From NCBI RefSeq assembly GCF_000336915.1, contig NZ_AOMD01000015.1, forward strand, positions 121,158 through 185,157: 64,000 nucleotides of DNA, given 5' to 3'. Shown in pieces: positions 1-64,000 of this stretch. The translations under genes and the position numbers were made by a program. Positions within the stretch are counted from its first letter, which is position 1; every line of letters starts with the position of its first letter. The stretch comes from Halococcus saccharolyticus DSM 5350. GTDB lineage: Archaea > Halobacteriota > Halobacteria > Halobacteriales > Halococcaceae. The notes below the pieces were generated by a model that was not told the DNA's origin, searched no databases, and worked only from the letters and a program-made list of their open reading frames with translations.

Positions 1-183
1 GCCCATAACGCCCGCATGGACGGTGATCGATACCACCAGCGTTCCATGTCAGAAACCGTCTTCTCGTCAATCAAGCGCACGCTCGGCGCAGCCGTGCGTG
101 CGCGAAGCTGGTGGTTGGAGTTCCGTGAAATGCTGCTGAAAGCCACCGTCTACAACCTCCGACGGAGCGTCCGATACACGTGA
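1..183 (+). CDS. Transposase C-terminus (IS4/IS5-type DDE), partial
   Basis: The open frame runs in from before the window and stops at TGA 181-183, leaving 60 residues. It carries Y-x2-R-x3-E-x6-K (the YREK signature of IS4/IS5-type DDE transposases) around residues 12-27, with E the third catalytic acid, followed by a Trp/Arg-rich helix and the typical C-terminal YNLRR. The insertion sequence must lie mostly upstream of position 1, so its left end, inverted repeats and target duplication cannot be seen. Whether the whole transposase is intact is unknown. Confidence 0.75.
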   Translation, partial: AHNARMDGDRYHQRSMSETVFSSIKRTLGAAVRARSWWLEFREMLLKATVYNLRRSVRYT

Positions 184-343
184 AATCAACCGCCGTGTAC
201 CGAAACTACAGAGCCCTTTAATCCAATGAACCAACATTCCTTCGAGCGAACCGTTGAGTTCGCCGGCTTGTGGTTGCCACCACCATCGCTCATCGAACGT
301 TTGCACGATACGTCGTGCTCCGGTATGACTTCGATGACCGGGA

Positions 344-643
344 CTACGACGAGGGGTCTCCCGACTCCTCGATTCGCTGCTCGTATTTCTCCAGACTGGC
401 GTCGAGCGCTTCGCTGGCGTCGATACCGGCCGAGTTCCCCATCTGGAGGGCCGTGAAGAGGACGTCCCCGAACTCGTCGGCAGTCACGGTTATCTCGCCT
501 GGCGAATCCCCGTACTCTGCGGATTCGATGGCGTCTTCCGCTATTTCGCCGATCTCCTCGACCAGGTTCAGCAGTCGGAACTCGGTACTCATGTCGAGAT
601 CGTGTTCGTCCACGAACGTGGCGACTTTCTGTTGTTCGTCCAT
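344..643 (-). CDS. MazG-like nucleotide pyrophosphohydrolase
   Basis: A 99-residue all-alpha protein of the MazG / all-alpha NTP pyrophosphatase superfamily, which hydrolyses (d)NTPs to NMP and pyrophosphate, often for pool sanitation. The metal-binding pattern is visible: EEIGE around residues 28-32 and an EFGD (ExxD) motif about 28 residues later. I chose the internal Met at 643 (MDEQQK), because the nine residues added by the longer frame to 670 are not typical of the family. The single-domain length fits a dimeric or tetrameric MazG-like enzyme, not the tandem E. coli MazG. The exact nucleotide substrate cannot be read from the sequence. Confidence 0.8.
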   Translation of the reverse strand: MDEQQKVATFVDEHDLDMSTEFRLLNLVEEIGEIAEDAIESAEYGDSPGEITVTADEFGDVLFTALQMGNSAGIDASEALDASLEKYEQRIEESGDPSS

Positions 644-778
644 GAACCCCTCGACAGCGGCGAGCGACAAGAATTCAGGGGGTTCGAGCCGGTGTCCGGG
701 TGGACGGTTTCTCGACGGAAACCTCGCCCCGTTCCAGGGGCCGTCTTCACTCTGCTCCCGGAAGTACGGGTATCTTGG

Positions 779-1648
779 TTACAGCAGCTCTTCGACGTTG
801 TCGGCCACTTCCTCGGGCGTGTCGCCGACCGGGACGCCGGCCTCCGAGAGCGCCTCGATCTTGCTCTCAGCGGTGCCGGCTCCCGACCCGCTCACGATGG
901 CTCCGGCGTGGCCCATCCGCTTGCCGGGCGGGGCAGTCCGGCCCGCGATGAACCCCGCTACGGGGGTGTCCATGTTCGCATCGATGTATTCGGCGGCTTC
1001 CTCCTCGTCGCTACCGCCGATCTCACCGCACATCACGATCGCGTCGGTCGCTGGATCGTCCTCGAACAGCGAGAGGGCGTCCACGAAGTCCGTTCCAATA
1101 ATGGGATCGCCGCCGATCCCGATGGCGGTGGTCTGGCCCAGGCCGCGGTCGGTGAGGTTGTCGACGACCTGGTAGGTCAGCGTGCCCGATCGGGAGATCA
1201 GGCCGACGTTGCCCGACGAGAAGATGTTCCCCGGCAGGATGCCGAGCTTCGCCTCGCCCGGCGTGATGACGCCGGGGCAGTTCGGCCCGATGAGGTGGGT
1301 GTCGGTCTCGGAGAGGCGCTTGTACACCTTCGCCATGTCCTGAGCCGGAATGCCCTCGGTAATCGCCACCACCAGATCGACAGGAGAGTCGAGTGCCTCG
1401 AAGAGGGCGTCGGCCGCGAACGCGGGCGGGACGAGCACCACGGAGGCGTCGGCGTTCTCGGCTTCTGCGGCCCGACTCACCGTATCGTACACCGGCACAC
1501 CGTGGACCTCTTCACCGCCGCGACCCGGGACCGCGCCGGCCACCACGTTCGTGCCGTACTCGATCATCTGGCCCGCGTGGAACTCGCCCTCGCCGCCGGT
1601 GATCCCCTGGACGACAACACGGGTATCGTCGTCGACGAGCACGCTCAT
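779..1648 (-). CDS. sucD: Succinyl-CoA synthetase (ADP-forming) alpha subunit
   Basis: This 289-residue protein is the CoA-binding, phosphohistidine-bearing alpha subunit of succinate-CoA ligase, which interconverts succinyl-CoA and succinate with ATP or GTP formation in the TCA cycle. Visible hallmarks are the N-terminal Rossmann CoA-binding segment with [10 protein letters not shown], the PNCPG motif near residue 125, the SRSGTL loop, and the GHAGAIV segment near residue 245 containing the phosphorylated histidine. The length is normal. It overlaps the stop of sucC by 4 nt (ATGA), so the two subunits are translationally coupled in the order sucC-sucD. Confidence 0.97.
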
Positions 1649-2790
1649 CGGCTCTCACCTCCGGCGTGCTCGACGGCTTTCTGTACTGCGCCTTCGAGCG
1701 TCTCCTCCACGTCGAGTGCGTCTGTATTCAAGATCTCCATGCCCTCCTCCGCGTTGGTGCCCGCCAGCCGCACCACGATTGGCTTCGGGAGTTCGTCGAA
1801 CTGTGCGATCGCGTCGTTGATCCCCTGGGCGACCTCGTCGCCGCGGGTGATCCCGCCGAAGATATTGAACACCACGCTGTCGACGTTCTCGTCGGAAAAC
1901 ACCATGTCGAGTGCGTTCGCCACGCGCTCGGCCTTCGCGCCGCCGCCGATGTCGAGGAAGTTCGCGGGCGCGCCGCCGTAGTAGTCCACCAGATCGAGCG
2001 TGGTCATCACGAGACCCGCGCCGTTACCGATGATCCCGACGTTGCCCTCCAGACGGACGTAGTCGAAGCCGTACTCGTTGGCCTTCGCCTCCAGATCGTC
2101 CTCGGCAGCCGCTTCCTCCATCTCGGCGAGGTCGGGGTGGCGAAAGAGCGCGTCGTCGTCGATGTTCATGACCGCGTCCGCACAGATCACCTCGCGGTCG
2201 CTCGTCACCATCACGGGGTTCACTTCGGTGTCCTCCGCGTCACTGTCCTCCCAGAGGTCGTACAGCGTCGAGAGCACGCCCGCGACGTCGCTGGCGACGT
2301 CATCCTCGACGCCGGCGTCGTACACCGCGCGCCGGGCCTGGTAGGGATGGAGCCCGAACGCAGGATCGACGTGCTCGCGCGCGATCGCCTCGGGGCTCTC
2401 CTCGGCGACTTCCTCGATGTTCACGCCGCCCTCCGAGGAGACCATCGCCACCGGCTTGCCCTCGCCGCGGTCCATCGTCACGCCGACGTAGAGCTCGTCG
2501 ACGAAATCGACCGCGGCCTCGACCAGCACGCGATCGACGGTGTAGCCCTTGAGATCCATTCCGAGAATGGAATCGGCGGCCTCGCGAGCCTCGTCGTCGC
2601 TTTCGGCGAGTTCGATGCCGCCGGCCTTGCCGCGGCCGCCGACGTGGACCTGGGCCTTCACTGCGACGGGATACCCGATCGACTCGGCCGCCGCGAGCAC
2701 CTCGTCGGTGCTCTCGGCCAGCTCGGCGTCCGGCGTCGGCAGTCCGGCCTCGGCGAAGACCTCCTTTGCCTGATACTCGTGAAGTCGCAT
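1645..2790 (-). CDS. sucC: Succinyl-CoA synthetase beta subunit
   Basis: The 381-residue ATP-grasp beta subunit carries the nucleotide and succinate sites of succinyl-CoA synthetase. It opens with [12 protein letters not shown], the standard N-terminus of the family, so I start at 2790; the longer frame to 2871 is not homologous-looking. Further signs are [15 protein letters not shown] (ATP-grasp lysine and glycine loop, about residues 45-60), ALDAKI-like EVNP around residue 200, and the C-terminal [13 protein letters not shown] that forms the subunit contact. It is first gene of the sucCD operon and overlaps sucD by 4 nt. Confidence 0.97.
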
Positions 2791-2831
2791 CGCTTCGAGA
2801 GGGGGGTGCCGGCCGCTTAAATCCCGCCGAT

Positions 2832-3035
2832 TCACTCCTCGATGTCGGCGTACAGCCGCACCAACCCACACTCGGGGCAGAGATGGGCAGCGGTACCGGT
2901 GTGCTCGTCGATACCGATCCGATCGAGCAGCCCGCCATCCCGATCGGTTTTCACGAACACGTCGTACTGGCCGCCGGCCGTGAGCTTCGTTTCCGTCATC
3001 GACACGTCACAGTCCGGACATCGCCGCTCGTTCAT
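2832..3035 (-). CDS. Small zinc-ribbon protein
   Basis: A 67-residue protein with two CxxC knuckles, CPDC at residues 6-9 and CPEC near residues 53-56, separated by a beta-rich acidic stretch. This is the layout of a single zinc ribbon. Such small zinc-finger proteins are abundant and mostly uncharacterised in haloarchaea. It lies 42 nt upstream of sucC on the same strand, so co-transcription is possible, but nothing in the sequence ties it to the TCA cycle. The role is unknown; nucleic-acid or protein binding is the usual guess for this fold. Confidence 0.75.
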   Translation of the reverse strand: MNERRCPDCDVSMTETKLTAGGQYDVFVKTDRDGGLLDRIGIDEHTGTAAHLCPECGLVRLYADIEE

Positions 3036-3072
3036 GCGGATCTCTCCAGTCCGCCGTTAGTTAAAATCGGTG

Positions 3073-3732
3073 TCAGAGCACGTCCGGCGAGTCGGCGATC
3101 ACGCCGTCGACGCCCGCCCGGCGGAGGCGCTCGATGGCGATCGAGGTGTCGATGGTCCAGACGTTCACGTCCATCCCCGCGTCGTGGGCGCGGTCGATCG
3201 CGTCAGTTAGGAGCCAGTGGCCCCAATGGGGGTGGATATACGCACAGTCGAGCGCGAGCGCGTCGTCGAAGTCTTCATCGGCTCGGAGGCCGAAGAGGTA
3301 GGCGAGTTCCACAGTAGGGTCGTCGGTTTCGAGCGCGTCGAGCGTCGGCGCATCGAACGAGGAGACGATTACCTCGTTTTCCACTGTGGAGGCTGCCGCG
3401 GCCGCTTCGGTGGCGATACCGTGCTCCTTGCAGTCGATCACGATTCCGGTGTCTCCGGGGATCGCGTCGGCAGCGTCCGCGAGCGTCGGCACGCCGGTTC
3501 CCGTGTCGAGCACGTCGAGATCGGCGAGTTCGGCCGCCGAGAGTTCGTCGACCCGGCCGGTGGCGTCGGTGACTCGATCGACGGTCTCGTCGTGGATCAC
3601 CACGAGTTCGCCCGAGCCACACCGCCGGACGTCGAGTTCGATCATGTCCGCGTTCGGGACCGCACGCTCGATCGCGACGAGCGTGTTCTCCGGATGACAA
3701 TCCGCAAAACCCCGGTGGGCGATCAGCCGCAT
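3073..3732 (-). CDS. Glycerophosphodiester phosphodiesterase
   Basis: A 219-residue TIM-barrel enzyme of the GDPD (GlpQ/UgpQ) family, which hydrolyses glycerophosphodiesters to an alcohol and glycerol phosphate. The N-terminus is diagnostic: IAHRG (catalytic His), then PENT, then ELDVR, then VIHDETVDR with the second catalytic His. The start at 3732 (MRLIAHRGF) is chosen because the family begins a few residues before HRG; the longer frame to 3987 adds an unrelated Arg/Pro-rich tail. There is no signal peptide, so it is probably cytoplasmic. In archaea the physiological substrates are likely head-group diesters from ether-lipid turnover, which is inference. Confidence 0.92.
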   Translation of the reverse strand: MRLIAHRGFADCHPENTLVAIERAVPNADMIELDVRRCGSGELVVIHDETVDRVTDATGRVDELSAAELADLDVLDTGTGVPTLADAADAIPGDTGIVIDCKEHGIATEAAAAASTVENEVIVSSFDAPTLDALETDDPTVELAYLFGLRADEDFDDALALDCAYIHPHWGHWLLTDAIDRAHDAGMDVNVWTIDTSIAIERLRRAGVDGVIADSPDVL

Positions 3733-3856
3733 CGATTCCCGTTCCGGGTGCGGGAGCCAAAGACCTGCCGGAAGCAGGCCGGTGACGGAAGCGAGCCCGT
3801 GGTGGAGGCGGACCGCTCGGGAGTAGATTTTTGCTGTGCCTCGGTGACTGTCCGGT

Positions 3857-4840
3857 ATGCGTGCCGTTCGCTTCCACGAATACGGCGGTCCCGACGTACT
3901 GACAGTCGACGAGATCGACCGACCCGATCCGGCAGGCCACGAGGTTCTGGTCGAGGTCCAGGCTGCCGGTGTCAACCCCGTCGACACCTACTTCCGCGAG
4001 GGATCGTACGAACCGTTCGAGCTACCGATGACGCCTGGGGTCGATCTCGCCGGCGAAATCGCTGCCGTCGGCGAGTACGTGGACGGGTTCGACGAGGGTG
4101 ATCCCGTCTACGCCACCGGCCTCGGCCGGAACCACCACGGCGGCTACGCCGAGTACGCGACCGTTCCCGAGGACCGGATCGTCCGTCTTCCCGACGGGGT
4201 CGACGCGACCGCGGCCGGCGGCGCGGGCGTCGCCGCCGTCACCGCGTGGCGCGCGCTGATCGACCACGCGGGGCTCGAACCGGGCGAGACTTGCCTCGTC
4301 CATGGCGGTTCCGGCGGCGTGGGCCACGCCGCGGTCCAACTGGCCGCTGCAACCGGCGCACACGTTGTCACGACCGCCGCGCCGGAGTACCACGACCGGC
4401 TGCACGAACTCGGTGCGGACACAGTGTACGATTACTCGCGTGATGATCTCGCCGCCGTCGTCCGCGAAGCGAGCGCCGAGGGGGCCGGCGCTACCGGCGA
4501 GGGTGTCGACGTGATCCTCGACCACCGTCTCGACGACTACCTCCAGTTCGACGCCGAGGTCGCCGCGACGGGCGCGCGGGTGGTCGGCATCGGCGAGAAC
4601 GATCCCGCGGTGGGGCTCGAAAACGACGGCGTCGCCCGAAGCAAGGACGTCAGCTACCAGTTCATGAGCATGTTCAACACGCCCGATCTCCGGGTGGGAC
4701 TCCGTCGCATCGCCTACCTCATGGCCGAGGACGATCTGACGATCGACGTGGCGAGAGAGTACGGGCTCGACGAGGCTGACGAGGCCCAACGCGCCGTCTT
4801 GGAGGACAGCTTCCTCGGTAAACTCGTGCTCGTTCCCTGA
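3857..4840 (+). CDS. Zinc-independent MDR-family quinone oxidoreductase
   Basis: A 327-residue medium-chain dehydrogenase/reductase of the NADPH:quinone reductase (zeta-crystallin-like) type. It begins MRAVRFHEYGGPDVL, carries AGVNPVDTYFREG near residue 38 and TPGVDLAGEI near residue 55, and has the Rossmann loop HGGSGGVGHAAVQLA around residue 150. The structural-zinc cysteines of alcohol dehydrogenases are absent, which favours the quinone-reductase branch. It reads away from the divergent glycerophosphodiesterase gene. The natural substrate (quinone, enone or other) is unknown. Confidence 0.9.
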   Translation: MRAVRFHEYGGPDVLTVDEIDRPDPAGHEVLVEVQAAGVNPVDTYFREGSYEPFELPMTPGVDLAGEIAAVGEYVDGFDEGDPVYATGLGRNHHGGYAEYATVPEDRIVRLPDGVDATAAGGAGVAAVTAWRALIDHAGLEPGETCLVHGGSGGVGHAAVQLAAATGAHVVTTAAPEYHDRLHELGADTVYDYSRDDLAAVVREASAEGAGATGEGVDVILDHRLDDYLQFDAEVAATGARVVGIGENDPAVGLENDGVARSKDVSYQFMSMFNTPDLRVGLRRIAYLMAEDDLTIDVAREYGLDEADEAQRAVLEDSFLGKLVLVP

Positions 4841-4852
4841 GTCGGGATTGCG

Positions 4853-4858
4853 TTTATA
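4853..4858 (+). promoter_or_regulatory. TATA-like promoter of the SDR gene
   Basis: TTTATA lies with its centre about 27 nt before the ATG at 4883. This is the spacing expected for a leaderless haloarchaeal transcript that starts at or next to the start codon. It also separates the SDR gene from the upstream oxidoreductase transcription unit. Confidence 0.6.
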
Positions 4859-4882
4859 CGCCTTCGCCGCCTCCATCGAGTC

Positions 4883-5590
4883 ATGTCGACCGACTTCGAC
4901 CTCGGCGATCGAGTCGTACTCGTCACCGGTGCGAGCGGCGCGCTCGGCAGCGGGATCTGTGAGCGCTTTCAGGAGGCTGGCGCGACCGTCTGTGCGACCG
5001 ATCTCGTTGCGCCCGACGACGATGACTCGCTGCTCGACGCCGACGACGTGGATTTCTACGAGGCCGATTTCACCGACGAGGCCGACGTCGAGCGCGTCGT
5101 CGAGGCGGTCGTCGACGCCCATGGAGAACTCGACGCGCTCTGTAACATTGCCGGAACGTGGCGCGGCGGCCAGCCGATCGACGAGACCGACACTGACGAG
5201 TTCGGAACGGTGTTCGACGTCAACCTGAAGACGATGTTCCTCGGCTCGAAGCACGCCATTCCCCATCTTCGCGAGTCCGACGGCGCGATCGTCTCGGTAT
5301 CGGCGAAATCCTCGCTCGACGGTGGCGAGGGCGACGGTCCCTACCGCGCGGCGAAGGCTGGTGTCCGGCTGCTGACCGAAACGATCGCCGAAGAGAACCG
5401 AGGCGAACTGCGCGCGAACGCGATCATGCCGAAGGTGATCGACACGCCCGCGAACCGCGACATGCTGCCCGACGCCGACCACGAGTCCTGGCCCACCCCT
5501 GCGGAGATCGCCGAGGTCGTGCTGTTCCTGTGTAGCGACGCCGCCGGTGTCACGAGCGGTGCGGCGGTCCCTGTGTATGGGGAAGCGTAA
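4883..5590 (+). CDS. Short-chain dehydrogenase/reductase
   Basis: A 235-residue SDR with the classical features: the TGASGALGSGI cofactor loop (TGxxxGxG) at about residues 14-24, a CNIAG (NNAG variant) near residue 87, catalytic Ser in VSVSAKSS near residue 137, and YRAAK (YxxxK) near residue 153. An acidic residue after beta-2 (ATDLVAP) suggests NAD(H) preference. It has its own TATA box and so is probably monocistronic. The substrate cannot be predicted from sequence. Confidence 0.9.
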   Translation: MSTDFDLGDRVVLVTGASGALGSGICERFQEAGATVCATDLVAPDDDDSLLDADDVDFYEADFTDEADVERVVEAVVDAHGELDALCNIAGTWRGGQPIDETDTDEFGTVFDVNLKTMFLGSKHAIPHLRESDGAIVSVSAKSSLDGGEGDGPYRAAKAGVRLLTETIAEENRGELRANAIMPKVIDTPANRDMLPDADHESWPTPAEIAEVVLFLCSDAAGVTSGAAVPVYGEA

Positions 5591-5653
5591 CGGGACACAT
5601 GGCAACAAACGATTCGCGGAGTTTTTGAACCGGGACGCGAAATCCCGCCAGTC

Positions 5654-7015
5654 ATGGCAGAACGCGAAACCTGGGCGACGAGACTCGGCTTCCTCCTCGC
5701 GGCGATCGGTAGTGCAGTGGGGTTGGGCAATATCTGGCGTTTTCCGTTTCAGACCTCGGCGAACGGTGGCTCGGCGTTCCTGATCGTTTACCTCCTCGCG
5801 GTGTTGGTGATCGGGCTGCCGGCGATCCTCGCGGAGTTCGTGATCGGCCGGCGGGCGAACACCAGTGCGATCGGGGCCTTCCGGAAGCTCGGCCGGCCGA
5901 GGTGGTGGTTCGTCGGCGCGGTCGGCGTGATCGCGGCCTTCTGGACCCTCTCGTACTACAGCGTGATCGGCGGATGGGTGATCCGATACATCGGCGGCAG
6001 CGTCACCGGCAGCGCGCTCGCCGCGCCCGAGGGGTACTTCGGGGCGATCTCTGTAGGACTGTCCTCGATCGGCACCCACGCGGTCTTCATGCTGATCACG
6101 ATCGGAATCGTCGCGCTCGGGATCGAGGACGGTATCGAACTCGCGACGAAGGTGATGGTTCCCGCGATCGTCGTCATGCTGGTCGGGCTCGCGGTGTTCG
6201 CGGCGACGCTGCCCGGCGCAGGCGGGGGCTACGCTTTCTTCCTCGACCCCGACTTCGATGCCGTGATTTCGAACCTCGGAAGCGTGCTCCCCGCGGCGTT
6301 CGGTCAGGCACTGTTCAGCCTCTCGCTCGGGTTCAGCGTGATGATCACCTACGCCTCCTACCTCGGTGAGGACGACAGCCTCCCGGTCGACGGGTTCTCG
6401 ATCGCGGTCTCGAACACCGCCATCGGCGTGCTCGCCGGGCTCGTGGTGCTCCCGTTGCTGTTCGCCCAGGGGATCGAAGCCGGCGGGGGTGGTCCCGGGG
6501 CGGTATTCGTTGCCATCCCGACCGCGCTTGCGGAGCTGCCCGGCGGCGGGCTGGTGGGTCAGGCGGTCGGGGTCGTCTTCTTCGGCGTCATTCTGATCGC
6601 GGCACTCTCGTCGGCGATCAGCCTGCTCGAAGCCGTCGTCGCCTACCTCGTCGACAACTACGGGTTCTCTCGACTTCCGACTGCGGCGGGACTCGGTGGA
6701 GTCATCTTCGTCCTCGGGATCCCCTCGGCGTACGACACCGCGTGGCTCAGCTGGTTCGACGGGATCGGCGTCACGCTTCTCCTCCCGCTCGCCGTGCTGC
6801 TTGCGGTGCTGTTCGTCGGCTGGGTGCTCGGCCGCGATGCGATCGACGAGCTCCGGACGGGATCGACGGGCGGCTCGCTCGCACCGATCTGGCTCTGGTG
6901 GCTCCGGACGGTGGTCCTCGCGGTGGTGGTGGTGGTCGTCCTGCTCAACTTCAACGACCTGTTCCTCACGCCCGAGGCGGGCGATTACTACATCGTCCCC
7001 GGACCGCTCCGATAG
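5654..7015 (+). CDS. Sodium-dependent transporter, NSS (SNF) family
   Basis: A 453-residue integral membrane symporter of the neurotransmitter:sodium symporter family, probably importing amino acids or related solutes with Na+. The first helix carries GSAVGLGNIWRFPF, the unwound TM1 sodium/substrate motif of LeuT-type carriers. I count about eleven hydrophobic segments, close to the family's 11-12. The second helix repeats (LIVYLLAVLVIGLPAIL) and the glycine-rich TM6/TM8 region look intact. It stands alone, so the substrate is not indicated by neighbours. Confidence 0.93.
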   Translation: MAERETWATRLGFLLAAIGSAVGLGNIWRFPFQTSANGGSAFLIVYLLAVLVIGLPAILAEFVIGRRANTSAIGAFRKLGRPRWWFVGAVGVIAAFWTLSYYSVIGGWVIRYIGGSVTGSALAAPEGYFGAISVGLSSIGTHAVFMLITIGIVALGIEDGIELATKVMVPAIVVMLVGLAVFAATLPGAGGGYAFFLDPDFDAVISNLGSVLPAAFGQALFSLSLGFSVMITYASYLGEDDSLPVDGFSIAVSNTAIGVLAGLVVLPLLFAQGIEAGGGGPGAVFVAIPTALAELPGGGLVGQAVGVVFFGVILIAALSSAISLLEAVVAYLVDNYGFSRLPTAAGLGGVIFVLGIPSAYDTAWLSWFDGIGVTLLLPLAVLLAVLFVGWVLGRDAIDELRTGSTGGSLAPIWLWWLRTVVLAVVVVVVLLNFNDLFLTPEAGDYYIVPGPLR

Positions 7016-7114
7016 CTTCGCTCGGGCATCACGACCGCTCCGCGTCGTCCACCGGAATCCCTTTTCGGATGCCCTGCCACCGGCCCGTATGCACGGTGCC
7101 GAGGGCGTGAAACC

Positions 7115-8671
7115 ATGACGGACGATCACGAGGATCCGATCGAGGAGCTCCGGGCACGGAAGCGCGCCGCCGAACTCGGCGGCGGCGAGGAGCGCATCGA
7201 GTCCCAGCACGAGAAGGGGAAGATGACCGCGCGCGAGCGGATCGACTACTTCCTCGACGACGACACCTTCCACGAGTTCGATCAGCTCCGAACCCACCGG
7301 AGCACGAACTTCGACATGGAGGAGCGAAAGATTCCGGGCGACGGCGTCGTCACAGGATATGGCGACGTCGACGGCCGGACGGTGTTCGTCTTCGCCCACG
7401 ACTTCACGGTGTTTGGTGGATCATTGGGCGAGGTGTTCGCCCAGAAGGTCTGCAAGGTGATGGACGAGGCGATGGAGGTCGGCGCGCCGATCATCGGCCT
7501 GAACGATTCGGCGGGCGCACGCATCCAGGAGGGGATCGACTCCTTGGCCGGGTACGCCGAGGTGTTCCACCGAAACCAGCAGGCCTCGGGGGTCGTCCCC
7601 CAGATCTCGGCGATCATGGGGCCCTGCGCCGGCGGTGCGGTCTACTCGCCCGCCATCACGGATTTCATCTTCATGGTCGAGGAGACTTCTCACATGTTCA
7701 TCACCGGTCCGGACGTGATCGAGACCGTCACCGGTGAGGAGGTCTCCTTCGAGGAGCTCGGTGGCGCGTCGACTCATACCGGCGAGAGCGGCGTCGCCCA
7801 CTTCTCTGAGGCCGACGAGAAGCAGGCACTCGACGATATCCGGCGGCTGCTCTCGTATCTCCCCCAGAACAACGTCGAGGACCCGCCGCGCGTCGACCCG
7901 TGGGACGATCCCGACCGCCAGGACGACGAACTCAAAGATCTCGTTCCCGACGCACCCAGAAAGCCCTACGACATCACCGCCGTTATCGAGCGGATCGTCG
8001 ACGAGGGGTCGTTCTTCTCGGTCGCGGATTCCTACGCTCGCAACCTCGTGACCGCGTTCGCGCGGCTCGACGGCCGGCCAGTGGGCGTGGTCGCGAACCA
8101 GCCCCGAGTCAACGCCGGTACGCTGGATATCGACGCCTCGCTCAAGGGATCGCGGTTCGTCCGGTTCTGTGATGCGTTCAACATCCCGCTCGTGACGTTC
8201 GTCGACGTGCCTGGCTTCATGCCCGGCACCGACCAGGAGAAAGGCGGGATCATCAAACACGGCGCAAAACTCCTGTATGCGTACTCTGAGGCCACGGTTC
8301 CCCTCCTCACCGTTATCACCAGAAAGGCCTACGGCGGCGCGTACGACGTGATGGCGTCGAAACACATCGAGGCCGACGTGAACTACGCGTGGCCCACCGC
8401 CGAAATCGCGGTGATGGGGCCCCAGGGTGCGGTCAACGTGCTCTACGACGACGAACTCGACGCGGCCGACGACACCGAGGCCCGCCGGGAGGAGCTGATC
8501 GACGAGTACCGAGACACTTTCGCGAACCCCTACACGGCGGCCGAGCGCGGGTTCGTCGACGACGTGATCGAACCCCACACCACCCGCCCGATCCTGATCG
8601 ACGACCTCGAAATGCTGTCGAACAAGCGAAAGACCGGTCCCGACCGGAAACACGGGAACATTCCGCTGTAA
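7115..8671 (+). CDS. pccB: Propionyl/acetyl-CoA carboxylase carboxyltransferase (beta) subunit
   Basis: A 518-residue acyl-CoA carboxyltransferase that moves CO2 from carboxybiotin to propionyl-CoA or acetyl-CoA, giving methylmalonyl- or malonyl-CoA. It shows both crotonase-like halves. The first includes [10 protein letters not shown] and the oxyanion-type [12 protein letters not shown] near residue 170; the second includes VDVPGFMPG and [13 protein letters not shown] near residue 410. Length and order are those of PccB. It is followed with a 1-nt overlap by the small subunit gene pccX, matching the PccB-PccX pairing described in Haloferax mediterranei; the biotin-bearing pccA is 3 kb downstream. 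Confidence 0.95.
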
Positions 8672-8964
8672 TGGCAACCGATCAATCCGCCGACGGACGG
8701 GATCGGATGGCGGAACTCGCGGCTGCGATCCCCGACGACGCCGACTCGGGCGAGGCTGCCGCGATCGCCGCGGCGCTCGGGGCGCATCTCCGCGACGAGG
8801 CCGCCGCGGCCGCCGAGGCAGCGACGGACGAGGAACCATCGTGGGAGGGGGATCGATGGCGGTTCGCGGGGCGCGTCTCGCAGTTGCAACACCGCGACGT
8901 GCGCGTTCCGCTCGACGCGCCGACCGATCCGTGGGCCGCCGCCGGACGGACCAACCGTCTGTAG
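8671..8964 (+). CDS. pccX: PccX-like small subunit of acyl-CoA carboxylase
   Basis: A 97-residue, alanine/aspartate-rich protein starting at ATG 8671, which shares its A with the TAA of pccB (1-nt overlap). The C-terminal half ([16 protein letters not shown], then [15 protein letters not shown]) resembles the small third subunit PccX required for haloarchaeal propionyl-CoA carboxylase in Haloferax mediterranei, and also the epsilon-type subunits of actinobacterial carboxylases that end with a W-x-x-x-GR pattern. This assignment rests on position, size and that C-terminal pattern, not on an alignment. It probably stabilises the PccA-PccB complex. Confidence 0.75.
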
Positions 8965-9048
8965 TGCGGTCGAACGCGGTCGAGCGGTGACGAGGGCCGC
9001 CTGCCGCTGCTGCCATTACGGCCGGAACCGCGGTTTCTTTGAGGGGAC

Positions 9049-9189
9049 ATGACGAACCGGCAGCAAATGTGCCGTCGCCACACCGAACGGTCGGACGAGT
9101 CGTACCTGCACTCACCACCGATGCCCATTGGGAAATGTGATCGCTCACAGCTCGCGTGGACTGACCGCTATCCGTTTGCCGACCAATGA
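9049..9189 (+). CDS. Possible 46-residue ORF coupled to the downstream gene
   Basis: ATG 9049 opens a 46-codon frame whose TGA overlaps the ATG of the next gene (ATGA at 9186-9189). The product is polar, with two Cys and no recognisable domain. The overlap is the only argument for translation; codon use is less GC3-biased than in neighbouring genes. It may be a leader peptide or chance. Confidence 0.25.
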   Translation: MTNRQQMCRRHTERSDESYLHSPPMPIGKCDRSQLAWTDRYPFADQ

Positions 9190-11303
9190 CATCGCCGAAT
9201 CGGTCGGCCGCCACTTCGTCGCGCCGTCGATTCCTCTCACTCACCGCGGTCGGCACGTTTGCTGGCGTCGGCGGGCTCGCAGGTGCCGAGGCCCAATCCC
9301 AACCCGAGGTCATCCGGCTCGGTGGCGAGGTCGCCGGCTGGCAGGGCCGTGCGCCCGAGCCGATTACGGGCGAAACCAACCCCACGCTGGACCTCGAACC
9401 GGAGACCGACTACCGCGTGGTCTGGGAGAATCTGGATGGGATAGGGCACAACTTCGCACTACTCGATTCCGAGGAAAACGTGCTCGAACGCACTGAGGTG
9501 ATGAGCGAGGAGGGCGACACCCAATCCTTCGAGTTCACCGCGCGCGAGGAAATGGCGGAGTACGTCTGCGAGCCACACATCACCTCGATGCAGGGCTCGA
9601 TCAGCTTCGGTGGCGGAGCGGGCGAGGGAACAACTCGAACGACGAGCGAGGACGACGATTCCGAGTCGTTCATCCCAACGGGGGCGACGGTGCGCGTCGA
9701 GACGGTCGCCGACGGCGACCTCGCTGCGCCGCTCGATTTCGAGATCGCCGCGGAGCAGCGGGATCGACAGTTCGTCGTCGACCGGGCCGGCCAGGTGTAC
9801 GTCAACGAACCCGACGGCCTCCGCGAGGAGCCGTTCGTCGACGTGAGCGACCGGCTGGCCGAGATCACCGGCGAGATGGGGCTACTGGGTCTCGCCTTTC
9901 ATCCCGATTTCGACGAAAATCGCCGGTTCTACCTGCGCTACAGCGCACCACGACGCGAAGACACTCCTGAGAACTTCGATCACACCGAGGTGCTCTCGGC
10001 CTTTCGAGCGAGTGAGGACTTGGAGCGGGGCCTCCCCGACTCCGAACGGACGCTTCTCGAAATCCCGTCGCCGTACGACACCCACAACTCCGGCGCGATC
10101 ACGTTCGGTCCCGACGGGTATCTCTACGTGGGAATGGGCGACGGTGGCGGTGGCCACGACCGAGGGATTGGCCACGTCGCGGACTGGTACGAGCGCTTCG
10201 ACGGCGGCAGCGGACCTGACGTGGCCGGAAACGGCCAGGACGTTACCGAGAACCTCCTGGGATCGATTCTCCGGATCGACGTCGACGGCGAGGAGGGGGA
10301 CACGCCCTACGCGATCCCCGACGACAACCCCCTCGTCGGCGAGGACGGCTTCGACGAGCAGTATGCGTGGGGGTTTCGCAACCCGTGGCGAATGGGATTT
10401 TCGAACGGGAGGCTGTTCGTGGCCGACGTCGGCCAGAAGGGGTTTGAGGAGGTCAGCGTCGTCGAGAGCGGTGGCAACTACGGCTGGAACGTCCGTGAAG
10501 GAACTCACTGTTTCGAACCGGGTCCCGAGGGCAGCAAGACGCCACCCGAAGAGTGTCCCGAACGGACCCCGCCCGATGTCCGTGGTGGCGAACCACTGAT
10601 CGATCCGGTCATCGAGTACCCGCACAGCTACGAGGATCGAGGCGTCGGCTCGGCGGTCATCGGCGGCTACGTCTACGAGAACGACACGATCGGGTCTCTT
10701 GAGGGCAAGTACGTTTTCGGCGACTATCGGAAACCGGTGGAGACCGACGAGCCGACCGGGTCGCTGTTCGCCGCCACACCGACCGACGACGGACTCTGGG
10801 ACCTCGAGGAACTCGTGGTCGAGAACACCGAGAGCGGTCTGCTCGGTAGTTTCGTCCTCGCGTTCGGACGAGACGACGCTGGCGACCTCTACGTGCTCAC
10901 GACTGACGACCCAGGTGCCGAGAACGAAAGCGGCGCGGTCCATCGTATCCGCCAGTCAGCGACGTCCACGCAGGCCCCGACCACAACCACGAACACCACA
11001 AATACGCCCTCCGAAGCCACAGGTGTGAACACGAGTGGAGGGACCAGTACGATGGCTGTCCAAACGCCGAGACGAACCTCCGCCGCGACGACCACGACGG
11101 ACGCGATCGCGACAAACACGACGAGCAGCGAGACGAGCGATCCGGGAACCGACCGAACGAGTACGACGGCGGCCGGCGCGAACACCGCGGAAGCGACCGC
11201 TGGGACGAGCGGATCATCGGGTCCTGGCTTCGGCGTGCTCGCCGGTCTCGCCGGACTCGCGGGCGTCGCTGTACACCGTCTCATGGGGCGCGACGACACG
11301 TAG
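9186..11303 (+). CDS. Secreted cupredoxin / PQQ-type sugar dehydrogenase fusion with PGF-CTERM
   Basis: A 705-residue exported protein. Residues 1-36 are a Tat signal (SRRRFL). Residues 40-140 form a halocyanin/cupredoxin-like domain with a complete type 1 copper set: H88, C128, H131, M135. Residues about 175-590 are a soluble glucose/sorbosone dehydrogenase beta-propeller (LGLAFHPDF, MGDGGGGHD, YAWGFRNPWRMGF, GGNYGWNVREG), the fold that uses PQQ. A Thr/Asn-rich linker (about 595-680) and a terminal PGFGVLAGLAGLAG segment with Arg follow, which is a PGF-CTERM archaeosortase signal. The copper domain could accept electrons from the propeller at the cell surface; that coupling is inference. Confidence 0.9.
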   Translation: MTSPNRSAATSSRRRFLSLTAVGTFAGVGGLAGAEAQSQPEVIRLGGEVAGWQGRAPEPITGETNPTLDLEPETDYRVVWENLDGIGHNFALLDSEENVLERTEVMSEEGDTQSFEFTAREEMAEYVCEPHITSMQGSISFGGGAGEGTTRTTSEDDDSESFIPTGATVRVETVADGDLAAPLDFEIAAEQRDRQFVVDRAGQVYVNEPDGLREEPFVDVSDRLAEITGEMGLLGLAFHPDFDENRRFYLRYSAPRREDTPENFDHTEVLSAFRASEDLERGLPDSERTLLEIPSPYDTHNSGAITFGPDGYLYVGMGDGGGGHDRGIGHVADWYERFDGGSGPDVAGNGQDVTENLLGSILRIDVDGEEGDTPYAIPDDNPLVGEDGFDEQYAWGFRNPWRMGFSNGRLFVADVGQKGFEEVSVVESGGNYGWNVREGTHCFEPGPEGSKTPPEECPERTPPDVRGGEPLIDPVIEYPHSYEDRGVGSAVIGGYVYENDTIGSLEGKYVFGDYRKPVETDEPTGSLFAATPTDDGLWDLEELVVENTESGLLGSFVLAFGRDDAGDLYVLTTDDPGAENESGAVHRIRQSATSTQAPTTTTNTTNTPSEATGVNTSGGTSTMAVQTPRRTSAATTTTDAIATNTTSSETSDPGTDRTSTTAAGANTAEATAGTSGSSGPGFGVLAGLAGLAGVAVHRLMGRDDT

Positions 11304-11518
11304 TCGCCCGCCGTTGCCCGTATCCGCTGACCGTGGCGACGGTCAGTTCCAACGGACTGTGAGGATGTGTCCTTCCAAGCCGTGATGATTGGTACGCTTC
11401 GCACGATCTCGTCTGGTCGCCAAGGACGTCACGCTCACCGCGATCGTGCGTCGCCTGCTCGCCCCGTCGAAAACCGGCTTCACAGCGGCTCGAACCGCGG
11501 GCGGATCGGCGATCCGGG

Positions 11519-11815
11519 ATGGAAGGTCGCGCCGAGATCGACGCCAACGTCGTCGTGGTCGCGCCGGTCGCCAGGCTCACCGACCGCCAGCGCGAGGTCG
11601 TGGCGACGGCCGCAGAGCTGGGCTACTACGACGTCCCACGGACGGCCACGCTGGCCGACGTCGCCACGGTTCTCGGTGTTGCGGCGTCGACGGTCTCCGA
11701 TCACCTCCGAAAGGCCGAGAGCGCGATGATGAGTAGCGTCGCCGAACCGCCTTCGTCGACCAGTCCGTCGACCCGTAGCGCGCGGTCGGTCGACGACTCC
11801 GAACCGAAGGTATGA
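11519..11815 (+). CDS. HTH_10 (bacterio-opsin activator type) DNA-binding protein
   Basis: A 98-residue protein made almost only of the HTH_10 DNA-binding domain found at the C-terminus of haloarchaeal Bat-type regulators: [22 protein letters not shown] followed by [22 protein letters not shown]. The usual N-terminal sensor or bacterioopsin-activator domain is missing, so this is a minimal regulator or a truncated one. Its TGA overlaps an in-frame ATG upstream of pccA (ATGA at 11812-11815), which points to co-expression with pccA. It is a plausible autoregulator of the carboxylase genes, but no operator is visible. Confidence 0.8.
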
Positions 11816-11844
11816 GTAGGGCGACCGCGGAACCCCACTCACGA

Positions 11845-13692
11845 ATGTTCGAGAAGGTCCTCGTCGCCAATCGAGGGGAGATCGCGATCCGGGTGATGCG
11901 CGCGTGTGAGGAACTCGGCGTCGATACCGTGGCGGTCTACTCCGAGGCCGACTCGGATGCGGGACACGTCCGGTACGCCGACGAAGCCTACAACATCGGT
12001 CCCGCCCGCGCGGCCGACTCCTACAACGATGGGGAGGCGGTCATCGGGGCGGCCGAGAAGGCCGACGCCGACGCGATCCACCCGGGATACGGGTTCATGG
12101 CCGAGAACGCCGACTTCGCCGCCCGTGTCGAGGAGACCGAGGGAGTCACCTGGATCGGCCCGTCCAGCGGCGCGATGGAGCGCCTCGGCGAGAAGACCCA
12201 CGCCCGGCAAGTGATGGGTGAGGCCGACGTTCCGATCGTTCCCGGCACCACCGAAGCCGTCGAGGAGCCCGAACAGGTCCGCGAGTTCGGCGAGGAGCAC
12301 GGTTTTCCCGTCCTCATCAAGGCCGAGGGCGGCGGTGGTGGGATGGGCCAGAAGGTCGTCCGCGGTCCCGACGAGGCCGAAGAACAGCTCGAAACAGCGA
12401 AACGTGAGGGAGAGGCGTACTTCTCGAACGATTCGGTCTATCTGGAGCGGTTCCTCGACAACGCTCGCCACGTCGAGGTCCAGATCCTCGCCGACCAACA
12501 CGGCAACGTCCGCCACCTCGGCGAACGGGACTGCTCGCTCCAGCGACGCCAGCAGAAGGTCATCGAGGAAGGCCCCAGCCCCGCGCTCACCGACGATCTC
12601 AGGGAGAAAATCGCCGAGGCCGCCCGACGAGGTGCCGACGCCGGCGACTACTACAACGCCGGGACATTCGAGTTCCTCGTCGAGGACGAGGATCGCAACG
12701 ACGACGGGCTGCTCGACGCCGACACCGACTTCTACTTCCTCGAAGTGAACACGCGGATCCAGGTCGAACACACCGTCACGGAAGAGCTCACCGACATCGA
12801 CATCGTGAAGTGGCAGCTCCGGGTCGCCGCCGGCGAGGAACTCACATTCGCACAGGACGACGTCGAACTCGAAGGTCACGCGATGGAGTTCCGGATCAAC
12901 GCCGAGAACGCCGCCAACGACTTCTCGCCCGCCACTGGCGGGGGGTTCGACGTCTACGACCCGCCGGGCGGCATCGGCGTCCGGGTCGACGACGCTCCCC
13001 GGCAGGGCGACGATCTCGTCACCGCCTACGATTCGATGGTCGCGAAGCTCATCACCTGGGGCGCAGACCGCGAGGAGTGCGTCGCCCGCGGGAAGCGCGC
13101 GCTCGCGGACTACACGATCGAGGGCTTCCCGACGATCGTCCCCTTCCATCGCCTGATGCTCACCGATGACGTGTTCCTCGACGGCAGACACACCACGAAG
13201 TACCTCGACGACGGCCTCGATCCCGAGCGGATCGACGCCGCCCAGGAGAAGTGGGGACTCGAAGACTCTTCGACGGACACGGGCGACGAAGAGGTCACGC
13301 GACGCGAGTTCGTGGTCGAGGTCAACGGCAAGCGCTTCGAGGTCGACCTCGAAGAGCGCGGCGCGCCGCCGATCCAGGCCGGCGGCTCCAGTGGCGGGGG
13401 CGGCAACACTCAACAGCTCGATTCGGCGGGGCCGAGCGACGGCGACAGCGACGACGCCGGGAGTGCGAGCACCGCCGAGGGCGAGCAAGTCACCGCCGAG
13501 ATGCAGGGGACGATCCTCGACGTCAACGTCGAGGCCGGCGACGAGGTGTCCGCGGGCGACGTGCTCTGCGTGCTCGAAGCCATGAAGATGGAAAACGACG
13601 TAGTCGCCTCCCGTGGCGGCACCGTCGCCGAGGTCGCTGCGAGCGAGGGTGAGTCTGTCGACATGGGCGACGTGCTCGTTGTGCTCAACTAG
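11845..13692 (+). CDS. pccA: Acyl-CoA carboxylase biotin carboxylase / biotin carrier subunit
   Basis: A roughly 615-residue alpha subunit that carboxylates its own biotin with ATP and bicarbonate and delivers CO2 to PccB. It begins [17 protein letters not shown], the classical biotin carboxylase N-terminus. It carries [14 protein letters not shown] (ATP-grasp glycine loop), [16 protein letters not shown] (catalytic region) and a C-terminal biotinyl domain with EAMKMEND, where the lysine is biotinylated. A Gly/Ser/Asp-rich linker joins the parts. An upstream in-frame ATG at 11812 overlaps the HTH_10 stop and could also be used; I prefer 11845 from family N-termini. birA lies nearby. Confidence 0.96.
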
Positions 13693-14052
13693 GACCCACT
13701 TTTTTACTTCACCCCCGTTGCTCGCTGCGCTCGCAAGGGAGTTCACAAAAACCTGGACTAAAAACACCAGCTCACTCGCGTTGCGCGCTCGTTCGCAGTA
13801 CAACTGCTGGTGTCGACCGCAACCGCTACCGCACCGCCGAAGCCCTCGCGCCCTAACGGGCGCTCGCCCTTCATCCGCCAGGAGAGCGACGCTCTCCTGA
13901 GCCTCGACTCACTCCGTTCGTCGAGACGCCAGGCCCGCACTGCAACCGCCGCCGTACTATCACCGCACCGCCACAGCCACCGCTCCGCAACCGCACGGCC
14001 GCCGTCCGGCGTGGGGCGAGCATACAAGTCAACTCGCTGCCAACCGTACTCC
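13693..14052. repeat. Intergenic hairpin-module region after pccA
   Basis: There is no credible gene in these 360 bases. A T-run (13700-13705) follows pccA. A 20-mer at 13746-13765 recurs exactly inverted at 39708-39727. ACACCAGC (13764-13771) pairs with GCTGGTGT (13806-13813). GCGCCC/GGGCGC forms a hairpin at 13848-13863. A module at 13861-13943 contains the perfect hairpin CAGGAGAGC-GAC-GCTCTCCTG (13879-13899). Related copies of that module lie at 30792-30882, 31098-31177 and 61072-61210. Confidence 0.8.
13700..13705 (+). terminator. T-run terminator of pccA
   Basis: Six consecutive T residues lie 8 nt after the pccA stop codon, just before the hairpin-module repeat region. Poly-T stretches are the usual intrinsic termination signal of archaeal RNA polymerase. 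Confidence 0.45.
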
Positions 14053-14412
14053 ATGGCCGAATCCGAACTCGCCGAGCGCGAGTGCATCGCGTGTACGAGC
14101 GACGACGATCCACTGACAGGCAAGGAGATCGACGAGTTCTACGCCAACATCGACGGGTCGGTGTGGGAGGTCGTGGACGAGCACCACCTCGAAGGCACTT
14201 ACCACTTCGAGGACTTCCGGGACGCCCTGGAGTTCACCTACGAGGTCGGCGAACTCGCCGAAGAGGAGTGGCACCACCCAGACCTCCACCTCTCGTGGGG
14301 CGAAGTCATCGTCGAGATGTGGACTCACAAGATCGACGGGCTATTTAAAACGGATTTCATCATGGCCGCCCGGATGGATCGCATCCACGAAGAGTACGCG
14401 CCCGACGAGTGA
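14053..14412 (+). CDS. Pterin-4a-carbinolamine dehydratase
   Basis: A 119-residue protein of the PCD/DCoH family, which dehydrates 4a-hydroxytetrahydropterins. The family's central motif is clear: [30 protein letters not shown], then [18 protein letters not shown], with the [E/D]xxxHHP-x[FWYL] signature and the later T-H-x-x-G-L. The N-terminus has CIAC (CxxC), seen in some archaeal members. The start at 14053 excludes the repeat-derived extension of the open frame. Haloarchaea lack the classical aromatic hydroxylase pairing in most cases, so the physiological pterin or another substrate is uncertain. Confidence 0.92.
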
Positions 14413-14504
14413 CGGACCGGGAACGCCGAGACGCCGCGATCACTGTCGGTATCGCGTTCGGTGTCGGGCTGTGCCGCTGAAAGGGTGCTGCGTTCCGGTC
14501 GAAC

Positions 14505-14606
14505 ATGCGGACACAGCTCGCGATGCAGATCGGCACCGCGATCGGCTACTTCCTCGTCGCCGACCGCGACGACCGCTCGGCTGACGAAACGACGAACTCC
14601 GCGTAG
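14505..14606 (+). CDS. Possible 33-residue ORF
   Basis: ATG 14505 opens a 34-codon frame ending at TAG 14606, about 50 nt before birA. The product starts with a short amphipathic stretch (MRTQLAMQIGTAIGYFLVA) followed by an acidic tail. It could be a membrane-associated micropeptide or chance; only its short hydrophobic N-terminus and acidic haloarchaeal composition support it. Confidence 0.25.
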   Translation: MRTQLAMQIGTAIGYFLVADRDDRSADETTNSA

Positions 14607-14627
14607 ACGATCCGCGTCGCACACCGA

Positions 14628-14633
14628 TTTATG
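14628..14633 (+). promoter_or_regulatory. TATA-like promoter of birA
   Basis: TTTATG is centred about 27 nt before the birA ATG at 14657, the spacing of a leaderless haloarchaeal promoter. I see no palindrome around it that could be a BirA operator. Confidence 0.5.
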
Positions 14634-14656
14634 TCCCGACGATCGTAATCGCCAGT

Positions 14657-15583
14657 ATGCAGGAGACCCGCCGCGAAGTCCTCGACGCCATCGCCGACGG
14701 CCCCATCTCCGGCCCTGATCTCGCCGCGAGGCTCGACGTCTCGCGCGCGGCGGTCTGGAAACACGTCGAGGCGCTCCGCGAGGCCGGCTTCGGGATCGAA
14801 AGCGACGATTCGGGATACCGACTCGATGGCGTCCCCGAGTACGGCGGCGAGGCGATCGAGTTCGATCTCGGTGCACCCTTCGAAATCGAGTATCACGACA
14901 GCCTGCCGAGTACCAACGCTCGGGCGCGCGAACTCGCCGCCGAGGGTGCGACCGATGTCGCGGTGGTCGCCGACGAGCAGACCGGCGGTCGGGGGCGGCT
15001 CGATCGGGGCTGGGTCTCGCCACCCGGCGGCGTCTGGCTGAGCGTACTCTGTCGGCCCGATCTGCCCCCGGCCCACGCACCGATCCTGACGCTCGCGGCG
15101 GCGGTTGCGGCTGCCGAGGCGGCCCGTGAGGCCGGCGTCGACGCCCGGATCAAGTGGCCGAACGACCTCCTCGTTCCCGGGGCGGACAGCGACGAAAAGC
15201 TCGCAGGCATCCTCACCGAGATGGAGGGCGAGGCCGATCGTGTCTCGTGGGTCGTCGTCGGTATCGGGATCAACGTCCGCGAAGACGGGCTTCCCGAGGG
15301 AGCGACCGGCTTGCTCGCCCACACCGACGCAGTCGATCGACGGATCTTCGTCCAGCGCCTCCTCGAACGGTTCGACACGCTTCGAGACGACCCCAAAGCG
15401 GTGATGCCGGCGTGGCGTGACCACGCACTCACGCTCGGGCAGCGGGTGCGAGTCGAGACCACGACCGACGAGATCGTTGGCGAGGCGGTCGACGTCGAGT
15501 TCCCCGGCAGTCTGGTCGTCGAGACCGATGACGGTCGTGTCCGCGTTCACACCGGCGACTGCGAGCATCTCCGGCCGGCGTAG
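14657..15583 (+). CDS. birA: Biotin-[acyl-CoA carboxylase] ligase with HTH domain
   Basis: A 308-residue bifunctional BirA-type protein that makes biotinyl-AMP and transfers biotin to the AMKM lysine of carrier proteins such as PccA. Residues 1-60 are a winged helix (ISGPDLAARLDVSRAAVWKHVEALREAGFGI). The ligase core follows, with STNARARELAAEG, TGGRGRLDRGW (the GRGRxxRxW biotinyl-AMP loop) near residue 112, IKWPNDLL near residue 170, and KLAGILTEMEGE. The C-terminal SH3-like domain is present. The HTH suggests biotin-responsive repression. The nearby pccA is the obvious substrate. Confidence 0.96.
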   Translation: MQETRREVLDAIADGPISGPDLAARLDVSRAAVWKHVEALREAGFGIESDDSGYRLDGVPEYGGEAIEFDLGAPFEIEYHDSLPSTNARARELAAEGATDVAVVADEQTGGRGRLDRGWVSPPGGVWLSVLCRPDLPPAHAPILTLAAAVAAAEAAREAGVDARIKWPNDLLVPGADSDEKLAGILTEMEGEADRVSWVVVGIGINVREDGLPEGATGLLAHTDAVDRRIFVQRLLERFDTLRDDPKAVMPAWRDHALTLGQRVRVETTTDEIVGEAVDVEFPGSLVVETDDGRVRVHTGDCEHLRPA

Positions 15584-15593
15584 AAAGCACCCG

Positions 15594-16079
15594 TTATCGA
15601 CCGTTCTCCGTCCCGTCGGTCGCTTCGTCCGGCGAGGATTCGTCCGTTTGCTCCCCGTTGACTCGCACCGTGAGCACGGGTACCGACGAGGTACGAACGA
15701 CCCGCTCGGCGACGCTGCCGAGCAACAGTCTGTCGATACCGCCGCGACCGTGGGTTCCCATCACGATCAGGTCACATCCCTCGCTCTCCGCGTACTCGAC
15801 GATCTCCGTGCTCGGCGGGCCATCGACCAGCACACGCTCGATCGGGACGTCCCCGACGCGCTCTTCGGCTCGATCGAGCGCCGCCTCGCCCTGTTCGTTC
15901 AACATCGACCCGAGGCCCTCGATCGCGGTGTCGGCCGGTAACCCGGCATACCCTGCGGTGTTGACCACGTAGATTGCATGGAGTTCTGCATCGTGGATCG
16001 CCGCGAGTTCGGCAGCGTGATCGACCACGCGGTCCGCTCCGGGCGAGCCGTCGGTCGGCACGAGGATGCGATCGTACAT
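15594..16079 (-). CDS. Universal stress protein (UspA family)
   Basis: A 161-residue single Usp domain starting [19 protein letters not shown]. It has the ATP-binding signature G-x2-G-x9-G-S ([16 protein letters not shown], about residues 104-119) followed by [12 protein letters not shown], so it belongs to the nucleotide-binding class. An acidic tail of about 20 residues follows the fold. It converges on birA with only 10 nt between the stops. Haloarchaeal genomes carry many Usp paralogues; the specific stress is unknown. Confidence 0.93.
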
Positions 16080-16129
16080 GACGTCTGTGTCGACTTCGAC
16101 CCCAGTCCTGTTAACTGTTCACGCCGGAA

Positions 16130-17167
16130 TCAACGTTCCGCGGTCCTCGATTCCGGCAACACCACGCGTTCGACGTCGCTGACACCCGCCCGGCGGACGA
16201 CCGCGCGGACAGGATCGCGCGCGCCGTGGAGATTGTTCGAGTCGCCGTCGAGCACGAGCATGCGCGCCTCGCGGCCCGGCTCGACGATGCCACAGTCGAA
16301 ATTCAGGATGTCGGCCCCGTTGATCGTCGCCATCCGGAGCACCTCGTGTGCCGACACGTCCGTGAGCTTCGCCGTGAACTCCATCTCGCGGAACATCGAC
16401 GGACTGTCGAGCATCGCGTTGTCAGTCCCGAGCGCGACTGTCGTCCGGTCCGTGAGCTCCTCGATCGGCCCGAGTCCGACCCCAGTCACGAGGTTCGAGC
16501 GTGGACAGACCACCACTGGACATTCCTCACGCCCGACACGATCGAGGTGGTCGGGTTCGGCGTGGACCATGTGGACCAAAAAATCGGGATCGAGATCGAG
16601 CGCGGGATCGATGTCGTGGGGATCGCGCTCGCCGGCGTGGATGCCGAACAGTTTGCCTGCCTCGCGGGTTGCCGCGCGCTCGCGGGCGAACTCGTCGTCG
16701 CGCGCGCCGCTCGCGCCGTACCCGTCGCTCGCTTCCATCGCCGCGACCGATCCGCGGCCGAGCACCGTTGCGTCGAGGGCCGATCCCGTGAGTGCCTCCT
16801 CGATCGCGCGAACCCCCTCAACGTCGCCCTCGCGGAACTCGCAGAACGCGCCCGTCCCGGTCTCGCGCATGAAGGCGATCGTCCGGCGCATGGCCGCGAC
16901 GAGTTCCTCTCGACTCGTCTCCCGGAGGAGCTGGTGTTTCAGCCCGTCGGGCGGCGCGACGAGCTCGTCGAGCGAGAGGCCGCCGCCGGCCTCTTTCGCG
17001 ATCGAGTCGCCGATGTGAGTGTGGGCGTTGACGAACGCCGGCAGGACGATGTTCGAGGAATCGACGGTGGCTTCCTCGATCGCGACGATTTCGTCGTCCT
17101 CGATCACGACCCGTCCCTCGATCGGTTCGAGTTCCCGCCCACAGAGAATCGTTCCCTCGATGATCAT
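16130..17167 (-). CDS. Amidohydrolase-superfamily deaminase/hydrolase
   Basis: A 345-residue metal-dependent hydrolase of the chlorohydrolase/cytosine-deaminase type. Motifs in order: NAHTHIGDS (HxH metal ligands) near residue 55, GIHAGE (third His), VVCPRSN, and GTDNAML with the metal/catalytic Asp near residue 270. The C-terminal beta-sandwich piece (FDCGIVEPGREARMLVLDG) is present. The start at 17167 (MIIEGTILCG) matches family N-termini; the extension to 17251 runs into a repeat. The substrate (nucleobase, aminofutalosine-like or other) cannot be assigned. Confidence 0.88.
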   Translation of the reverse strand: MIIEGTILCGRELEPIEGRVVIEDDEIVAIEEATVDSSNIVLPAFVNAHTHIGDSIAKEAGGGLSLDELVAPPDGLKHQLLRETSREELVAAMRRTIAFMRETGTGAFCEFREGDVEGVRAIEEALTGSALDATVLGRGSVAAMEASDGYGASGARDDEFARERAATREAGKLFGIHAGERDPHDIDPALDLDPDFLVHMVHAEPDHLDRVGREECPVVVCPRSNLVTGVGLGPIEELTDRTTVALGTDNAMLDSPSMFREMEFTAKLTDVSAHEVLRMATINGADILNFDCGIVEPGREARMLVLDGDSNNLHGARDPVRAVVRRAGVSDVERVVLPESRTAER

Positions 17168-17225
17168 GTTTGCGCTCGGTCGTCGGCGGTCTTGAATCAC
17201 ACTGTCGATCACGAACCGGTCCAAC

Positions 17226-17345
17226 GGTGAGCGGTTGGCGCGCGGGAGCACGCGAAGCGTGCGACTCGCGCGAGGGATGAGCGGAGCGACGTGAGCGAAG
17301 CGAACGGAGCGAGCGAATCGGCTGGGGAGGATGTGGCTTGCGGTC
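17226..17345 (+). repeat. Hairpin-bearing intergenic element, copy B1
   Basis: This 120-nt element lies between two leftward genes. It begins GGTTGGCGCGCGGGAGC and ends GGCTGGGGAGGATGTGG, with GAGCGAAGCGA-type repeats inside. The hairpin GCACGC-GAA-GCGTGC occupies 17248-17262. Its reverse complement recurs at 51974-52087 with a different but still self-complementary stem, and a long variant lies at 53179-53513. Confidence 0.8.
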
Positions 17346-17445
17346 TCTCGTTTGCGTCGTGATTCGCTACAGACGAATCGTCGTTGTCACCGGATCCTTC
17401 GGTCAGTTGCTCGACTGCCACCGGCCGAGAACCCGTTATCTATCG

Positions 17446-18693
17446 TCACTCGGTCGAGAACTCGTCGAGCGTCGCGTGAATTCCTGGCCTGACGTCAGAG
17501 ACGAGCGTGCCGTCGATGTCGAGGCCGAGCACCGAGACGGCGGCGGTGCCCACCTGTTCCGTGGCGTCGCCTGGCGCGTACACGCCGAGCCGCCACTGAT
17601 CGCGCTGCGTCGTATTGAGCGCCTCGACGAGCGTCGACTGGCGACCGAGCGGCCGGATCTCGCCGCTCACCACCACCCGCGAGGAGGACTCGGTCATGCT
17701 CGGGCGCGCGGGCACGTCGAGGATCACGTCGCCGGCGTCGACCGCCGCCTGGTCGGCGATTGCTCGCTCCCACTCGCGGACGGTCGCGTGATCGGCGTCC
17801 ACGATGTCGTCGGGCGTATCGCGGAGTTCGGCCCAGACCGCGCGCTTGTAGAGGTCGCGCCGGCCCAGCCGTGCGGCGTCCGCCGCGGTCCGGTCGTGGC
17901 TCCGGAGCGCCACGAGGAGGTCGTGGTCGTCCATTCGGCGGAGTGCCTCGGCGTCGATTGAGCTATTTTCGTCACCGTTGCCGCCGTCGAGCAATCGCTC
18001 GGTCGCGCGCCGGAGCATCGCCTTGCCGATCCTGGCGACGGGGTGGCTGTACACTGTGGGATTCATCAGCGCCCGCGCGAGCAGCAGCGACTCCGCGGTC
18101 TGGACGTTGCCCTCTGCGAGCGCGAGCTCGTCGTCGACGAATCGGAGCTCCCGGACGAGCCGGCCGTGGTCCACAGTGCCGTACGGCACGCCGGTGTGGT
18201 GAGCGTCCCGAACGAGGTAGTCCATCCGATCGACGTCGAGTTCACCCGACACCAACTGTCCGAGCCGGCCCTCGCCCGCGACGAGGCCCGCGATCCGGTC
18301 GGGATCGAGGTCGTGGGCTTCGAGGATTGTGGCGACCTCTCCAGTCGAGAGGAGTTCGTCGACGTCGTCGTGGAACTTCCCGGTACGGCGGTGGACGAGG
18401 GCTTCGAGGTTGTGGCTGTAGGGGCCGTGACCGACATCGTGGAGCAGCGCGGCCGCCCGGACACGCTCGGCCTGGCGACCCTCGATACCGAGCTGGGAGA
18501 GGGCGCGGTCGGCGAGGTGAAATACGCCGAGACTGTGCTCGAAGCGGGTGTGGTTGGCGGAGGGGTAGACGAGATCGACAGTCCCGAGCTGGCGGACGTG
18601 GCGGAGGCGCTGGACTGTCGCGGTGTCGAGGAGCTCCCGCGCGACGCCCGCGACCTCGATGTGATCGTGGACGCTGTCCTTGATCGTCTTCAT
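17446..18693 (-). CDS. HD-domain phosphohydrolase (SAMHD1/dGTPase-like)
   Basis: A 415-residue HD-superfamily protein. The metal-binding H...HD...D pattern is clear: NHTRFEHSLGVFHLA near residue 48, LLHDVGHGPYSHNLE near residue 85, and a later Asp in DVDRMDYLVRDAHHTG. This arrangement (R-x-F-x-H-S-L-G, then HDxGHGPxSH) is that of the SAMHD1 / dGTPase-like branch. I start at the internal Met (18693, MKTIKDSVHDHI). The C-terminal 150 residues are less conserved and may be regulatory. Possible roles are dNTP hydrolysis or (p)ppGpp-like metabolism; not decidable here. Confidence 0.88.
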   Translation of the reverse strand: MKTIKDSVHDHIEVAGVARELLDTATVQRLRHVRQLGTVDLVYPSANHTRFEHSLGVFHLADRALSQLGIEGRQAERVRAAALLHDVGHGPYSHNLEALVHRRTGKFHDDVDELLSTGEVATILEAHDLDPDRIAGLVAGEGRLGQLVSGELDVDRMDYLVRDAHHTGVPYGTVDHGRLVRELRFVDDELALAEGNVQTAESLLLARALMNPTVYSHPVARIGKAMLRRATERLLDGGNGDENSSIDAEALRRMDDHDLLVALRSHDRTAADAARLGRRDLYKRAVWAELRDTPDDIVDADHATVREWERAIADQAAVDAGDVILDVPARPSMTESSSRVVVSGEIRPLGRQSTLVEALNTTQRDQWRLGVYAPGDATEQVGTAAVSVLGLDIDGTLVSDVRPGIHATLDEFSTE

Positions 18694-18771
18694 CGGGAGC
18701 GACTTCAACGCGTTCGGTGAAAAAGTTGCGCGCCTGGCCCCTCGCCACCGTCTCGGTCGCAGTGCGTTCGC

Positions 18772-18921
18772 TCAGTCGATGTTCGCGATCGCCTCGTCGA
18801 TGTCGAACGCCTCGGTGGTTTCGCTGCCGTCCTCGCCGCGCTCGACTTCCTCTTGGCCCTCGTCGATCTCGACCTCCGGGCCTTCCTCGTCGATGAACTC
18901 CGTGTGGACGCCCCAGGGCAT
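18772..18921 (-). CDS. Small acidic haloarchaeal protein
   Basis: A 49-residue, extremely acidic protein (MPWGVHTEFIDEEGPEVEID..., ending in AFDIDEAIANID). It is upstream of the HD-hydrolase gene on the same strand, about 80 nt away. It is too short for standard ORF calling but has strong haloarchaeal codon use and composition, so I think it is real. No domain is recognised. It sits directly after a 23-codon reading frame (18922-18993) with no gap. Confidence 0.65.
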   Translation of the reverse strand: MPWGVHTEFIDEEGPEVEIDEGQEEVERGEDGSETTEAFDIDEAIANID

Positions 18922-18993
18922 TCACTGCCACCCCGTTGGCATGGACGCTGCTTCTCGCCCCGTGGTGGATCGCTGCGGGAGTTTCGAGCTCAT
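18922..18993 (-). CDS. Possible 23-residue micro-ORF
   Basis: ATG at 18993 opens a 24-codon frame whose TGA abuts the ATG of the acidic protein (TGA-ATG with no gap). A TATA-like box on this strand (19031-19040) precedes it. It may be a leader peptide that couples translation of the acidic protein, or chance. Nothing in its sequence is recognisable. Confidence 0.25.
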   Translation of the reverse strand: MSSKLPQRSTTGREAASMPTGWQ

Positions 18994-19030
18994 GATTTGG
19001 TTGCTGGGACGTCACAGTAGTCGACGTGGC

Positions 19031-19040
19031 GATTTATACC
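19031..19040 (-). promoter_or_regulatory. TATA-like promoter (minus strand)
   Basis: GGTATAAATC on the minus strand is a good archaeal TATA match. It would drive transcription leftward from about 19010, ahead of the micro-ORF at 18993 and the acidic protein at 18921. Confidence 0.5.
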
Positions 19041-19167
19041 CATCGAGACCCCGAACGCCGGTACTGTCGCTGCTCGTGAGCTACCCGGCGGTCCGTTCGT
19101 TATCGTCGCCTGGCGTTCGGTCCGACACCTCGAACAGCCTTATGCTCGATCCGCACCACGCGGGAGT

Positions 19168-20019
19168 ATGTCCGACGTGGCTGCTCCGGATCTCGACGGT
19201 CGCACGGCGTTCATCACTGGGACGACGCGCGGGATCGGCAAGGCGATCGCGCTCTCGCTCGCCGAGCACGGCTGCAACGTCGTCTCGACTGGGAAGACCG
19301 TCGACGACACTGACGCCGATCTCGACGGGACGATCCACGAAACCGCCGCCGAATGTGAAGACCGTGGTGTCGCTTCCCACGCCATCCAGCTCGATCTCCG
19401 TGACGCCGACGAGGTCGCGGCCGCCGCCAGTGAGGCGATCGACGTCTTCGGCGAGGTCGATATCGTCGTCAACAACGCCAGCGCGATCGAAATCGCCAGC
19501 GTCGAGTCGATGCCTGCGAACCGCTTCGATCTCATGACCGAAGTCAACGTCCGTGGGACGTACCTCACGTCCCGCGCGTTCGTCCCGCATCTGCGCGAGA
19601 TCGGTGGTGGGCAGATTTTGACGAACGCACCGCCGGTGACGATGGATCGCGGACCGGGAAAGGCCGCCTACGCGTGGTCGAAACTGGGGATGACGTTCGT
19701 CACGCTCTCGCTTGCCGGCGAACTCGAAGGCGACGGGATCGCGGCCAACGCGTTCTGGCCGGTGACCGCGATCGACACCCGCGCGACGCGATACTTCGGC
19801 ATGGGCACCGAGGACGACTGGCGCTCGCCCGCCATCGTCGCGGACACGGTGCTCGAACTCCTCGATCGCGACATCGAATACACCGGCAACGCGGTCTACG
19901 ACGAGGAGATCCTCCGCGAGGCTGGCGTCGACGATTTCGCCGAGTACAACCTCACCGAGGGTGATCCGGCACCGCTGTCCGCACGGATGTTCGATCCCGA
20001 TTACGAACGGCCGGCGTAG
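19168..20019 (+). CDS. Short-chain dehydrogenase, HSDL2-like
   Basis: A 283-residue SDR with [11 protein letters not shown] (TGxxxGIG) near residue 17, VNNASAI near residue 108, and a catalytic YAWSK (YxxxK) near residue 167. The active-site segment is unusual for classical SDRs: [26 protein letters not shown] resembles the HSDL2-type subfamily, which has a proline-rich loop before the tyrosine. The C-terminus after residue 215 ([17 protein letters not shown]) also fits that subfamily. Substrate unknown. Confidence 0.88.
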
Positions 20020-20117
20020 CGAATTGCGATCCCGGATCGCTTCCAGACCGCCGCACACGATGCGCAGACGATGGGACGAGCACAAGCGTTTACTCCACTC
20101 ACGGCTCACGCCGAGCT

Positions 20118-21146
20118 ATGGTGACGTTTCTCTCCGGGGGCACAGGGACACCAAAACTGCTCCCCGGAGCCGAGTCGGTCTTCGATCCCGCCGACACCAC
20201 CGTTATCTGCAACACCGGCGACGACGTCGCAATCGCGGGCCACCTCGTCTGCCCCGATCTCGACACCGTCCTGTTCGAGCGCGGCGGCGTCCTCGACCGC
20301 GAGCGGTGGTGGGGGATCGAGGGCGACAGTACCGAAACCCACGACGAACTCCGCGCGCTCTCAGAGGAAGCAGGGTTCGACGCCGGCCCACGCTACCTCT
20401 CCGACGAGCGACAGATCGAAGGACGAGACCTCGCGCGCTGGCGACGGTTCTCTGGCGTGGGGGAGTTCATGACCATCGGCGATCGTGACCGGGCTGTCCA
20501 CCTCTTCCGAACGAGTCTGCTCGACGAGGGTCACTCACTCACCGAAACAACCGAACGGCTCGCCGACGCCTTCTCGCTCGATGTCTCGCTCCTGCCGATG
20601 AGCGACGATCCGGTGGCGACGATCATCCACACTCCCGAGGGGACGATGCACTTTCAAGAATTTTGGGTCGCTCACGGCGGCGAGCCGGCGGTCGAGGACG
20701 TCGAGTTTCGTGGGACGGACGACTTGGAACGCGGCGGTCGAAACGACAGTGCGGCCCCGACGGCCGCGGTACGCGACGCGCTCGCCGAGCCGGTGGTGAT
20801 CGGCCCGTCGAACCCGGTGACCAGTCTTGGACCGTTGCTCGCACTCGACGACGTTCCCGAAGCGCTCGCCGAAACGACCGTGGTTGCGGTCTCGCCGTTC
20901 GTCGGCGAGGAACTCTTCTCGGGACCGGCGGCGAAGCTAATGGCGGCAGTCGGCGTCGAACCGAGCACCGCCGGCGTCGCCGAATCCTACCCGTTCGCCG
21001 ACGCGTTCGTGATCGATGACGCCGATCCCACGGATCTCGGCCGGCCGACGGTGACGACCGATATCACGATCGACGACGGAGAGGACTCGACGCGCGTCGC
21101 GCACGCGGTCGAGGAGGCTCTCGAACTCGGCCGGGAGGTGCCCTGA
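20118..21146 (+). CDS. cofD: 2-phospho-L-lactate transferase (F420 biosynthesis)
   Basis: This 342-residue CofD enzyme joins the phospholactyl (or related) moiety from its GDP/GPP-activated form to Fo, making F420-0, the key step of coenzyme F420 biosynthesis. The N-terminus is diagnostic: [17 protein letters not shown], then VICNTGDD. Later [15 protein letters not shown] and VAVSPFVG are also typical. A TTTACT box lies about 27 nt upstream. It heads a four-gene unit with 1-4 nt overlaps (DUS-like, CitG-like, DUF447), suggesting a shared pathway. Confidence 0.95.
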
Positions 21147-21922
21147 TGTTCGAGCCCCGACTCGCGCTCGCGAGCCTGAGCGGCGAGTCCGACGCTGCGT
21201 GGGCGCGCGCGGTCGAAGAGCACGTTGGCGCGGCCTTCCTCGGCGGAATCGCACTCGACGAACCCTCTCGGCGAGCGGCACGCCAGCTCGTTGCCCGCGA
21301 CCGCACCGAGTTCCTGCCCGACGACCCGATCGCGTTCGTCGATTCCCATCTCGACGCGCTCGACGACGTGCCGCTCCGTCCGGGGGTCAACGTCCGGAGC
21401 GCATCGCGCGCGCCGATCCGCGAGGTCGCCGGGGTCTGTGCCGACCACGACGCTCTTATCGAGATCAACGCCCACTGCCGCCAGGACGAGCTGTGCGCGG
21501 TCGGCTGTGGCGAGACCCTCCTTCGAGAGGCCCACCGGCTGTGCGAGTACGTCGAGACCGCCGCCGAGACGGGCGCGACGGTGAGTGTGAAAGTCCGCGC
21601 CGAGGTACCAGGCGTCTCGCTCCCCGACACGGCACGGTGGGTCGCGGCCGCGGGGGCCGGCGTGATCCACGTCGACGCGATGGACTCCGAGCCGGTGATC
21701 GCCGATGTCGCGGGCGCGACCGACGCGTTCGTGATCGCCAACAACAGTGTCCGCGACGCCCCGACCGTCCGCGAGTACCTCGATCACGGGGCTGACGCCG
21801 TGAGCGTGGGACGGCCGAGCGACCGACCGGCGGTGCTGAAGCGCGTGCGACGGGCGACCGACGAGTGGTTCGCGGAGCGGGAGGAAGCGTCAGAGCGGAT
21901 CGAGCCGGGTGCGAGCGGATGA
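21146..21922 (+). CDS. tRNA-dihydrouridine-synthase-like flavoenzyme
   Basis: A 258-residue TIM-barrel protein that resembles archaeal DUS-related proteins. The best motif is INAHCRQDELCAVGCGETLL near residue 107, where the Cys after NAH matches the catalytic Cys of dihydrouridine synthases; SVKVRAEV, IHVDAM and VIANNSVRDAPTV follow as barrel strands with FMN/phosphate contacts. It is shorter than bacterial Dus (about 320) and lacks an obvious C-terminal tRNA-binding helical domain, so it may act on a small molecule instead. It overlaps cofD by 1 nt. Confidence 0.75.
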   Translation: MFEPRLALASLSGESDAAWARAVEEHVGAAFLGGIALDEPSRRAARQLVARDRTEFLPDDPIAFVDSHLDALDDVPLRPGVNVRSASRAPIREVAGVCADHDALIEINAHCRQDELCAVGCGETLLREAHRLCEYVETAAETGATVSVKVRAEVPGVSLPDTARWVAAAGAGVIHVDAMDSEPVIADVAGATDAFVIANNSVRDAPTVREYLDHGADAVSVGRPSDRPAVLKRVRRATDEWFAEREEASERIEPGASG

Positions 21923-22773
21923 GAACGCCGGCCGAGAACGCCCAGCTGGCGCTCTTGCTCGAAGTCACCGCGACGCCCAAGCCAGGCAACGTCGACCGCG
22001 CCCGCGAGTACCCCGACCTCCGGTTCGAACACTTCATGGCCGGCGCGGTCGGCGCGAACGAGGGGCTCAGGGCCGCTGCCGGCGACCCCATTGGGGAGTC
22101 GTTCGAGCGCGCCATCGAGGGGATGGCCGACCAGCGCGGCGGCAATACCCAGTTCGGCGCGCTGTTGTTGCTCGTCCCGCTGATCCGAGCGGCGAGCGAC
22201 GGAGACGGTGCGTCATCCGGGAGCGAGGAACTGACGCCGGAGCGCGCCGCACACGTCGCGGAAGCCACCACGGTCGCCGACGCCGCCGCGTTCTACCGAG
22301 CGTTCGAGCACGTCGATGTCGCAGTCGACGACCCGCCGGCGGACATGGAAGCCCTCGATGTCCGTCGAGGAGCCGACGCCGTGCCAGCGATCGAGAAACG
22401 AGGGATGACCCTGTACGACGTGTTCGAGCGGAGCGCCGATCGGGACGACGTCGCTCGCGAGTGGGTATCGGGGTTTCCCCGAACGTTCGCCGCGGCCGAC
22501 CGCATCGCCGCACTCGACGGCCTAGTGTCGGACCGCGCGGCGCGGGTCTTCCTCGAACTGCTCGCGGACGAACCCGATACGCACGTCGTCACGAAATACG
22601 GCGAATCGACTGCACAGGAGGTTTCAGCGGCCGCCGCAACGGCGTTGGATGGCGATACCGATCCCGACGCTCTCGCCGACGATCTCGTCGAGCGCGGCGT
22701 GAATCCAGGGACAACCGCCGACCTCGTCGCCGCCGGACTGTTCGTCGCGCTCGAACGCGGGCTCGACGTATGA
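21919..22773 (+). CDS. CitG/MdcB-like triphosphoribosyl-dephospho-CoA synthase family protein
   Basis: A 284-residue protein of the CitG family, whose bacterial members make 2'-(5''-triphosphoribosyl)-3'-dephospho-CoA for citrate lyase. It has the family motifs VTATPKPGNVDR near residue 16 and RGGNTQFGALLLLVPL near residue 73. No citrate or malonate lyase genes are nearby, so a different ribosyl/phosphoribosyl-transfer role is likely. It overlaps both neighbours by 4 nt (ATGA). Its company (cofD, DUS-like, DUF447) suggests coenzyme biosynthesis; that is inference. Confidence 0.85.
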   Translation: MRTPAENAQLALLLEVTATPKPGNVDRAREYPDLRFEHFMAGAVGANEGLRAAAGDPIGESFERAIEGMADQRGGNTQFGALLLLVPLIRAASDGDGASSGSEELTPERAAHVAEATTVADAAAFYRAFEHVDVAVDDPPADMEALDVRRGADAVPAIEKRGMTLYDVFERSADRDDVAREWVSGFPRTFAAADRIAALDGLVSDRAARVFLELLADEPDTHVVTKYGESTAQEVSAAAATALDGDTDPDALADDLVERGVNPGTTADLVAAGLFVALERGLDV

Positions 22774-23387
22774 CCGAGCCAAGTGGAACCGCAACCGACG
22801 CCGAATGGCCTGTCGCGCTCCGGGGTGTAACCGAGTCCGTGGTGGCGACGCTCGGTCCCAACGGACAGTGGAACTTCGCGGCACTCGGCCTCCATGCCGG
22901 CGATCCAGTGACCGCTCGCACGTGGGGTGCGACACGGACCAGGCGCAACTTCCACGAGGAGGGCGAGGGCGTCGTCCAGTTCCTCACGGATCCGGTGGTG
23001 TTCGCAGAGAGCGCGCTCTCGATCCTCGAACGCTCTTCGCCTACTCATCCCGCGGCCGACGCGTGGGTGCGCGTCGCGGTTGAGCAGGTCGATGCGGGCG
23101 AGTCAGGAGGTACATCGTGGGCCGAATGGGAACTCACGCCCGTCGACTCGGGCGTCGAAACCGAACGCGTGCCGACCACCAACCGGGGCTACGGGGCGGT
23201 GATCGAGGCGACAGTCGCGGCCTCGCGGCTCGACGTCGACGCCTACGACACCGACGAACTCCGCGCTCGCCTCGATTATTTCTCAGAGGTGGTCGAGACC
23301 TGCGGCGACGAGCGCGAGCGCGAGGCGATGCGGATGGTTCGTGATCTCACAGCTTGGGACAGGAGACGGAACGACACGGATGAGTGA
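22770..23387 (+). CDS. DUF447-type protein (flavin-binding split barrel)
   Basis: A 205-residue protein that I recognise as DUF447 by its start (WPVALRGVTESVVATLGPNGQWNFAALGLH) and the following TWGATRTRRNFHEEGEGVVQFLTDPVVFAESAL. This family is predicted to have an FMN-binding split-barrel fold and is widespread in archaea. It is the last member of the cofD operon and starts inside the CitG-like stop codon (ATGA). The function is unproven; an F420 or flavin-linked step is suggested only by the operon. Confidence 0.8.
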   Translation: MTEPSGTATDAEWPVALRGVTESVVATLGPNGQWNFAALGLHAGDPVTARTWGATRTRRNFHEEGEGVVQFLTDPVVFAESALSILERSSPTHPAADAWVRVAVEQVDAGESGGTSWAEWELTPVDSGVETERVPTTNRGYGAVIEATVAASRLDVDAYDTDELRARLDYFSEVVETCGDEREREAMRMVRDLTAWDRRRNDTDE

Positions 23388-23409
23388 GCGAGCGGGCGAG
23401 AGCGGGCCG

Positions 23410-23415
23410 TTTATA
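23410..23415 (+). promoter_or_regulatory. TATA promoter of rps17e
   Basis: TTTATA lies about 26 nt before the rps17e ATG (23439), a strong match to a leaderless haloarchaeal promoter. It follows the DUF447 stop by about 20 nt, so rps17e has its own transcript. Confidence 0.65.
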
Positions 23416-23438
23416 CCCCACGACCGACACCATCCGGC

Positions 23439-23630
23439 ATGGCGATCAAACCGGCCTACATCAAGAAGACCGGCACACAGCTACTCGAACGGTATCCCGA
23501 GGCGTTCTCGACCGACTTCGAGCACAACAAGGAGAGCGTGACCGCGCTCACGAACGTCACCTCGAAGAACGTCCGCAACCGCATCGCGGGCTACGTCACC
23601 CGCAAGCGCCAGGGGAACGCAGCGGCCTGA
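23439..23630 (+). CDS. rps17e: 30S ribosomal protein S17e
   Basis: The 63-residue archaeal S17e, a small ribosomal subunit protein shared with eukaryotes. [20 protein letters not shown] and the [20 protein letters not shown] segment are unmistakable, and the length is that of archaeal S17e, which lacks the long eukaryotic C-terminus. It is unusually basic for this window because it binds rRNA. It precedes asd on the same strand. Confidence 0.97.
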
Positions 23631-23742
23631 GTCGGGATCGGAACCCGATACAGAGACAACGAAGACACCTTCTTACACGGTCGAACGGCGGTGTTTGTGC
23701 CGACCAGAACGGTTTTCACCCACGCTTTCCCTACCCTCGGCA

Positions 23743-24780
23743 ATGTCTTCCACACGCGTCGGTGTTCTCGGAGCCACCGGGGCCGTCGGGCAGCGGCTGA
23801 TCCAGCTTCTCGATCCCCACCCCGAGTTCGAGATCGCGACCCTGACCGCGAGCGACGACAGCGCCGGCAAGTCCTACCGTGAGGCGGCGAAGTGGCGTAT
23901 CGAGACGCCGATTCCCGATGACGTCGCGGAACTCGTAGTAGAACGGACCGATCCCGACGCCGTCCCCGACGACGTCGATCTCCTCTTCTCGTCGCTGCCC
24001 TCCTCGGTCGGCGAGCGGGTCGAACCGGGCTTCTGTGAGGCGGGGTACGTGGTTTCGTCGAACTCCTCGAACGCGCGGATGGCCGACGACGTGCCGCTGA
24101 CGATCCCGGAGGTCAACCACGACCATCTCGATCTCCTCGAAGTCCAACGCGACGAGCGCGGTTGGGACGGAGCCCTCGTGAAGAACCCCAACTGCTCGAC
24201 GATCACGATGGTACCGACGCTCGCGGCGCTCGACTCGTTCGGTCTTTCTACTGTCCACGTCGCCACGATGCAGGCGGTCTCGGGCGCGGGCTACGCGGGC
24301 GTGAGCTCGATGGAAATCCTCGACAACGTGCTCCCGCACATCGGTGGCGAGGAGGAGAAAATGGAGACCGAGACCCGCAAACTCCTCGGCTCGTTCGACG
24401 GCGCGGAGATCGATCTCCATGATGTCGACGTCGCGGCCTCGTGCAACCGGGTGCCGACGCTCGACGGCCACCTCGAAAGCGCGTGGGCCGAAACCAGCGA
24501 GGCCCTCACTGCCGACAACGCGATGGCCGCCATGCGGGACGCCCCCTCGCTTGACCTCCACAGCTCGCCCGACCAGCTGATCGAGGTTTTCGAGGACCCG
24601 AACCGCCCGCAGCCCCGCCTCGATCGGATGGTGGGCGGAGGGATGAGCGTCGCGGCGGGCGGCGTTCGCGAGACCAGCGATGGGGTGCAGTACAACTGTC
24701 TCGCGCACAACACGCTGCGCGGGGCGGCCGGCGCGAGCGTGCTCAACGGCGAGTTGCTGGTCGAAGACGGCTGGTTCTGA
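23743..24780 (+). CDS. asd: Aspartate-semialdehyde dehydrogenase
   Basis: A 345-residue enzyme that reduces aspartyl phosphate to aspartate semialdehyde with NADPH, the branch point for Thr, Met and Lys. It has GVLGATGAVGQRL (NADP loop) near residue 7, SSNSSNARM near residue 105, the active-site Cys in NPNCSTITMV near residue 150, and AVSGAGYAGVSSMEI. VAASCNRVPTLDGHLESAW places it in the archaeal/fungal class. The start at 23743 (MSSTRVGVLG) is preferred over the longer frame to 23695. Confidence 0.96.
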   Translation: MSSTRVGVLGATGAVGQRLIQLLDPHPEFEIATLTASDDSAGKSYREAAKWRIETPIPDDVAELVVERTDPDAVPDDVDLLFSSLPSSVGERVEPGFCEAGYVVSSNSSNARMADDVPLTIPEVNHDHLDLLEVQRDERGWDGALVKNPNCSTITMVPTLAALDSFGLSTVHVATMQAVSGAGYAGVSSMEILDNVLPHIGGEEEKMETETRKLLGSFDGAEIDLHDVDVAASCNRVPTLDGHLESAWAETSEALTADNAMAAMRDAPSLDLHSSPDQLIEVFEDPNRPQPRLDRMVGGGMSVAAGGVRETSDGVQYNCLAHNTLRGAAGASVLNGELLVEDGWF

Positions 24781-24893
24781 CCGGATTGACATTTTCTGAA
24801 CAGTAGCATCGAACAACATCCTTGGCGGGAATAGCCGAAAAATAACTTGTTCCGTCACAATATTGAATATGATGCCAGTGGCGTTATTCAGAC

Positions 24894-25652
24894 ATGAAGT
24901 ATAGGTCCGATTTTGAAGAGATTGAAAGTGTGTTTGAAGAGAAAAGTGAGGATTACGGTCCCCATCATCCGAGTCGGAGATCGGCTCGAACCCATCTGGT
25001 GAGTGCATATAACCTACACGTCTTTCATAGCGAAGTACTGGACACAATGGGAAAATCGACCGAGGACAGACATAAAATTCAATTACTGCTGCTCAATCAG
25101 AGTGTTAGTGCTTCGTACTCCTTATATCAGTTGGTGCGAAACCATTGCTACACCACCGCCTACGGACGAATTCGGTATCTTTGGGAGCTCTATCTGATAC
25201 TACAGCAACTGAATCGGAGGAAAGGGCGTACTGGAAACAGGTATCAGGAGATTCGTAAGACACTCAATGAAGATGAGTTTGGGAAGTACGAGACGCTTCC
25301 CCTGACAGAATACCTTTCAGATATACGAGATACAGTAATTTGCGACTTGCGCGACGAACACGCTCTATACGGGAAAATATACGATCACATTAGTAATGTC
25401 GGCTCTCACCCACACTCGATCAAGTCATCTGGAAACGACGATCAGTGGAATATCGTCTCTGAAAGAGACCTCTTCAGACTTGGTCTTATCTTTAACTTCG
25501 GACAGGCCGCTCAATTTGTCCGTACATTCTCAGATATACGAGAGCGGAATGCAGTTCGTAGAGAAATGGACCACATATTTGCGCAGATAGAACGTACAGG
25601 ATTGGCGCTACCAAAATTCTTAGAAGACGACATAGAGTTTGCTATGACCTGA
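24894..25652 (+). CDS. AT-rich orphan protein, possible DUF5677/HEPN-like
   Basis: A 252-residue protein encoded in the only clearly AT-rich stretch of the window (roughly 45% GC against about 65%), with codon use unlike its neighbours, so recent transfer is likely. It is helical and not strongly acidic. The segment VSASYSLYQLVRNHCYTTAYGRIRYLWELYLIL and later YDHISNVGSHPHS recall helical DUF5677/AbiV-type proteins of some defence loci, but this is a weak visual likeness. The Rx4-6H HEPN catalytic motif is not seen. No partner gene is adjacent. Function unknown. Confidence 0.75.
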   Translation: MKYRSDFEEIESVFEEKSEDYGPHHPSRRSARTHLVSAYNLHVFHSEVLDTMGKSTEDRHKIQLLLLNQSVSASYSLYQLVRNHCYTTAYGRIRYLWELYLILQQLNRRKGRTGNRYQEIRKTLNEDEFGKYETLPLTEYLSDIRDTVICDLRDEHALYGKIYDHISNVGSHPHSIKSSGNDDQWNIVSERDLFRLGLIFNFGQAAQFVRTFSDIRERNAVRREMDHIFAQIERTGLALPKFLEDDIEFAMT

Positions 25653-25684
25653 AAAAATCCAACTTATGATTCATATTAGTGGTC

Positions 25685-26647
25685 TTAAATCACCTGGTTC
25701 CGGAGATTCTCGTATTTCCCTGTGTTCTCGACTCGCCGAAGGTTCTCGGCCACGATATCTGCAAGTCGTTCGTAGTACTCTGGCGTGTGGCCCGCGTTGT
25801 GCGGCGTGATGAGTACGTTCTCGAACCCCCATAGTGGATGATCCTCGGGGAGGGGTTCGGGATCGGTGACGTCGAGACCCGCGCCGCCGATCGCATTCGA
25901 TCGCAGCGCCGACACGAGGGCGTCGGTGTCGATCACGGGCCCGCGCGCGACGTTCACGACGACGGCGTCGGGCGGGAGGGTGTCGAACTCCGCCGCGCCG
26001 ATCATTCCTTCGGTTTCGTCGGTGAGCGGAACCGCGAGCACGAGATGGTCGGTGCGGGCGAGCGCGTCGTGGAGGTCGTCGGTGCCGAGGACTTCGTCGG
26101 TTGGACCACCCCGCTCGGGCGAGTGGCGGATGCCGATGGTGTCGATGTCGAATCCTTGGAGTCGCTCGACGACGCCGCCGCCGAGCGCGCCGAGACCCAC
26201 GATTGTGACTGTGGATCCGGCGAGTTCGCGAGTCGGGTAGGCGCGCCACTCGCGGCGCTGCTGGCGTCGCCATCCCTCGTGATGACGACGACAGAACGTG
26301 AGGAGGAAACCGAGGACGTGCTCGGCGATGTTCGGGGCGTGGACTCCCGAGGCGGTCGTCACGCTCACGCCGTGGTCCTTGAACGCCTCGGTCGGCAGGT
26401 GGCCGTAACCGGCGTACGAACACGCGAACAGCCGGAGGTTCTCGGCGCGATCGAGTACGGACGGCTCCACGGTCGAGCCGGTGGCGACCGTCGTGCGCGC
26501 GAGCAGATCGCGCTCTTCGTCGGGCGTTGCAGCGCGTCGAACGTCGTACTCCGGCAGGCGCTCGCGCAGCGCCGCCGCGTACTCCGCCATCGGCATCCCG
26601 TGGACACCTCGCCGGAGTACGGCGATATCGGGGTTCGATTCAGTCAC
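25685..26647 (-). CDS. D-isomer-specific 2-hydroxyacid dehydrogenase
   Basis: A roughly 320-residue NAD(P)-dependent dehydrogenase. It shows the Rossmann loop VGLGALGGGVVERL near residue 150, the catalytic Arg/Glu/His set in VNVARGPVID, DVTDPEPLPEDHPLW and LITPHNAGHTPEYY. The start is uncertain: the open frame runs to a GTG at 26716, but that codon overlaps a TATA-like CTTATAC. I therefore prefer the GTG at 26647 (xTESNPDIAVLRRG), which gives family-like length. The substrate could be phosphoglycerate, lactate, glyoxylate or another 2-oxoacid. Confidence 0.88.
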   Translation of the reverse strand: MTESNPDIAVLRRGVHGMPMAEYAAALRERLPEYDVRRAATPDEERDLLARTTVATGSTVEPSVLDRAENLRLFACSYAGYGHLPTEAFKDHGVSVTTASGVHAPNIAEHVLGFLLTFCRRHHEGWRRQQRREWRAYPTRELAGSTVTIVGLGALGGGVVERLQGFDIDTIGIRHSPERGGPTDEVLGTDDLHDALARTDHLVLAVPLTDETEGMIGAAEFDTLPPDAVVVNVARGPVIDTDALVSALRSNAIGGAGLDVTDPEPLPEDHPLWGFENVLITPHNAGHTPEYYERLADIVAENLRRVENTGKYENLRNQVI

Positions 26648-26772
26648 GATATCCGCCTCGTTGTCGCTCGTCTCGACACATGAGATCCCGTTCGACCGCA
26701 CCTCGTATAAGTCCACTCGGGCTGTGAGTGTCGTCCCGACACCGCTCGTCGCGGGCGAAAAACGGGCAGACC

Positions 26773-26778
26773 TTTATT
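26773..26778 (+). promoter_or_regulatory. TATA-like promoter of the GGR-like gene
   Basis: TTTATT lies 25 nt before the ATG at 26800, with the spacing of a leaderless haloarchaeal promoter. A leftward TATA-like CTTATAC for the dehydrogenase is at about 26708-26714, so this is a divergent promoter pair. Confidence 0.5.
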
Positions 26779-26799
26779 CCCCGCGGCGTCCCGGTTGTC

Positions 26800-28146
26800 A
26801 TGGAGCGGATCGACGTGGCGGTGGTCGGCGGAGGTCCGGCGGGGACGGCGGCGGCGTGGACGGCCGCGAGGCAGGGTGCCGACGCGGTCGCCTTCGAGAA
26901 GGGCGTCCCGCGGGCCGACCGTGCGGACCTCGGGCCGGACTCGACCGACGCCGCTGGCATGTTGGACTACTGGGTCGACCTGATGGATCTTCCCGAAGCG
27001 ATCCCCGACGAGGTGATCCTCCGCGATCTCGACGGCGCGACCTTTGCGGGACCGAACGAACGAATCACGATCCGCGACACCGGAATGGACGCGTCGTATC
27101 CCGAGTTCGGGTTCACCTTCCATCGCGCGCGCTTCGACGACTGGCTCCGCGAGCGCTGCGAGGCCGCCGGCGGAGGCTACCGGGTCGGCAACGGGATCAG
27201 GGACGTCGCGATCGACCCGCAGGACGGCCACACGCTCACGCTGCGCGACGGCCACGAGATCGAAGCCGAGTATCTGATCCTCGCCGACGGGCCACAGCGG
27301 ACGATCACACGGGGCGTTCTCTCCGAGTTCGTCGCCGAGGCCCGCCTCGAAAATCTCGCTTCGAACCGTGCGAACCACATCGCCTACCAGGAGTATCGGG
27401 AGTTCCCGCCCGAACTGTTCGACGACGATCACATCAAATTCTGGTGGGGCGCGATGCCCGGCCACACCGCGTACCCGTGGGTGTTCCCGAACGACGGCAC
27501 GGTGGCCCGCGTGGGGCTGACGATGCCGATCGGGCTCGACCTCGACGACGTGGCTAACCGGGACGCGTACCGCCTCCTCCGGCCCGACGACACGACCGTA
27601 CCGCCAGGCAAGGAGTACGTCCGACGACTGCTCGAAACCGAGTACCCCGGCTACGACCTCGATGACTTCCCGCTGGTCGAGGATCGCGGCAAGCGCGGCG
27701 GCGTCGAGTCCTACCCCATCTCCTCGACTCGCCCGATCGACTCTCCCGTGGACGCGAACGTTGCGATCGTCGGCGGTGCGATGGGTGCGACCTCGGCGTT
27801 CCACGAGGGTGGCGATCACGTCGCGGTTCGGACCGGCAAGATCGCCGGCGCGCTCGCGGGGGCGGGCGCACTCGGGGCGTACAACCGCGAGTGGAAGCGT
27901 GCGGTCGGCGAGGAGGTCCGCCGGAACGTCGCGATGGCCGACGTCGTCCGCGGGTTCGAGCCGGACGACTGGGATCGCACGTTTCGGTCGATCGGCCGAA
28001 CGCTCGACGACGGTCGCTACAGCACGCTCAGGACGCCGTTACTGGGATACGGTGGCCTCTCGGTGCTCGCTCGCTATCAGCGTGCGAAGCTCGGCTACCG
28101 GAACGGCGGGTACGTCCAGCTCGCCGAATCGGAGTACGCGATCTGA
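26800..28146 (+). CDS. Geranylgeranyl-reductase-family flavoprotein
   Basis: A 448-residue FAD-dependent protein of the geranylgeranyl reductase family, which saturates prenyl chains in archaeal lipids or quinones. It begins with the dinucleotide-binding VVGGGPAGTAAAWTA and FEKG. It has the aromatic substrate motif AYPWVFP (PxxYxWxFP type) near residue 225 and the second FAD motif NVAIVGGAMGATSAFHEGGDHVAVRTG near residue 325. Whether it acts on phospholipid, menaquinone or carotenoid precursors is not clear; haloarchaea have several paralogues. Confidence 0.88.
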   Translation: MERIDVAVVGGGPAGTAAAWTAARQGADAVAFEKGVPRADRADLGPDSTDAAGMLDYWVDLMDLPEAIPDEVILRDLDGATFAGPNERITIRDTGMDASYPEFGFTFHRARFDDWLRERCEAAGGGYRVGNGIRDVAIDPQDGHTLTLRDGHEIEAEYLILADGPQRTITRGVLSEFVAEARLENLASNRANHIAYQEYREFPPELFDDDHIKFWWGAMPGHTAYPWVFPNDGTVARVGLTMPIGLDLDDVANRDAYRLLRPDDTTVPPGKEYVRRLLETEYPGYDLDDFPLVEDRGKRGGVESYPISSTRPIDSPVDANVAIVGGAMGATSAFHEGGDHVAVRTGKIAGALAGAGALGAYNREWKRAVGEEVRRNVAMADVVRGFEPDDWDRTFRSIGRTLDDGRYSTLRTPLLGYGGLSVLARYQRAKLGYRNGGYVQLAESEYAI

Positions 28147-28482
28147 GCCGCGAAGGTTTAGTTCCGCCGCCACCACCGTCGAGTGCGTGCCGTAGTCCCC
28201 GCCCGAGTACGTCCACGAGGACGCGATGACCGTGCGGCGAACCCCGGCGCGCAACACGAGTCGCACAACGCGCGACTGACGGTGGAACCGGCGCGAGCCG
28301 GCGACACGGGTCGCGTCACGCGCGACCGACCGCGAGGCCGGCACCGCCGGCCGAGGATGGTCACCCACGACCCGCCCGGCATAGGGTTTACCGGCCGAGA
28401 CGGCACGCTGCCTGCGATGACGCCGGCCGTTAGTGTTCCGGGCGACAGCTTCATTCCCACGAGTAGCGTAGCGTCGCTCGAA
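28147..28482. other. Non-coding gap with four tandem hairpins, possible structured RNA
   Basis: I see no gene in these 336 bases. Four hairpins follow one another: AGTCGC/GCGACT (28259-28277), CCGGC-GCGA-GCCGG with a GNRA tetraloop (28288-28301), GGTCGCG-TCACG-CGCGACC (28309-28327) and GGCCGGC-ACC-GCCGGCC (28336-28352). A TTTA follows the upstream gene (28157). The RNase P core and the SRP helix-8 motifs are absent on both strands. It may be an uncharacterised structured RNA, but this rests on fold alone. Confidence 0.4.
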
Positions 28483-28694
28483 TGGATCGCAGCCGATTCG
28501 TGACGCTCTCCGCTCTCGCGTTCGGACTGATTTTGGTGAGTTTCGTGATCCTCGGTTTCAGCCGGCTCGTCCTTCCCTTCCGGACTGCACGATTGCTCGC
28601 CGGCCCCGTCGGCCTCGTCGCGTTTGGCCTGGTTTGTTATCTCTTTGTGCGAGCGGCGCTTTCGGCACTCGGCCTCGCCGAGATCGAGGAGTGA
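28483..28694 (+). CDS. Small membrane protein
   Basis: A 70-residue protein with two predicted membrane helices (about residues 7-27 and 38-62) separated by a short basic loop (LPFRTARLL) and ending in an acidic tail. No family is recognised. It is co-directional with hisD, 39 nt upstream, so they may share a transcript, but no functional link is evident. Confidence 0.7.
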
Positions 28695-28733
28695 GACCCC
28701 AAACCGTTTTCGCGCCGGCCGCGAACCCCCGAT

Positions 28734-30044
28734 ATGAACGTGAACGCCGTCGCGGAGCTCGCGCCCGACGAGCGCCGCGCGCTGTTCGATCGCGACGCCG
28801 GGATCGCGGCGATCGAGTCCGACGTGACAGCAATCGTCGATCGCGTGCGCGAGGAGGGCGACGTCGCGCTCCGGGAGTACGCCGAGGAGTTCGACGACGT
28901 CACTGTGGGTTCGCTCGACATCACCGACGAAGCCGAACGCGCGTACGACGAGATCGACGACAACCTCCGAAACCCGATCGAGACCGCCGCCGCCAATATT
29001 CGAGAATTTCACGAGCGCCAGGTCCCCGACGACTGGCGCGAGTCGTTCGACGGCCGCGAACTCGGCCAGCGCTATCGGCCGATCGAGCGGATCGGCGCGT
29101 ACGTCCCAGGTGGTTCGGCGGCGTACCCCTCTAGCGCGCTGATGACCGTTGTTCCGGCAAAGGTCGCGGGCGTCGAACAGGTGGCAGTGACGACGCCACC
29201 CGCCGATGAGATCAACCCCGCGACGCTCGCGGCACTTCACGTCGCGGGTGCGGACGCGATCTACCAGGTCGGCGGCGCGCAGGCGATCGCGGCGCTCGCG
29301 TACGGCACCGAGACCGTCCCCCGAGTGCAGAAGATCGTCGGCCCCGGAAATCGGTGGGTGACCGCCGCGAAGGCTGCCGTGAGAAACGACTGCGAGATCG
29401 ACTTTCTTGCCGGCCCGAGCGAAATCTGCGTGCTCGCCGACGAGACTGCGGAGCCGCAGTTCGTTGCCGCCGATCTGCTCGCCCAGGCCGAACACGATCC
29501 GAACGCATCGGTCGTCGCGGTCACCGATGACGAAACGCTCGCGGGACGGATCGTCGCCGAGGTCGAGGATCGTCTTGCGGGCCGCGAGCGTGAGGACACT
29601 ATTCGTGGGGCGCTCGAAAACGACGCTAGTGGCGTGTTCCACGCGCGCTCGATGTCCGAGGCCGTCCTCTTCTGCGAGGAGTACGCCGCCGAGCACCTCT
29701 CGATCCAGGCTGCCGAGGACGAGGCGCTGCTCGACCGGATCGCGAGTGCGGGCAGTGCGTTTCTCGGCCCCCACTCACCGGTGGCGGCCGGCGACTATGC
29801 TGCCGGGCCGAACCACGTCCTCCCGACCGGCGGACACGCGAAGATCGCCGGCGGCCTCTCCGTCGACAGCTTCCTCCGGTCGACGACGGTTCAGCGACTC
29901 GACGCCGACGCGCTCGACGCGATCGGCGACACGGTGACGACGCTCGCTGCAGCCGAGGGGCTGGAGGCACACGCCGAGAGTGTCGCGCTCAGGCTCCGCG
30001 AGTCCGAGAACGCCGCCCGAGACCCCGATCGGCTTCGCGAATAG
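28734..30044 (+). CDS. hisD: Histidinol dehydrogenase
   Basis: A 436-residue enzyme for the last two steps of histidine biosynthesis (histidinol to histidine with NAD). Conserved blocks: GAYVPGGSAAYPSSALMTVVPAKVAGV near residue 122, DFLAGPSEICVLADE near residue 222, ADLLAQAEHDPNA near residue 245 with the zinc-binding Gln/His, and EHLSIQA plus GPNHVLPTGGHAK near residue 360. Full length. Other his genes are not in the window, as usual for the scattered haloarchaeal pathway. Confidence 0.96.
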   Translation: MNVNAVAELAPDERRALFDRDAGIAAIESDVTAIVDRVREEGDVALREYAEEFDDVTVGSLDITDEAERAYDEIDDNLRNPIETAAANIREFHERQVPDDWRESFDGRELGQRYRPIERIGAYVPGGSAAYPSSALMTVVPAKVAGVEQVAVTTPPADEINPATLAALHVAGADAIYQVGGAQAIAALAYGTETVPRVQKIVGPGNRWVTAAKAAVRNDCEIDFLAGPSEICVLADETAEPQFVAADLLAQAEHDPNASVVAVTDDETLAGRIVAEVEDRLAGREREDTIRGALENDASGVFHARSMSEAVLFCEEYAAEHLSIQAAEDEALLDRIASAGSAFLGPHSPVAAGDYAAGPNHVLPTGGHAKIAGGLSVDSFLRSTTVQRLDADALDAIGDTVTTLAAAEGLEAHAESVALRLRESENAARDPDRLRE

Positions 30045-30103
30045 CTGAGCACCACGAATCCGCAAGGCGTACGGTTAGATAGCTGTACCCCGTACTCTCG
30101 CGT

Positions 30104-30256
30104 ATGTCCGGGGAAGAACGAACACAGGTGACCGTCAGCCCCGAAACTGCCGAGAAGCTTGCAGTCCTCGCCGACCAACACGACTTCGAGACGCGTGGCG
30201 ACGCGGTCGGCTACGCGGTCAACCGAGTCCTCATCGACGACGAGATCGACTACTGA
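30104..30256 (+). CDS. Small ribbon-helix-helix-like protein
   Basis: A 50-residue acidic protein (MSGEERTQVTVSPETAEKLAVLADQHDF...). The pattern of one strand (TQVTVSPE) followed by two helices is that of a ribbon-helix-helix/CopG-like DNA-binding unit, a common small class in haloarchaea. It is too short for standard ORF calling but has clear haloarchaeal codon use. It lies between hisD and the HesB gene. Target unknown; no antitoxin partner is adjacent. Confidence 0.6.
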   Translation: MSGEERTQVTVSPETAEKLAVLADQHDFETRGDAVGYAVNRVLIDDEIDY

Positions 30257-30346
30257 CGCGGACGAGTCGCTGCAGCCGACTTCACACTGAGTTTGTCGCA
30301 GTGTTTCGGCGTCATCGTTAACCACCTGGGGACGAAACGAACTACC

Positions 30347-30715
30347 ATGAGCACGGGCGCGACCACCGACGGGGAGTCTATCCCCGAGATCGAAGTCTCG
30401 GAGTCGGCTGCCGACGAGGCGCTTTCGCTTCTCGACGGCGAGGGGATGGACACCGACATCGCCGGGCTCCGGCTGTTCGTCCAGCAAGGCGGCTGTGCCG
30501 GCCTCTCGTATGGAATGCGCTTCGACACCGAACCCGAGGGCGACGATCAGGTGTATGAACACCACGGCCTTCGGGTGTTCGTCGATCCCGCCAGCATGAA
30601 CTACGTCGGCGGCAGCGTTCTCGATTTCGAGGGCGGCCTGCAGGGCGCTGGCTTCCACGTCGAAAACCCCAATGTCGTCAGCGAGTGCGGCTGCGGCGAG
30701 AGCTTCCGCACCTGA
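30347..30715 (+). CDS. A-type Fe-S cluster carrier (HesB/IscA/ErpA)
   Basis: A 122-residue A-type carrier that delivers Fe-S clusters to apoproteins. The three cluster cysteines are present in the canonical arrangement: QGGCAGLSYG near residue 50 and ECGCGESF near the C-terminus (CxC). An acidic N-terminal extension of about 17 residues precedes the fold. The start ATG 30347 is chosen from that layout. No isc/suf genes are adjacent. Confidence 0.93.
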   Translation: MSTGATTDGESIPEIEVSESAADEALSLLDGEGMDTDIAGLRLFVQQGGCAGLSYGMRFDTEPEGDDQVYEHHGLRVFVDPASMNYVGGSVLDFEGGLQGAGFHVENPNVVSECGCGESFRT

Positions 30716-31251
30716 AAGCCCTCGGAACTGCGCGGGCCACCGGTTCGCGCATCCGGCCTCACTACGTTCGGCCGGACGCCCGACGGCGGTTCCTCGCCCT
30801 TTTCATGTCCGCCGGGAGAGCAAAGCTCTCCCGAGCCCTGACTCGCTCCGCTTGTCAGGACACCAGGCCCGCATTGCGCGACCCCCGCTGTCGCGTCTGC
30901 TCACGGGCGCTCCGCCCGTTCGCACGGGCCGAGGCGCTACGCGCCTCGTGGCGGCACGCGCTGAAGCCCCCCGTCCCTCCCCGTGCGGCCGCGATAAACG
31001 CGGCCGCGTGGCTTCCTTCCGCTCCGCCACCACACAGCTTCTGCACCGCTCCGCACAGCACCGCCGAAGCCCTCGACTACTCGCTCCGCTCGCAGTCTCG
31101 CCCTTCATCCACCAGGAGAGCTTCGCTCTCCTGAGCCTTGACTCACTTCGTTCGTCGAGACGCCAGGCCCGCACCGCGACCACTTCCGCACCGCAGCCAC
31201 CACTCACGCGAGCGTCGAACCCTCTTTGTGGCCCCCGTTCGTAGGTAACCC
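30716..31251. repeat. Intergenic hairpin-module region before samp1
   Basis: There is no credible gene in these 536 bases. Two modules of the family seen after pccA lie here (30792-30882 and 31098-31177). They carry CGGGAGAGC-AAA-GCTCTCCCG (30813-30833) and CAGGAGAGC-TTC-GCTCTCCTG (31113-31133). Other perfect hairpins are ACGGGCG-CTC-CGCCCGT (30903-30919), GAGGCGC-TAC-GCGCCTC (30931-30947) and GCGGCCGCG-ATAAA-CGCGGCCGC (30985-31007). Three-base loops dominate. Confidence 0.85.
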
Positions 31252-31527
31252 ATGCACTGGAAACTCTTCGCGACGCTCGCCGAGGCCGCCGGCGAACGTG
31301 AGGTCGATGTCGAGGTCGAACCGGATGCGAACCTCGGCGACGCGCTCGCGGCGCTGTTCGATCGGTACCCCGCCCTCGAAGACGAGATCATCGAGGACGG
31401 CGAGATCCGCGATCACATCCGGCTGCTCAGAAACGGCGAGGACCCCTTCGTCGCCGGCGACGGCCTCGACACCGCTCTCGACGAAGGCGACGAACTCGCC
31501 GCGTTCCCGCCAGTCAGTGGTGGTTGA
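31252..31527 (+). CDS. samp1: Ubiquitin-like small archaeal modifier protein 1
   Basis: A 91-residue beta-grasp protein of the MoaD/ThiS/ubiquitin type. It starts MHWKLFATLAEAAGE and ends in FPPVSGG, the C-terminal diglycine that is adenylylated and either thiocarboxylated or linked to lysines. The sequence closely follows Haloferax SAMP1 as I remember it, including HIRLLRNGEDP. Expected roles are protein conjugation (sampylation) and molybdopterin sulfur transfer with the E1 UbaA. No ubaA is in the window. Confidence 0.93.
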   Translation: MHWKLFATLAEAAGEREVDVEVEPDANLGDALAALFDRYPALEDEIIEDGEIRDHIRLLRNGEDPFVAGDGLDTALDEGDELAAFPPVSGG

Positions 31528-31542
31528 ACCGGGAACCTCCTC

Positions 31543-32268
31543 TTAAAGATCGGTAGCCGCATCGAGCGCGATCGCGATCGCGCGCTCGACGTTGTCTTTC
31601 GCCTTCTTGGGTAGCTCCTCGCCTTCGGTCTCGCCCTTCTGCGTGCCCGCGACGAGGTTGCCGTCGACGGTACAGAGTGCGCCCGCTCGCAGCCCCTTCC
31701 GGCGCGCGAGCGTGAAGATCGCGGCGGCCTCCATCTCAACCGAGAGCACACCGGCGCGCTCCCACGCCTCGATGTACTCGTCAGTCTCGGCGTAGAAGGC
31801 GTCATCGGAGGCGATCGGCCCGACGTGGACGGGCTCGGAACGCGTCCCGGCCGCTTCGACCAACCCCGAGAGTACGTCGTAATCCGGGACGGCGGGCACG
31901 GTGTCGCGCTCGTACCGCTCTGTCGTCCCTTCGTCCTTCGCTGCTCCCGTCGCGACCACCACGTCGCCGACCTCGATGTCGGCCTGAAGTGCACCCGTCG
32001 TCCCAACTCGGATCAGGCTCTCGACCCCGACGTTCGCGAGCTCCTCGACCGCGATCGCGGCCGACGGACAGCCGATTCCTGTCGAACAGATCGTGACCGG
32101 ACTCCCCTCGTATCTAGCGTTCACGATCTTGTACTCGCGGTTCTCGGCGACGACCTCGCTCTCCTCGCAGTGGCCGGCGATCCGATCGACCCGGCCCGGA
32201 TCGCCGGGCAGGAGCGCAACATCGTGGAGTTCGCCCGACTCGACAAGCAGGTGTGGCTGTTTGGCCAT
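31543..32268 (-). CDS. udp: Uridine phosphorylase (NP-I family)
   Basis: A 241-residue nucleoside phosphorylase that splits uridine-type nucleosides with phosphate. Features: LLPGDPGRV (phosphate loop) near residue 19, STGIGCPSAAIAVEEL near residue 62, LIRVGTTGAL near residue 85, and VEMEAAAIFTLA near residue 175 with the ribose-binding Met-Glu. These fit the Udp/DeoD NP-I fold. The start ATG at 32268 gives the usual N-terminus (MAKQPHLL). The frame's long upstream extension is antisense to the next gene. Confidence 0.92.
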   Translation of the reverse strand: MAKQPHLLVESGELHDVALLPGDPGRVDRIAGHCEESEVVAENREYKIVNARYEGSPVTICSTGIGCPSAAIAVEELANVGVESLIRVGTTGALQADIEVGDVVVATGAAKDEGTTERYERDTVPAVPDYDVLSGLVEAAGTRSEPVHVGPIASDDAFYAETDEYIEAWERAGVLSVEMEAAAIFTLARRKGLRAGALCTVDGNLVAGTQKGETEGEELPKKAKDNVERAIAIALDAATDL

Positions 32269-32364
32269 ACCGTCGTCTCCTCGCTCGGGGGAGAAAAAAC
32301 GGTCTATCCGTGTGCTCGGAGCGAGTGCCGGCCACTTTTTCAGGGGGCGCGTCGAACCGCGGGT

Positions 32365-33534
32365 ATGGCGCTCGAAATCACTCGGATCGAGACCATGGAG
32401 TTCGCCTACCCGCTCGAAGACGTCGGCTCGGACGAGGGGTTCAACCTCGCCTACGAGCCGGGAACGACCACCGAGCGGCGGCTGTTCGCGATCGAGGTTC
32501 ACACCGACGGCGACGTGACGGGACGGTTCGTCGGCGGCAACTCGCCTGCCTTCGCCCAGATCCACGAGGTCGCCGACTACCTTATCGGGAAGGACCCGCT
32601 CCGCCGCGAACGCCACTGGAGCGAGATGAAACGCGGCCTCCGGAAGTACGATCGGATGGGAATTGGCCCCGTCGACATCGCGCTCTGGGACCTCGCGGGC
32701 AAACACTACGACGCGTCGATCAGCGAACTCCTCGGTCGCTACCGCGATCGGCTGCCGGCGTACGCCTCGACCTACCACGCCGACGACAACGGCGGGCTCG
32801 ACTCGCCCGAGGCGTACGCCGAGTTCGCCGCCGAGTGCGCCGAAATGGGGTATGGAGGATTCAAGATCCACGGCTGGGGCGGCAGTGACGAAGCCCGGGA
32901 CATTGACCGCGAGGTCGCCACCGTCCGCGCGGTCGGCGAACGCGCACCCGACGAGATGGATCTGATGATCGACCCCGCCTGCGAGTACGAAACCTTCGCC
33001 GACGCGCTGAAGGTCGGTCGCGCGTGTGACGAACAGGAATTCTTCTGGTACGAGGACCCGTTCCGCGACGGCGGTATCTCCCAGGAAGCTCACAAGCGCC
33101 TCCGCCAGCGGATCGACACGCCACTCCTCCAGACCGAACACGTCCGGGGGCTCGAACCCCACGTCGACTTCATCGCAAGCGAGGCGACCGATTCGCTGCG
33201 AGCCGATCCGGAGTACGACGGGGGGATCACGGGCGCGATGAAGCTCGCGCACGCCGCCGAGGGGTTCGGTGCCGACGTCGAGATCCACTCGCCGGGTCCG
33301 GCCCAGCGCCACTGCATGGCTGCGATTCGGAACTCGAACTACTACGAGATGGCGCTGGTCCACCCCGACTGCGACAACACCGCACCGCCGATCTACGAAG
33401 AGGGGTACGACGATCAGCTCGATACCATCGACAGCGATGGGACCGTTCCTGTTCCCGATGGACCCGGACTGGGTGTCGACTACGACTGGTCGTACATCGA
33501 AGATCAGATGAAGGGCGGCAGAACCTACGAGTAA
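32365..33534 (+). CDS. Enolase-superfamily (mandelate racemase / muconate lactonizing) enzyme
   Basis: A 389-residue enolase-superfamily enzyme with the N-terminal capping domain and C-terminal barrel. Barrel motifs: GGFKIHGWG (KxH at the end of beta-2), LMIDPACEYE (first metal Asp), FFWYEDPF (second metal Glu), LLQTEHVRG (third metal-ligand region) and DVEIHSPGPAQRH with a His that may be the second catalytic base. This fits the sugar-acid dehydratase/racemase group. The substrate is unknown. A TMP-like divergent arrangement with udp (about 97 nt apart) is probably incidental. Confidence 0.88.
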   Translation: MALEITRIETMEFAYPLEDVGSDEGFNLAYEPGTTTERRLFAIEVHTDGDVTGRFVGGNSPAFAQIHEVADYLIGKDPLRRERHWSEMKRGLRKYDRMGIGPVDIALWDLAGKHYDASISELLGRYRDRLPAYASTYHADDNGGLDSPEAYAEFAAECAEMGYGGFKIHGWGGSDEARDIDREVATVRAVGERAPDEMDLMIDPACEYETFADALKVGRACDEQEFFWYEDPFRDGGISQEAHKRLRQRIDTPLLQTEHVRGLEPHVDFIASEATDSLRADPEYDGGITGAMKLAHAAEGFGADVEIHSPGPAQRHCMAAIRNSNYYEMALVHPDCDNTAPPIYEEGYDDQLDTIDSDGTVPVPDGPGLGVDYDWSYIEDQMKGGRTYE

Positions 33535-33582
33535 CGCAGCGTCAGCGTCCGACGATCAGCAGTCACGGGGCGGCCCGACGTC

Positions 33583-34563
33583 TCACTTCGAATCGGAGTC
33601 GAGTGCGGTCGCCGGACGGGAGTCACGCCGACGAGCGACGAGCGCGGCGACACCGAATACGACGACCAGCAGGAGTCCGAAGACGAACGCCAGCGTACTC
33701 AGGCTGAGGTTCGACAGGATTCCACCACTCTCGCCCGAGGCACCGGTCGTGTTCGTCTCGTTTGCCGTGGTGCCGGGTGTCGTCGTCACATCAGTCGCGA
33801 TCGTTCGCGGTGGCTCGGTCGTCGCTTCCGTTGTCGTCGGCGTTTGAGTCGCCGTCGTGGTGTCTGTCGAGGCCGGTGTGGCCGTCTGCGTTTCTGTCTC
33901 CGTCTGCGTGGCCGTCTCCGTCGGCGTTGGTGTCGGCGTCGCGGTCGGTGTGGGTGTCGGCGTCGGTGTATCTGTTGGCGTCGGGGTTGGCGTAGGGGTC
34001 TGGGTCGTTGTCGGCGTCGGCGTCGGGGTCGGGGTTGGGGTTGGCGTAGGCGTTTCCGTCGTTGTTGTAGTCGTGGTCGTCGTCGGTGGCGTTTCCGAGA
34101 ACGAGCCTGGATCGACTTCCTCGCCGTTGACGAGAACGGTTACCGGGCCACCGCTGACGCTGAACGACGTAACCTCTCCGGCGAACTGGAAGCTGTCTTC
34201 GCCGCCCTCAGCGGTCGAGCCGGTGGCTCTGGTGCCGGAGGCTTCGTCGGGGACCACCGCGTCGTCTTCGGTGTCCGCTCCGCTCCCTGGCTCGATCCGC
34301 TCGCTCACCGTGATGGTGTAGTTCGCCCGTTCGTCGCTGGTGCTTTGAATGGTGATCGTGTTCGACAGCTGGGATGACTGTGCGTAGCCCGATCCGAGCT
34401 GGGCGACAGTCTCCCCGGAACTGCTCGACTCGATCGGCGCGTTCGCATCTACCGAGGGCTGGACTCCATCGTGGTCGGCGGTCGGGGCCGCGACGGCCGG
34501 CATCGTCGTCACTACGAGGACGCAGACTACAACCACGATCACCGACGAAACGGACGAAGACAT
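33583..34563 (-). CDS. Thr/Pro-rich cell-surface protein with C-terminal anchor
   Basis: A 326-residue exported protein. Residues 1-25 are a signal peptide ending AVAA. A small Ser/Asn-containing domain with N-glycosylation sites (NYT) follows. Residues about 160-270 are a low-complexity stalk of T-P-T-P-type repeats. A membrane helix (LAFVFGLLLVVVFGVAALV) and basic RRR form the C-terminal anchor. It is probably heavily O-glycosylated. The repeat DNA (gtcggcgtcggt-type) may expand or contract by slippage. Function unknown; it resembles S-layer-like stalk proteins. Confidence 0.85.
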   Translation of the reverse strand: MSSSVSSVIVVVVCVLVVTTMPAVAAPTADHDGVQPSVDANAPIESSSSGETVAQLGSGYAQSSQLSNTITIQSTSDERANYTITVSERIEPGSGADTEDDAVVPDEASGTRATGSTAEGGEDSFQFAGEVTSFSVSGGPVTVLVNGEEVDPGSFSETPPTTTTTTTTTETPTPTPTPTPTPTPTTTQTPTPTPTPTDTPTPTPTPTATPTPTPTETATQTETETQTATPASTDTTTATQTPTTTEATTEPPRTIATDVTTTPGTTANETNTTGASGESGGILSNLSLSTLAFVFGLLLVVVFGVAALVARRRDSRPATALDSDSK

Positions 34564-34590
34564 CGTCTGCTTCGCAGTAGCGACGAACGG

Positions 34591-34600
34591 CTAAATAACC
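34591..34600 (-). promoter_or_regulatory. TATA-like promoter of the surface-protein gene
   Basis: GGTTATTTAG on the minus strand lies about 30 nt before the ATG at 34563, the expected position for a leaderless haloarchaeal promoter. Confidence 0.5.
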
Positions 34601-34675
34601 CTGCGGTCGTGACTCGGTGAGAACCGCCCAGTACCCACCGGAACAGTTAGCATCGTCCATGGAGTGATTCCAGCC

Positions 34676-35179
34676 ATGAGCCTTCGTGCTCGTGACATCA
34701 TGACGACCGACGTGAAGACGGTGCAGCCGGACGAGGACGTGAGTGACGTCCTCACCCGGCTGGCTCGGGCGTCGTTCAACGGGTTCCCGGTCGTCGACGA
34801 CGAAGATCACGTCGTCGGGATCGTCACGCAGGGCGATCTCGTCGATCTCTTCCAGCCCAGCGACCGCACGCTCTGGATCCCGATCGGGTTTCCGCCGTTC
34901 ATCAGCTCGATCGACTACGCGGTCGATATCTCGTGGAACGATCTCGACGTCGGGATCGATCTCGCCAAACACGCCGGCAAACCCATCAGCAGCGTGATGA
35001 CCGAGGACGTCGTGACCGTCGCTCCCGACGACGATCTCGACCGGGTTCTCGAACTCCTCGCCGACGAGAACCGCGACATCAATCGCCTCCCCGTGATCGA
35101 AGACGAGCGACTCGTCGGTATCATCGCTCGGGAGGACCTCCTGCGGACGCTCCGGGACGAGCGCGAACTCGCCTCCTGA
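34676..35179 (+). CDS. Two-CBS-domain protein
   Basis: A 167-residue protein of two CBS domains: residues about 5-65 (DIMTTDVKTVQPDEDVSDVL...GFPVVDDEDHVVGIVTQGDLV) and about 102-165 (SVMTEDVVTVAPDDDLDRVL...RLPVIEDERLVGIIAREDLLR). A hydrophobic insertion between them (LWIPIGFPPFISSIDYAV) is common in this haloarchaeal type. CBS pairs bind adenosyl nucleotides and act as energy or ionic sensors for a partner. No partner is adjacent. The start ATG 34676 is chosen over GTG 34664. Confidence 0.92.
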   Translation: MSLRARDIMTTDVKTVQPDEDVSDVLTRLARASFNGFPVVDDEDHVVGIVTQGDLVDLFQPSDRTLWIPIGFPPFISSIDYAVDISWNDLDVGIDLAKHAGKPISSVMTEDVVTVAPDDDLDRVLELLADENRDINRLPVIEDERLVGIIAREDLLRTLRDERELAS

Positions 35180-35266
35180 CTGGCACGAACGCGCTTTCGG
35201 CCAGCTTCCTGTGGCCTGTCTTTTCGACCCACAGTATATTGACGTGGACGTCGAAGTCTGGGCAGT

Positions 35267-36136
35267 ATGGTACACTCGACGTGGGGCGACTGGTTCGTGC
35301 GCGACGAGATCGAGGCCACCGAACCGCAGGGACTCTCGGTGTGGTATCTCGGCTGCAACGGCTACGTCCTCCGCACCGCCGAGACGACCGTCTACCTCGA
35401 CCCGTACTTCGGCGACGGTACTCCTCCGAGAACGATCCGGATGATTCCGGTTCCGATCGATCCCGCGGATGCGACGCTGTGCGACGCCGTTCTGGTCACG
35501 CACGAACATATCGATCACACCCATCCACCCTCGTACGGTCCGCTCGTCGAGGACTGTGGAGCCGAAATCCACGCACCGAGCGCGTCCTACGAACGGCCCG
35601 ACTACGACGGCGATCTCCGCGCGCCCGACGACAAACGCCACATCATCGAGCCCGGTGACGAGTTCGATGTCGGCGATCTCACCATCCACGTCCGGGGCGC
35701 GAACGACCCCGACGCCATCGAACCAGTGAGCTATGTCGTCGAGCACGACGCTGGTACCTTCTTCGCGGCGGGCGACTCCCGACCGGCTGACGCGTTCACC
35801 GATGTCGCCGGTGAGTTCGATCTCGATCTCGGCGTGCTTGCCTTCGGCTCCGTTGGCAACATCGTCCACACCGAGGACGACCCCACCGAAGCCCGCCCGA
35901 CGGAGTGGTACAACGACGGCGACCAGGTCGCGACCGCCGCGAACCAACTCGAACTCCATCGGTTGGTCCCCGTCCACTGGGACATGTGGCGCGGTGTCGG
36001 GGCCGATCCGGACGCCATCGCCGACCACGTCGCTTCCTACCGCTACCCGAACGTCGTCGAGACCGTCCGGATCGGTGACCGACTCGATGTCGGCGAGCCG
36101 GGTGTCGTCCCGCTTCGGGACGTCCGGGAACACTGA
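35267..36136 (+). CDS. UlaG-like metallo-beta-lactamase-fold hydrolase
   Basis: A 289-residue MBL-fold protein resembling the L-ascorbate-6-phosphate lactonase UlaG group. The metal motif VTHEHIDHTHPPS (HxHxDH) is near residue 80, further ligands are in FAAGDSR near residue 165, and a later His in LVPVHWDMW near residue 230. The spacing fits the UlaG/RomA class. A TATA-like AGTATATTG (about 35231-35239) lies before it. The substrate is unknown, as ascorbate use is not expected here. Confidence 0.88.
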   Translation: MVHSTWGDWFVRDEIEATEPQGLSVWYLGCNGYVLRTAETTVYLDPYFGDGTPPRTIRMIPVPIDPADATLCDAVLVTHEHIDHTHPPSYGPLVEDCGAEIHAPSASYERPDYDGDLRAPDDKRHIIEPGDEFDVGDLTIHVRGANDPDAIEPVSYVVEHDAGTFFAAGDSRPADAFTDVAGEFDLDLGVLAFGSVGNIVHTEDDPTEARPTEWYNDGDQVATAANQLELHRLVPVHWDMWRGVGADPDAIADHVASYRYPNVVETVRIGDRLDVGEPGVVPLRDVREH

Positions 36137-36206
36137 GCGTCGACGGCTTGGCCTACCGCGAGGATCAACCTCCCACTGACGACCCGACTTTCCATCGACG
36201 GCGGGT

Positions 36207-36214
36207 GTATTAAG
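36207..36214 (+). promoter_or_regulatory. TATA-like promoter of the SDR gene
   Basis: GTATTAAG lies about 29 nt before the ATG at 36240, consistent with a leaderless haloarchaeal promoter. Confidence 0.5.
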
Positions 36215-36239
36215 CCGGTGGCGGCCGAGACCACCGAAC

Positions 36240-37034
36240 ATGGGCACCGCAAGCTTCGATTTCAGCGACGAGACCGTGATCGTCACCGGAGGCAGCGCCG
36301 GTATCGGCCGTGCGATCGCACTCGGGTTCGGCGAGGCGGGTGCGACGGTCGTGAACGCCGACGTGCGTGAGGACCCGAAGATGGAGGGCGAGGACGTCCC
36401 GACCCACGAGAAGATCGAAGAGTCGGGCGGCACAGGTGAGTACGTCGAGACCGACGTGTCCCAACCTGACGAGATCGAATCCGTGGTCGAAGCCGCCCGC
36501 GAGTTCGGCGGCGTCGACGTGATGATGAACAACGCCGCCGCCCAGCGACCGGGCACCTTCCTCGATGTCGATCAGGACACCTTCGATCTGCTCCACGACA
36601 CCAACGTCCGGGGGTACTTCTTCGGCACACAGGCCGCCGCACAGGACATGATCGACCGCGGCGAGCCGGGCTGTATCGTCAACACTGCCTCGATCTCCTC
36701 GGAGGTCGCCCAGCACGACCAGGTTCAGTACGACTCCACGAAGGGCGCGATCAAGATGATCACCAAGGGAACGGCGCTCGAACTCGCCGAGCACGACATC
36801 CGGGTGAACGCGGTCGCGCCGGGCCAGATCGCCACCGAGTTCACCGAGGGCTGGTCAGAGGAAGCCCAACAGGCCGCCGGCGAGGGCGGTGAAGGGTTCA
36901 TCAAGCCCGTCCCGCTCGGCCGGGTCGGTCATCCAGACGACATCGCGGGCGCGGCGCAGTTCCTCGCGAGCGACGAAGCGTCGTACATCACCGGCGACAT
37001 GGTGTTCATCGACGGCGGCTGGACGGCGATCTGA
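36240..37034 (+). CDS. Glucose-1-dehydrogenase-like short-chain dehydrogenase
   Basis: A 264-residue classical SDR: TGGSAGIGRAIALGFGEAGATVVNADVRE (TGxxxGIG, then an Asp that favours NAD) near residue 16, MNNAAAQ near residue 98, NTASISSEV near residue 147 and the catalytic YDSTK near residue 162. The C-terminal SYITGDMVFIDGGWTAI is typical of the 3-oxoacyl reductase / glucose dehydrogenase group. Substrate not decidable. Confidence 0.92.
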   Translation: MGTASFDFSDETVIVTGGSAGIGRAIALGFGEAGATVVNADVREDPKMEGEDVPTHEKIEESGGTGEYVETDVSQPDEIESVVEAAREFGGVDVMMNNAAAQRPGTFLDVDQDTFDLLHDTNVRGYFFGTQAAAQDMIDRGEPGCIVNTASISSEVAQHDQVQYDSTKGAIKMITKGTALELAEHDIRVNAVAPGQIATEFTEGWSEEAQQAAGEGGEGFIKPVPLGRVGHPDDIAGAAQFLASDEASYITGDMVFIDGGWTAI

Positions 37035-37112
37035 CTTCGGTCGGCCGGCTTCTCGAAATGCACCGATCCGACCGACCGCGGAGATTTTGTCAGCGCCGCG
37101 CGACGTCCGGAC

Positions 37113-38210
37113 ATGGACGATCGAATCCACGAACATGCGGCGGTACTAGTCGACTGGAGCGCACGAGTCGAAGCAGGCGACGACGTCGTGATGAGCGTCT
37201 CGGAGGGGACGCACGATCTCGCGGTCGCGGTCGCCGAGAAAATCGGTGAACGTGGTGCGAACCTAGTGACGACCTACGGCTCCGCGGAGCTGAATCGCGC
37301 GTATCTCCGGGCCCACGACGGTGAATTCGACGACGATCCCGACCACGAGCTCGCGCTGTTCGAAGAGAGCGACGTGGTACTCTCGCTCGGCGGCGGCCGG
37401 AACACGGCGGCCCAGATTGACGTGCCGGGCGAGGTGCGTGGTGCGTACTCGAAAGCCCGCGAGCGCACACGCGAAGCGCGAATGGACACCGACTGGGTTT
37501 CGACCGTGCACCCCACTCGATCGCTCGCCCAGCAGGCCGGGATGAGCTACGAAGCGTACCAGGAGTTCGTCTACGACGCCGTGCTCAGAGACTGGGAGGC
37601 GCTTGCCGACGAGATGAGCGAGATGAAGGAGATCCTTGACGAAGGCAGCGAGGTTCACCTCCGTAGCCAGGACACCGATCTCACGATGTCGATCGAGGGC
37701 CGGACTGCGGTGAACTCCACGGCATCGGTTGCCGACGACAGTCACAACCTCCCGAGCGGCGAGGTGTTCACCGCGCCGCAGGCGACAACGGGCGAGGTCC
37801 GCTTCGACGTGCCGATGACGATCCGTGGGACGCGCATCGAGGACGTGTGGCTCGAATTCGACGACGGCGAGGTGGTCGACTACAACGCGGCACGCAACTC
37901 CGAAGTGATCGGCGAACTCCTCGACACCGACGAGGGCGCGCGCCGGCTCGGCGAACTCGGGATCGGGATGAATCGTGGCATCGACCGCCCCACTGACAAC
38001 ATCCTGTTCGACGAGAAGATGGCCGAAACCGTCCATCTCGCGCTCGGCCGCGCCTACGACGCCTGCCTCCCTGACGGCGAGTCGGGCAACGACAGCGCGA
38101 TCCACACCGACTTGATCACCGACGTGAGCGACGACTCGACGCTCGCCGTCGACGGCGAAATCATCCAGCGAAACGGCACGTTCCGCTGGGAGGACGGGTT
38201 CGAGGGATAG
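37113..38210 (+). CDS. M29-family aminopeptidase
   Basis: A 365-residue metalloaminopeptidase of family M29 (thermophilic aminopeptidase type). The order VDWSARVEAGDDVVMSVSEGTHDLA near the N-terminus, NLPSGEVFTAPQATTGEVRF near residue 205 (metal-ligand Glu), FDDGEVVDYNA near residue 248, and ELGIGMNRGIDRPTDNILFDEKMAETVHLALG near residue 288 (Glu and His ligands) matches the family. Full length and cytoplasmic. It has the usual role of trimming peptide N-termini. Confidence 0.9.
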   Translation: MDDRIHEHAAVLVDWSARVEAGDDVVMSVSEGTHDLAVAVAEKIGERGANLVTTYGSAELNRAYLRAHDGEFDDDPDHELALFEESDVVLSLGGGRNTAAQIDVPGEVRGAYSKARERTREARMDTDWVSTVHPTRSLAQQAGMSYEAYQEFVYDAVLRDWEALADEMSEMKEILDEGSEVHLRSQDTDLTMSIEGRTAVNSTASVADDSHNLPSGEVFTAPQATTGEVRFDVPMTIRGTRIEDVWLEFDDGEVVDYNAARNSEVIGELLDTDEGARRLGELGIGMNRGIDRPTDNILFDEKMAETVHLALGRAYDACLPDGESGNDSAIHTDLITDVSDDSTLAVDGEIIQRNGTFRWEDGFEG

Positions 38211-38320
38211 CCGACACCGGGTTTGGCGATCGGTGCGAGCGACTGGTGGACCGTTTTCGGCGGCGATTCGTGGGGCTGGCGTGATCGATCGGGGACCGGT
38301 CCGCGATCACTCTTGGAGAA

Positions 38321-38330
38321 AGTATTTAAC
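38321..38330 (+). promoter_or_regulatory. TATA-like promoter of the small zinc-ribbon gene
   Basis: AGTATTTAAC lies about 42 nt before the ATG at 38368, so the transcript would carry a short leader of about 14 nt. GTAGGAG (38351-38357) within the leader could act as a Shine-Dalgarno. Confidence 0.5.
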
Positions 38331-38367
38331 CGTTGTGGCCGATCCCTCAGGTAGGAGCTGCCGTCGG

Positions 38368-38538
38368 ATGAGCTATCTCGATCGACTCAGGCGACGCGTG
38401 GGCGAGGCCGACCGCAACGACGCGGAGTACGAGTGCACTGGCTGTGGAGCGGGATTCGACAGACGCCGGCAGGTGTGTCCGGAGTGCGGGGGCTACTCGA
38501 TCAGGCGACGTGAGTGGAGCCCAGCATCGGTCCGGTGA
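38368..38538 (+). CDS. Small zinc-ribbon protein
   Basis: A 56-residue protein with two CxxC knuckles 14 residues apart (CTGC near residue 24, CPEC near residue 38) in a compact zinc ribbon, preceded by a basic helix (YLDRLRRRVGEAD). It is more basic than neighbours, which favours nucleic-acid binding. It has its own promoter. Its stop lies 22 nt from the convergent metalloprotease stop. Function unknown. Confidence 0.7.
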   Translation: MSYLDRLRRRVGEADRNDAEYECTGCGAGFDRRRQVCPECGGYSIRRREWSPASVR

Positions 38539-38560
38539 GCCCGGCTACGGGAGCGTTCGA

Positions 38561-39565
38561 TCACTCCCACCAGTCACTTCTGCGTTCTTCGTCGCTTGTC
38601 GACGCTCGGAGCGGTGGCGGGTACGCCGCCCCGTCGCCGGGTTCGAAGCCGAATCCGAGCGCGAGGTGGCGCGCGACGTGCCATCCGGTTGCGTCGGTGT
38701 CGACGTCGGAGAGGGCGATGTCGACACGGGTGTAGCGTTCGATCGCACTGTCGCCGTCGGGATCGGTACCGTAGACCGAGCCACATGATCCCGAGCCGTC
38801 CCCGCAGGGCGGACCGTCCTGGAAGTAGATCACCACGTCGGCGTTCTCGAACGACGAGACGCGTTCGAAAGAGACGTTGTCGGGAACTCGACCCGCCGCG
38901 CCGCGGTCGTAGTAGTCGAGCGCGTGGTCGATCTGCTCGCGGACTGCGGCACGCTCGTCGGCCGGGACGGCGTCGAGATCGGCGAACACCGCGAGCGTCG
39001 GGTCGGCCCACGGGAGCGTGCGCTCGCTCGCGTTGGGCTCGGGCAGCATCGTGAGCGACGCCCGCGATCGCATCAGTTGGGTCGGTTCGTCGCTGTGATC
39101 CAGCCCGAGCGTGTGGCCGAGTTCGTGTTTGAGCACCTGGACGGTCGATTCGTTCGAGAGATCGTCGAGGATGCGAACGTCGACCGTGTCGGCGGCCTGG
39201 GGCGGACTGGTGATCCGTGGTGCACAGCCCGCGGCCGTTTCGACCTCGCCACAACGGTCGAGCGATCGCTGGAACGTCACCCGGAGGTCGGGATCGGTCG
39301 CGTTCGGCGCGAGTGTGAAGTTTACCTCGAAGTCGAGATAGCGCTCGTCGTTGCGTTCCCAGTACGAAAGCGCCTCGCGCACTAGGGGGTCGAAGGCTCG
39401 ATCGGTCTCGCCCGGATCGACCGCGACGGTCAGTTCGTCGTCGGGGTAGGGGTTGTCGGGATCGCCCGCGTAGCCGGCGAGTTCGTCGGGGAGCGCGCCG
39501 CCTGCGCAGCCGGCGAGAACCACGAGACACACCACCGCGAGCGCGCGGGCGATCCCGGCCATCAT
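38561..39565 (-). CDS. Secreted matrixin-type lipoprotein with degenerate second domain
   Basis: A 334-residue lipoprotein (longer frame to 39592). The signal ends in a lipobox (VVLAGC; Cys 29 in the longer numbering). The first domain (about 50-180) is a metzincin of matrixin type with HELGHTLGLDH at 156-166: three zinc His and the catalytic Glu. The second half (about 195-320) repeats the layout, with a Cys pair and a strand before the helix, but its helix reads HVARHLALGF (305-314): the catalytic Glu is replaced and the third His lost. It is therefore a tandem duplication with one probably inactive copy. Confidence 0.85.
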   Translation of the reverse strand: MMAGIARALAVVCLVVLAGCAGGALPDELAGYAGDPDNPYPDDELTVAVDPGETDRAFDPLVREALSYWERNDERYLDFEVNFTLAPNATDPDLRVTFQRSLDRCGEVETAAGCAPRITSPPQAADTVDVRILDDLSNESTVQVLKHELGHTLGLDHSDEPTQLMRSRASLTMLPEPNASERTLPWADPTLAVFADLDAVPADERAAVREQIDHALDYYDRGAAGRVPDNVSFERVSSFENADVVIYFQDGPPCGDGSGSCGSVYGTDPDGDSAIERYTRVDIALSDVDTDATGWHVARHLALGFGFEPGDGAAYPPPLRASTSDEERRSDWWE

Positions 39566-39707
39566 CGGGAGGTGGAGCGACGCGGGTATCATGTTTGCGG
39601 CGTGGTTGCGGCTGCGGTGCGGGCCTGGCGGATCGAGGGCGAGGCGCGCGAGCGAAGCGAGCGCGATTCACCGTGAACGAGCGACTGTAGGGAGCGAGTG
39701 AGCGGGC

Positions 39708-39727
39708 GTTTTTAGTCCAGGTTTTTG
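39708..39727 (-). repeat. Exact inverted copy of a 20-mer from 13746
   Basis: CAAAAACCTGGACTAAAAAC on the minus strand is identical to 13746-13765 on the plus strand. Both copies lie beside GC-rich hairpin modules in intergenic DNA. A further hairpin, GCGCGCC-ATG-GGCGCGC, follows at 39746-39762, flanked by two copies of GGATACCC. Confidence 0.8.
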
Positions 39728-39783
39728 CGGGGAGGGATACCCGCAGCGCGCCATGGGCGCGCGAGGATACCCCTCTTCGTAAA

Positions 39784-39950
39784 ACGCTCTTGTGAAGCAC
39801 ATTGTTGGTAACGACCGAGTTGCTCGAGTGGGGTTCCCTGAATGGGTGAACGAGGTAGCGAAACTAGCGAATCAATCGCCTTCTGATTCGCTCTTCAAAG
39901 AACGAAACTGTCCGATAGCGCTCCACCAACAATCTCCTTCAGAAGAGCGT
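39784..39950. mobile_element. MITE, 167 bp, with 26-nt inverted repeats
   Basis: The ends are inverted repeats: 39784-39809 and the reverse complement of 39925-39950 agree at 23 of 26 positions, both starting ACGCTCTT and ending ATTGTTGGT. CGTAAA occurs directly on both sides (39778-39783 and 39951-39956), a 6-bp target-site duplication. The inside is about 50% GC, lower than the surroundings, and reads through as a partial ORF from a GTG near the left end. It is probably an internally deleted insertion sequence; the parent family is not identified. Confidence 0.8.
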
Positions 39951-39953
39951 CGT

Positions 39954-39958
39954 AAAAA
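39954..39958 (-). terminator. T-run at the 3' end of rnpB, interrupted by the MITE
   Basis: TTTTT on the minus strand follows the last paired bases of rnpB (CCCCAGCCAC). The MITE target duplication CGTAAA overlaps this run, so insertion occurred within or at the edge of the rnpB terminator. Confidence 0.5.
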
Positions 39959-40396
39959 GTGGCTGGGGAGGAGTAAGCCCCCTTCTGTTCGTCCCGGCAT
40001 TCGGCTGAGCGTCCGCATCCCTGCCGGGCTACCGTGCGGCTCGCGCCGCGTGGTGCGGACTTGCACCGGTGAGGATTCGCCGTTCCATCGATCCCTGCTC
40101 TTCGTTCCTCAGTGGGGTCTCCCTCGCCTCGCGGCTCGGTTCGCGCGCTCGCGGACTGGCTCGCGGGCGATGCCCGCTCGCTCGTTCCGGGGCGCGATGC
40201 GCCCCGTGCCGCTCGCGCCGAGGAGGCGGCTTCGCCGCCTCCCGCACTTCACAGGTCCGAGCAGGACGTGTCGTTGCTGTTCCAGTGCCGACGGTCTCCC
40301 GTCCCGGGGTTTCCCCGGTCACCTGCCCGGCGGTGGGGGGACTTTCCTCGCGTGCGCGCCTGCCGGCGCGCCGCGGTGGCCAGGCTCTCCCTGCCG
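39959..40396 (-). ncRNA. rnpB: RNase P RNA, archaeal type A
   Basis: On the minus strand this is the catalytic RNA of RNase P, which removes tRNA 5' leaders. Near the 5' end it has GAGGAAAGTCCCCCCAC (about 40335-40351), the universally conserved CR-I. Near the 3' end it has GAACAGAAGGGGGCTTAC (about 39973-39990), which is CR-V plus the P4 3' strand. GGGACTTTCC pairing, the GGGGAAACCCC hairpin and the long GC hairpins (GGAGGCGGC..., GGGGCGC-GAT-GCGCCCC) fit P10-P12 and others. The ends GGCAGGGAG and CTCCTCCCCAGCC can form P1. The length of about 440 nt is normal for haloarchaea. Exact ends are estimated. Confidence 0.93.
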
Positions 40397-40416
40397 ATCG
40401 ACGCTACGCTGCCGAT

Positions 40417-40424
40417 CGATAAAG
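40417..40424 (-). promoter_or_regulatory. TATA box of rnpB
   Basis: CTTTATCG on the minus strand is centred about 26 nt before the predicted rnpB 5' end (about 40395). It overlaps the end region of the upstream pncB gene, whose stop is at 40437. Confidence 0.55.
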
Positions 40425-40436
40425 ATGGTTCGAAAA

Positions 40437-41591
40437 TCAGGACAACACGTCGAATCCAACAACGTCGGCGTCCTCGCGGGCACGGTCGATTGCTGCATCG
40501 AGATCGAAGTCTCGCACTACCTCGCCGTCGCGAATCAGCGGTTCCAACAGCGCATCGCCGTCCGCTGGATCCTCACGGTCGGCGAGTGCGACTTCGTGGC
40601 CACCTTCGGGAGTGCGATAGACCTGTTTCTTCCCTGAGAGCTTGCCCCGCTTTGCGGCGGGCTCGCCGTCGACCGCGACGATGTCGAGCGCGAAGTCGAC
40701 TGGGTCAGCGTTCGAGACGTAGCCACCGACACCGAAGCCGGCGGCGACGTCGCGGAGTTCCCGGAGATCGGCGGGACCGAGGCCGCCGCTCACGAACAGG
40801 TCGACGTCCGCGCGGCCACGGGCGTCGAGTTCCCAGCGCACCTCCCGCAGGATGTGGCGGATGTCGCCCCGTCGCGAACTCGTGGTGTCGATCCGGACGC
40901 TGTCGAGGCGATCGCCGAGTGCGTCGGCCGCGCGGAGCACTTCGTCGACCTCGTCGGAGTAGGTGTCACACAGTGCGATCCGTGGTACGTCCGCGGCGAC
41001 AGCGTCGTCGAACGCCCGCCATGCGTTCTCTTGGTTGCCCTCGCCGAAGCAGATCACGAGCGCGTGCGGCATCGTCCCGCTGGCATCCCGACCGAGCAGC
41101 TCGCCGGCGGCCACGTGGGAGAACCCGTCGAACCCGCCGAGCAGCGCGCTGCGTTCGACCACTGCCGCGATCGATGGATGGACGTGGCGAGCCCCAAAGC
41201 TCACGACCATCGACTCCGGGGCTGCCCGGCGCGCGCGGAGCGCGTTGGTCGCCATCCCCGACGCCTGGGAGAGAAATCCGAGGAGTGCAGTTTCGAACCG
41301 AGCGAATTCGAGGTACGGCCCCTCGATGCGCATGACGGGACCGCCGTCGAACAGCTGGCCCTCGGAGAGAGCGTCGACATCGACGCCCCGACCTACGAAC
41401 AGTTGTGCGGCGTCCTCGATCCCAGCGAAGGCCTCGAACGCGCCCGTGGGGAACTGATCGGCCGTCACCTCGGCCGTGACGTGTGGGTTCCGGTCGGCGT
41501 GTTCGAGGGTCTCGACCGTGCGCTCGAAGTAGGCGTCGGTCGCCCCACCCTCGCGGATGGTCTCGGGCGGAACGATGTCGAAGGCGGCCAT
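40437..41591 (-). CDS. pncB: Nicotinate phosphoribosyltransferase
   Basis: A 384-residue NAPRTase that makes nicotinate mononucleotide from nicotinate and PRPP in NAD salvage. Recognisable blocks: TDAYFERTVETLEH near residue 18, MRIEGPYLEFARFETALLGFLSQASGMAT near residue 88, SFGARHVHPSIA near residue 130, VRIDTTSSRRGDI near residue 240 and VDLFVSGGLGPADL near residue 268. The archaeal short form is of this size. The start at 41591 (MAAFDIVPPE) is chosen; the longer frame to 41801 is antisense to the regulator. A nicotinamidase-type gene at 50262 could supply nicotinate. Confidence 0.92.
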   Translation of the reverse strand: MAAFDIVPPETIREGGATDAYFERTVETLEHADRNPHVTAEVTADQFPTGAFEAFAGIEDAAQLFVGRGVDVDALSEGQLFDGGPVMRIEGPYLEFARFETALLGFLSQASGMATNALRARRAAPESMVVSFGARHVHPSIAAVVERSALLGGFDGFSHVAAGELLGRDASGTMPHALVICFGEGNQENAWRAFDDAVAADVPRIALCDTYSDEVDEVLRAADALGDRLDSVRIDTTSSRRGDIRHILREVRWELDARGRADVDLFVSGGLGPADLRELRDVAAGFGVGGYVSNADPVDFALDIVAVDGEPAAKRGKLSGKKQVYRTPEGGHEVALADREDPADGDALLEPLIRDGEVVRDFDLDAAIDRAREDADVVGFDVLS

Positions 41592-41709
41592 GGACGACCA
41601 ATCCGGCGGCCGGGCAAAAGCGTAGTGTTGCGAAGGGATGGTGAGGCCCCACTCGAGATCCGTAGGGCTAAGTACGGATGGTGGATGCAACGGGTAGGAG
41701 GGGCCTACC

Positions 41710-42396
41710 ATCCTCACGATCGAGTTCGAGACCGAACCAACCGGGACGCTCGCGAAGCTCGCGCCCGCGATCGGTACCGACGGGAGCATCGAACTCGACA
41801 ACGCGTTCTACGTTGAGGACGGGACGTGGCTCGAATCGCTGACGCTGGCCGCAACATCGCCGATCGATCTCGACGCCGAGATCGATGCGATCCCCGGCGT
41901 GTCGCTGTTTCACAGCGAGGCGATGCCGACCGGGCCGACCGGTATCGACCACCGTCGCGCCATCGTGTTCGCGAACGAACCGTACCCGTTCCTCCTCGAA
42001 CTCGTGTTGCGCCACCGGGCGATCCCCAACCGTGTCGTGCTCCAGAACGGCACGGCGACGGTGATCGCCACGGTCGGCGAGTGGGACGACTTCCGCTCGA
42101 TCGCCGACGACGTCGAGGCAAAACTCGGTCGGTTCGACGTGATTCGGGTCAACGAAACCGACCGCCCGGGCGAGCCCCTGGATAGCGGCCGGCTGGCTGA
42201 CGTCCTGCTCTCGAAGCTCACCGACGACCAGCTCAACGTGCTCGAAACCGCCTACTCGATGGGATATTTCGCCGTTCCCCGCGACGCTTCGGCCCAGACG
42301 GTCGCCGACGAACTCGGGATCCAGCAGTCGACGTTCAGCGAGCGCATCCGGACCGCCGAACGGGCGTTCCTCGAACTGGTCTTTTCTCCTCGATGA
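41710..42396 (+). CDS. HTH_10 (Bat-type) transcriptional regulator, start codon unclear
   Basis: About 228 codons read as a typical haloarchaeal Bat-family regulator. The N-terminal sensor domain begins ILTIEFETEPTGTLAKL, and the C-terminal HTH_10 domain is near residue 165 (LTDDQLNVLETAYSMGYFAVPR...ADELGIQQSTFSERIRTAERAFLE). No ATG, GTG or TTG starts the conserved N-terminus: the frame is closed by TAG at 41695-41697. A Shine-Dalgarno GGAGG (41697-41701) lies 8 nt before an ATC at 41710. The first canonical in-frame start is GTG 41899, which would remove 63 residues. Its neighbour is the peptide ABC operon, a possible target. Confidence 0.8.
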   Translation: MLTIEFETEPTGTLAKLAPAIGTDGSIELDNAFYVEDGTWLESLTLAATSPIDLDAEIDAIPGVSLFHSEAMPTGPTGIDHRRAIVFANEPYPFLLELVLRHRAIPNRVVLQNGTATVIATVGEWDDFRSIADDVEAKLGRFDVIRVNETDRPGEPLDSGRLADVLLSKLTDDQLNVLETAYSMGYFAVPRDASAQTVADELGIQQSTFSERIRTAERAFLELVFSPR

Positions 42397-42450
42397 GCGG
42401 TCGCTGGCTGGTCGGTGTGGATCGGACGGCTCGATCCCCCTGATCGACGA

Positions 42451-42461
42451 TCATACTTAAA
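42451..42461 (+). promoter_or_regulatory. TATA-like promoter of the ABC operon
   Basis: TCATACTTAAA lies about 29 nt before the GTG at 42486, which supports a leaderless start there and one promoter for the whole transporter operon. Confidence 0.55.
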
Positions 42462-42485
42462 GAACGATGATGTTCACCGCCGTTC

Positions 42486-44435
42486 GTGAACATCGACTTG
42501 GAGATACCCCCGCTACGAGTGGCCATGGCAGATGATGGCAGACGAACCGATTCGCCGACCACGACCCGCCGAGAGTGGCTTGGGGCGGTCGCCGCGGGAG
42601 CCGCACTCGGAACGGCCGGGTGCCTCAATGGGGGCTCCGGCAGATCGGACCGCGAGACACGCGTCCCGTCGGGTGTTTCCGCGACGGTCGAGACCAAGTA
42701 CTGGCACGACTGGCCGACCATCGAGGCCGACGCGCCGCCGATGGAGTACACCGCGCGTGCGGGGGCTGCGCTCGATCCCGTCACCCTCGAGTTCTCGACG
42801 GAGGACGACCCGTGGATGCGCGAACACGCGTTCACGGTCCAGCGTGCGTTCACCGATCTCGGGGTACCCACGACGCTGAACAACCGCCCGCTGAACCAGC
42901 TCTACGCACAGAGCTGGACCACGGCCGGACTCGAAAACATGGTCTCGATGAGCACTCACGGGCCGGACCCCCAGCGCGGGCTCGATCCCAATCCGCTGAT
43001 GATGCGCCGTCACAAGTCGAGCCCGTCGAACTACGACAACTACTGGCACCCGACGCTCAACGAGATTCTCGACGAACAACGCCGCCTGACGGGCGACCGC
43101 GAGGCCCGAAAGCGCCTCGTCGACCGGGCGCAGCAGATCTTCGCCCAGGACGTCGGCGCGCTCATCTCGCTGTTCCCGGACGTCATCACGGCCGCCAACG
43201 AGCGGAAGTGGGACGGGTACGTATCGACGCCGGGCAACGGGCCGACCGGCGACGCGTTCCAGTGGTCGGAAGTCAACCTCCAGCCTGCGGCCGGCGATCG
43301 GTCGTTCGTGAAGGGGACGACTATCTCGATGAACTCGCTCAACCTGCCGTGGGCGGCCGGCGGTGCGGAGTCAAAGCGGCTCACCTACATCTACGACGGA
43401 CTGTTCGACGCGTCGCCACAGCTCGACGTGATCCCCGCGCTCGCGACGAGCGCGGAGTTCGTCGACGACACCACTGTCGAGATGTCGCTCCGGAAGGGCG
43501 TCATGTGGCACGACGGGAAACCGTTCACCGCCGAGGACGTGAAGTTCACCGTCGATTTCTACTCCCAGAACTCCTCGACGAGCCAGGCACCCTTTTACGA
43601 ACCGATCGATTCCATCGAAGTACTCGACGACCACGCGGTACGGTTCAGTCTCAAACGGCCGGATGCGGCGTTTCTAACCCAGCGGGTGGTCCGGAGCGCG
43701 ATCATTCCGAAACACCGCTGGGAGGACGTCGACAGCCCGACCCAGTACAGCCCCGCGAACCCGATCGGCACCGGCCCCTTCGAGTTCGAGAGCTGGTCTC
43801 AGAGCAGCAAGTTCGTCGTGAGTCGCAGCGACGGCCACTGGATGTGGGACGACGAGTGGCGCGCCGAGCATCTCGGCGACGCCGCGGCCGCCGGACCGGG
43901 GATCGACCGCGTAATCTGGGTCAACGTCGGGAACATCAACGCACTGATCGGCGGGATTCAAAGCGGCGACATCGACGCGATCGCCGGTCGGCTGTCGAGT
44001 CAGCAGGCCGAACGCGCCGCACGGCCCGCCGGCGTCGAGAAGATGGTCGCGGACAACTTCGCACCGCTGGATACGAAACTCATGTTCTCCGCCCCGCTGA
44101 TCCGCGACAAGGAGTTTCGAGTCGCGCTCGCGAAGGCCGTCGACAAAAAGGGGTTCGTGAAGCAGGTCCTCCAGGGCCGCGCGACCGTTCCGCCGGGCGA
44201 GAACTTCATTTCGGACATCATGCAGTGGCACAACCCCGACACTCACGACTACACGTACGACGTCGAGGCGGCACGATCGATCCTCGAACGCGCCGGCTAC
44301 ACGTGGGACGACAACGGCAACCTCCAGTTCCCGAACGGGCCCGCGTGGGGCGCGTTCGTCGAACGGGTACAGAACGGCAACTGCCACCGGCGGCGGGCCG
44401 CCCTCGACCAACGGAACTTCGCCACCGATGACTGA
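42486..44435 (+). CDS. Peptide/nickel ABC transporter substrate-binding protein, circularly permuted
   Basis: A 649-residue Tat lipoprotein (TRREWLG, lipobox TAGC at about residue 46) that should capture peptides or similar solutes. It belongs to SBP_bac_5 (DppA/OppA), but the order is changed. Residues about 98-250 match the usual C-terminal part (RAFTDLGVPTTL, SNYDNYWHPTLNEILDEQ, RLVDRAQQIFAQDVGALI). Residues about 275-615 match the usual start and middle (LTYIYDGLF, LRKGVMWHDGKPFTAEDVKF, NPIGTGPFEFESW, REFRVALAKAVDKK, YTYDVEAARSILERAGY). The start GTG 42486 fits the promoter; ATG 42525 is the alternative. Confidence 0.93.
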   Translation: MNIDLEIPPLRVAMADDGRRTDSPTTTRREWLGAVAAGAALGTAGCLNGGSGRSDRETRVPSGVSATVETKYWHDWPTIEADAPPMEYTARAGAALDPVTLEFSTEDDPWMREHAFTVQRAFTDLGVPTTLNNRPLNQLYAQSWTTAGLENMVSMSTHGPDPQRGLDPNPLMMRRHKSSPSNYDNYWHPTLNEILDEQRRLTGDREARKRLVDRAQQIFAQDVGALISLFPDVITAANERKWDGYVSTPGNGPTGDAFQWSEVNLQPAAGDRSFVKGTTISMNSLNLPWAAGGAESKRLTYIYDGLFDASPQLDVIPALATSAEFVDDTTVEMSLRKGVMWHDGKPFTAEDVKFTVDFYSQNSSTSQAPFYEPIDSIEVLDDHAVRFSLKRPDAAFLTQRVVRSAIIPKHRWEDVDSPTQYSPANPIGTGPFEFESWSQSSKFVVSRSDGHWMWDDEWRAEHLGDAAAAGPGIDRVIWVNVGNINALIGGIQSGDIDAIAGRLSSQQAERAARPAGVEKMVADNFAPLDTKLMFSAPLIRDKEFRVALAKAVDKKGFVKQVLQGRATVPPGENFISDIMQWHNPDTHDYTYDVEAARSILERAGYTWDDNGNLQFPNGPAWGAFVERVQNGNCHRRRAALDQRNFATDD

Positions 44436-44592
44436 GAACGCATTCACTGGAGACGTCACCGTCGGCGGCTCCGCACACGACGCGATCACCACCGAACAGT
44501 ACCGTTTCGTCGAACGTTCCGGTGCCGTCGAACGGCACCGACTCGTCGAACCGTATCCGACGATCATCGCCTGCGAGGAGGTGGGCGCGTGA
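44428..44592 (+). CDS. Possible 54-residue protein inside the ABC operon
   Basis: ATG 44428 overlaps the end of the binding-protein gene by 8 nt, and its TGA overlaps the GTG start of the permease (GTGA). The 54-residue product (MTENAFTGDVTVGGSAHDAITTEQ...) has no recognised domain, signal or membrane helix. The double overlap suggests that it is translated, at least to couple the permease to the binding protein. It could also be drifted sequence from the tail of the binding protein in another frame. Confidence 0.5.
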   Translation: MTENAFTGDVTVGGSAHDAITTEQYRFVERSGAVERHRLVEPYPTIIACEEVGA

Positions 44593-45575
44593 GCGAGTTC
44601 CAGCGATTCCTCGCCAAGCGGATCGGGATTTCGGTGGTGCTCACGCTGGTCGCCGTCTCGGTGATCTTCTTTACGCTCCGGTTGCTGCCGGGCAGTCCGT
44701 TCACGCAGCTGGTGGCGTCGGGCAACCTCACCGACCAGCAGATTCAGGAGATCATGCAGCTCTACGGGCTGAACAGGCCGCTCGGCGAGCAGTATCTCGC
44801 CTACCTCCGGAACCTGCTCACATTCCAGTTCGGCTTCTCGATCCGCCAGAGTCGGCCGGTCTGGGCCATCCTCGGGCCGAAGCTGCTCAACACGCTGGTG
44901 TTGCTCGTCCCGGCGCTGGTCTGTACTGCCTTCTTGAGTACGGCGCTCGGGATGGTCGCGGGCTGGAATCGCGGCTCGTGGCTCGAAACCGGCAGCATCG
45001 TTGCGACCACGTTCTTCCGGTCGACGCCGGTGTTCATCACCGCGCTCGGGTTCATCATCGTGTTCGCGTACACCTTCGATCTCGTGCCGGCGTTCGGGAT
45101 GCGCGACATCACCGTCACCCCGAGCGGGATCGGGGCGTACTTCTCGCTCGATTTCCTCCATCACTACCTCCTCCCCTTTACTGTGGCGGTGCTCTACTAC
45201 AGCGGCGACTTCTTGCTGCTCGCCCGCAACGGCATCGTCGAGCGGAAAGGCTCGGCGTTTCTCAAACTCCATCGCGCGAAGGGGCTCTCGGAGACCGAAC
45301 AGCTCTGGCGTGCCGGCCGGAACTCGCTGCTGCCCGTGCTGACCTACTTCGCGCTCCGGCTCGGGATGGTGTTCCAGGGTCTCATCCTGCTCGAAGTGGT
45401 GTTCGGCTGGCCCGGGATCGGCCGCCAGCTCGTCACCTCGATCGCCCAGCAGGACTATCCCGTGGTGCAGGCCGCGGTGTTCCTGATGGCGCTCGCGGTC
45501 ATCGTGATGAACCTCGTGGCCGACGTGCTCTCGGCGTACTTCGATCCCACGGTTTCGATGGGAGGTGGGAGCTGA
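44589..45575 (+). CDS. dppB: Peptide/nickel ABC transporter permease (DppB type)
   Basis: A 328-residue inner-membrane permease. It has an N-terminal helix (ISVVLTLVAVSVIFFTLRLLPGSPF, the DppB start signature), about six membrane helices, and the EAA-like loop RAKGLSETEQLWRAGRNSLLPVLT that contacts the ATPase. It starts at GTG 44589 inside the stop of the small ORF and its stop overlaps dppC by 1 nt (TGATG). It pairs with the next gene as the heterodimeric channel. Confidence 0.94.
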   Translation: MSEFQRFLAKRIGISVVLTLVAVSVIFFTLRLLPGSPFTQLVASGNLTDQQIQEIMQLYGLNRPLGEQYLAYLRNLLTFQFGFSIRQSRPVWAILGPKLLNTLVLLVPALVCTAFLSTALGMVAGWNRGSWLETGSIVATTFFRSTPVFITALGFIIVFAYTFDLVPAFGMRDITVTPSGIGAYFSLDFLHHYLLPFTVAVLYYSGDFLLLARNGIVERKGSAFLKLHRAKGLSETEQLWRAGRNSLLPVLTYFALRLGMVFQGLILLEVVFGWPGIGRQLVTSIAQQDYPVVQAAVFLMALAVIVMNLVADVLSAYFDPTVSMGGGS

Positions 45576-46486
45576 TGTCCGTCGAGTTCTCGCGGCCGAC
45601 CGGCGACTGGCTGCGGACGAAAGTCGGTCAGGCCCGCGACCAGCTCCGGTTCATCGCCGAGGACCGCCCGGCGCTCGTGAGCATGGTGATCCTCGCGGGC
45701 TTTCTGTTTCTCGGCGTGTTCGGCCCGGTGATCGCTCCCCACGACCCGATTCGCTACAGCGTGCTCTCGGCGGAAGGGGTCATCATGCGGCTGCATCCGC
45801 CGACGCTTGCGGCCCCGTTCGGCACCACCGCCTACGGCAAGGACGTGCTGAGCCAGTTCCTTGCCGGAGCCCAGCCGACCCTGATCGTGGGGTTGTTCGG
45901 CGGGGTGGCGACCGGCGGGATCGGCTTCCTCGTCGGGCTGGTCAGCGGCTACTACGGCGGCTGGGTCGACGAGGTCCTGATGCGGCTCACCGACCTCACG
46001 TTCTCGCTGCCGTTCATGCCGATGGCGCTGCTGTTGCTCACCTTCATCCAGCCCAACATCTGGATCATCACGCTGATCGTCGCGGCGTTCCTCTGGAAGA
46101 TGCCGGCCCGCGTCGTGCGTTCGGAGGTGCTTTCGGTCCGCGAGCGGACGTTCGTGAAGTCAGCCCGTGCGAGCGGCGCGAGTGACCTCCGGACGATGTT
46201 CGTCCACGTCGCACCGAACGTCCTGCCGATCGGGTTCCTCTACACGGCATACGGCGTCGCGTGGTCGATCGCGGCCCAGGCCAGCCTCGCGTTCCTCGGC
46301 TTTGGCGATCCCACGACGACGAGCTGGGGCCGGATGCTCAGGCAGCTGTTCGCCTCCGGAAGCATCCGGGTCGCGTGGTGGTGGGTGCTCCCGCCCGCAC
46401 TCGGAATCGCCGCGGTCACGACATCGGTGTTCCTCGTCGGTCGTGCCTACGAGGAAGTCATCAACCCCGAGATCAACAACCAATGA
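45575..46486 (+). CDS. dppC: Peptide/nickel ABC transporter permease (DppC type)
   Basis: A 303-residue permease with the DppC/OppC features: an N-terminal cytoplasmic segment and helix, APFGTTAYGKDVLSQFLAGAQPTLIVGL (the LGTDxxGRDVLSR-type motif), a YYGGWVDEVLMRLTD segment and the EAA loop ARASGASDLRTMFVHVAPNVLP. About six helices. It overlaps dppB by 1 nt and the ATPase gene by 4 nt (ATGA). Confidence 0.94.
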   Translation: MSVEFSRPTGDWLRTKVGQARDQLRFIAEDRPALVSMVILAGFLFLGVFGPVIAPHDPIRYSVLSAEGVIMRLHPPTLAAPFGTTAYGKDVLSQFLAGAQPTLIVGLFGGVATGGIGFLVGLVSGYYGGWVDEVLMRLTDLTFSLPFMPMALLLLTFIQPNIWIITLIVAAFLWKMPARVVRSEVLSVRERTFVKSARASGASDLRTMFVHVAPNVLPIGFLYTAYGVAWSIAAQASLAFLGFGDPTTTSWGRMLRQLFASGSIRVAWWWVLPPALGIAAVTTSVFLVGRAYEEVINPEINNQ

Positions 46487-48567
46487 GTCTGCTCGAAGTC
46501 GAAGATTTGACGGTCACGTACGGTACCGACGACGGTCGCGTTCACGCCGTCAACGGCATCTCCTTCGCGATCGAGGAGGGGATCAACTACGGCCTCGCCG
46601 GCGAGAGCGGGTCCGGGAAATCCACTGCCGCCGAGGCCGTCCTCGGCCTGCTGCCCGGCAACGGCCGGATCGACGCCGGGACGGTGCGGTTCAAGGGTGA
46701 GGACCTCCTGGAGCTGTCCACCGACGAGCGCCAGGACGTCCTCTGGGAGGAGATCGCGTACATCCCCCAGAGCGCGATGGACGCGCTCGATCCGTCGATG
46801 AGCTGTGGCGCGCAGATCCGCCAGGCGATCGACAAACACCGAAACGTCTCGACCACGAACGCGCGCGATCGGGTGCGCGAACTGTTCGAGATGGTCGGTC
46901 TCGATCCCGACCGGGCCGCCGACTACCCCCACGAGTTCTCCGGCGGGATGCGCCAGCGCGTCACCATCGCGATGGCGCTCGCGCTCGAACCCGACCTGAT
47001 CGTGGCCGACGAGCCCACCACGGGCCTCGACGTCATCGTTCAGGACAAGATCGTCGACACCATCCTCGACATCCAGGAGCGCATCGACAGTTCGCTCCTG
47101 CTCATCACCCATGAGATCGGTGTCATCGCCGAGACCTGCGAGGAGCTCTCCCTGCTCTACGGCGGGAAGGTGATGGAACAGGGCAGCGTCGACAACGTCC
47201 TTCTGAACCCCACCAACCCGTACACGATGGGGCTGAAGAACTCCTTCCCCGAGGTCGACGAGCTCGGCGACGATCCGGTGGCGATCCCGGGCTCGCCGCC
47301 CGACCTCGGTCAGCCGCCCGAGGGCTGTGCGTTCGTCGATCGGTGTCCATTCGCCACCGAGGAGTGCGAGCGCACGCACCCGCCGCTGGTCGATCTCCCG
47401 AACCGCAACCACCGCTCGGCGTGCCACCACGTCGACAGAGCCGCACGGATGCGCAATGCGGCGGACGATCCCGAGACGTGGGGGATCGAGCCCGCCGACG
47501 ACGAGCACGAGCAAGGAGATACGGCGGAGATCCTGCGCGTCGACGGCCTGGAGAAGTGGTACGGCACGTCCCAGCCGCTGCTCGATCAGCTCCGCGGCGA
47601 GGACCCGCCACAGGTGAAAGCCGTCGACGGCGTTTCCTTTTCGGTGCAGCGATCGGAGATCCTCGGCGTCGCCGGCGAGAGCGGCTGCGGGAAGTCGACG
47701 CTCGGCGAGACGATCTCACTGCTCGAAGACCCGACCGGTGGCGAGATCGTCTTCGACGGGCAGACCGCCGCGGAGTACAAAAACGGCGGGATGAAGGAGT
47801 TCCGGCGGAAGCTCCAGGTCGTCTTTCAGGACCCCTTCGACTCGCTCAACCCGCGTCAAACCGTCGGTCAGCTCGTGACCGAGCCGCTGACGATCCACGG
47901 CCTCGCCGAGGGACGGCGCGAGGAAGCCGCGAGCGAGACGCTCGAACGGGTCGGACTGACACCGGCCGACGCCTTCCTCGATCAGTACCCCCACGAGCTG
48001 TCGGGCGGCCAGCGCCAGCGCGTCGCGATCGCGCGGGCACTGGTGGTCGATCCCGACTTCCTCGTCTGTGACGAGCCCGCGTCGATGCTTGACGTCTCGC
48101 TCAAGGTCAACCTCCTCACGCTGCTGCGCGACCTCGCCGACGAGGACGACATCGGGATCATCTACATCTCACACGACCTCGCGAGCCTCGCCCAGGTCAC
48201 CGACCGGCTCGCGATCATGTATCTCGGCCGGGTGGTCGAACTCGGGGCGACCGACGAGGTCGTTGCGAACCCGAACCATCCCTACAGCGCGGCGCTGCTC
48301 GCGGCCTCGCCCGAAAAGGATCCCTCGGCCGACCGCGATCGCGTGCTGCTCGACGGCGAGCCGCCGGATCCGGTCGATCTCCCCACTGGCTGTGTGTTCG
48401 CCCCGCGCTGCCCGAAGGTGAGCGAGGAGTGCTGGGAGGGCGAGCCGGCACTCGACGAGGCGGGCGGCGAGGGCCACACGGCGGCGTGTTACTTCCCGGT
48501 CGAGGATGCGCTCGACGCCGATTTCGAGGCGTCCGACGCACCCTCGGAGGAATCGTTTTCGGACTGA
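46483..48567 (+). CDS. Peptide ABC transporter ATPase, DppD-DppF fusion
   Basis: A 694-residue protein with two complete ABC domains in one chain. Domain 1: Walker A GESGSGKST near residue 41, signature FSGGMRQR near residue 152, Walker B LIVADEP, then the oligopeptide C-terminal region with GCAFVDRCPFATEEC. Domain 2: Walker A GESGCGKST near residue 404, signature LSGGQRQR near residue 506, Walker B FLVCDEP, and GCVFAPRCPKVSEEC. The Cys clusters resemble those that bind an Fe-S cluster in some DppD/OppD proteins. Normally these are two genes, so a single chain gives the heterodimer. Each half has its own catalytic set, so both sites may be active. Confidence 0.94.
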   Translation: MSLLEVEDLTVTYGTDDGRVHAVNGISFAIEEGINYGLAGESGSGKSTAAEAVLGLLPGNGRIDAGTVRFKGEDLLELSTDERQDVLWEEIAYIPQSAMDALDPSMSCGAQIRQAIDKHRNVSTTNARDRVRELFEMVGLDPDRAADYPHEFSGGMRQRVTIAMALALEPDLIVADEPTTGLDVIVQDKIVDTILDIQERIDSSLLLITHEIGVIAETCEELSLLYGGKVMEQGSVDNVLLNPTNPYTMGLKNSFPEVDELGDDPVAIPGSPPDLGQPPEGCAFVDRCPFATEECERTHPPLVDLPNRNHRSACHHVDRAARMRNAADDPETWGIEPADDEHEQGDTAEILRVDGLEKWYGTSQPLLDQLRGEDPPQVKAVDGVSFSVQRSEILGVAGESGCGKSTLGETISLLEDPTGGEIVFDGQTAAEYKNGGMKEFRRKLQVVFQDPFDSLNPRQTVGQLVTEPLTIHGLAEGRREEAASETLERVGLTPADAFLDQYPHELSGGQRQRVAIARALVVDPDFLVCDEPASMLDVSLKVNLLTLLRDLADEDDIGIIYISHDLASLAQVTDRLAIMYLGRVVELGATDEVVANPNHPYSAALLAASPEKDPSADRDRVLLDGEPPDPVDLPTGCVFAPRCPKVSEECWEGEPALDEAGGEGHTAACYFPVEDALDADFEASDAPSEESFSD

Positions 48568-48594
48568 CCGAGCAGCCGGTGGTTCGGGGCTGTC

Positions 48595-50184
48595 CTAGCT
48601 GGCGGCCCCGTCGTGGACCGCATCGAGGTCCTCGACCGTCGGCGCGTTGACGATCGTCACGGTGTTGCCCTCCTGGCGGATCGAGAACGCGTCGGCGAAC
48701 GGCGATGCCTCCCTGACCTGCCAGACGTTGCCGGCGTCACCGGTCGGCTGGCCACCCCAGTGGGCGAGTAACTGCTCGTAGCCGGCCACGAACTCGCGGG
48801 CCTCGGCCGGCGAGTCCCACGCCAGTTTCCAGACGTAGCCTGTCCGGTTTCGCTGCTGGTAGACGAACATCTTGTCACCGTCCCAGCCGTTGGTGTAGTT
48901 GAGCCCGTAGTTGAAGGGATCGGTCTGGTTGACGCCGCCGATTCCGCCGTTGAGGAACTCGCGGGGCGAGACGGTCGAAGAGCGGTTGTAGTCGTCGTAA
49001 AGGGTGTACGCGAACATCGACGTGAGTCCCGATTGGCCGAGCACGGCGTAGTCGGGTCGGCCCGGACGGTCGAGTTCGACGCGCGACCACTCGTCGGCGC
49101 TCGTCTCGCTGATCGAGACGTTCGTTGGGGCGTCCTCGCCGTACTTCTCGGGGTGGATCACCTGCTCGGTGCTCGCAGGCAAGTCGTCGTAGAGTGCGTT
49201 CACAGCCTCCCAGCCGCCTTGCTGGTGGATGGCATCGACGAAGCCCGGGCCATCGGCGTACGGGAAGAAGCTGAGGATGTACACGCCGAGGTGGAGACTG
49301 CTGCCGGCGCTCCCGCTTCCGCTGGTGCCGTTGTCAGCACTCTCCGAGTCGAAATCGAGGCAGCTCCACTCCTCACCACACCGGTCGTCGTACTGGCGCT
49401 GGACGTAGTTGGCATCGCCCTCGACGAGCCCGTTTCGGCTGTTGTACGCCTCTCGAGTCCCCGGATTGCTCGACGTGAGATCGAACTGCTGGTCCTGGAG
49501 CGCGTGCACCAGCTCGTGGGCGAGCGTCGAGCGGTTGAGTCGCGGTGTCTCGGACGACGAGACCACCACGATGGAGTCCTGCGTCGGGCTGTAGTACCCG
49601 AGGACGTTCTGACCGCGGTTCGACTGCTGGACTGCGAGCGAGTTCTCGTCCTCGCCGATCAGGAACAGTCCCTCGAACTTCGTGTTGTCGAACGTCCGAA
49701 ACGCCGGTGCGGCGTCGCCGCTGACTCCGCTGCTCGGTCGCTGCTGGAACTCCTCGCGCGAGATCACCTCGACCGGCACCGTCTGGTTGAACTCGAGCTG
49801 TCGGATCCGTTCCAACCGGGCCATCGTGCGGTTGACGACCGCCCGTCGCTCGGTCACGTTGAGACCGTCCTCACCGGCGACCGGTACCGACTCGTTGTAC
49901 CAGTAGCCACCCTCCCACCCGAGTACGTCCTCGGACGGATCGGCGAGGCTCCGTACCGCCTGTTGACTGCTCTCGGTGGACGAGTCGGCACCGGTCGACC
50001 CGTCGGTTTCGCTGGCCGTTCCGGCCGCGGCGTCGGTCGCCGGCGTGGTGGTCGCCTCATCGGACGTGGGTGACGCTTCCGGTGCGGTGTCGTTGCCGGC
50101 CGATCCGTTGCCGGCGGTGAAGGGCACGCTACAGCCGGCGAGAACCACGAAGACGGCGAACAACAGGGCGGCGAGCTGTCGCAT
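48595..50184 (-). CDS. Hvo_1808-type surface lipoprotein (zincin-like)
   Basis: A 529-residue secreted protein with a lipobox (FVVLAGCS) near residue 18, a Ser/Thr/Asp-rich linker of about 60 residues, and a large domain with TLAHELVHALQDQQ near residue 215 (HExxH), followed by GLVEGDANYVQRQYDDRC, a downstream Glu that fits a gluzincin ligand. This matches the haloarchaeal 'Hvo_1808 family surface protein' as I recall it. It is probably a membrane-anchored metallopeptidase facing outward. The start at 50184 (MRQLAALLF) removes an unlikely N-terminal extension. Confidence 0.85.
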   Translation of the reverse strand: MRQLAALLFAVFVVLAGCSVPFTAGNGSAGNDTAPEASPTSDEATTTPATDAAAGTASETDGSTGADSSTESSQQAVRSLADPSEDVLGWEGGYWYNESVPVAGEDGLNVTERRAVVNRTMARLERIRQLEFNQTVPVEVISREEFQQRPSSGVSGDAAPAFRTFDNTKFEGLFLIGEDENSLAVQQSNRGQNVLGYYSPTQDSIVVVSSSETPRLNRSTLAHELVHALQDQQFDLTSSNPGTREAYNSRNGLVEGDANYVQRQYDDRCGEEWSCLDFDSESADNGTSGSGSAGSSLHLGVYILSFFPYADGPGFVDAIHQQGGWEAVNALYDDLPASTEQVIHPEKYGEDAPTNVSISETSADEWSRVELDRPGRPDYAVLGQSGLTSMFAYTLYDDYNRSSTVSPREFLNGGIGGVNQTDPFNYGLNYTNGWDGDKMFVYQQRNRTGYVWKLAWDSPAEAREFVAGYEQLLAHWGGQPTGDAGNVWQVREASPFADAFSIRQEGNTVTIVNAPTVEDLDAVHDGAAS

Positions 50185-50261
50185 ATTCGGGTGACGGAGG
50201 CGACGGACAAAAAGGACCCGACCGGAGAAACTGACTTCCGGAAACCGGCCTTGCATTACGC

Positions 50262-50834
50262 ATGGAGTTCGATCCCGACCGAACCGCCGTCGTAGTGGTC
50301 GACATGCAAAACGGGTTTTGTCATCCCGAGGGCAGCCTCTACGCTCCGGGGAGCGAGGAGGTCGTCGATCCGATCGCGGACCTGCTCGACGACGCCCGCG
50401 ACGCCGGCGCGAGTGTCATCTTCACGCGGGACGTCCACCCGCCCGAGCAGTTCGAGGACACCCACTACTACGACGAGTTCGACCGCTGGGGCGAGCACGT
50501 CGTCGAGGGGTCGTGGGAGACCGAGATCGCCGATGGGCTCGACGTTTCCCCCGGGGATCACGTGGTCGAGAAACACACCTACGACGCCTTCTACGAGACC
50601 GAGCTGGAGGGGTGGCTCGACGCCCACGGGATCGACGATCTCGTGATCTGTGGGACGCTCGCCAACGTCTGCGTACTTCACACAGCCGGCAGCGCCGGCC
50701 TTCGGGATTTCCGTCCGGTGCTCGTCGACGATGCGATCGGGTATATCGAGGAGGATCACCACGAGTACGCGCTCGATCACGCCGACTGGCTGTTCGGCGA
50801 GGTCACGGAGCGCACCGACATCACGTTCGGATAG
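50262..50834 (+). CDS. Nicotinamidase/isochorismatase-family cysteine hydrolase
   Basis: A 190-residue isochorismatase-fold amidase. The catalytic triad is visible: Asp in VVVVDMQNGF near residue 14, Lys in VEKHTYDAFYET near residue 104, and Cys in GTLANVCVLHTA near residue 137. This is the PncA layout, and nicotinamide to nicotinate is the likely reaction. Metal ligands D and H in TRDVHPP near residue 57 support this. It would feed the nicotinate phosphoribosyltransferase at 40437. Other substrates of the family cannot be excluded. Confidence 0.9.
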   Translation: MEFDPDRTAVVVVDMQNGFCHPEGSLYAPGSEEVVDPIADLLDDARDAGASVIFTRDVHPPEQFEDTHYYDEFDRWGEHVVEGSWETEIADGLDVSPGDHVVEKHTYDAFYETELEGWLDAHGIDDLVICGTLANVCVLHTAGSAGLRDFRPVLVDDAIGYIEEDHHEYALDHADWLFGEVTERTDITFG

Positions 50835-50872
50835 AAGAGCACTCCCGGTCGAACACCACACGTGGACGTGAA

Positions 50873-51331
50873 TCAGCCCCGGAACAGCCGATAGGCACCC
50901 TGCCCCGTGGCGACCGGCTTCATCTCACCGTCGGGAGCCTCGCTCTCGACCGTCACCGTTGAAACACCGACGGTCGATCCCGCACGGATCACGTCGGCAG
51001 TCGCGATGAGATCGCCGCCGGCCGGTCGGAGGTAGTTCACGTTGAGGTTGATGGTCGCGACACCGTCGCTCATCGGGTCGTCGAGAGCGGGCCGGAGCGC
51101 GATCCCACCGGCAGTGTCGATCAGCGTCGCAGCGATCCCGCCGTGGATGTCCGAAGTCGCGTCGTCGTCGCCGTTCGGTCGCGTGTTCGTGAGCTTCTCG
51201 TCGAAGGGGATCGTCATCACGAGCCGATCGTGTTCCATCGATTCGACCTGTGTCCCGAGCCACGACAGGTAGCCGTGGTCGTCGATGTACGCCTGCAGGA
51301 AGGCGGCCGCGTCGTCCGTCTCGTCGATCAT
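50873..51331 (-). CDS. PaaI-family hotdog thioesterase
   Basis: A 152-residue hotdog-fold protein with the PaaI-type sequence: SDIHGGIAATLIDTAGGIAL near residue 63 (catalytic Asp/His loop HGG...D), ATINLNVNYLRPA near residue 95, and DVIRAGSTVGVSTVTVE near residue 117. It should hydrolyse aryl- or acyl-CoA thioesters. It converges on the hydrolase gene upstream with about 40 nt between stops. Confidence 0.9.
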   Translation of the reverse strand: MIDETDDAAAFLQAYIDDHGYLSWLGTQVESMEHDRLVMTIPFDEKLTNTRPNGDDDATSDIHGGIAATLIDTAGGIALRPALDDPMSDGVATINLNVNYLRPAGGDLIATADVIRAGSTVGVSTVTVESEAPDGEMKPVATGQGAYRLFRG

Positions 51332-51425
51332 GGAGCCACCGCGAGCGCCAGCGGTTAGTAGCCACCGGTGCGTGAGACGTCACGGCAGGCAACAGCGTGA
51401 GGATGGAGCGGCCACAACGACCGTC

Positions 51426-51863
51426 GTGACCGACGATCCCGAATACGACCTCGATTTTCGCGCTCACCCTGAAAAATACGAGATCGGTCGGGGTGAGGAA
51501 GGAGTGTTCAAGATCGAACCCTACAAGAGCGAACTCCTCCCGTTGTGGGGGTACACGGACCGCGAGACCGCGGACGAGTCGGGCGAGGCCATCTACGAGC
51601 GGTATCTGGAATACCGGGCGGCTGGCGAGTTCCCGGGGATGGACATGGCGCGGAAGTACCTCCAGATGGGCTACACCCGATCGATGCGCTACGCTCGGTA
51701 TCCCGGCGGCCAGAAGTACGCTGACGGCGAGGAACGCGAGCCCGAACACTGGGCCGACCACGACAAGCGCGAGGCCGCGCTCGTCTACGAGGTCTGGTGG
51801 AACCGAGTCGAGAACGACGACGAGTACCAACGGCTGGAGGCACAGCATCGAGAACGCGACTGA
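51426..51863 (+). CDS. DUF4385-type protein
   Basis: A 145-residue acidic protein with a GTG start at 51426 (xTDDPEYDLDFRAHPEKYEIGRGEEGVF). The blocks KIEPYKSELLPLWGYTD, MDMARKYLQMGYTRSMRYARYPGG and KREAALVYEVWWNRV match my memory of the DUF4385 family, whose function is unknown. There is no signal peptide. An earlier ATG at 51285 would overlap the divergent thioesterase start and adds a non-homologous stretch. Confidence 0.8.
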   Translation: MTDDPEYDLDFRAHPEKYEIGRGEEGVFKIEPYKSELLPLWGYTDRETADESGEAIYERYLEYRAAGEFPGMDMARKYLQMGYTRSMRYARYPGGQKYADGEEREPEHWADHDKREAALVYEVWWNRVENDDEYQRLEAQHRERD

Positions 51864-51973
51864 CTCGGTATTGTCGAGAGCGACGTGACGCTGGTCAGAA
51901 TCTACCTCTTATCGCGACAAACCGATGAGAAACTAGTGTGTGGTCCGGAACGCCCGCACTCACCCGAAACAAC

Positions 51974-52087
51974 TGAGAACCGCAGGCCACACCCTCCCCA
52001 GCCGATTCGCTCGTTCGTTTCACTCACTCGCTCATCCCTCGCACGAGTCGCGCGTCTTCGACGCGCTCCCGCGCGCCAACCGTAACC
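51974..52087 (-). repeat. Hairpin-bearing intergenic element, copy B2
   Basis: The reverse complement of B1 (17226-17345) with the same ends (GGTTGGCGCGCGGGAGC at 52065-52081; CTCCCCAGCC at 51994-52003). The hairpin is GCGCGTC-GAA-GACGCGC on the minus strand (52050-52066). Its stem differs from that of B1, yet pairs perfectly. It lies in the convergent gap between the DUF4385 and mvaD stops. Confidence 0.8.
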
Positions 52088-52119
52088 GCTCAGCACCGCA
52101 GCCGCATCCGTCGTCAGTC

Positions 52120-53091
52120 TCAGAACAGCGCTTCGGACTCGTCGAGGATGCGTGCAGGGCCACCGACTTCCCAGACGCGGGTGTCGACGCCGCAGTCGGC
52201 CACACGCTTCTCGACGCGCTCGACGTACTCGGCGGTGGTGTTGACGTAGACGCTCGCGCCCGTGTCGGTCGAGAAGTAGACTGGAACACCCGATTCCCGG
52301 AGGTCGCGGACCGCGGCGAAGATTTCGAGGGTTGCAGGCCGCCAGTAGACCCAGCCCGCGGGGCCGGTCATTGTGGTCGCGGCGAGCGAGAGCGAGTCGT
52401 GTTCGGCGAGTTCGAAGGTGCGGTCGAAATCGCTCTCACGGAGCGCGTCGCGCATCTCCGCGAGTTGGCCGTGGACGTGGGCGAGCCGTGCCTCGAACAT
52501 GTGGCTCTCGGCGGCCTCACGGTGGGCTTCTTCGGTCTCCTTGTACGCGGGCACGAGCGCCGCCACGATACGGAGATCGTCTTCGAGGTCGCTCTCGATC
52601 CGCTCGGATCGACAGTCGATGTCGTTGCGTCCCGTATGCAGATCCGAGAACCCGCCCGTGACCGCTCGCGCCGACGACGCCGACCCGCGCCGCGCGACCG
52701 TCGAAACTTCGGGCAGGGTGAGATCGAGGCCCGCCGCCGTCGTCAGGGCCATCGCCGCCGCCGCGAAGCCCGACGACGACGAGCCAAAGCCCACGTTCGT
52801 CGGGAAATCACTCTCACTCTCGAAGCGCACGGGGGCTTCGACATCTGCGAGTTCACGCACGCGCGAGACGACGCTCTCGATGCGCTCGCGGCCCCGTCCC
52901 TCCACGGTCTCGCCGTCGACGACGTACCGATCCTCGTCGAGCGACTCGTCGAACTCGACGGTGGTGGTAGTGTTGCTCGGGGCGGTGCAGACGCTGATCG
53001 AGTCGTGGTACGGCAGTCGTAGCTCTTGGTCGACCATCCCGTGGTACTTGACGAGTCCCTGAATCGGGTGGGCGCGCGCGGTGGCTTTCAT
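52120..53091 (-). CDS. mvaD: Phosphomevalonate/diphosphomevalonate decarboxylase
   Basis: A 323-residue GHMP-superfamily decarboxylase of the mevalonate pathway to isoprenoid lipids. It begins MKATARAHPIQGLVKYHG, has the phosphate loop FPTNVGFGSSSSGFAAAAMA near residue 93, SARAVTGGFSDLH near residue 145 and a conserved YFSTDTGASVYV near residue 278. In Haloferax the homologue acts on mevalonate 5-phosphate and not the diphosphate; I infer the same here. The start at 53091 is preferred over 53166. The gene is bracketed by inverted repeat elements B2 and B3. Confidence 0.92.
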   Translation of the reverse strand: MKATARAHPIQGLVKYHGMVDQELRLPYHDSISVCTAPSNTTTTVEFDESLDEDRYVVDGETVEGRGRERIESVVSRVRELADVEAPVRFESESDFPTNVGFGSSSSGFAAAAMALTTAAGLDLTLPEVSTVARRGSASSARAVTGGFSDLHTGRNDIDCRSERIESDLEDDLRIVAALVPAYKETEEAHREAAESHMFEARLAHVHGQLAEMRDALRESDFDRTFELAEHDSLSLAATTMTGPAGWVYWRPATLEIFAAVRDLRESGVPVYFSTDTGASVYVNTTAEYVERVEKRVADCGVDTRVWEVGGPARILDESEALF

Positions 53092-53665
53092 ACCTGCGAA
53101 GCGGCCGACACGCGAATAAACGTCCCGAAACGGTGCGCTCCACTGGTGGTGCTGCCGGTGGGACACCCCTTGCTTTTGGTTGCGGTGGCGCGCGGGAGCA
53201 GTGCGGGACCGAAGGTCCCGCAGACCGTGCGAACGGGTGCTTCGCGCCCGTGAGCAGACGCCAGAGGCGCGACTCGTGCGAGGTCTGCGCGAGCGGTGCG
53301 AGGCGCGACCGGAGGGAGCGCCTCGATGCGAATAGCGCGAGACCTTCGGTCTCGCGAACCGTTCGAGCGGGCCTTCGGCCCGCGAGAAGACGGCGAACGG
53401 AGTGAGCCGTGAGCGCAGCGAGTGCAGGCTCGTCAGAGCGAAGCTCTGACGGCGGATGACCGAGAGAGCGAACGAAGTGAGCGATCGAGGGAGTCGGTTG
53501 GGGAGGCGTGTGGACGTTGTGGTACGATAGCGGAGCGGTGGCGGTTTCTCATATACGCCGGCACTCGCGGTTCGTTGTTTGTTTCGACCGCATCAAACCG
53601 GCGTGAACGATCGGCGGAATACCGGGTGGCTCAACGCTTTTCTCCCGGGCCGACGATTCGACAGC
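53092..53665. repeat. Divergent intergenic region with hairpin array B3
   Basis: There is no gene in these 574 bases. The array B3 (53179-53513) keeps the B1/B2 ends but has five perfect hairpins inside, all with GAA or TTC loops: 53203-53221 (8 bp), 53233-53251 (8 bp with one G-U), 53336-53356 (9 bp), 53367-53383 (7 bp) and 53432-53450 (8 bp). The stems differ in sequence. A TATA-like ATATAC is near 53551, before the DJ-1 gene. Confidence 0.85.
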
Positions 53666-54295
53666 ATGACCTCCGCGAACCCGATCGAATCGGCCGCAAT
53701 CGTGCTCTACGAGGGGTTCGACGAACTCGACGCGATCGGCCCGTACGAGGTGTTCCAAAACGCCGCCGAAGCAGGGGCCGATCTCGACGTTGCACTCTGC
53801 ACGCTCGAACCCGCAGACAGGGTGACGGCGAGTCACGGTCTCGTCATCGAACCCGACGCTGCGTTCGACGATCTCGCCGCCGACCCCGATCTCGTCGTGG
53901 TTCCCGGTGGCGGGTGGAACGATGGAGCCGAGCACGGCGCGCGGGCCGAAGTCGAACGTGGTGGGCTTCCGGACGCGATCGCGGAACGATATCGCAACGG
54001 CGCGGCTGTCGCGTCGGTCTGCACCGGCGGGATGATCCTCGCTGCGGCCGGTGTCCTCGACGGCCGGCCAGCGACCACCCACCACGGGGCGATCGACGAT
54101 CTCTACGAGACGGCGGCAGAAGTGATCGATGCGAGGGTCGTCGACGATGACGACGTGCTCACCGCCGGTGGCGTCACCTCAGGGATCGATCTCGCGCTGT
54201 GGCTCGTCGAACGGGATCTGGGTACTGACACCGCCGATACGGTCGCCCGCGAGATGGAGTACGAACGCCGCGGTGAGGTGTATCGAGCCGACTAA
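53666..54295 (+). CDS. DJ-1/PfpI-family protein
   Basis: A 209-residue glutamine-amidotransferase-like protein of the DJ-1/PfpI superfamily. The nucleophile elbow is VASVCTGGMILAAAG near residue 115, the conserved Glu is in EGFDELDAIGPYEVF near residue 17, and TTHHGAIDDL follows. The C-terminal TAGGVTSGIDLALWLVE is typical of the AraC-type and isonitrile-hydratase-like branch. No chaperone, protease or deglycase role can be assigned. Confidence 0.9.
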   Translation: MTSANPIESAAIVLYEGFDELDAIGPYEVFQNAAEAGADLDVALCTLEPADRVTASHGLVIEPDAAFDDLAADPDLVVVPGGGWNDGAEHGARAEVERGGLPDAIAERYRNGAAVASVCTGGMILAAAGVLDGRPATTHHGAIDDLYETAAEVIDARVVDDDDVLTAGGVTSGIDLALWLVERDLGTDTADTVAREMEYERRGEVYRAD

Positions 54296-54360
54296 CTCCT
54301 TCCGGGTGGGACGTCGACGGAACCGAACGTCTCAAACCACACTCGGTCGGATGCCTCGGC

Positions 54361-55044
54361 ATGGGAACCCCGCTCGATTCGCGTGAGGCACAGGCCGCCG
54401 AGGTCATCGACCGCCTCGCAACCGAGTACCCCGACACGACGATTTCGCTTGACTTCTCCACCCGGTTCGAACTCCTCGTTGCGGTGATCCTCTCGGCACA
54501 GTGTACCGACGAGCGGGTGAACGAGACGACTGCCGACCTGTTCGAAACCTATTCATCGCCGGAAGCGTTCGCGAACGCACCCCAGGAAGAACTCGCCGAA
54601 GCCCTGAACTCGATTACCTACTACAACAACAAAGCGAGCTACATCCGCGAATCAGCCCAGATCGTTGTCGACGAGCACGATGGCGAAGTTCCGGACACGA
54701 TGACCGAACTCACCGACCTCCCCGGTGTGGGGCGAAAGACCGCGAACGTCGTGCTCCAGCACGGTCACGATGTCGTCGAAGGAATCGTCGTCGACACCCA
54801 CGTCCAGCGGATCACCCGGCGGCTCGGGCTCACCGACGAGAAACGTCCCGAGAAGATCGAGACCGATCTGATGGCGTTCGTGCCCGAGGATCGCTGGCAG
54901 GCGTTCACGCACCTGTTCATCAGTCACGGTCGGGCGACCTGCACCGCGCGAAACCCCGACTGTGCCGACTGCACGCTCGAAGACATCTGTCCGTCATCGA
55001 AAGCCGATTCGGCCGTCGATCTCGCCAGCGGCGAGGCGTGGTGA
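54361..55044 (+). CDS. nth: Endonuclease III
   Basis: A 227-residue DNA glycosylase/AP lyase that removes oxidised pyrimidines. Features: LLVAVILSAQCTDERVN near residue 37, the helix-hairpin-helix LPGVGRKTANVVL near residue 120 with catalytic Lys, the catalytic Asp in VVDTHVQRITRRLG near residue 140, and a [4Fe-4S] cluster loop C-x6-C-x2-C-x5-C near residues 195-211. Complete and of normal length. Confidence 0.96.
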   Translation: MGTPLDSREAQAAEVIDRLATEYPDTTISLDFSTRFELLVAVILSAQCTDERVNETTADLFETYSSPEAFANAPQEELAEALNSITYYNNKASYIRESAQIVVDEHDGEVPDTMTELTDLPGVGRKTANVVLQHGHDVVEGIVVDTHVQRITRRLGLTDEKRPEKIETDLMAFVPEDRWQAFTHLFISHGRATCTARNPDCADCTLEDICPSSKADSAVDLASGEAW

Positions 55045-55191
55045 ACGACGGCCACCGATCGATCGTTTGTTTCGAACGATTGCGTGCCGTTTCGACCGAA
55101 AACGGATGAACGGCCGGCGGGGGTTTTTGCGGAGTATCCCGAAGCGATGGATGCAGCCAGTCCCGGGCTGCACTGCTGCGCGTGGCATCAG

Positions 55192-55223
55192 CCGATCGGT
55201 CCGGACCGGGACCGATCGGTTTT
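55192..55223 (+). terminator. Stem-loop plus T-run terminator after nth
   Basis: CCGATCGGTCC (55192-55202) pairs perfectly with GGACCGATCGG (55209-55219), an 11-bp stem with a six-base loop, followed at once by TTTT (55220-55223). It lies in the gap between the convergent nth and membrane-protein genes, so it may stop readthrough from nth. A hairpin plus T-run resembles a bacterial-type terminator, and archaea need only the T-run. Confidence 0.55.
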
Positions 55224-55241
55224 CACTCGACGAGACTCGAT

Positions 55242-55730
55242 TCAGAACAGATAGCGGAGCGCGTACCTGGCCATCCCCACGATGTACGCCAGCAGCCAGA
55301 AGATCACGTAGCCGAACACGCCGATCCGGAGCCGGCTCCGCCAGTGATCCATCCGATCGGAGCCGATTTCGTCGAGCAGCACGTCCTCGTTGTAGTCGTG
55401 ATAGAGGTTGTGCTCGCGCTTCGCGCGAAATATCCTGACGATCCCCGTGAAGCCAAACGCGAGCATTGCGTACGCCTGTAATCCCAAGATGGCGTGGAGC
55501 GCCGACGCACCACCCAACTGCTGGAACAGACGGGGCAACATCCACACCAGCAGGGGGATCGTCGTGAGCGCGAGGCCGGTGACGATGAACTTGAGATGGT
55601 AGGTCAGCACGCCCCACGTCACCTTCTCGGTGTCGATCATGATCCACGCACCGTAGAGAAAGCAGGGAAAGCTCGCCGTGACCAGCACCGCGACGATCGT
55701 CGCCACCGTCGCGTCGGCCAGCCCGAACAT
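55242..55730 (-). CDS. Membrane protein near the bc-type cluster (DUF7321-like)
   Basis: A 162-residue protein with four predicted membrane helices, separated by short loops, ending WLLAYIVGMARYALRYLF. It starts at 55730 (MFGLADATVATIVAV). Its position beside the halocyanin/Rieske/cytochrome b cluster and its length match a conserved haloarchaeal companion that I remember as DUF7321. It is divergent from the next gene by 92 nt. Function unknown; membrane assembly or electron transfer is a guess. Confidence 0.75.
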   Translation of the reverse strand: MFGLADATVATIVAVLVTASFPCFLYGAWIMIDTEKVTWGVLTYHLKFIVTGLALTTIPLLVWMLPRLFQQLGGASALHAILGLQAYAMLAFGFTGIVRIFRAKREHNLYHDYNEDVLLDEIGSDRMDHWRSRLRIGVFGYVIFWLLAYIVGMARYALRYLF

Positions 55731-55822
55731 GGGAGAACTCGCCGCCGTGGGCGCTAAAGGTTGCCGAAACCCGCTCACGGGCGGTCGGAAAGCCTAACCC
55801 GGCCCGTGGCGTAGGTTGGGTG

Positions 55823-56701
55823 ATGGCCGATCCTCGATCCTCGTCGTCGAGCGACGACGGGACCGCGGATGCGAGCGACCGCCCGGCGGACCGAGCCGAG
55901 GCTTCGGACGACGAGACGGCCGAACTCCGCCGACAGGTCGAGGAAACCTACGACTTCGAGGAGTTCGGGCCGCGGGACATGGCCGAGATGAGTCCCGAGG
56001 AGTGGGACGCCGCCTTCGACGAAGAGGCATGGATCACGGGCACGGAGCTCCTCGATCGCGTCGAGTCCGATCTGCTGAGTCGGGTTGCCGACCGGGAAGT
56101 GTTCGCCCGGATCGAGCGCGTCGACGATGGATTGCTCGCATACTCCGACGAGGGGTACGCCCACGTCGCGCCCGACGGCAGCGTCGAGGGCCGGGGAACC
56201 GTGCTGCGTGACGTCAAACCCACGGTCGCGCTCTGCTCGATGGACGACTACGACGTACCGAAGCCGCCCGACGGCGACCCGCTTCCCGATCCCGCGACGG
56301 TGCCGGAGGGGGGCGGCGAACTCGGTAACTGGATGCTACAAACCGTGGCCGCCGCCCAGCTCCTCGTCGGTCTCGGGTTGATCGGGGCGTATCTCGTGCT
56401 CTCGAGTGTCAGTACGATCGCCGCGCCCGTGCTCGGCCTGCTGTTCGTGGTGTTTTCGCTGCTGCTCTTCCTCCAAGTAGCGAACGCCCGGCTCTCGGAC
56501 AAGTTCCGGGCGGAGGAGTACCGCGACCGGCTGCGTGCGGTCGGCGTCGGCTCGGGCGAGCGTCCCGATGTCCTGCCGGAGAAATACCGTGACGCTGACG
56601 GCGGACAGCCGGCCGGTGCGATCGCCGACACCGAGGCCGACGAGGAACGTTCACAGGGGGCCGACGGACGCGACGCCGAGGACTCCCGCCCGTCGGCATA
56701 G
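55823..56701 (+). CDS. Acidic protein with two C-terminal membrane helices (DUF7319-like)
   Basis: A 292-residue protein. The N-terminal half is acidic and soluble (about residues 1-175), with a small beta-rich domain (DVKPTVALCSMDDYDVPKPP). Two membrane helices follow near residues 183-203 and 206-226, and an acidic tail. It heads the bc-type respiratory cluster. ATG 55823 is used; GTG 55820 is one codon longer. I remember a haloarchaeal DUF7319 family in this position; function unknown. Confidence 0.75.
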   Translation: MADPRSSSSSDDGTADASDRPADRAEASDDETAELRRQVEETYDFEEFGPRDMAEMSPEEWDAAFDEEAWITGTELLDRVESDLLSRVADREVFARIERVDDGLLAYSDEGYAHVAPDGSVEGRGTVLRDVKPTVALCSMDDYDVPKPPDGDPLPDPATVPEGGGELGNWMLQTVAAAQLLVGLGLIGAYLVLSSVSTIAAPVLGLLFVVFSLLLFLQVANARLSDKFRAEEYRDRLRAVGVGSGERPDVLPEKYRDADGGQPAGAIADTEADEERSQGADGRDAEDSRPSA

Positions 56702-56760
56702 TGGCCACGGGCCCCGCATTCGGTGGACTTATGCGAAGCCAGACCCGAGTGCGGACACAC

Positions 56761-57450
56761 ATGAACAGGCGGGATTTTCTGCTGGCGACAAGTGTCGCGG
56801 CCGGCGGCACAGCCGCCAGCGGGGCGGCCGCCGCACAGCAGGGCAACGCCTCCGGTGGCAGCAACGAAACCGGGGGCGGCAACGCCACTGGCGGCAATCA
56901 AAGCGCCGGTGGGAATCAGAGCAGCGGTAACGCGACCGGTGGCAACGCAACCGGTGGAAACCAGAGCGCGGGCGGTGGCGGTGGTGGTGGCGGCACGACG
57001 ACGACAGTACAGGTCGGTACCGGCTCGGGAACCTCCTTCGGTCCCGAGGAAGTCACCATCGCACCCGGTGGCACCGTCGTCTGGGAGTGGACCGGCGAGG
57101 GCGGCGCACACAACGTCGTCGCCGAGGACGAATCGTTCAACAGCGGGAGCCCGGAGGAAGGCAGCGGCATTACCTTCCAGCACACCTTTCAGGAAACCGG
57201 TGAGTTCCCTTATTACTGTGCACCCCACGAGGCCGTTGGGATGGTTGGCACCGTCATCGTGCAGGAAGGTGGCGCGAGCAGTGGCGGCGGTGGCGGCGAG
57301 GAGGAAGTCGATCCTGAGGAGATGGGCGTGGCGTTTCAAGCACACTTCGTCGGGATTGCCACTCTCCTGATGATGGTGATGTCGTTGATCTACACGTTCT
57401 TCGCCGTGAAATACGGTGAATCGCCGAACGCGAATGGAGGGAACAACTGA
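56761..57450 (+). CDS. Halocyanin-domain blue copper protein with Tat signal
   Basis: A 229-residue exported cupredoxin. The Tat motif NRRDFL is at residues 2-7, a Gly/Asn-rich linker spans about 25-80, then the plastocyanin-type domain has H in GGAHNVV near residue 118 and the C-x2-H-x4-M loop YYCAPHEAVGM near residues 151-161. A C-terminal membrane helix (FVGIATLLMMVMSLIYTFFAV) anchors it. It should carry electrons to or from the bc-type complex encoded next. The start at 56761 is set by the Tat motif. It overlaps the next gene by 1 nt. Confidence 0.93.
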   Translation: MNRRDFLLATSVAAGGTAASGAAAAQQGNASGGSNETGGGNATGGNQSAGGNQSSGNATGGNATGGNQSAGGGGGGGGTTTTVQVGTGSGTSFGPEEVTIAPGGTVVWEWTGEGGAHNVVAEDESFNSGSPEEGSGITFQHTFQETGEFPYYCAPHEAVGMVGTVIVQEGGASSGGGGGEEEVDPEEMGVAFQAHFVGIATLLMMVMSLIYTFFAVKYGESPNANGGNN

Positions 57451-57836
57451 TGAGTTCCTCCGGGAGCACGTACGGCGACATCCACCGGTACGAGCCGGCC
57501 CGCGAGAGTACCGCGGCCGCGATCGCGATCGTCCTCCTGACGGTGGTCGAGGTGGTGTTCGTTGGACTGTTCGCCTACGGCCTCGTCAGTGGATGGGGGA
57601 CCGACGAACTCGGCAACATGTATCTCGGCGCGGCGCTCGCGATCGTGTTCGTGGATCTCGCCTTCATTCTCTCGCTCTACCGCAAGGAGTTCCTGCCGGA
57701 CGTGATGATCGTCAAAAAACGCCGCCGGAAGTGGGAGGACCTCTACATTCGCGAGGAACAGCAGACGGGGACGAGCGCCACCGACGGCGCGTGGGACTCC
57801 GTGAAACGTGCAGTCTACCCCTACTACAAGCGATAA
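57450..57836 (+). CDS. Small membrane subunit of the bc-type cluster (DUF7318-like)
   Basis: A 128-residue protein with two membrane helices (about 24-47 and 57-77) and a basic cytoplasmic segment (IVKKRRRKWEDLYIR). It lies between halocyanin and Rieske genes with a 1-nt overlap upstream and a 3-nt gap downstream. I remember DUF7318 in this position. It may be an accessory subunit of the complex. Confidence 0.75.
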   Translation: MSSSGSTYGDIHRYEPARESTAAAIAIVLLTVVEVVFVGLFAYGLVSGWGTDELGNMYLGAALAIVFVDLAFILSLYRKEFLPDVMIVKKRRRKWEDLYIREEQQTGTSATDGAWDSVKRAVYPYYKR

Positions 57837-57839
57837 ACC

Positions 57840-58730
57840 ATGCCAGAAAACGAAGACCGATATCCAGCCGAGTCCGGACGAAGACGGTTCGTGAAGGGTG
57901 TCGTCGGTGCCTCAGCGCTCGGCGCGACCGGGATCTCGACCGCGCTCGCGACCAATCTCACCACCACCTCCTCAGGGGCCGGTGGCGGGGCGATCCAGTA
58001 CTACGGCATCGAGAACACCGACGGGCCGGCTCCGCGTGGGTTGCCACAGATCCCCGTCGAGATCGACGACGAAGGCAATCTCAAAGGGATCTGGCCCGAA
58101 GTGAAGACGGAGACGGTCAACAACGAGGAGGTCCAGATCGCGGAGATGCAGCTCGGTGGCACCACCTACTCCAGCGAGTGGTTCCAGTACTGTGGCGTCC
58201 AGACCTACCCGGGTGTTCGGCCCGACACCGATCAGAGCAACTTCTTTCGGTCCGCCTCCTCGTCGAGCTACGATTGGCAGAGCGACATCGAAACCGGGGC
58301 ACAGCTCACCGTTAGTGACTTCGACGACTACGAGACGTGGGGCAACGACATCGGCGAGAGCGGGATCGGCAAACCGGCACAGGCGACGTGGCGCTCGCAG
58401 GACCTTCCACCGCAGGAGACGATCCCGATTCAGGTCCTCAGAAGCACACGGATCGAAGAGATGGCGAAATCCGCCAGCGACCCGGCGGTTCGGGAGTGGC
58501 TGCAAGCCAGCACCGACCAGGGATTCATCGCGTGGCTCAACAAGTGTACCCACTTCTGTTGTGTCCCAGGGTTCAAGGAAACCGCCGAGTTCGGCGCGGC
58601 GAACTCGGTGTACTGTCCGTGCCACCAGTCGGTGTACGATCCGTTCAGCATCGTTCAGCGGCAGTTTACGTCGCTGCCGCGGCCCGAAGACACCGGGAGC
58701 AGCGAGTCCAGCTCCGGCGGTGGTGAGTGA
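57840..58730 (+). CDS. Rieske iron-sulfur protein of the bc-type complex
   Basis: A 296-residue Rieske protein. The Tat-like N-terminus has GRRRFVKGVVGASAL. The cluster-binding boxes are CTHFCCVPGF near residue 238 and CPCHQSVYDP near residue 260: Cys and His in each box bind [2Fe-2S], and the extra Cys in each can form the Rieske disulfide. The middle part carries an insertion of about 100 residues rich in Ser/Asp, larger than in bacterial homologues. It oxidises quinol and passes electrons on, here probably to halocyanin. Confidence 0.94.
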   Translation: MPENEDRYPAESGRRRFVKGVVGASALGATGISTALATNLTTTSSGAGGGAIQYYGIENTDGPAPRGLPQIPVEIDDEGNLKGIWPEVKTETVNNEEVQIAEMQLGGTTYSSEWFQYCGVQTYPGVRPDTDQSNFFRSASSSSYDWQSDIETGAQLTVSDFDDYETWGNDIGESGIGKPAQATWRSQDLPPQETIPIQVLRSTRIEEMAKSASDPAVREWLQASTDQGFIAWLNKCTHFCCVPGFKETAEFGAANSVYCPCHQSVYDPFSIVQRQFTSLPRPEDTGSSESSSGGGE

Positions 58731-58733
58731 TCG

Positions 58734-59546
58734 ATGAGTCTCGAACGTAGCGACGACCACGATCACGAAGGGTGGATGGAGCGAAAGGATCTCACGCCGA
58801 TCGAGTCGACGTATCTCACCGTTCTGCTCTGGCTCGACAAGCGGTTGCGGCTGGTCGACTACCTCGAAGTCCTGGAGAACCTCTACTACAAGGTCAACCT
58901 CCAGATGCCGAAAAGCCACACCGAGCAGTACAACCTCGACAACAAGTTCTGGTACTGGTATCCGCTCTACGCGCTCGGGAGTTTCTCGACGATCGCGTAC
59001 GTCGTCGCCGCCATCTCGGGCGCGCTGCTCGGCTTCTATTACTCGCCGGCAGCGGCGTCGGGGGCCTGTACCATCGACGGCGCATCGGTGGCGTACTGTT
59101 CGCTCACCGCGATCATGACCGACATCAACTTCGGGTTCATGCTCCGGTCGATTCACCGGTGGGCGGCGCAGGTGATGACCGCCGCCGTGTTCCTCCACAT
59201 GCTCCGGGTCTACTTCACCGGCGCGTACAAGGAGCCCCGCGAGCTCAACTGGATCCTCGGCATCGTGCTCATCTCGCTCACGATGGTGTTCGGCTACACC
59301 GGCTACCTGCTGACCTGGGACCAGCTCGCGTACTGGGCGGGCCAGATCGGCGTCGAGATGAGCCTCTCGATCCCGCTGATCGGCGAGTGGGTCGCTCAGC
59401 TCATCTTCGGCGGGTTCTCGCTCGGTCAGGCAACCCTGATGCGGATGTATATCCTCCACGTGTTCTTCCTGCCGTTCGTGGTGACGGCGCTCATTGCCGT
59501 GCACATCGGCATCGTCTGGATGCAGGGCATCGCGGAACCCCACTAA
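58734..59546 (+). CDS. Cytochrome b N-terminal subunit (b6-type)
   Basis: A 270-residue four-helix b6-type cytochrome b. The haem-binding His pairs are in RSIHRWAAQVMTAAVFLHMLRVYF and in the last helix RMYILHVFFLPFVVTALIAVHIG. GAYKEPRELNWILG and GYLLTWDQLAYW fit the Qo-side loops. The split b6 + subunit IV arrangement (next gene) resembles the cytochrome b6f/Bacillus type rather than the single long cytochrome b. It sits 4 nt after the Rieske gene. Confidence 0.94.
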   Translation: MSLERSDDHDHEGWMERKDLTPIESTYLTVLLWLDKRLRLVDYLEVLENLYYKVNLQMPKSHTEQYNLDNKFWYWYPLYALGSFSTIAYVVAAISGALLGFYYSPAAASGACTIDGASVAYCSLTAIMTDINFGFMLRSIHRWAAQVMTAAVFLHMLRVYFTGAYKEPRELNWILGIVLISLTMVFGYTGYLLTWDQLAYWAGQIGVEMSLSIPLIGEWVAQLIFGGFSLGQATLMRMYILHVFFLPFVVTALIAVHIGIVWMQGIAEPH

Positions 59547-59550
59547 GACA

Positions 59551-60351
59551 ATGACCCGAGACAACGCCACCGACACGGACGAATCGAACGGGACCGACAC
59601 GGGCGAGGGCGTCGCCGCCGACGGTACCGGCATCGTCGCGCCCGACGACGAGACCCCGACGTGGAGCGAGCGCAAGGAGCGTACCCAGGGGCTCTCACGG
59701 CTGACCTACGAGTACTTCGAACGGTCGCGCCGCGAGGACCAGGACCTCCGTACGGAGTCGAGCTACGTCGAGCGCGACGTGCTCGCGTTCCCGACGTGGC
59801 CCCACGAGATGGTCCGCAACCTCGCGCTGACGAGTTTCTTCGTCGGTCTGATCATCTTCCTCGCGGCGACGCTGCCGCCACACCTCGGCGCGCCCGCGAA
59901 CCCGAGCCAGACGCCCGCGATCATCCTGCCGGACTGGTATCTCTACTGGTCGTTCGGCCTGCTGAAACTCGGGCCGTTGAACCCCGACCTCGCCGTCCTC
60001 GGTGGGAGTAAGCTCCTCCAGGACTCCACGTACGGCGTGCTCGCCAACCTCGTGGTGGTCGGGTTCATCGCGATCGTTCCCTTCCTCAACAAGGGGAGCG
60101 CGCGCCGGCCGGTCGAACAGCCGTTCTGGTCGGCCGTCGGCGTGTTCGGCGTGGTGTTCGCTGCGATGATCAGCACGCTGGCGATCAAGAACCTCGTGCC
60201 GGCGTGGATCGACACCAAGCTCCTGTTCGATCTGACCTTCCTCCTGCCGTTCGTGGCGGGGTTCATCACCTACGGCATCCTCCGGGCGATGCGTGAGGGG
60301 TACATGTTCGACCTGAACCGGCGGTACTACCGGCTCCGGCCGCCGCGGTAG
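59551..60351 (+). CDS. Cytochrome b C-terminal subunit (subunit IV-like)
   Basis: A 266-residue protein whose C-terminal 170 residues are the subunit-IV-like part of cytochrome b. PDWYLYW near residue 132 is the PEWY quinol-site motif with Glu replaced by Asp. There are about four membrane helices after an acidic N-terminal extension of about 90 residues. The start at 59551 lies 5 nt after the b6 stop. The Asp variant of the motif also occurs in some other b6f/bc relatives. Confidence 0.9.
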   Translation: MTRDNATDTDESNGTDTGEGVAADGTGIVAPDDETPTWSERKERTQGLSRLTYEYFERSRREDQDLRTESSYVERDVLAFPTWPHEMVRNLALTSFFVGLIIFLAATLPPHLGAPANPSQTPAIILPDWYLYWSFGLLKLGPLNPDLAVLGGSKLLQDSTYGVLANLVVVGFIAIVPFLNKGSARRPVEQPFWSAVGVFGVVFAAMISTLAIKNLVPAWIDTKLLFDLTFLLPFVAGFITYGILRAMREGYMFDLNRRYYRLRPPR

Positions 60352-60355
60352 CGTC

Positions 60356-60733
60356 GTGGGTTCAGACACCGGTTCCGGTTCCGAGGCCGACGGCAGCGAC
60401 GGCGGGAACAGGGGCCGCGAGATCGTCGTCCCGCTGCGGACCTACAAGGCGGTCACGGTGTTCTCGACGCTGGTCGCAATCGTCTGCGTGCTGCTCGGGT
60501 TCGCCTTTCTCGACGCTGCCACTGCCGAGGCTGGCCCACTGCCGGTGTTGTTCGATCTGCTGCCATCGGTCGGACTCCCGGTCGGCTCGGACGTGGTCTC
60601 GCTCGTGCTCGTTCTGATCGGACTCGCACTCATCGGGCTCGGTGCCGGGGTGTACGTGCTCGGGACCCGCTTTCGCACCACGGGGATGCGGAACGCTCAA
60701 GACGACAGCGACGAACCCTCAGGCAATGAGTGA
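60356..60733 (+). CDS. Small membrane protein of the bc-type cluster (DUF7315-like)
   Basis: A 125-residue protein with a GTG start at 60356, an acidic N-terminus (about 20 residues), and two or three membrane helices (about 33-53 and 76-100). Four bases follow the subunit IV stop, and its stop overlaps the next start by 8 nt (ATGAGTGA). It is probably an accessory subunit; I remember DUF7315 here. Confidence 0.7.
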   Translation: MGSDTGSGSEADGSDGGNRGREIVVPLRTYKAVTVFSTLVAIVCVLLGFAFLDAATAEAGPLPVLFDLLPSVGLPVGSDVVSLVLVLIGLALIGLGAGVYVLGTRFRTTGMRNAQDDSDEPSGNE

Positions 60734-60998
60734 CGAATTCGCCAAGGGGCTGGCGATGCTCACCGGCGGGCTGCTCGGCTGGATGGTGCTCTCGGGCTGG
60801 TACACCACCGAGAGCTTCGAGTCGACGAACCAGCTCATCGCCGAGCCACCGTCCGGCCTCGAGCTGTTCGGGACGCTTTCGCTCACCCTGCGGGAAGCCC
60901 TGTTCTGGTTCGCCATCGTCGGCGCGCTCGTCTTCTGGGTCCTCATCCCAGCGGGCCGCCAAGCGCGCATCGCGTGGAACGAACGCCAGTCGAGCTAA
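60726..60998 (+). CDS. Small membrane protein ending the bc-type cluster (DUF7314-like)
   Basis: A 90-residue protein with two membrane helices (about 6-24 and 55-75) and a basic end. It overlaps the previous gene by 8 nt and is the last gene of the cluster. It is probably an accessory subunit; I remember DUF7314 here. Confidence 0.7.
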   Translation: MSDEFAKGLAMLTGGLLGWMVLSGWYTTESFESTNQLIAEPPSGLELFGTLSLTLREALFWFAIVGALVFWVLIPAGRQARIAWNERQSS

Positions 60999-61366
60999 CC
61001 TGCGTTTCGCGACCGACTTTCGACTCGAACTCCTTCCTTTTGAGCGACGGATGACCGCTGAACTGGCAGCGGCGGTGCGGGCCTGGCGTCTCGACGAATG
61101 CCAGAGCACGCTTTGCGTGCTCCGAACTCTCGTTCACTTCAGTTCACGAGAACGAAGTGAGTCAAGGCTCAGGAGAGCGAGGCTCTCCTGGCGGATGAAG
61201 GGCGAGCGAGTGAAACGAGTGAGGGCTTCGGCGGTGCTGTACGAAGCGGTTGCGGAAAGCGCCAGCAGTTCTACCGCTCGCTTCGCTCACGGAGACAGGT
61301 CTTTGCAGGGGATTCGAGGGAGCGAGCGAAGCGGGTGACCGAGAACCTCCTGTAAAAAGTAGGTGC
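60999..61366. repeat. Intergenic hairpin-module region after the bc cluster
   Basis: There is no gene in these 368 bases. An inverted copy of the pccA-side module spans 61072-61210, with the hairpin CAGGAGAGC-GAG-GCTCTCCTG (61170-61190) and an insertion bearing GAGCACGC-TTT-GCGTGCTC (61104-61122). A T-poor stretch with GAGCGAGCGAAGCG follows. The convergent korB stop is at 61367. Confidence 0.8.
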
Positions 61367-62230
61367 TTAGTAGAACTCGCGGACGAGGTCGGTCGCGTCC
61401 TCGGGTGCGCCGTCCGGAATGTCGGCCATGTTCTCGTCGAGCCCGTGGCGCTCGTTGTACGGCACGGACTCCTCGTCCTGATAGATGACGCCCTGATACT
61501 CGGTGTCGTCGTCCATGATCTTCGCTTCGGCGGCGTCGCGATCGGTCGGGTCGTGGTCTTCCTCGTCGAGGTCGACGATCGTATCCCGGAAGTAGTCGTA
61601 GGTGTCGACGTCGTTGAACGTCACGCACGGGCTGTAGACGTTCACGAACCCGAACCCGTCGTGTTCGACCGCCTGCTGGACGATCTCGGTGTGGCGCTGG
61701 GCGTCCGACGAGAACGACTGGGCGATGAAGCTGCCGTCGGCGGCGAGCGCGAGTGCGAGCGGGTTGACCGGTGCCTGTTTCGGCCCGTCGGGCGTCGTCG
61801 CCGTCTCGAAGTCCTCGCGCGATGTCGGCGAGGCCTGCCCCTTCGTGAGGCCGTAGATGCGGTTGTCCATCACGACGTAGGTCATGTCCATGTTCCGCCG
61901 GACCGCGTGGACGAAGTGGCCCGCGCCGATGGAGTAGCCGTCGCCGTCGCCGCCCGAGACCATCACTTCGAGGTCGGGGTTCGCGCTCTTGACACCGATG
62001 CCAACCGGGAGTGCACGGCCGTGGACGCCGTGGAGCGCGTAGCTGTGCATGTACGTGCCGATCTTGCCCGAGCAGCCGATACCCGCCACCACGAACGTGT
62101 TGTCGGGATCGTTGCCGGTGTTGGCGAGCGCCTTCATCATCCCGTTCATCGTCCCGAAGTCGCCGCAGCCGGGACACCACGTGGGCTGCTTGTCGGACTT
62201 GAAGTCGGTGAATCTGACGTCTGAACTCAT
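61367..62230 (-). CDS. korB: 2-oxoacid:ferredoxin oxidoreductase beta subunit
   Basis: A 287-residue TPP-binding beta subunit that decarboxylates 2-oxoacids (pyruvate or 2-oxoglutarate) to acyl-CoA with ferredoxin as acceptor. It has TWCPGCGDFG near residue 18, VAGIGCSGKIGTYMH near residue 46, and the TPP/Mg motif SGGDGDGYSIGAGHFVHAVRRNMDMTYVVMDNRIYGLTKGQASPTS near residue 90. The Cys pair near residue 20 and others fit a [4Fe-4S] cluster. It overlaps korA by 4 nt. Which oxoacid is used cannot be told from sequence. Confidence 0.93.
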   Translation of the reverse strand: MSSDVRFTDFKSDKQPTWCPGCGDFGTMNGMMKALANTGNDPDNTFVVAGIGCSGKIGTYMHSYALHGVHGRALPVGIGVKSANPDLEVMVSGGDGDGYSIGAGHFVHAVRRNMDMTYVVMDNRIYGLTKGQASPTSREDFETATTPDGPKQAPVNPLALALAADGSFIAQSFSSDAQRHTEIVQQAVEHDGFGFVNVYSPCVTFNDVDTYDYFRDTIVDLDEEDHDPTDRDAAEAKIMDDDTEYQGVIYQDEESVPYNERHGLDENMADIPDGAPEDATDLVREFY

Positions 62231-63993
62231 GTGGGGACCTCCTGGGCCGCGTCGAGTTTCTCGGTGATCCGCTCGGCCAGTTCGTCGGCCTTGAACCGCA
62301 CGCCGTTGTACTTGTTTATCCGCTTGACCCGGGTAAGCGTGTCGCCTTCGACCACGTCGGCGAACTGCCCGGTCGCGTTGCACTCCACCACGATGACCTC
62401 GTCGGCGGCCTCGATCTCCTCGGTGAGGTCGGGCCGCGGGAACATGTACGGCACCGAAAGGAAGCGAATGTCGATGTCGGCCTCGTCGAGGAAGCCGATC
62501 GCCTCACGCATCGCGCCCTCGTTCGATCCCCACGAGAGCACGAGCGTGTCGGCATCGCTGTCGCCGAACTCGCGGTAGTCCCAGTCCTCCTCGTCCTTGG
62601 CGGTCTCGACTTTCTGGTTGCGTTTGTCGACCTGTTCGATCCGAACCTCCTGCTCCTCGGTTCGGCGGCCGAGCTCGTCGTGTTCGAGTCCGGTCGTCAT
62701 GTGTGCCCCACCCGATGTTCCGGGCAACGTGCGCGGGCTGATACCGTCCGCGGCCGGGAAGTGAGGTTGGAACCGATCGCTGTCGTCGAGCCACGAATCG
62801 ATCTCGTTCTCGTCGACGAGCTTGCCACGATCGATCTCGACACTGTCCATGTCGAACTCCTCGGGCTCGAACGTCTGTTCGGAGACCGCGAGCGCGAGAT
62901 CGCCCACCAGGTAGACCGGGGTCTGGTACTTCTCGGCGAGATTGAACGCTTCGATCGTCTTGTGGAAACACTCCGACACCGTTGTCGGTGCGACCACGAA
63001 CCGCGGAATCTCACCGTGACCGCCGTACAGGAGCATGTCGAGGTCGCCCTGCTCCTGTTTCGTGGGCATCCCGGTCGAAGGACCTGACCGCATCACGTCA
63101 CAGATCACGAGCGGCGTCTCGCTGGTGGCGACGAGACCGAACGTTTCCGCCATCAGGTCGATCCCTGGGCCACTGGTCGCGGTCATCGAGCGCGCGCCCG
63201 CCCGCGCCGCGCCGAGCGCCATGTTGATGGCGGCGAGTTCGTCCTCGGCCTGCATCACGTGGCCGCCGTAGCGTTCGAGCCGGCCTTTCAGGTACTCCAT
63301 CACGTCGGTCGCGGGGGTGATGGGGTAGCCCGAGTAGAACCGACAGCCCGCGGCGATCGCGCCCATACCGATTGCCTCGTCGCCGTTCAGCAGGACGTAG
63401 TCGTTGTCGGTGGTCTCGATGTCGTAGTCGAACTCGTCGTGGTCGAGCTCCTCGACGACGTGTTCCTCGCCGAACCGGGCAGCCTGGCGGTTGTTCTCGA
63501 CGATCGACTCGCCTTTGTCGCCGAAGCGCTTTTCGAGCGCCTCGTCGAGGTTCTCGATCGGGAAGTTCGCGACCTCGCAGGCGGCCCCGAGCGCGACGAT
63601 GTTCTGCATGAGCGCACCGCCGGCCTCCTCGGCGAGGCGTTTCAGCGGAACGGGGAGCCCGATCATTCCTTCGGGAGCCTCGAAGTCCTCCATCATCGTC
63701 CGCTCGCCGTCGTAGATGATGACCGAGCCCTCGTGGAGTTCGTCCATGTTCTCCTCGACCGTGCGCTGGGTCAGTGCGATCAGGATGTCGAGTCGATCGA
63801 CGACCGACTCGACGCGCTCGGTCGAACTCCGGACCTTGTAGGCGGTGTATCCTCCGCGGATCCGCGAGGCGAAGTCCTTGGAGGTGAAGACGTGTCGGCC
63901 CGCCCGCGAGAGCGCCTGCGCGAAGATCTTCCCCGTGGAGTTGATCCCGTCGCCGGCCTCCCCACCGATGGCCCAGTTCAAATCGTCTGGCAT
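62227..63993 (-). CDS. korA: 2-oxoacid:ferredoxin oxidoreductase alpha subunit (gamma-alpha fusion)
   Basis: A 588-residue fused subunit. The N-terminal gamma domain (about 1-190) starts NWAIGGEAGDGINSTGKIFAQALSRAGRHVFTSKDFASRIRGGYTAYKVR. The alpha part (about 200-588) has GYPITPATDVMEYL, AEDELAAINMALGAARAGARSMTATSGPGIDLM and an ending typical of KorA. The gamma-alpha fusion is normal in haloarchaea and in Thermococcus-type relatives. It precedes korB with a 4-nt overlap, and the start at 63993 leaves only 7 bases to the window edge, so the promoter is not visible. Confidence 0.93.
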   Translation of the reverse strand: MPDDLNWAIGGEAGDGINSTGKIFAQALSRAGRHVFTSKDFASRIRGGYTAYKVRSSTERVESVVDRLDILIALTQRTVEENMDELHEGSVIIYDGERTMMEDFEAPEGMIGLPVPLKRLAEEAGGALMQNIVALGAACEVANFPIENLDEALEKRFGDKGESIVENNRQAARFGEEHVVEELDHDEFDYDIETTDNDYVLLNGDEAIGMGAIAAGCRFYSGYPITPATDVMEYLKGRLERYGGHVMQAEDELAAINMALGAARAGARSMTATSGPGIDLMAETFGLVATSETPLVICDVMRSGPSTGMPTKQEQGDLDMLLYGGHGEIPRFVVAPTTVSECFHKTIEAFNLAEKYQTPVYLVGDLALAVSEQTFEPEEFDMDSVEIDRGKLVDENEIDSWLDDSDRFQPHFPAADGISPRTLPGTSGGAHMTTGLEHDELGRRTEEQEVRIEQVDKRNQKVETAKDEEDWDYREFGDSDADTLVLSWGSNEGAMREAIGFLDEADIDIRFLSVPYMFPRPDLTEEIEAADEVIVVECNATGQFADVVEGDTLTRVKRINKYNGVRFKADELAERITEKLDAAQEVPT

Positions 63994-64000
63994 GTGCTGG

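Follow-up and report, generated by a model that had tools for sequence, protein, structure and literature searches.

Between mvaD and the DJ-1/PfpI gene of Halococcus saccharolyticus DSM 5350 lies a row of short hairpins that share a GAA or TTC loop and differ in their stems. An earlier note on this DNA placed the row in a divergent promoter region and attributed it to selection on structure or to amplification of modules. Is the row a feature of these two promoters or part of something larger, and has its structure been under selection? We addressed these questions in the whole stretch of 64,000 nucleotides in which it lies (hereafter, the window) and by comparison with other archaeal genomes.

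Hairpins in the gap between mvaD and the DJ-1 gene

The five GAA/TTC-triloop hairpins are real and span 53202-53451; four are perfect and one has a single G.T pair:

53202-53222, perfect hairpin, GAA loop, 9 bp stem
53233-53251, fifth hairpin, ACGGGTGC-TTC-GCGCCCGT, with one T.G pair
53336-53356, perfect hairpin, TTC loop, 9 bp stem
53367-53383, perfect hairpin, TTC loop, 7 bp stem
53431-53451, perfect hairpin, GAA loop, 9 bp stem

Hairpins are more frequent here than in shuffled sequence. Over 3000 dinucleotide shuffles of 53179-53513, perfect hairpins with stems of at least 7 bp had a mean of 0.055 and a maximum of 2, against 4 observed; when the loops were restricted to GAA/TTC, the mean was 0.0003. 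Across the whole window, 10 hairpins with stems of at least 9 bp were observed against 0.7 expected, the background being taken from the window and the fetched loci. Several perfect triloop hairpins of the window sit in the archaeal RNase P RNA (39961-40395, minus strand, RF00373, 99.6 bits).

The divergent setting had been correctly described, with mvaD on the minus strand and the DJ-1/PfpI gene on the plus strand. MvaD of the window is 88% identical to that of H. morrhuae. The DJ-1/PfpI gene (53667-54295) is missing from the locus in H. thailandensis, and H. morrhuae has a different gene there. Further hairpins, absent from the earlier note and containing internal tandem G.A mismatches, were found at 53228-53256, 53300-53324, 53390-53410 and 53460-53490. 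These proved to be the most informative part of the stretch 53179-53513.

A dispersed repeat that grows by gaining hairpin modules

Used as a query, the 335-bp stretch matched 51 times in its own genome; one match covers almost its whole length (75% identity), and many are partial and lack internal pieces. It belongs to a repeat that is dispersed, intergenic, specific to haloarchaea and sharply bounded at its 5' edge. One strand of this repeat folds as P1, a variable P2 and P3, followed by a conserved G-rich box. The copy in the window is organized as follows:

53184..53531, plus strand, whole copy of the element (about 348 bp), running from the 5' box through the modelled 3' domain; the 3' domain match is 53452-53531 (74.9 bits)
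53184..53198, plus strand, 5' box GGTGG, P1 5' strand CGCGCG and GGAG; the sharp 5' edge of the family, common to most copies, the sequence upstream not being conserved
53199..53258, plus strand, insert module M, with hairpins 53202-53222 (GAA loop) and 53228-53256 (TTC loop, tandem G.A at the base); missing from the orthologous copy L208
53259..53269, plus strand, P2, short variable hairpin CGCC-AGA-GGCG
53275..53280, plus strand, P1 3' strand CGTGCG
53284..53453, plus strand, insert module N, flanked by AGG and GGATGA; nested in it are hairpins 53300-53324, 53336-53356, 53367-53383 and 53390-53410, besides its own hairpin 53431-53451; missing at the orthologous site L208
53454..53459, plus strand, conserved unpaired GGATGA
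53460..53490, plus strand, P3, two Watson-Crick pairs alternating with tandem G.A, GAA loop; 79 distinct copies, covariation, predicted in the plus-strand RNA fold
53494..53513, plus strand, conserved 3' box TCGGTTGGGGAGGCGTGTGG

Minimal copies run in the order GGTGG, P1 (CGCGCG), GGAG, the variable hairpin P2, CGACT, P1' (CGCGCG or CGTGCG), AGG, GGATGA, P3, TCGGYTGGGGAGG and TGTGG, and the same plan is found in other haloarchaeal genera. The P2 helices of minimal copies comprise 108 Watson-Crick pairs and 1 A.C. At the site orthologous to that of the window, genome G002 (L208) carries the minimal form only, without M and N; as far as it is visible, the copy in MAG SW_9_67_24 is likewise minimal. 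Module N is present in the own genome but not in sister genomes at two more orthologous sites (L003/L147 and L259/L260/L261), and module M recurs in L189, L194, L202 and L203 and partly in L017, L019, L022, L023 and L026. Copies grow by gaining such hairpin modules, and the 335-bp copy of the window would be a minimal copy of roughly 110-130 bp to which M, N and the nested hairpins were added. The proposed amplification of modules is thus supported in part, since all five listed hairpins fall in module M or N, missing from the sister-genome copy, and the stretch is a dispersed repeat. Replication slippage, one of the causes suggested for it, is unsupported, because homologous modules occur in other copies around the genome, and the modules are not tandem duplicates. 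A CRISPR array was rejected, as the repeats are not identical direct repeats at regular spacing.

In 38 of 45 distinct copies, four GG tracts are retained in the segment GGYTGGGGAGGNNTGTGG of the 3' box (53496-53513). In DNA as GC-rich as this, the tracts hint weakly at a possible two-tetrad G-quadruplex, which might be plausible at high internal potassium. In the copy L194, a short tandem repeat (GCGGTAGTGCTGCTT)n stands immediately before the 5' box.

The window holds two other copies and two elements of a related type, here called 'type 2':

51969..52039, minus strand, 3' domain of a second copy, lying downstream of mvaD and at a site common to most of the genus (81.4 bits)
17273..17355, plus strand, third copy, 3' domain (68.9 bits); element also present at the orthologous site in L151
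61044-61365, plus strand, related 'type 2' element with a diverged 3' domain at 61191..61253 (23.9 bits)
about 30700-31230, minus strand, related 'type 2' element

The 'type 2' elements read GGTGGATGAAGGGCGAG...GAGGGCTTCGGCGGTGCTGT with repeated CAGGAGAGC/GCTCTCCTG hairpins. Elsewhere, certain copies (L018, L019, L022, L023) terminate in T-tracts near the apparent stop of a minus-strand gene.

With R1, a covariance model of the 3' domain of the element used at a cut-off of E <= 0.001, we found 54 matches in the own genome and 28-87 per genome in all 10 of 10 Halococcus genomes. In a survey of the haloarchaeal class, for which per-genome counts are those among the best 32 matches listed, 60 of 145 genomes and 27 of 58 genera had matches; this distribution is very patchy, and the carriers include Halorussus and Natronomonas. 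A phylum-wide sample of 197 genomes contained 10 with matches, all ten from the same order, and none outside it. Plasmids of Halorussus, Halobaculum, Natrinema and Halococcus carry the element as well, and no feature is annotated beneath these plasmid matches; it is also present on some megaplasmids. A phage origin was rejected, as the phage records searched held no match, and so was a known RNA family, as no covariance model of Rfam 15 matched the region even at E <= 5. A literature search by six core sequence motifs found no description of the element. As far as Rfam and the literature were searched, the repeat is apparently undescribed.

All of the 91 examined copies (91/91) are intergenic by codon scoring, a simple score from which the gene calls were made. 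The orientations of the neighbour genes of 89 copies are -- in 31, -+ in 21, ++ in 20 and +- in 17, both genes being opposite to the element strand in 31 of the 89. Copies thus occur in every gene arrangement, and the suggested link to divergent promoters is not borne out. A promoter-bound regulatory array was rejected, since the orientation to genes is not fixed and, at the same site, the sister genome carries no more than the minimal form; the lack of a fixed orientation to the neighbour gene in the 89 copies likewise led us to discard an intrinsic terminator or mRNA riboswitch. Ten neighbour genes typed with Pfam are unrelated (peptidase M48, HAD hydrolase, pyridine-nucleotide oxidoreductase, DHDPS, TGT, class I W/Y tRNA synthetase, EPSP synthase, PALP enzyme, SRP54 and DJ-1), and a regulon or riboswitch was rejected on this ground.

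The core helix fold is kept while its stems change

Selection on structure, the other proposal of the earlier note, is supported, best of all for a hairpin outside its list, P3 at 53460-53490, the fold of which is retained at orthologous sites with different stems. The usual pattern of P3 in 79 distinct Halococcus sequences is two Watson-Crick pairs, tandem G.A/A.G, two pairs, tandem G.A/A.G, two pairs and a GNA loop. As the search that yielded these 79 sequences maximised pairing, a set of 34 sequences chosen by length only was tested separately. In this set, 97.5% of P3 cells are paired, versus 72.6 +/- 2.1 in shuffled sequences. The covariation score is 0.794, versus 0.307 +/- 0.033 for shuffled and at most 0.146 for slid versions; kinship among the sequences inflates the contrast with the shuffle control, but not that with the slide control. 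Six of six tested P3 pairs covary, having changed on both sides, and the most constant positions of the helix are the tandem G.A.

The fold belongs to one strand. The best-hairpin score is 6.8 for the element strand, 4.4 for dinucleotide shuffles and 2.3 for the complement. In P3, G.U occurs about 20 times and A.C once; in P1, 57 copies give 301 Watson-Crick pairs, 38 G.U and 3 A.C, with 31 of the G.U cells at one position. This large excess of G.U over A.C in both helices indicates that one specific strand folds or is under constraint. P1 alone gave no covariation signal above shuffles, because it is nearly invariant. The core helix fold is kept on one strand while the letters of the stem are swapped.

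Could mutation alone account for these hairpins, with intra-strand template switching making or repairing palindromes in GC-rich intergenic DNA and no selection on the fold? The stems of P2 and of the modules are near-perfect yet turn over fast, and whole hairpins are replaced at orthologous sites, as this mechanism would allow. However, such correction of palindromes would remove the tandem G.A mismatches, and it leaves the conserved unpaired boxes and P1 unexplained; the homology among dispersed copies also goes far beyond local mutation. We consider the mutation-only reading highly improbable in general and largely excluded for P3.

At orthologous sites the core identity is 0.90, versus 0.81 in the adjacent flank. 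The site on the htpX side is occupied in 10 of 10 Halococcus genomes and the mvaD 3' site in 9 of 10; as both are found genus-wide with different stems, the fold appears to be kept in place. P3 at orthologous sites is either nearly unchanged or swapped whole for another well-paired P3, which looks like an exchange of hairpin blocks between copies. Ectopic gene conversion, by swapping such blocks, would explain this replacement of whole hairpins. Pairing is retained in resident copies, which suggests a role in place and not only during transposition, although the copies studied are mostly the best-scoring ones, a sample that favours intact copies. Stem sequence turns over with pairing kept, and some sites are kept throughout the genus. 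At the htpX site of genome G004 (L252), an unrelated stretch the size of a gene, possibly an insertion sequence, lies between the neighbour gene and the element copy.

The core is 88-91% identical between orthologous copies, 84-87% between within-genome paralogues and 85-86% between non-orthologues of different genomes. Paralogues are thus no closer than between-genome non-orthologues, and neither a recent burst nor wholesale homogenisation is seen in this comparison. In four species, one of the sites lacks a copy and the neighbour genes stand close to each other, so individual copies can be absent. No target-site duplication is evident at this empty site, the single one compared and one with uncertain edges.

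These comparisons bear on the possibility that the repeat is a non-autonomous mobile element of the MITE/PATE type, moved in trans and otherwise functionless, the structure of which is conserved for recognition during transposition only. Such an element would be dispersed, patchy across genera and present on some megaplasmids, as is the case here; it could occupy a site in some clades and leave it empty in others, and the nested insert modules resemble small mobile repeats inserting into palindromes (PMC3119063). However, PF01797 (Y1 transposase) had 0 matches in the own genome (G000) and in G003, which carry 54 and 87 copies, respectively. The absence of a Y1 gene from these genomes argues against a present IS200/IS605 or RAYT link, and dependence on IS200/IS605 was rejected. 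Moreover, within-genome paralogues are not near-identical, sister species have copies at the same sites, two sites are occupied through most or all of the genus, and pairing has not decayed in the tested copies. Mobility without another function is thus unlikely.

Possible forms of the folded strand: single-stranded DNA or structured RNA

Repetitive extragenic palindromes of bacteria, known as REP/BIME, are moved by RAYT tyrosine transposases. By analogy with them, we tentatively propose, as an explanation somewhat short of probable, that the haloarchaeal element acts in place as a folded single strand, likelier single-stranded DNA bound by a hypothetical structure-specific protein. The DNA of the element would be exposed as a single strand during replication or recombination and would then fold, and the putative protein would bind it in this form, as with REP/BIME repeats.

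The loops are relevant to this proposal. Among 68 distinct perfect hairpins, 28 have GNA triloops and 15 the complement TNC, and the closing pair is C-G in 28 of 28 GNA loops and 14 of 15 TNC loops. A GNA triloop closed by C-G characterizes the extraordinarily stable DNA minihairpins (PMC4686876; PMC6479982), and its frequency in the element recalls the minihairpin d(GCGAAGC), although minihairpins are synthetic oligonucleotides whereas the element is a genomic repeat family (PMC4686876, PMC6479982). We counted for DNA both the C-G-closed GNA/TNC loops and the 31 of 89 copies opposite to both neighbours.

An RNA could nevertheless be the folded molecule: the element strand would be transcribed and fold (P1, P2, P3, sheared tandem G.A), perhaps binding a protein or the ribosome, and each of the many copies would be a small noncoding RNA gene or part of a longer transcript. 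The covariation, in which G.U is frequent and A.C nearly absent, agrees with this, as do the unpaired boxes conserved across genera and the conservation at orthologous sites. The RNA folding energy of the window copy is far better than that of shuffles on the element strand (z -4.97) and less so on the other (z -3.03), whereas DNA folding energies (z -4.24 and -4.41) do not discriminate the strands. P3 columns 8/28 show a wobble path from C-G through U.G to U-A; this path and the strand-biased RNA folding fit RNA at least as well. On the other hand, no shared promoter was found upstream of the copies, the 5' edge of which is sharp, Rfam gave no match even at E <= 5, 31 of 89 copies run opposite to both neighbours, and the C-G-closed 3-nt GNA loops, with the TNC loops of the insert modules, point to a preference of DNA rather than of RNA. 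A multicopy structured RNA is therefore an appreciable but doubtful possibility. The choice that remains is between folded single-stranded DNA bound by a putative protein and a structured RNA, with function and partner hypothetical; we lean slightly to the former, in the shape of a REP-like element.

Acting as RNA or as single-stranded DNA at dozens of sites per genome, the element may represent a class of structured nucleic-acid elements new to science and limited to one haloarchaeal order, with two Watson-Crick pairs alternating with tandem sheared G.A as its signature; we regard this as a real possibility, though not yet as a likely one. Dozens of covarying structured elements per genome have apparently gone unannotated in a well-studied archaeal group. 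If they act in place, they would form a new level at which chromosomes or genes are regulated; if mobile, they would be a hairpin-based repeat for which no transposase is known. The alternating G.A helix is an unusual and testable structural signature, and the very high internal salt of these organisms offers a natural setting for asking whether folds of single-stranded DNA or RNA are selected.

Comparison with known systems places the element near several of them. In integron attC sites, the structure of one folded strand is conserved while the stem sequence varies. The haloarchaeal element likewise keeps the fold of one strand while its stem letters vary, but it has neither a cassette array nor a uniform orientation. 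The PATEs and SMRs of Haloquadratum walsbyi are also transposase-free haloarchaeal repeats with palindromes, and modules M and N resemble the SMRs, small repeats that insert into the palindromes of other repeats (PMC3119063). PATEs are tied to IS605-type transposons, and the homogeneous ones are more than 90% identical between copies (PMC3119063); in contrast, by description rather than by sequence comparison, the element has no Y1 gene in its own genome and a core only 84-87% alike.

The likeness to REP/BIME is that both are short, dispersed, intergenic and hairpin-forming, with dozens of copies and sometimes inverted pairs. The haloarchaeal element differs in being longer (about 110-335 bp), in having several hairpins and a tandem G.A helix, and in the absence of a Y1 gene from its own genome. 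In another haloarchaeal family, BIME-like inverted pairs about 100-150 bp apart, with their 3' ends facing, were observed at G056:C64:102262-102486, G056:C53:124630-124853, G039:C1:1634785-1634989 and L228.
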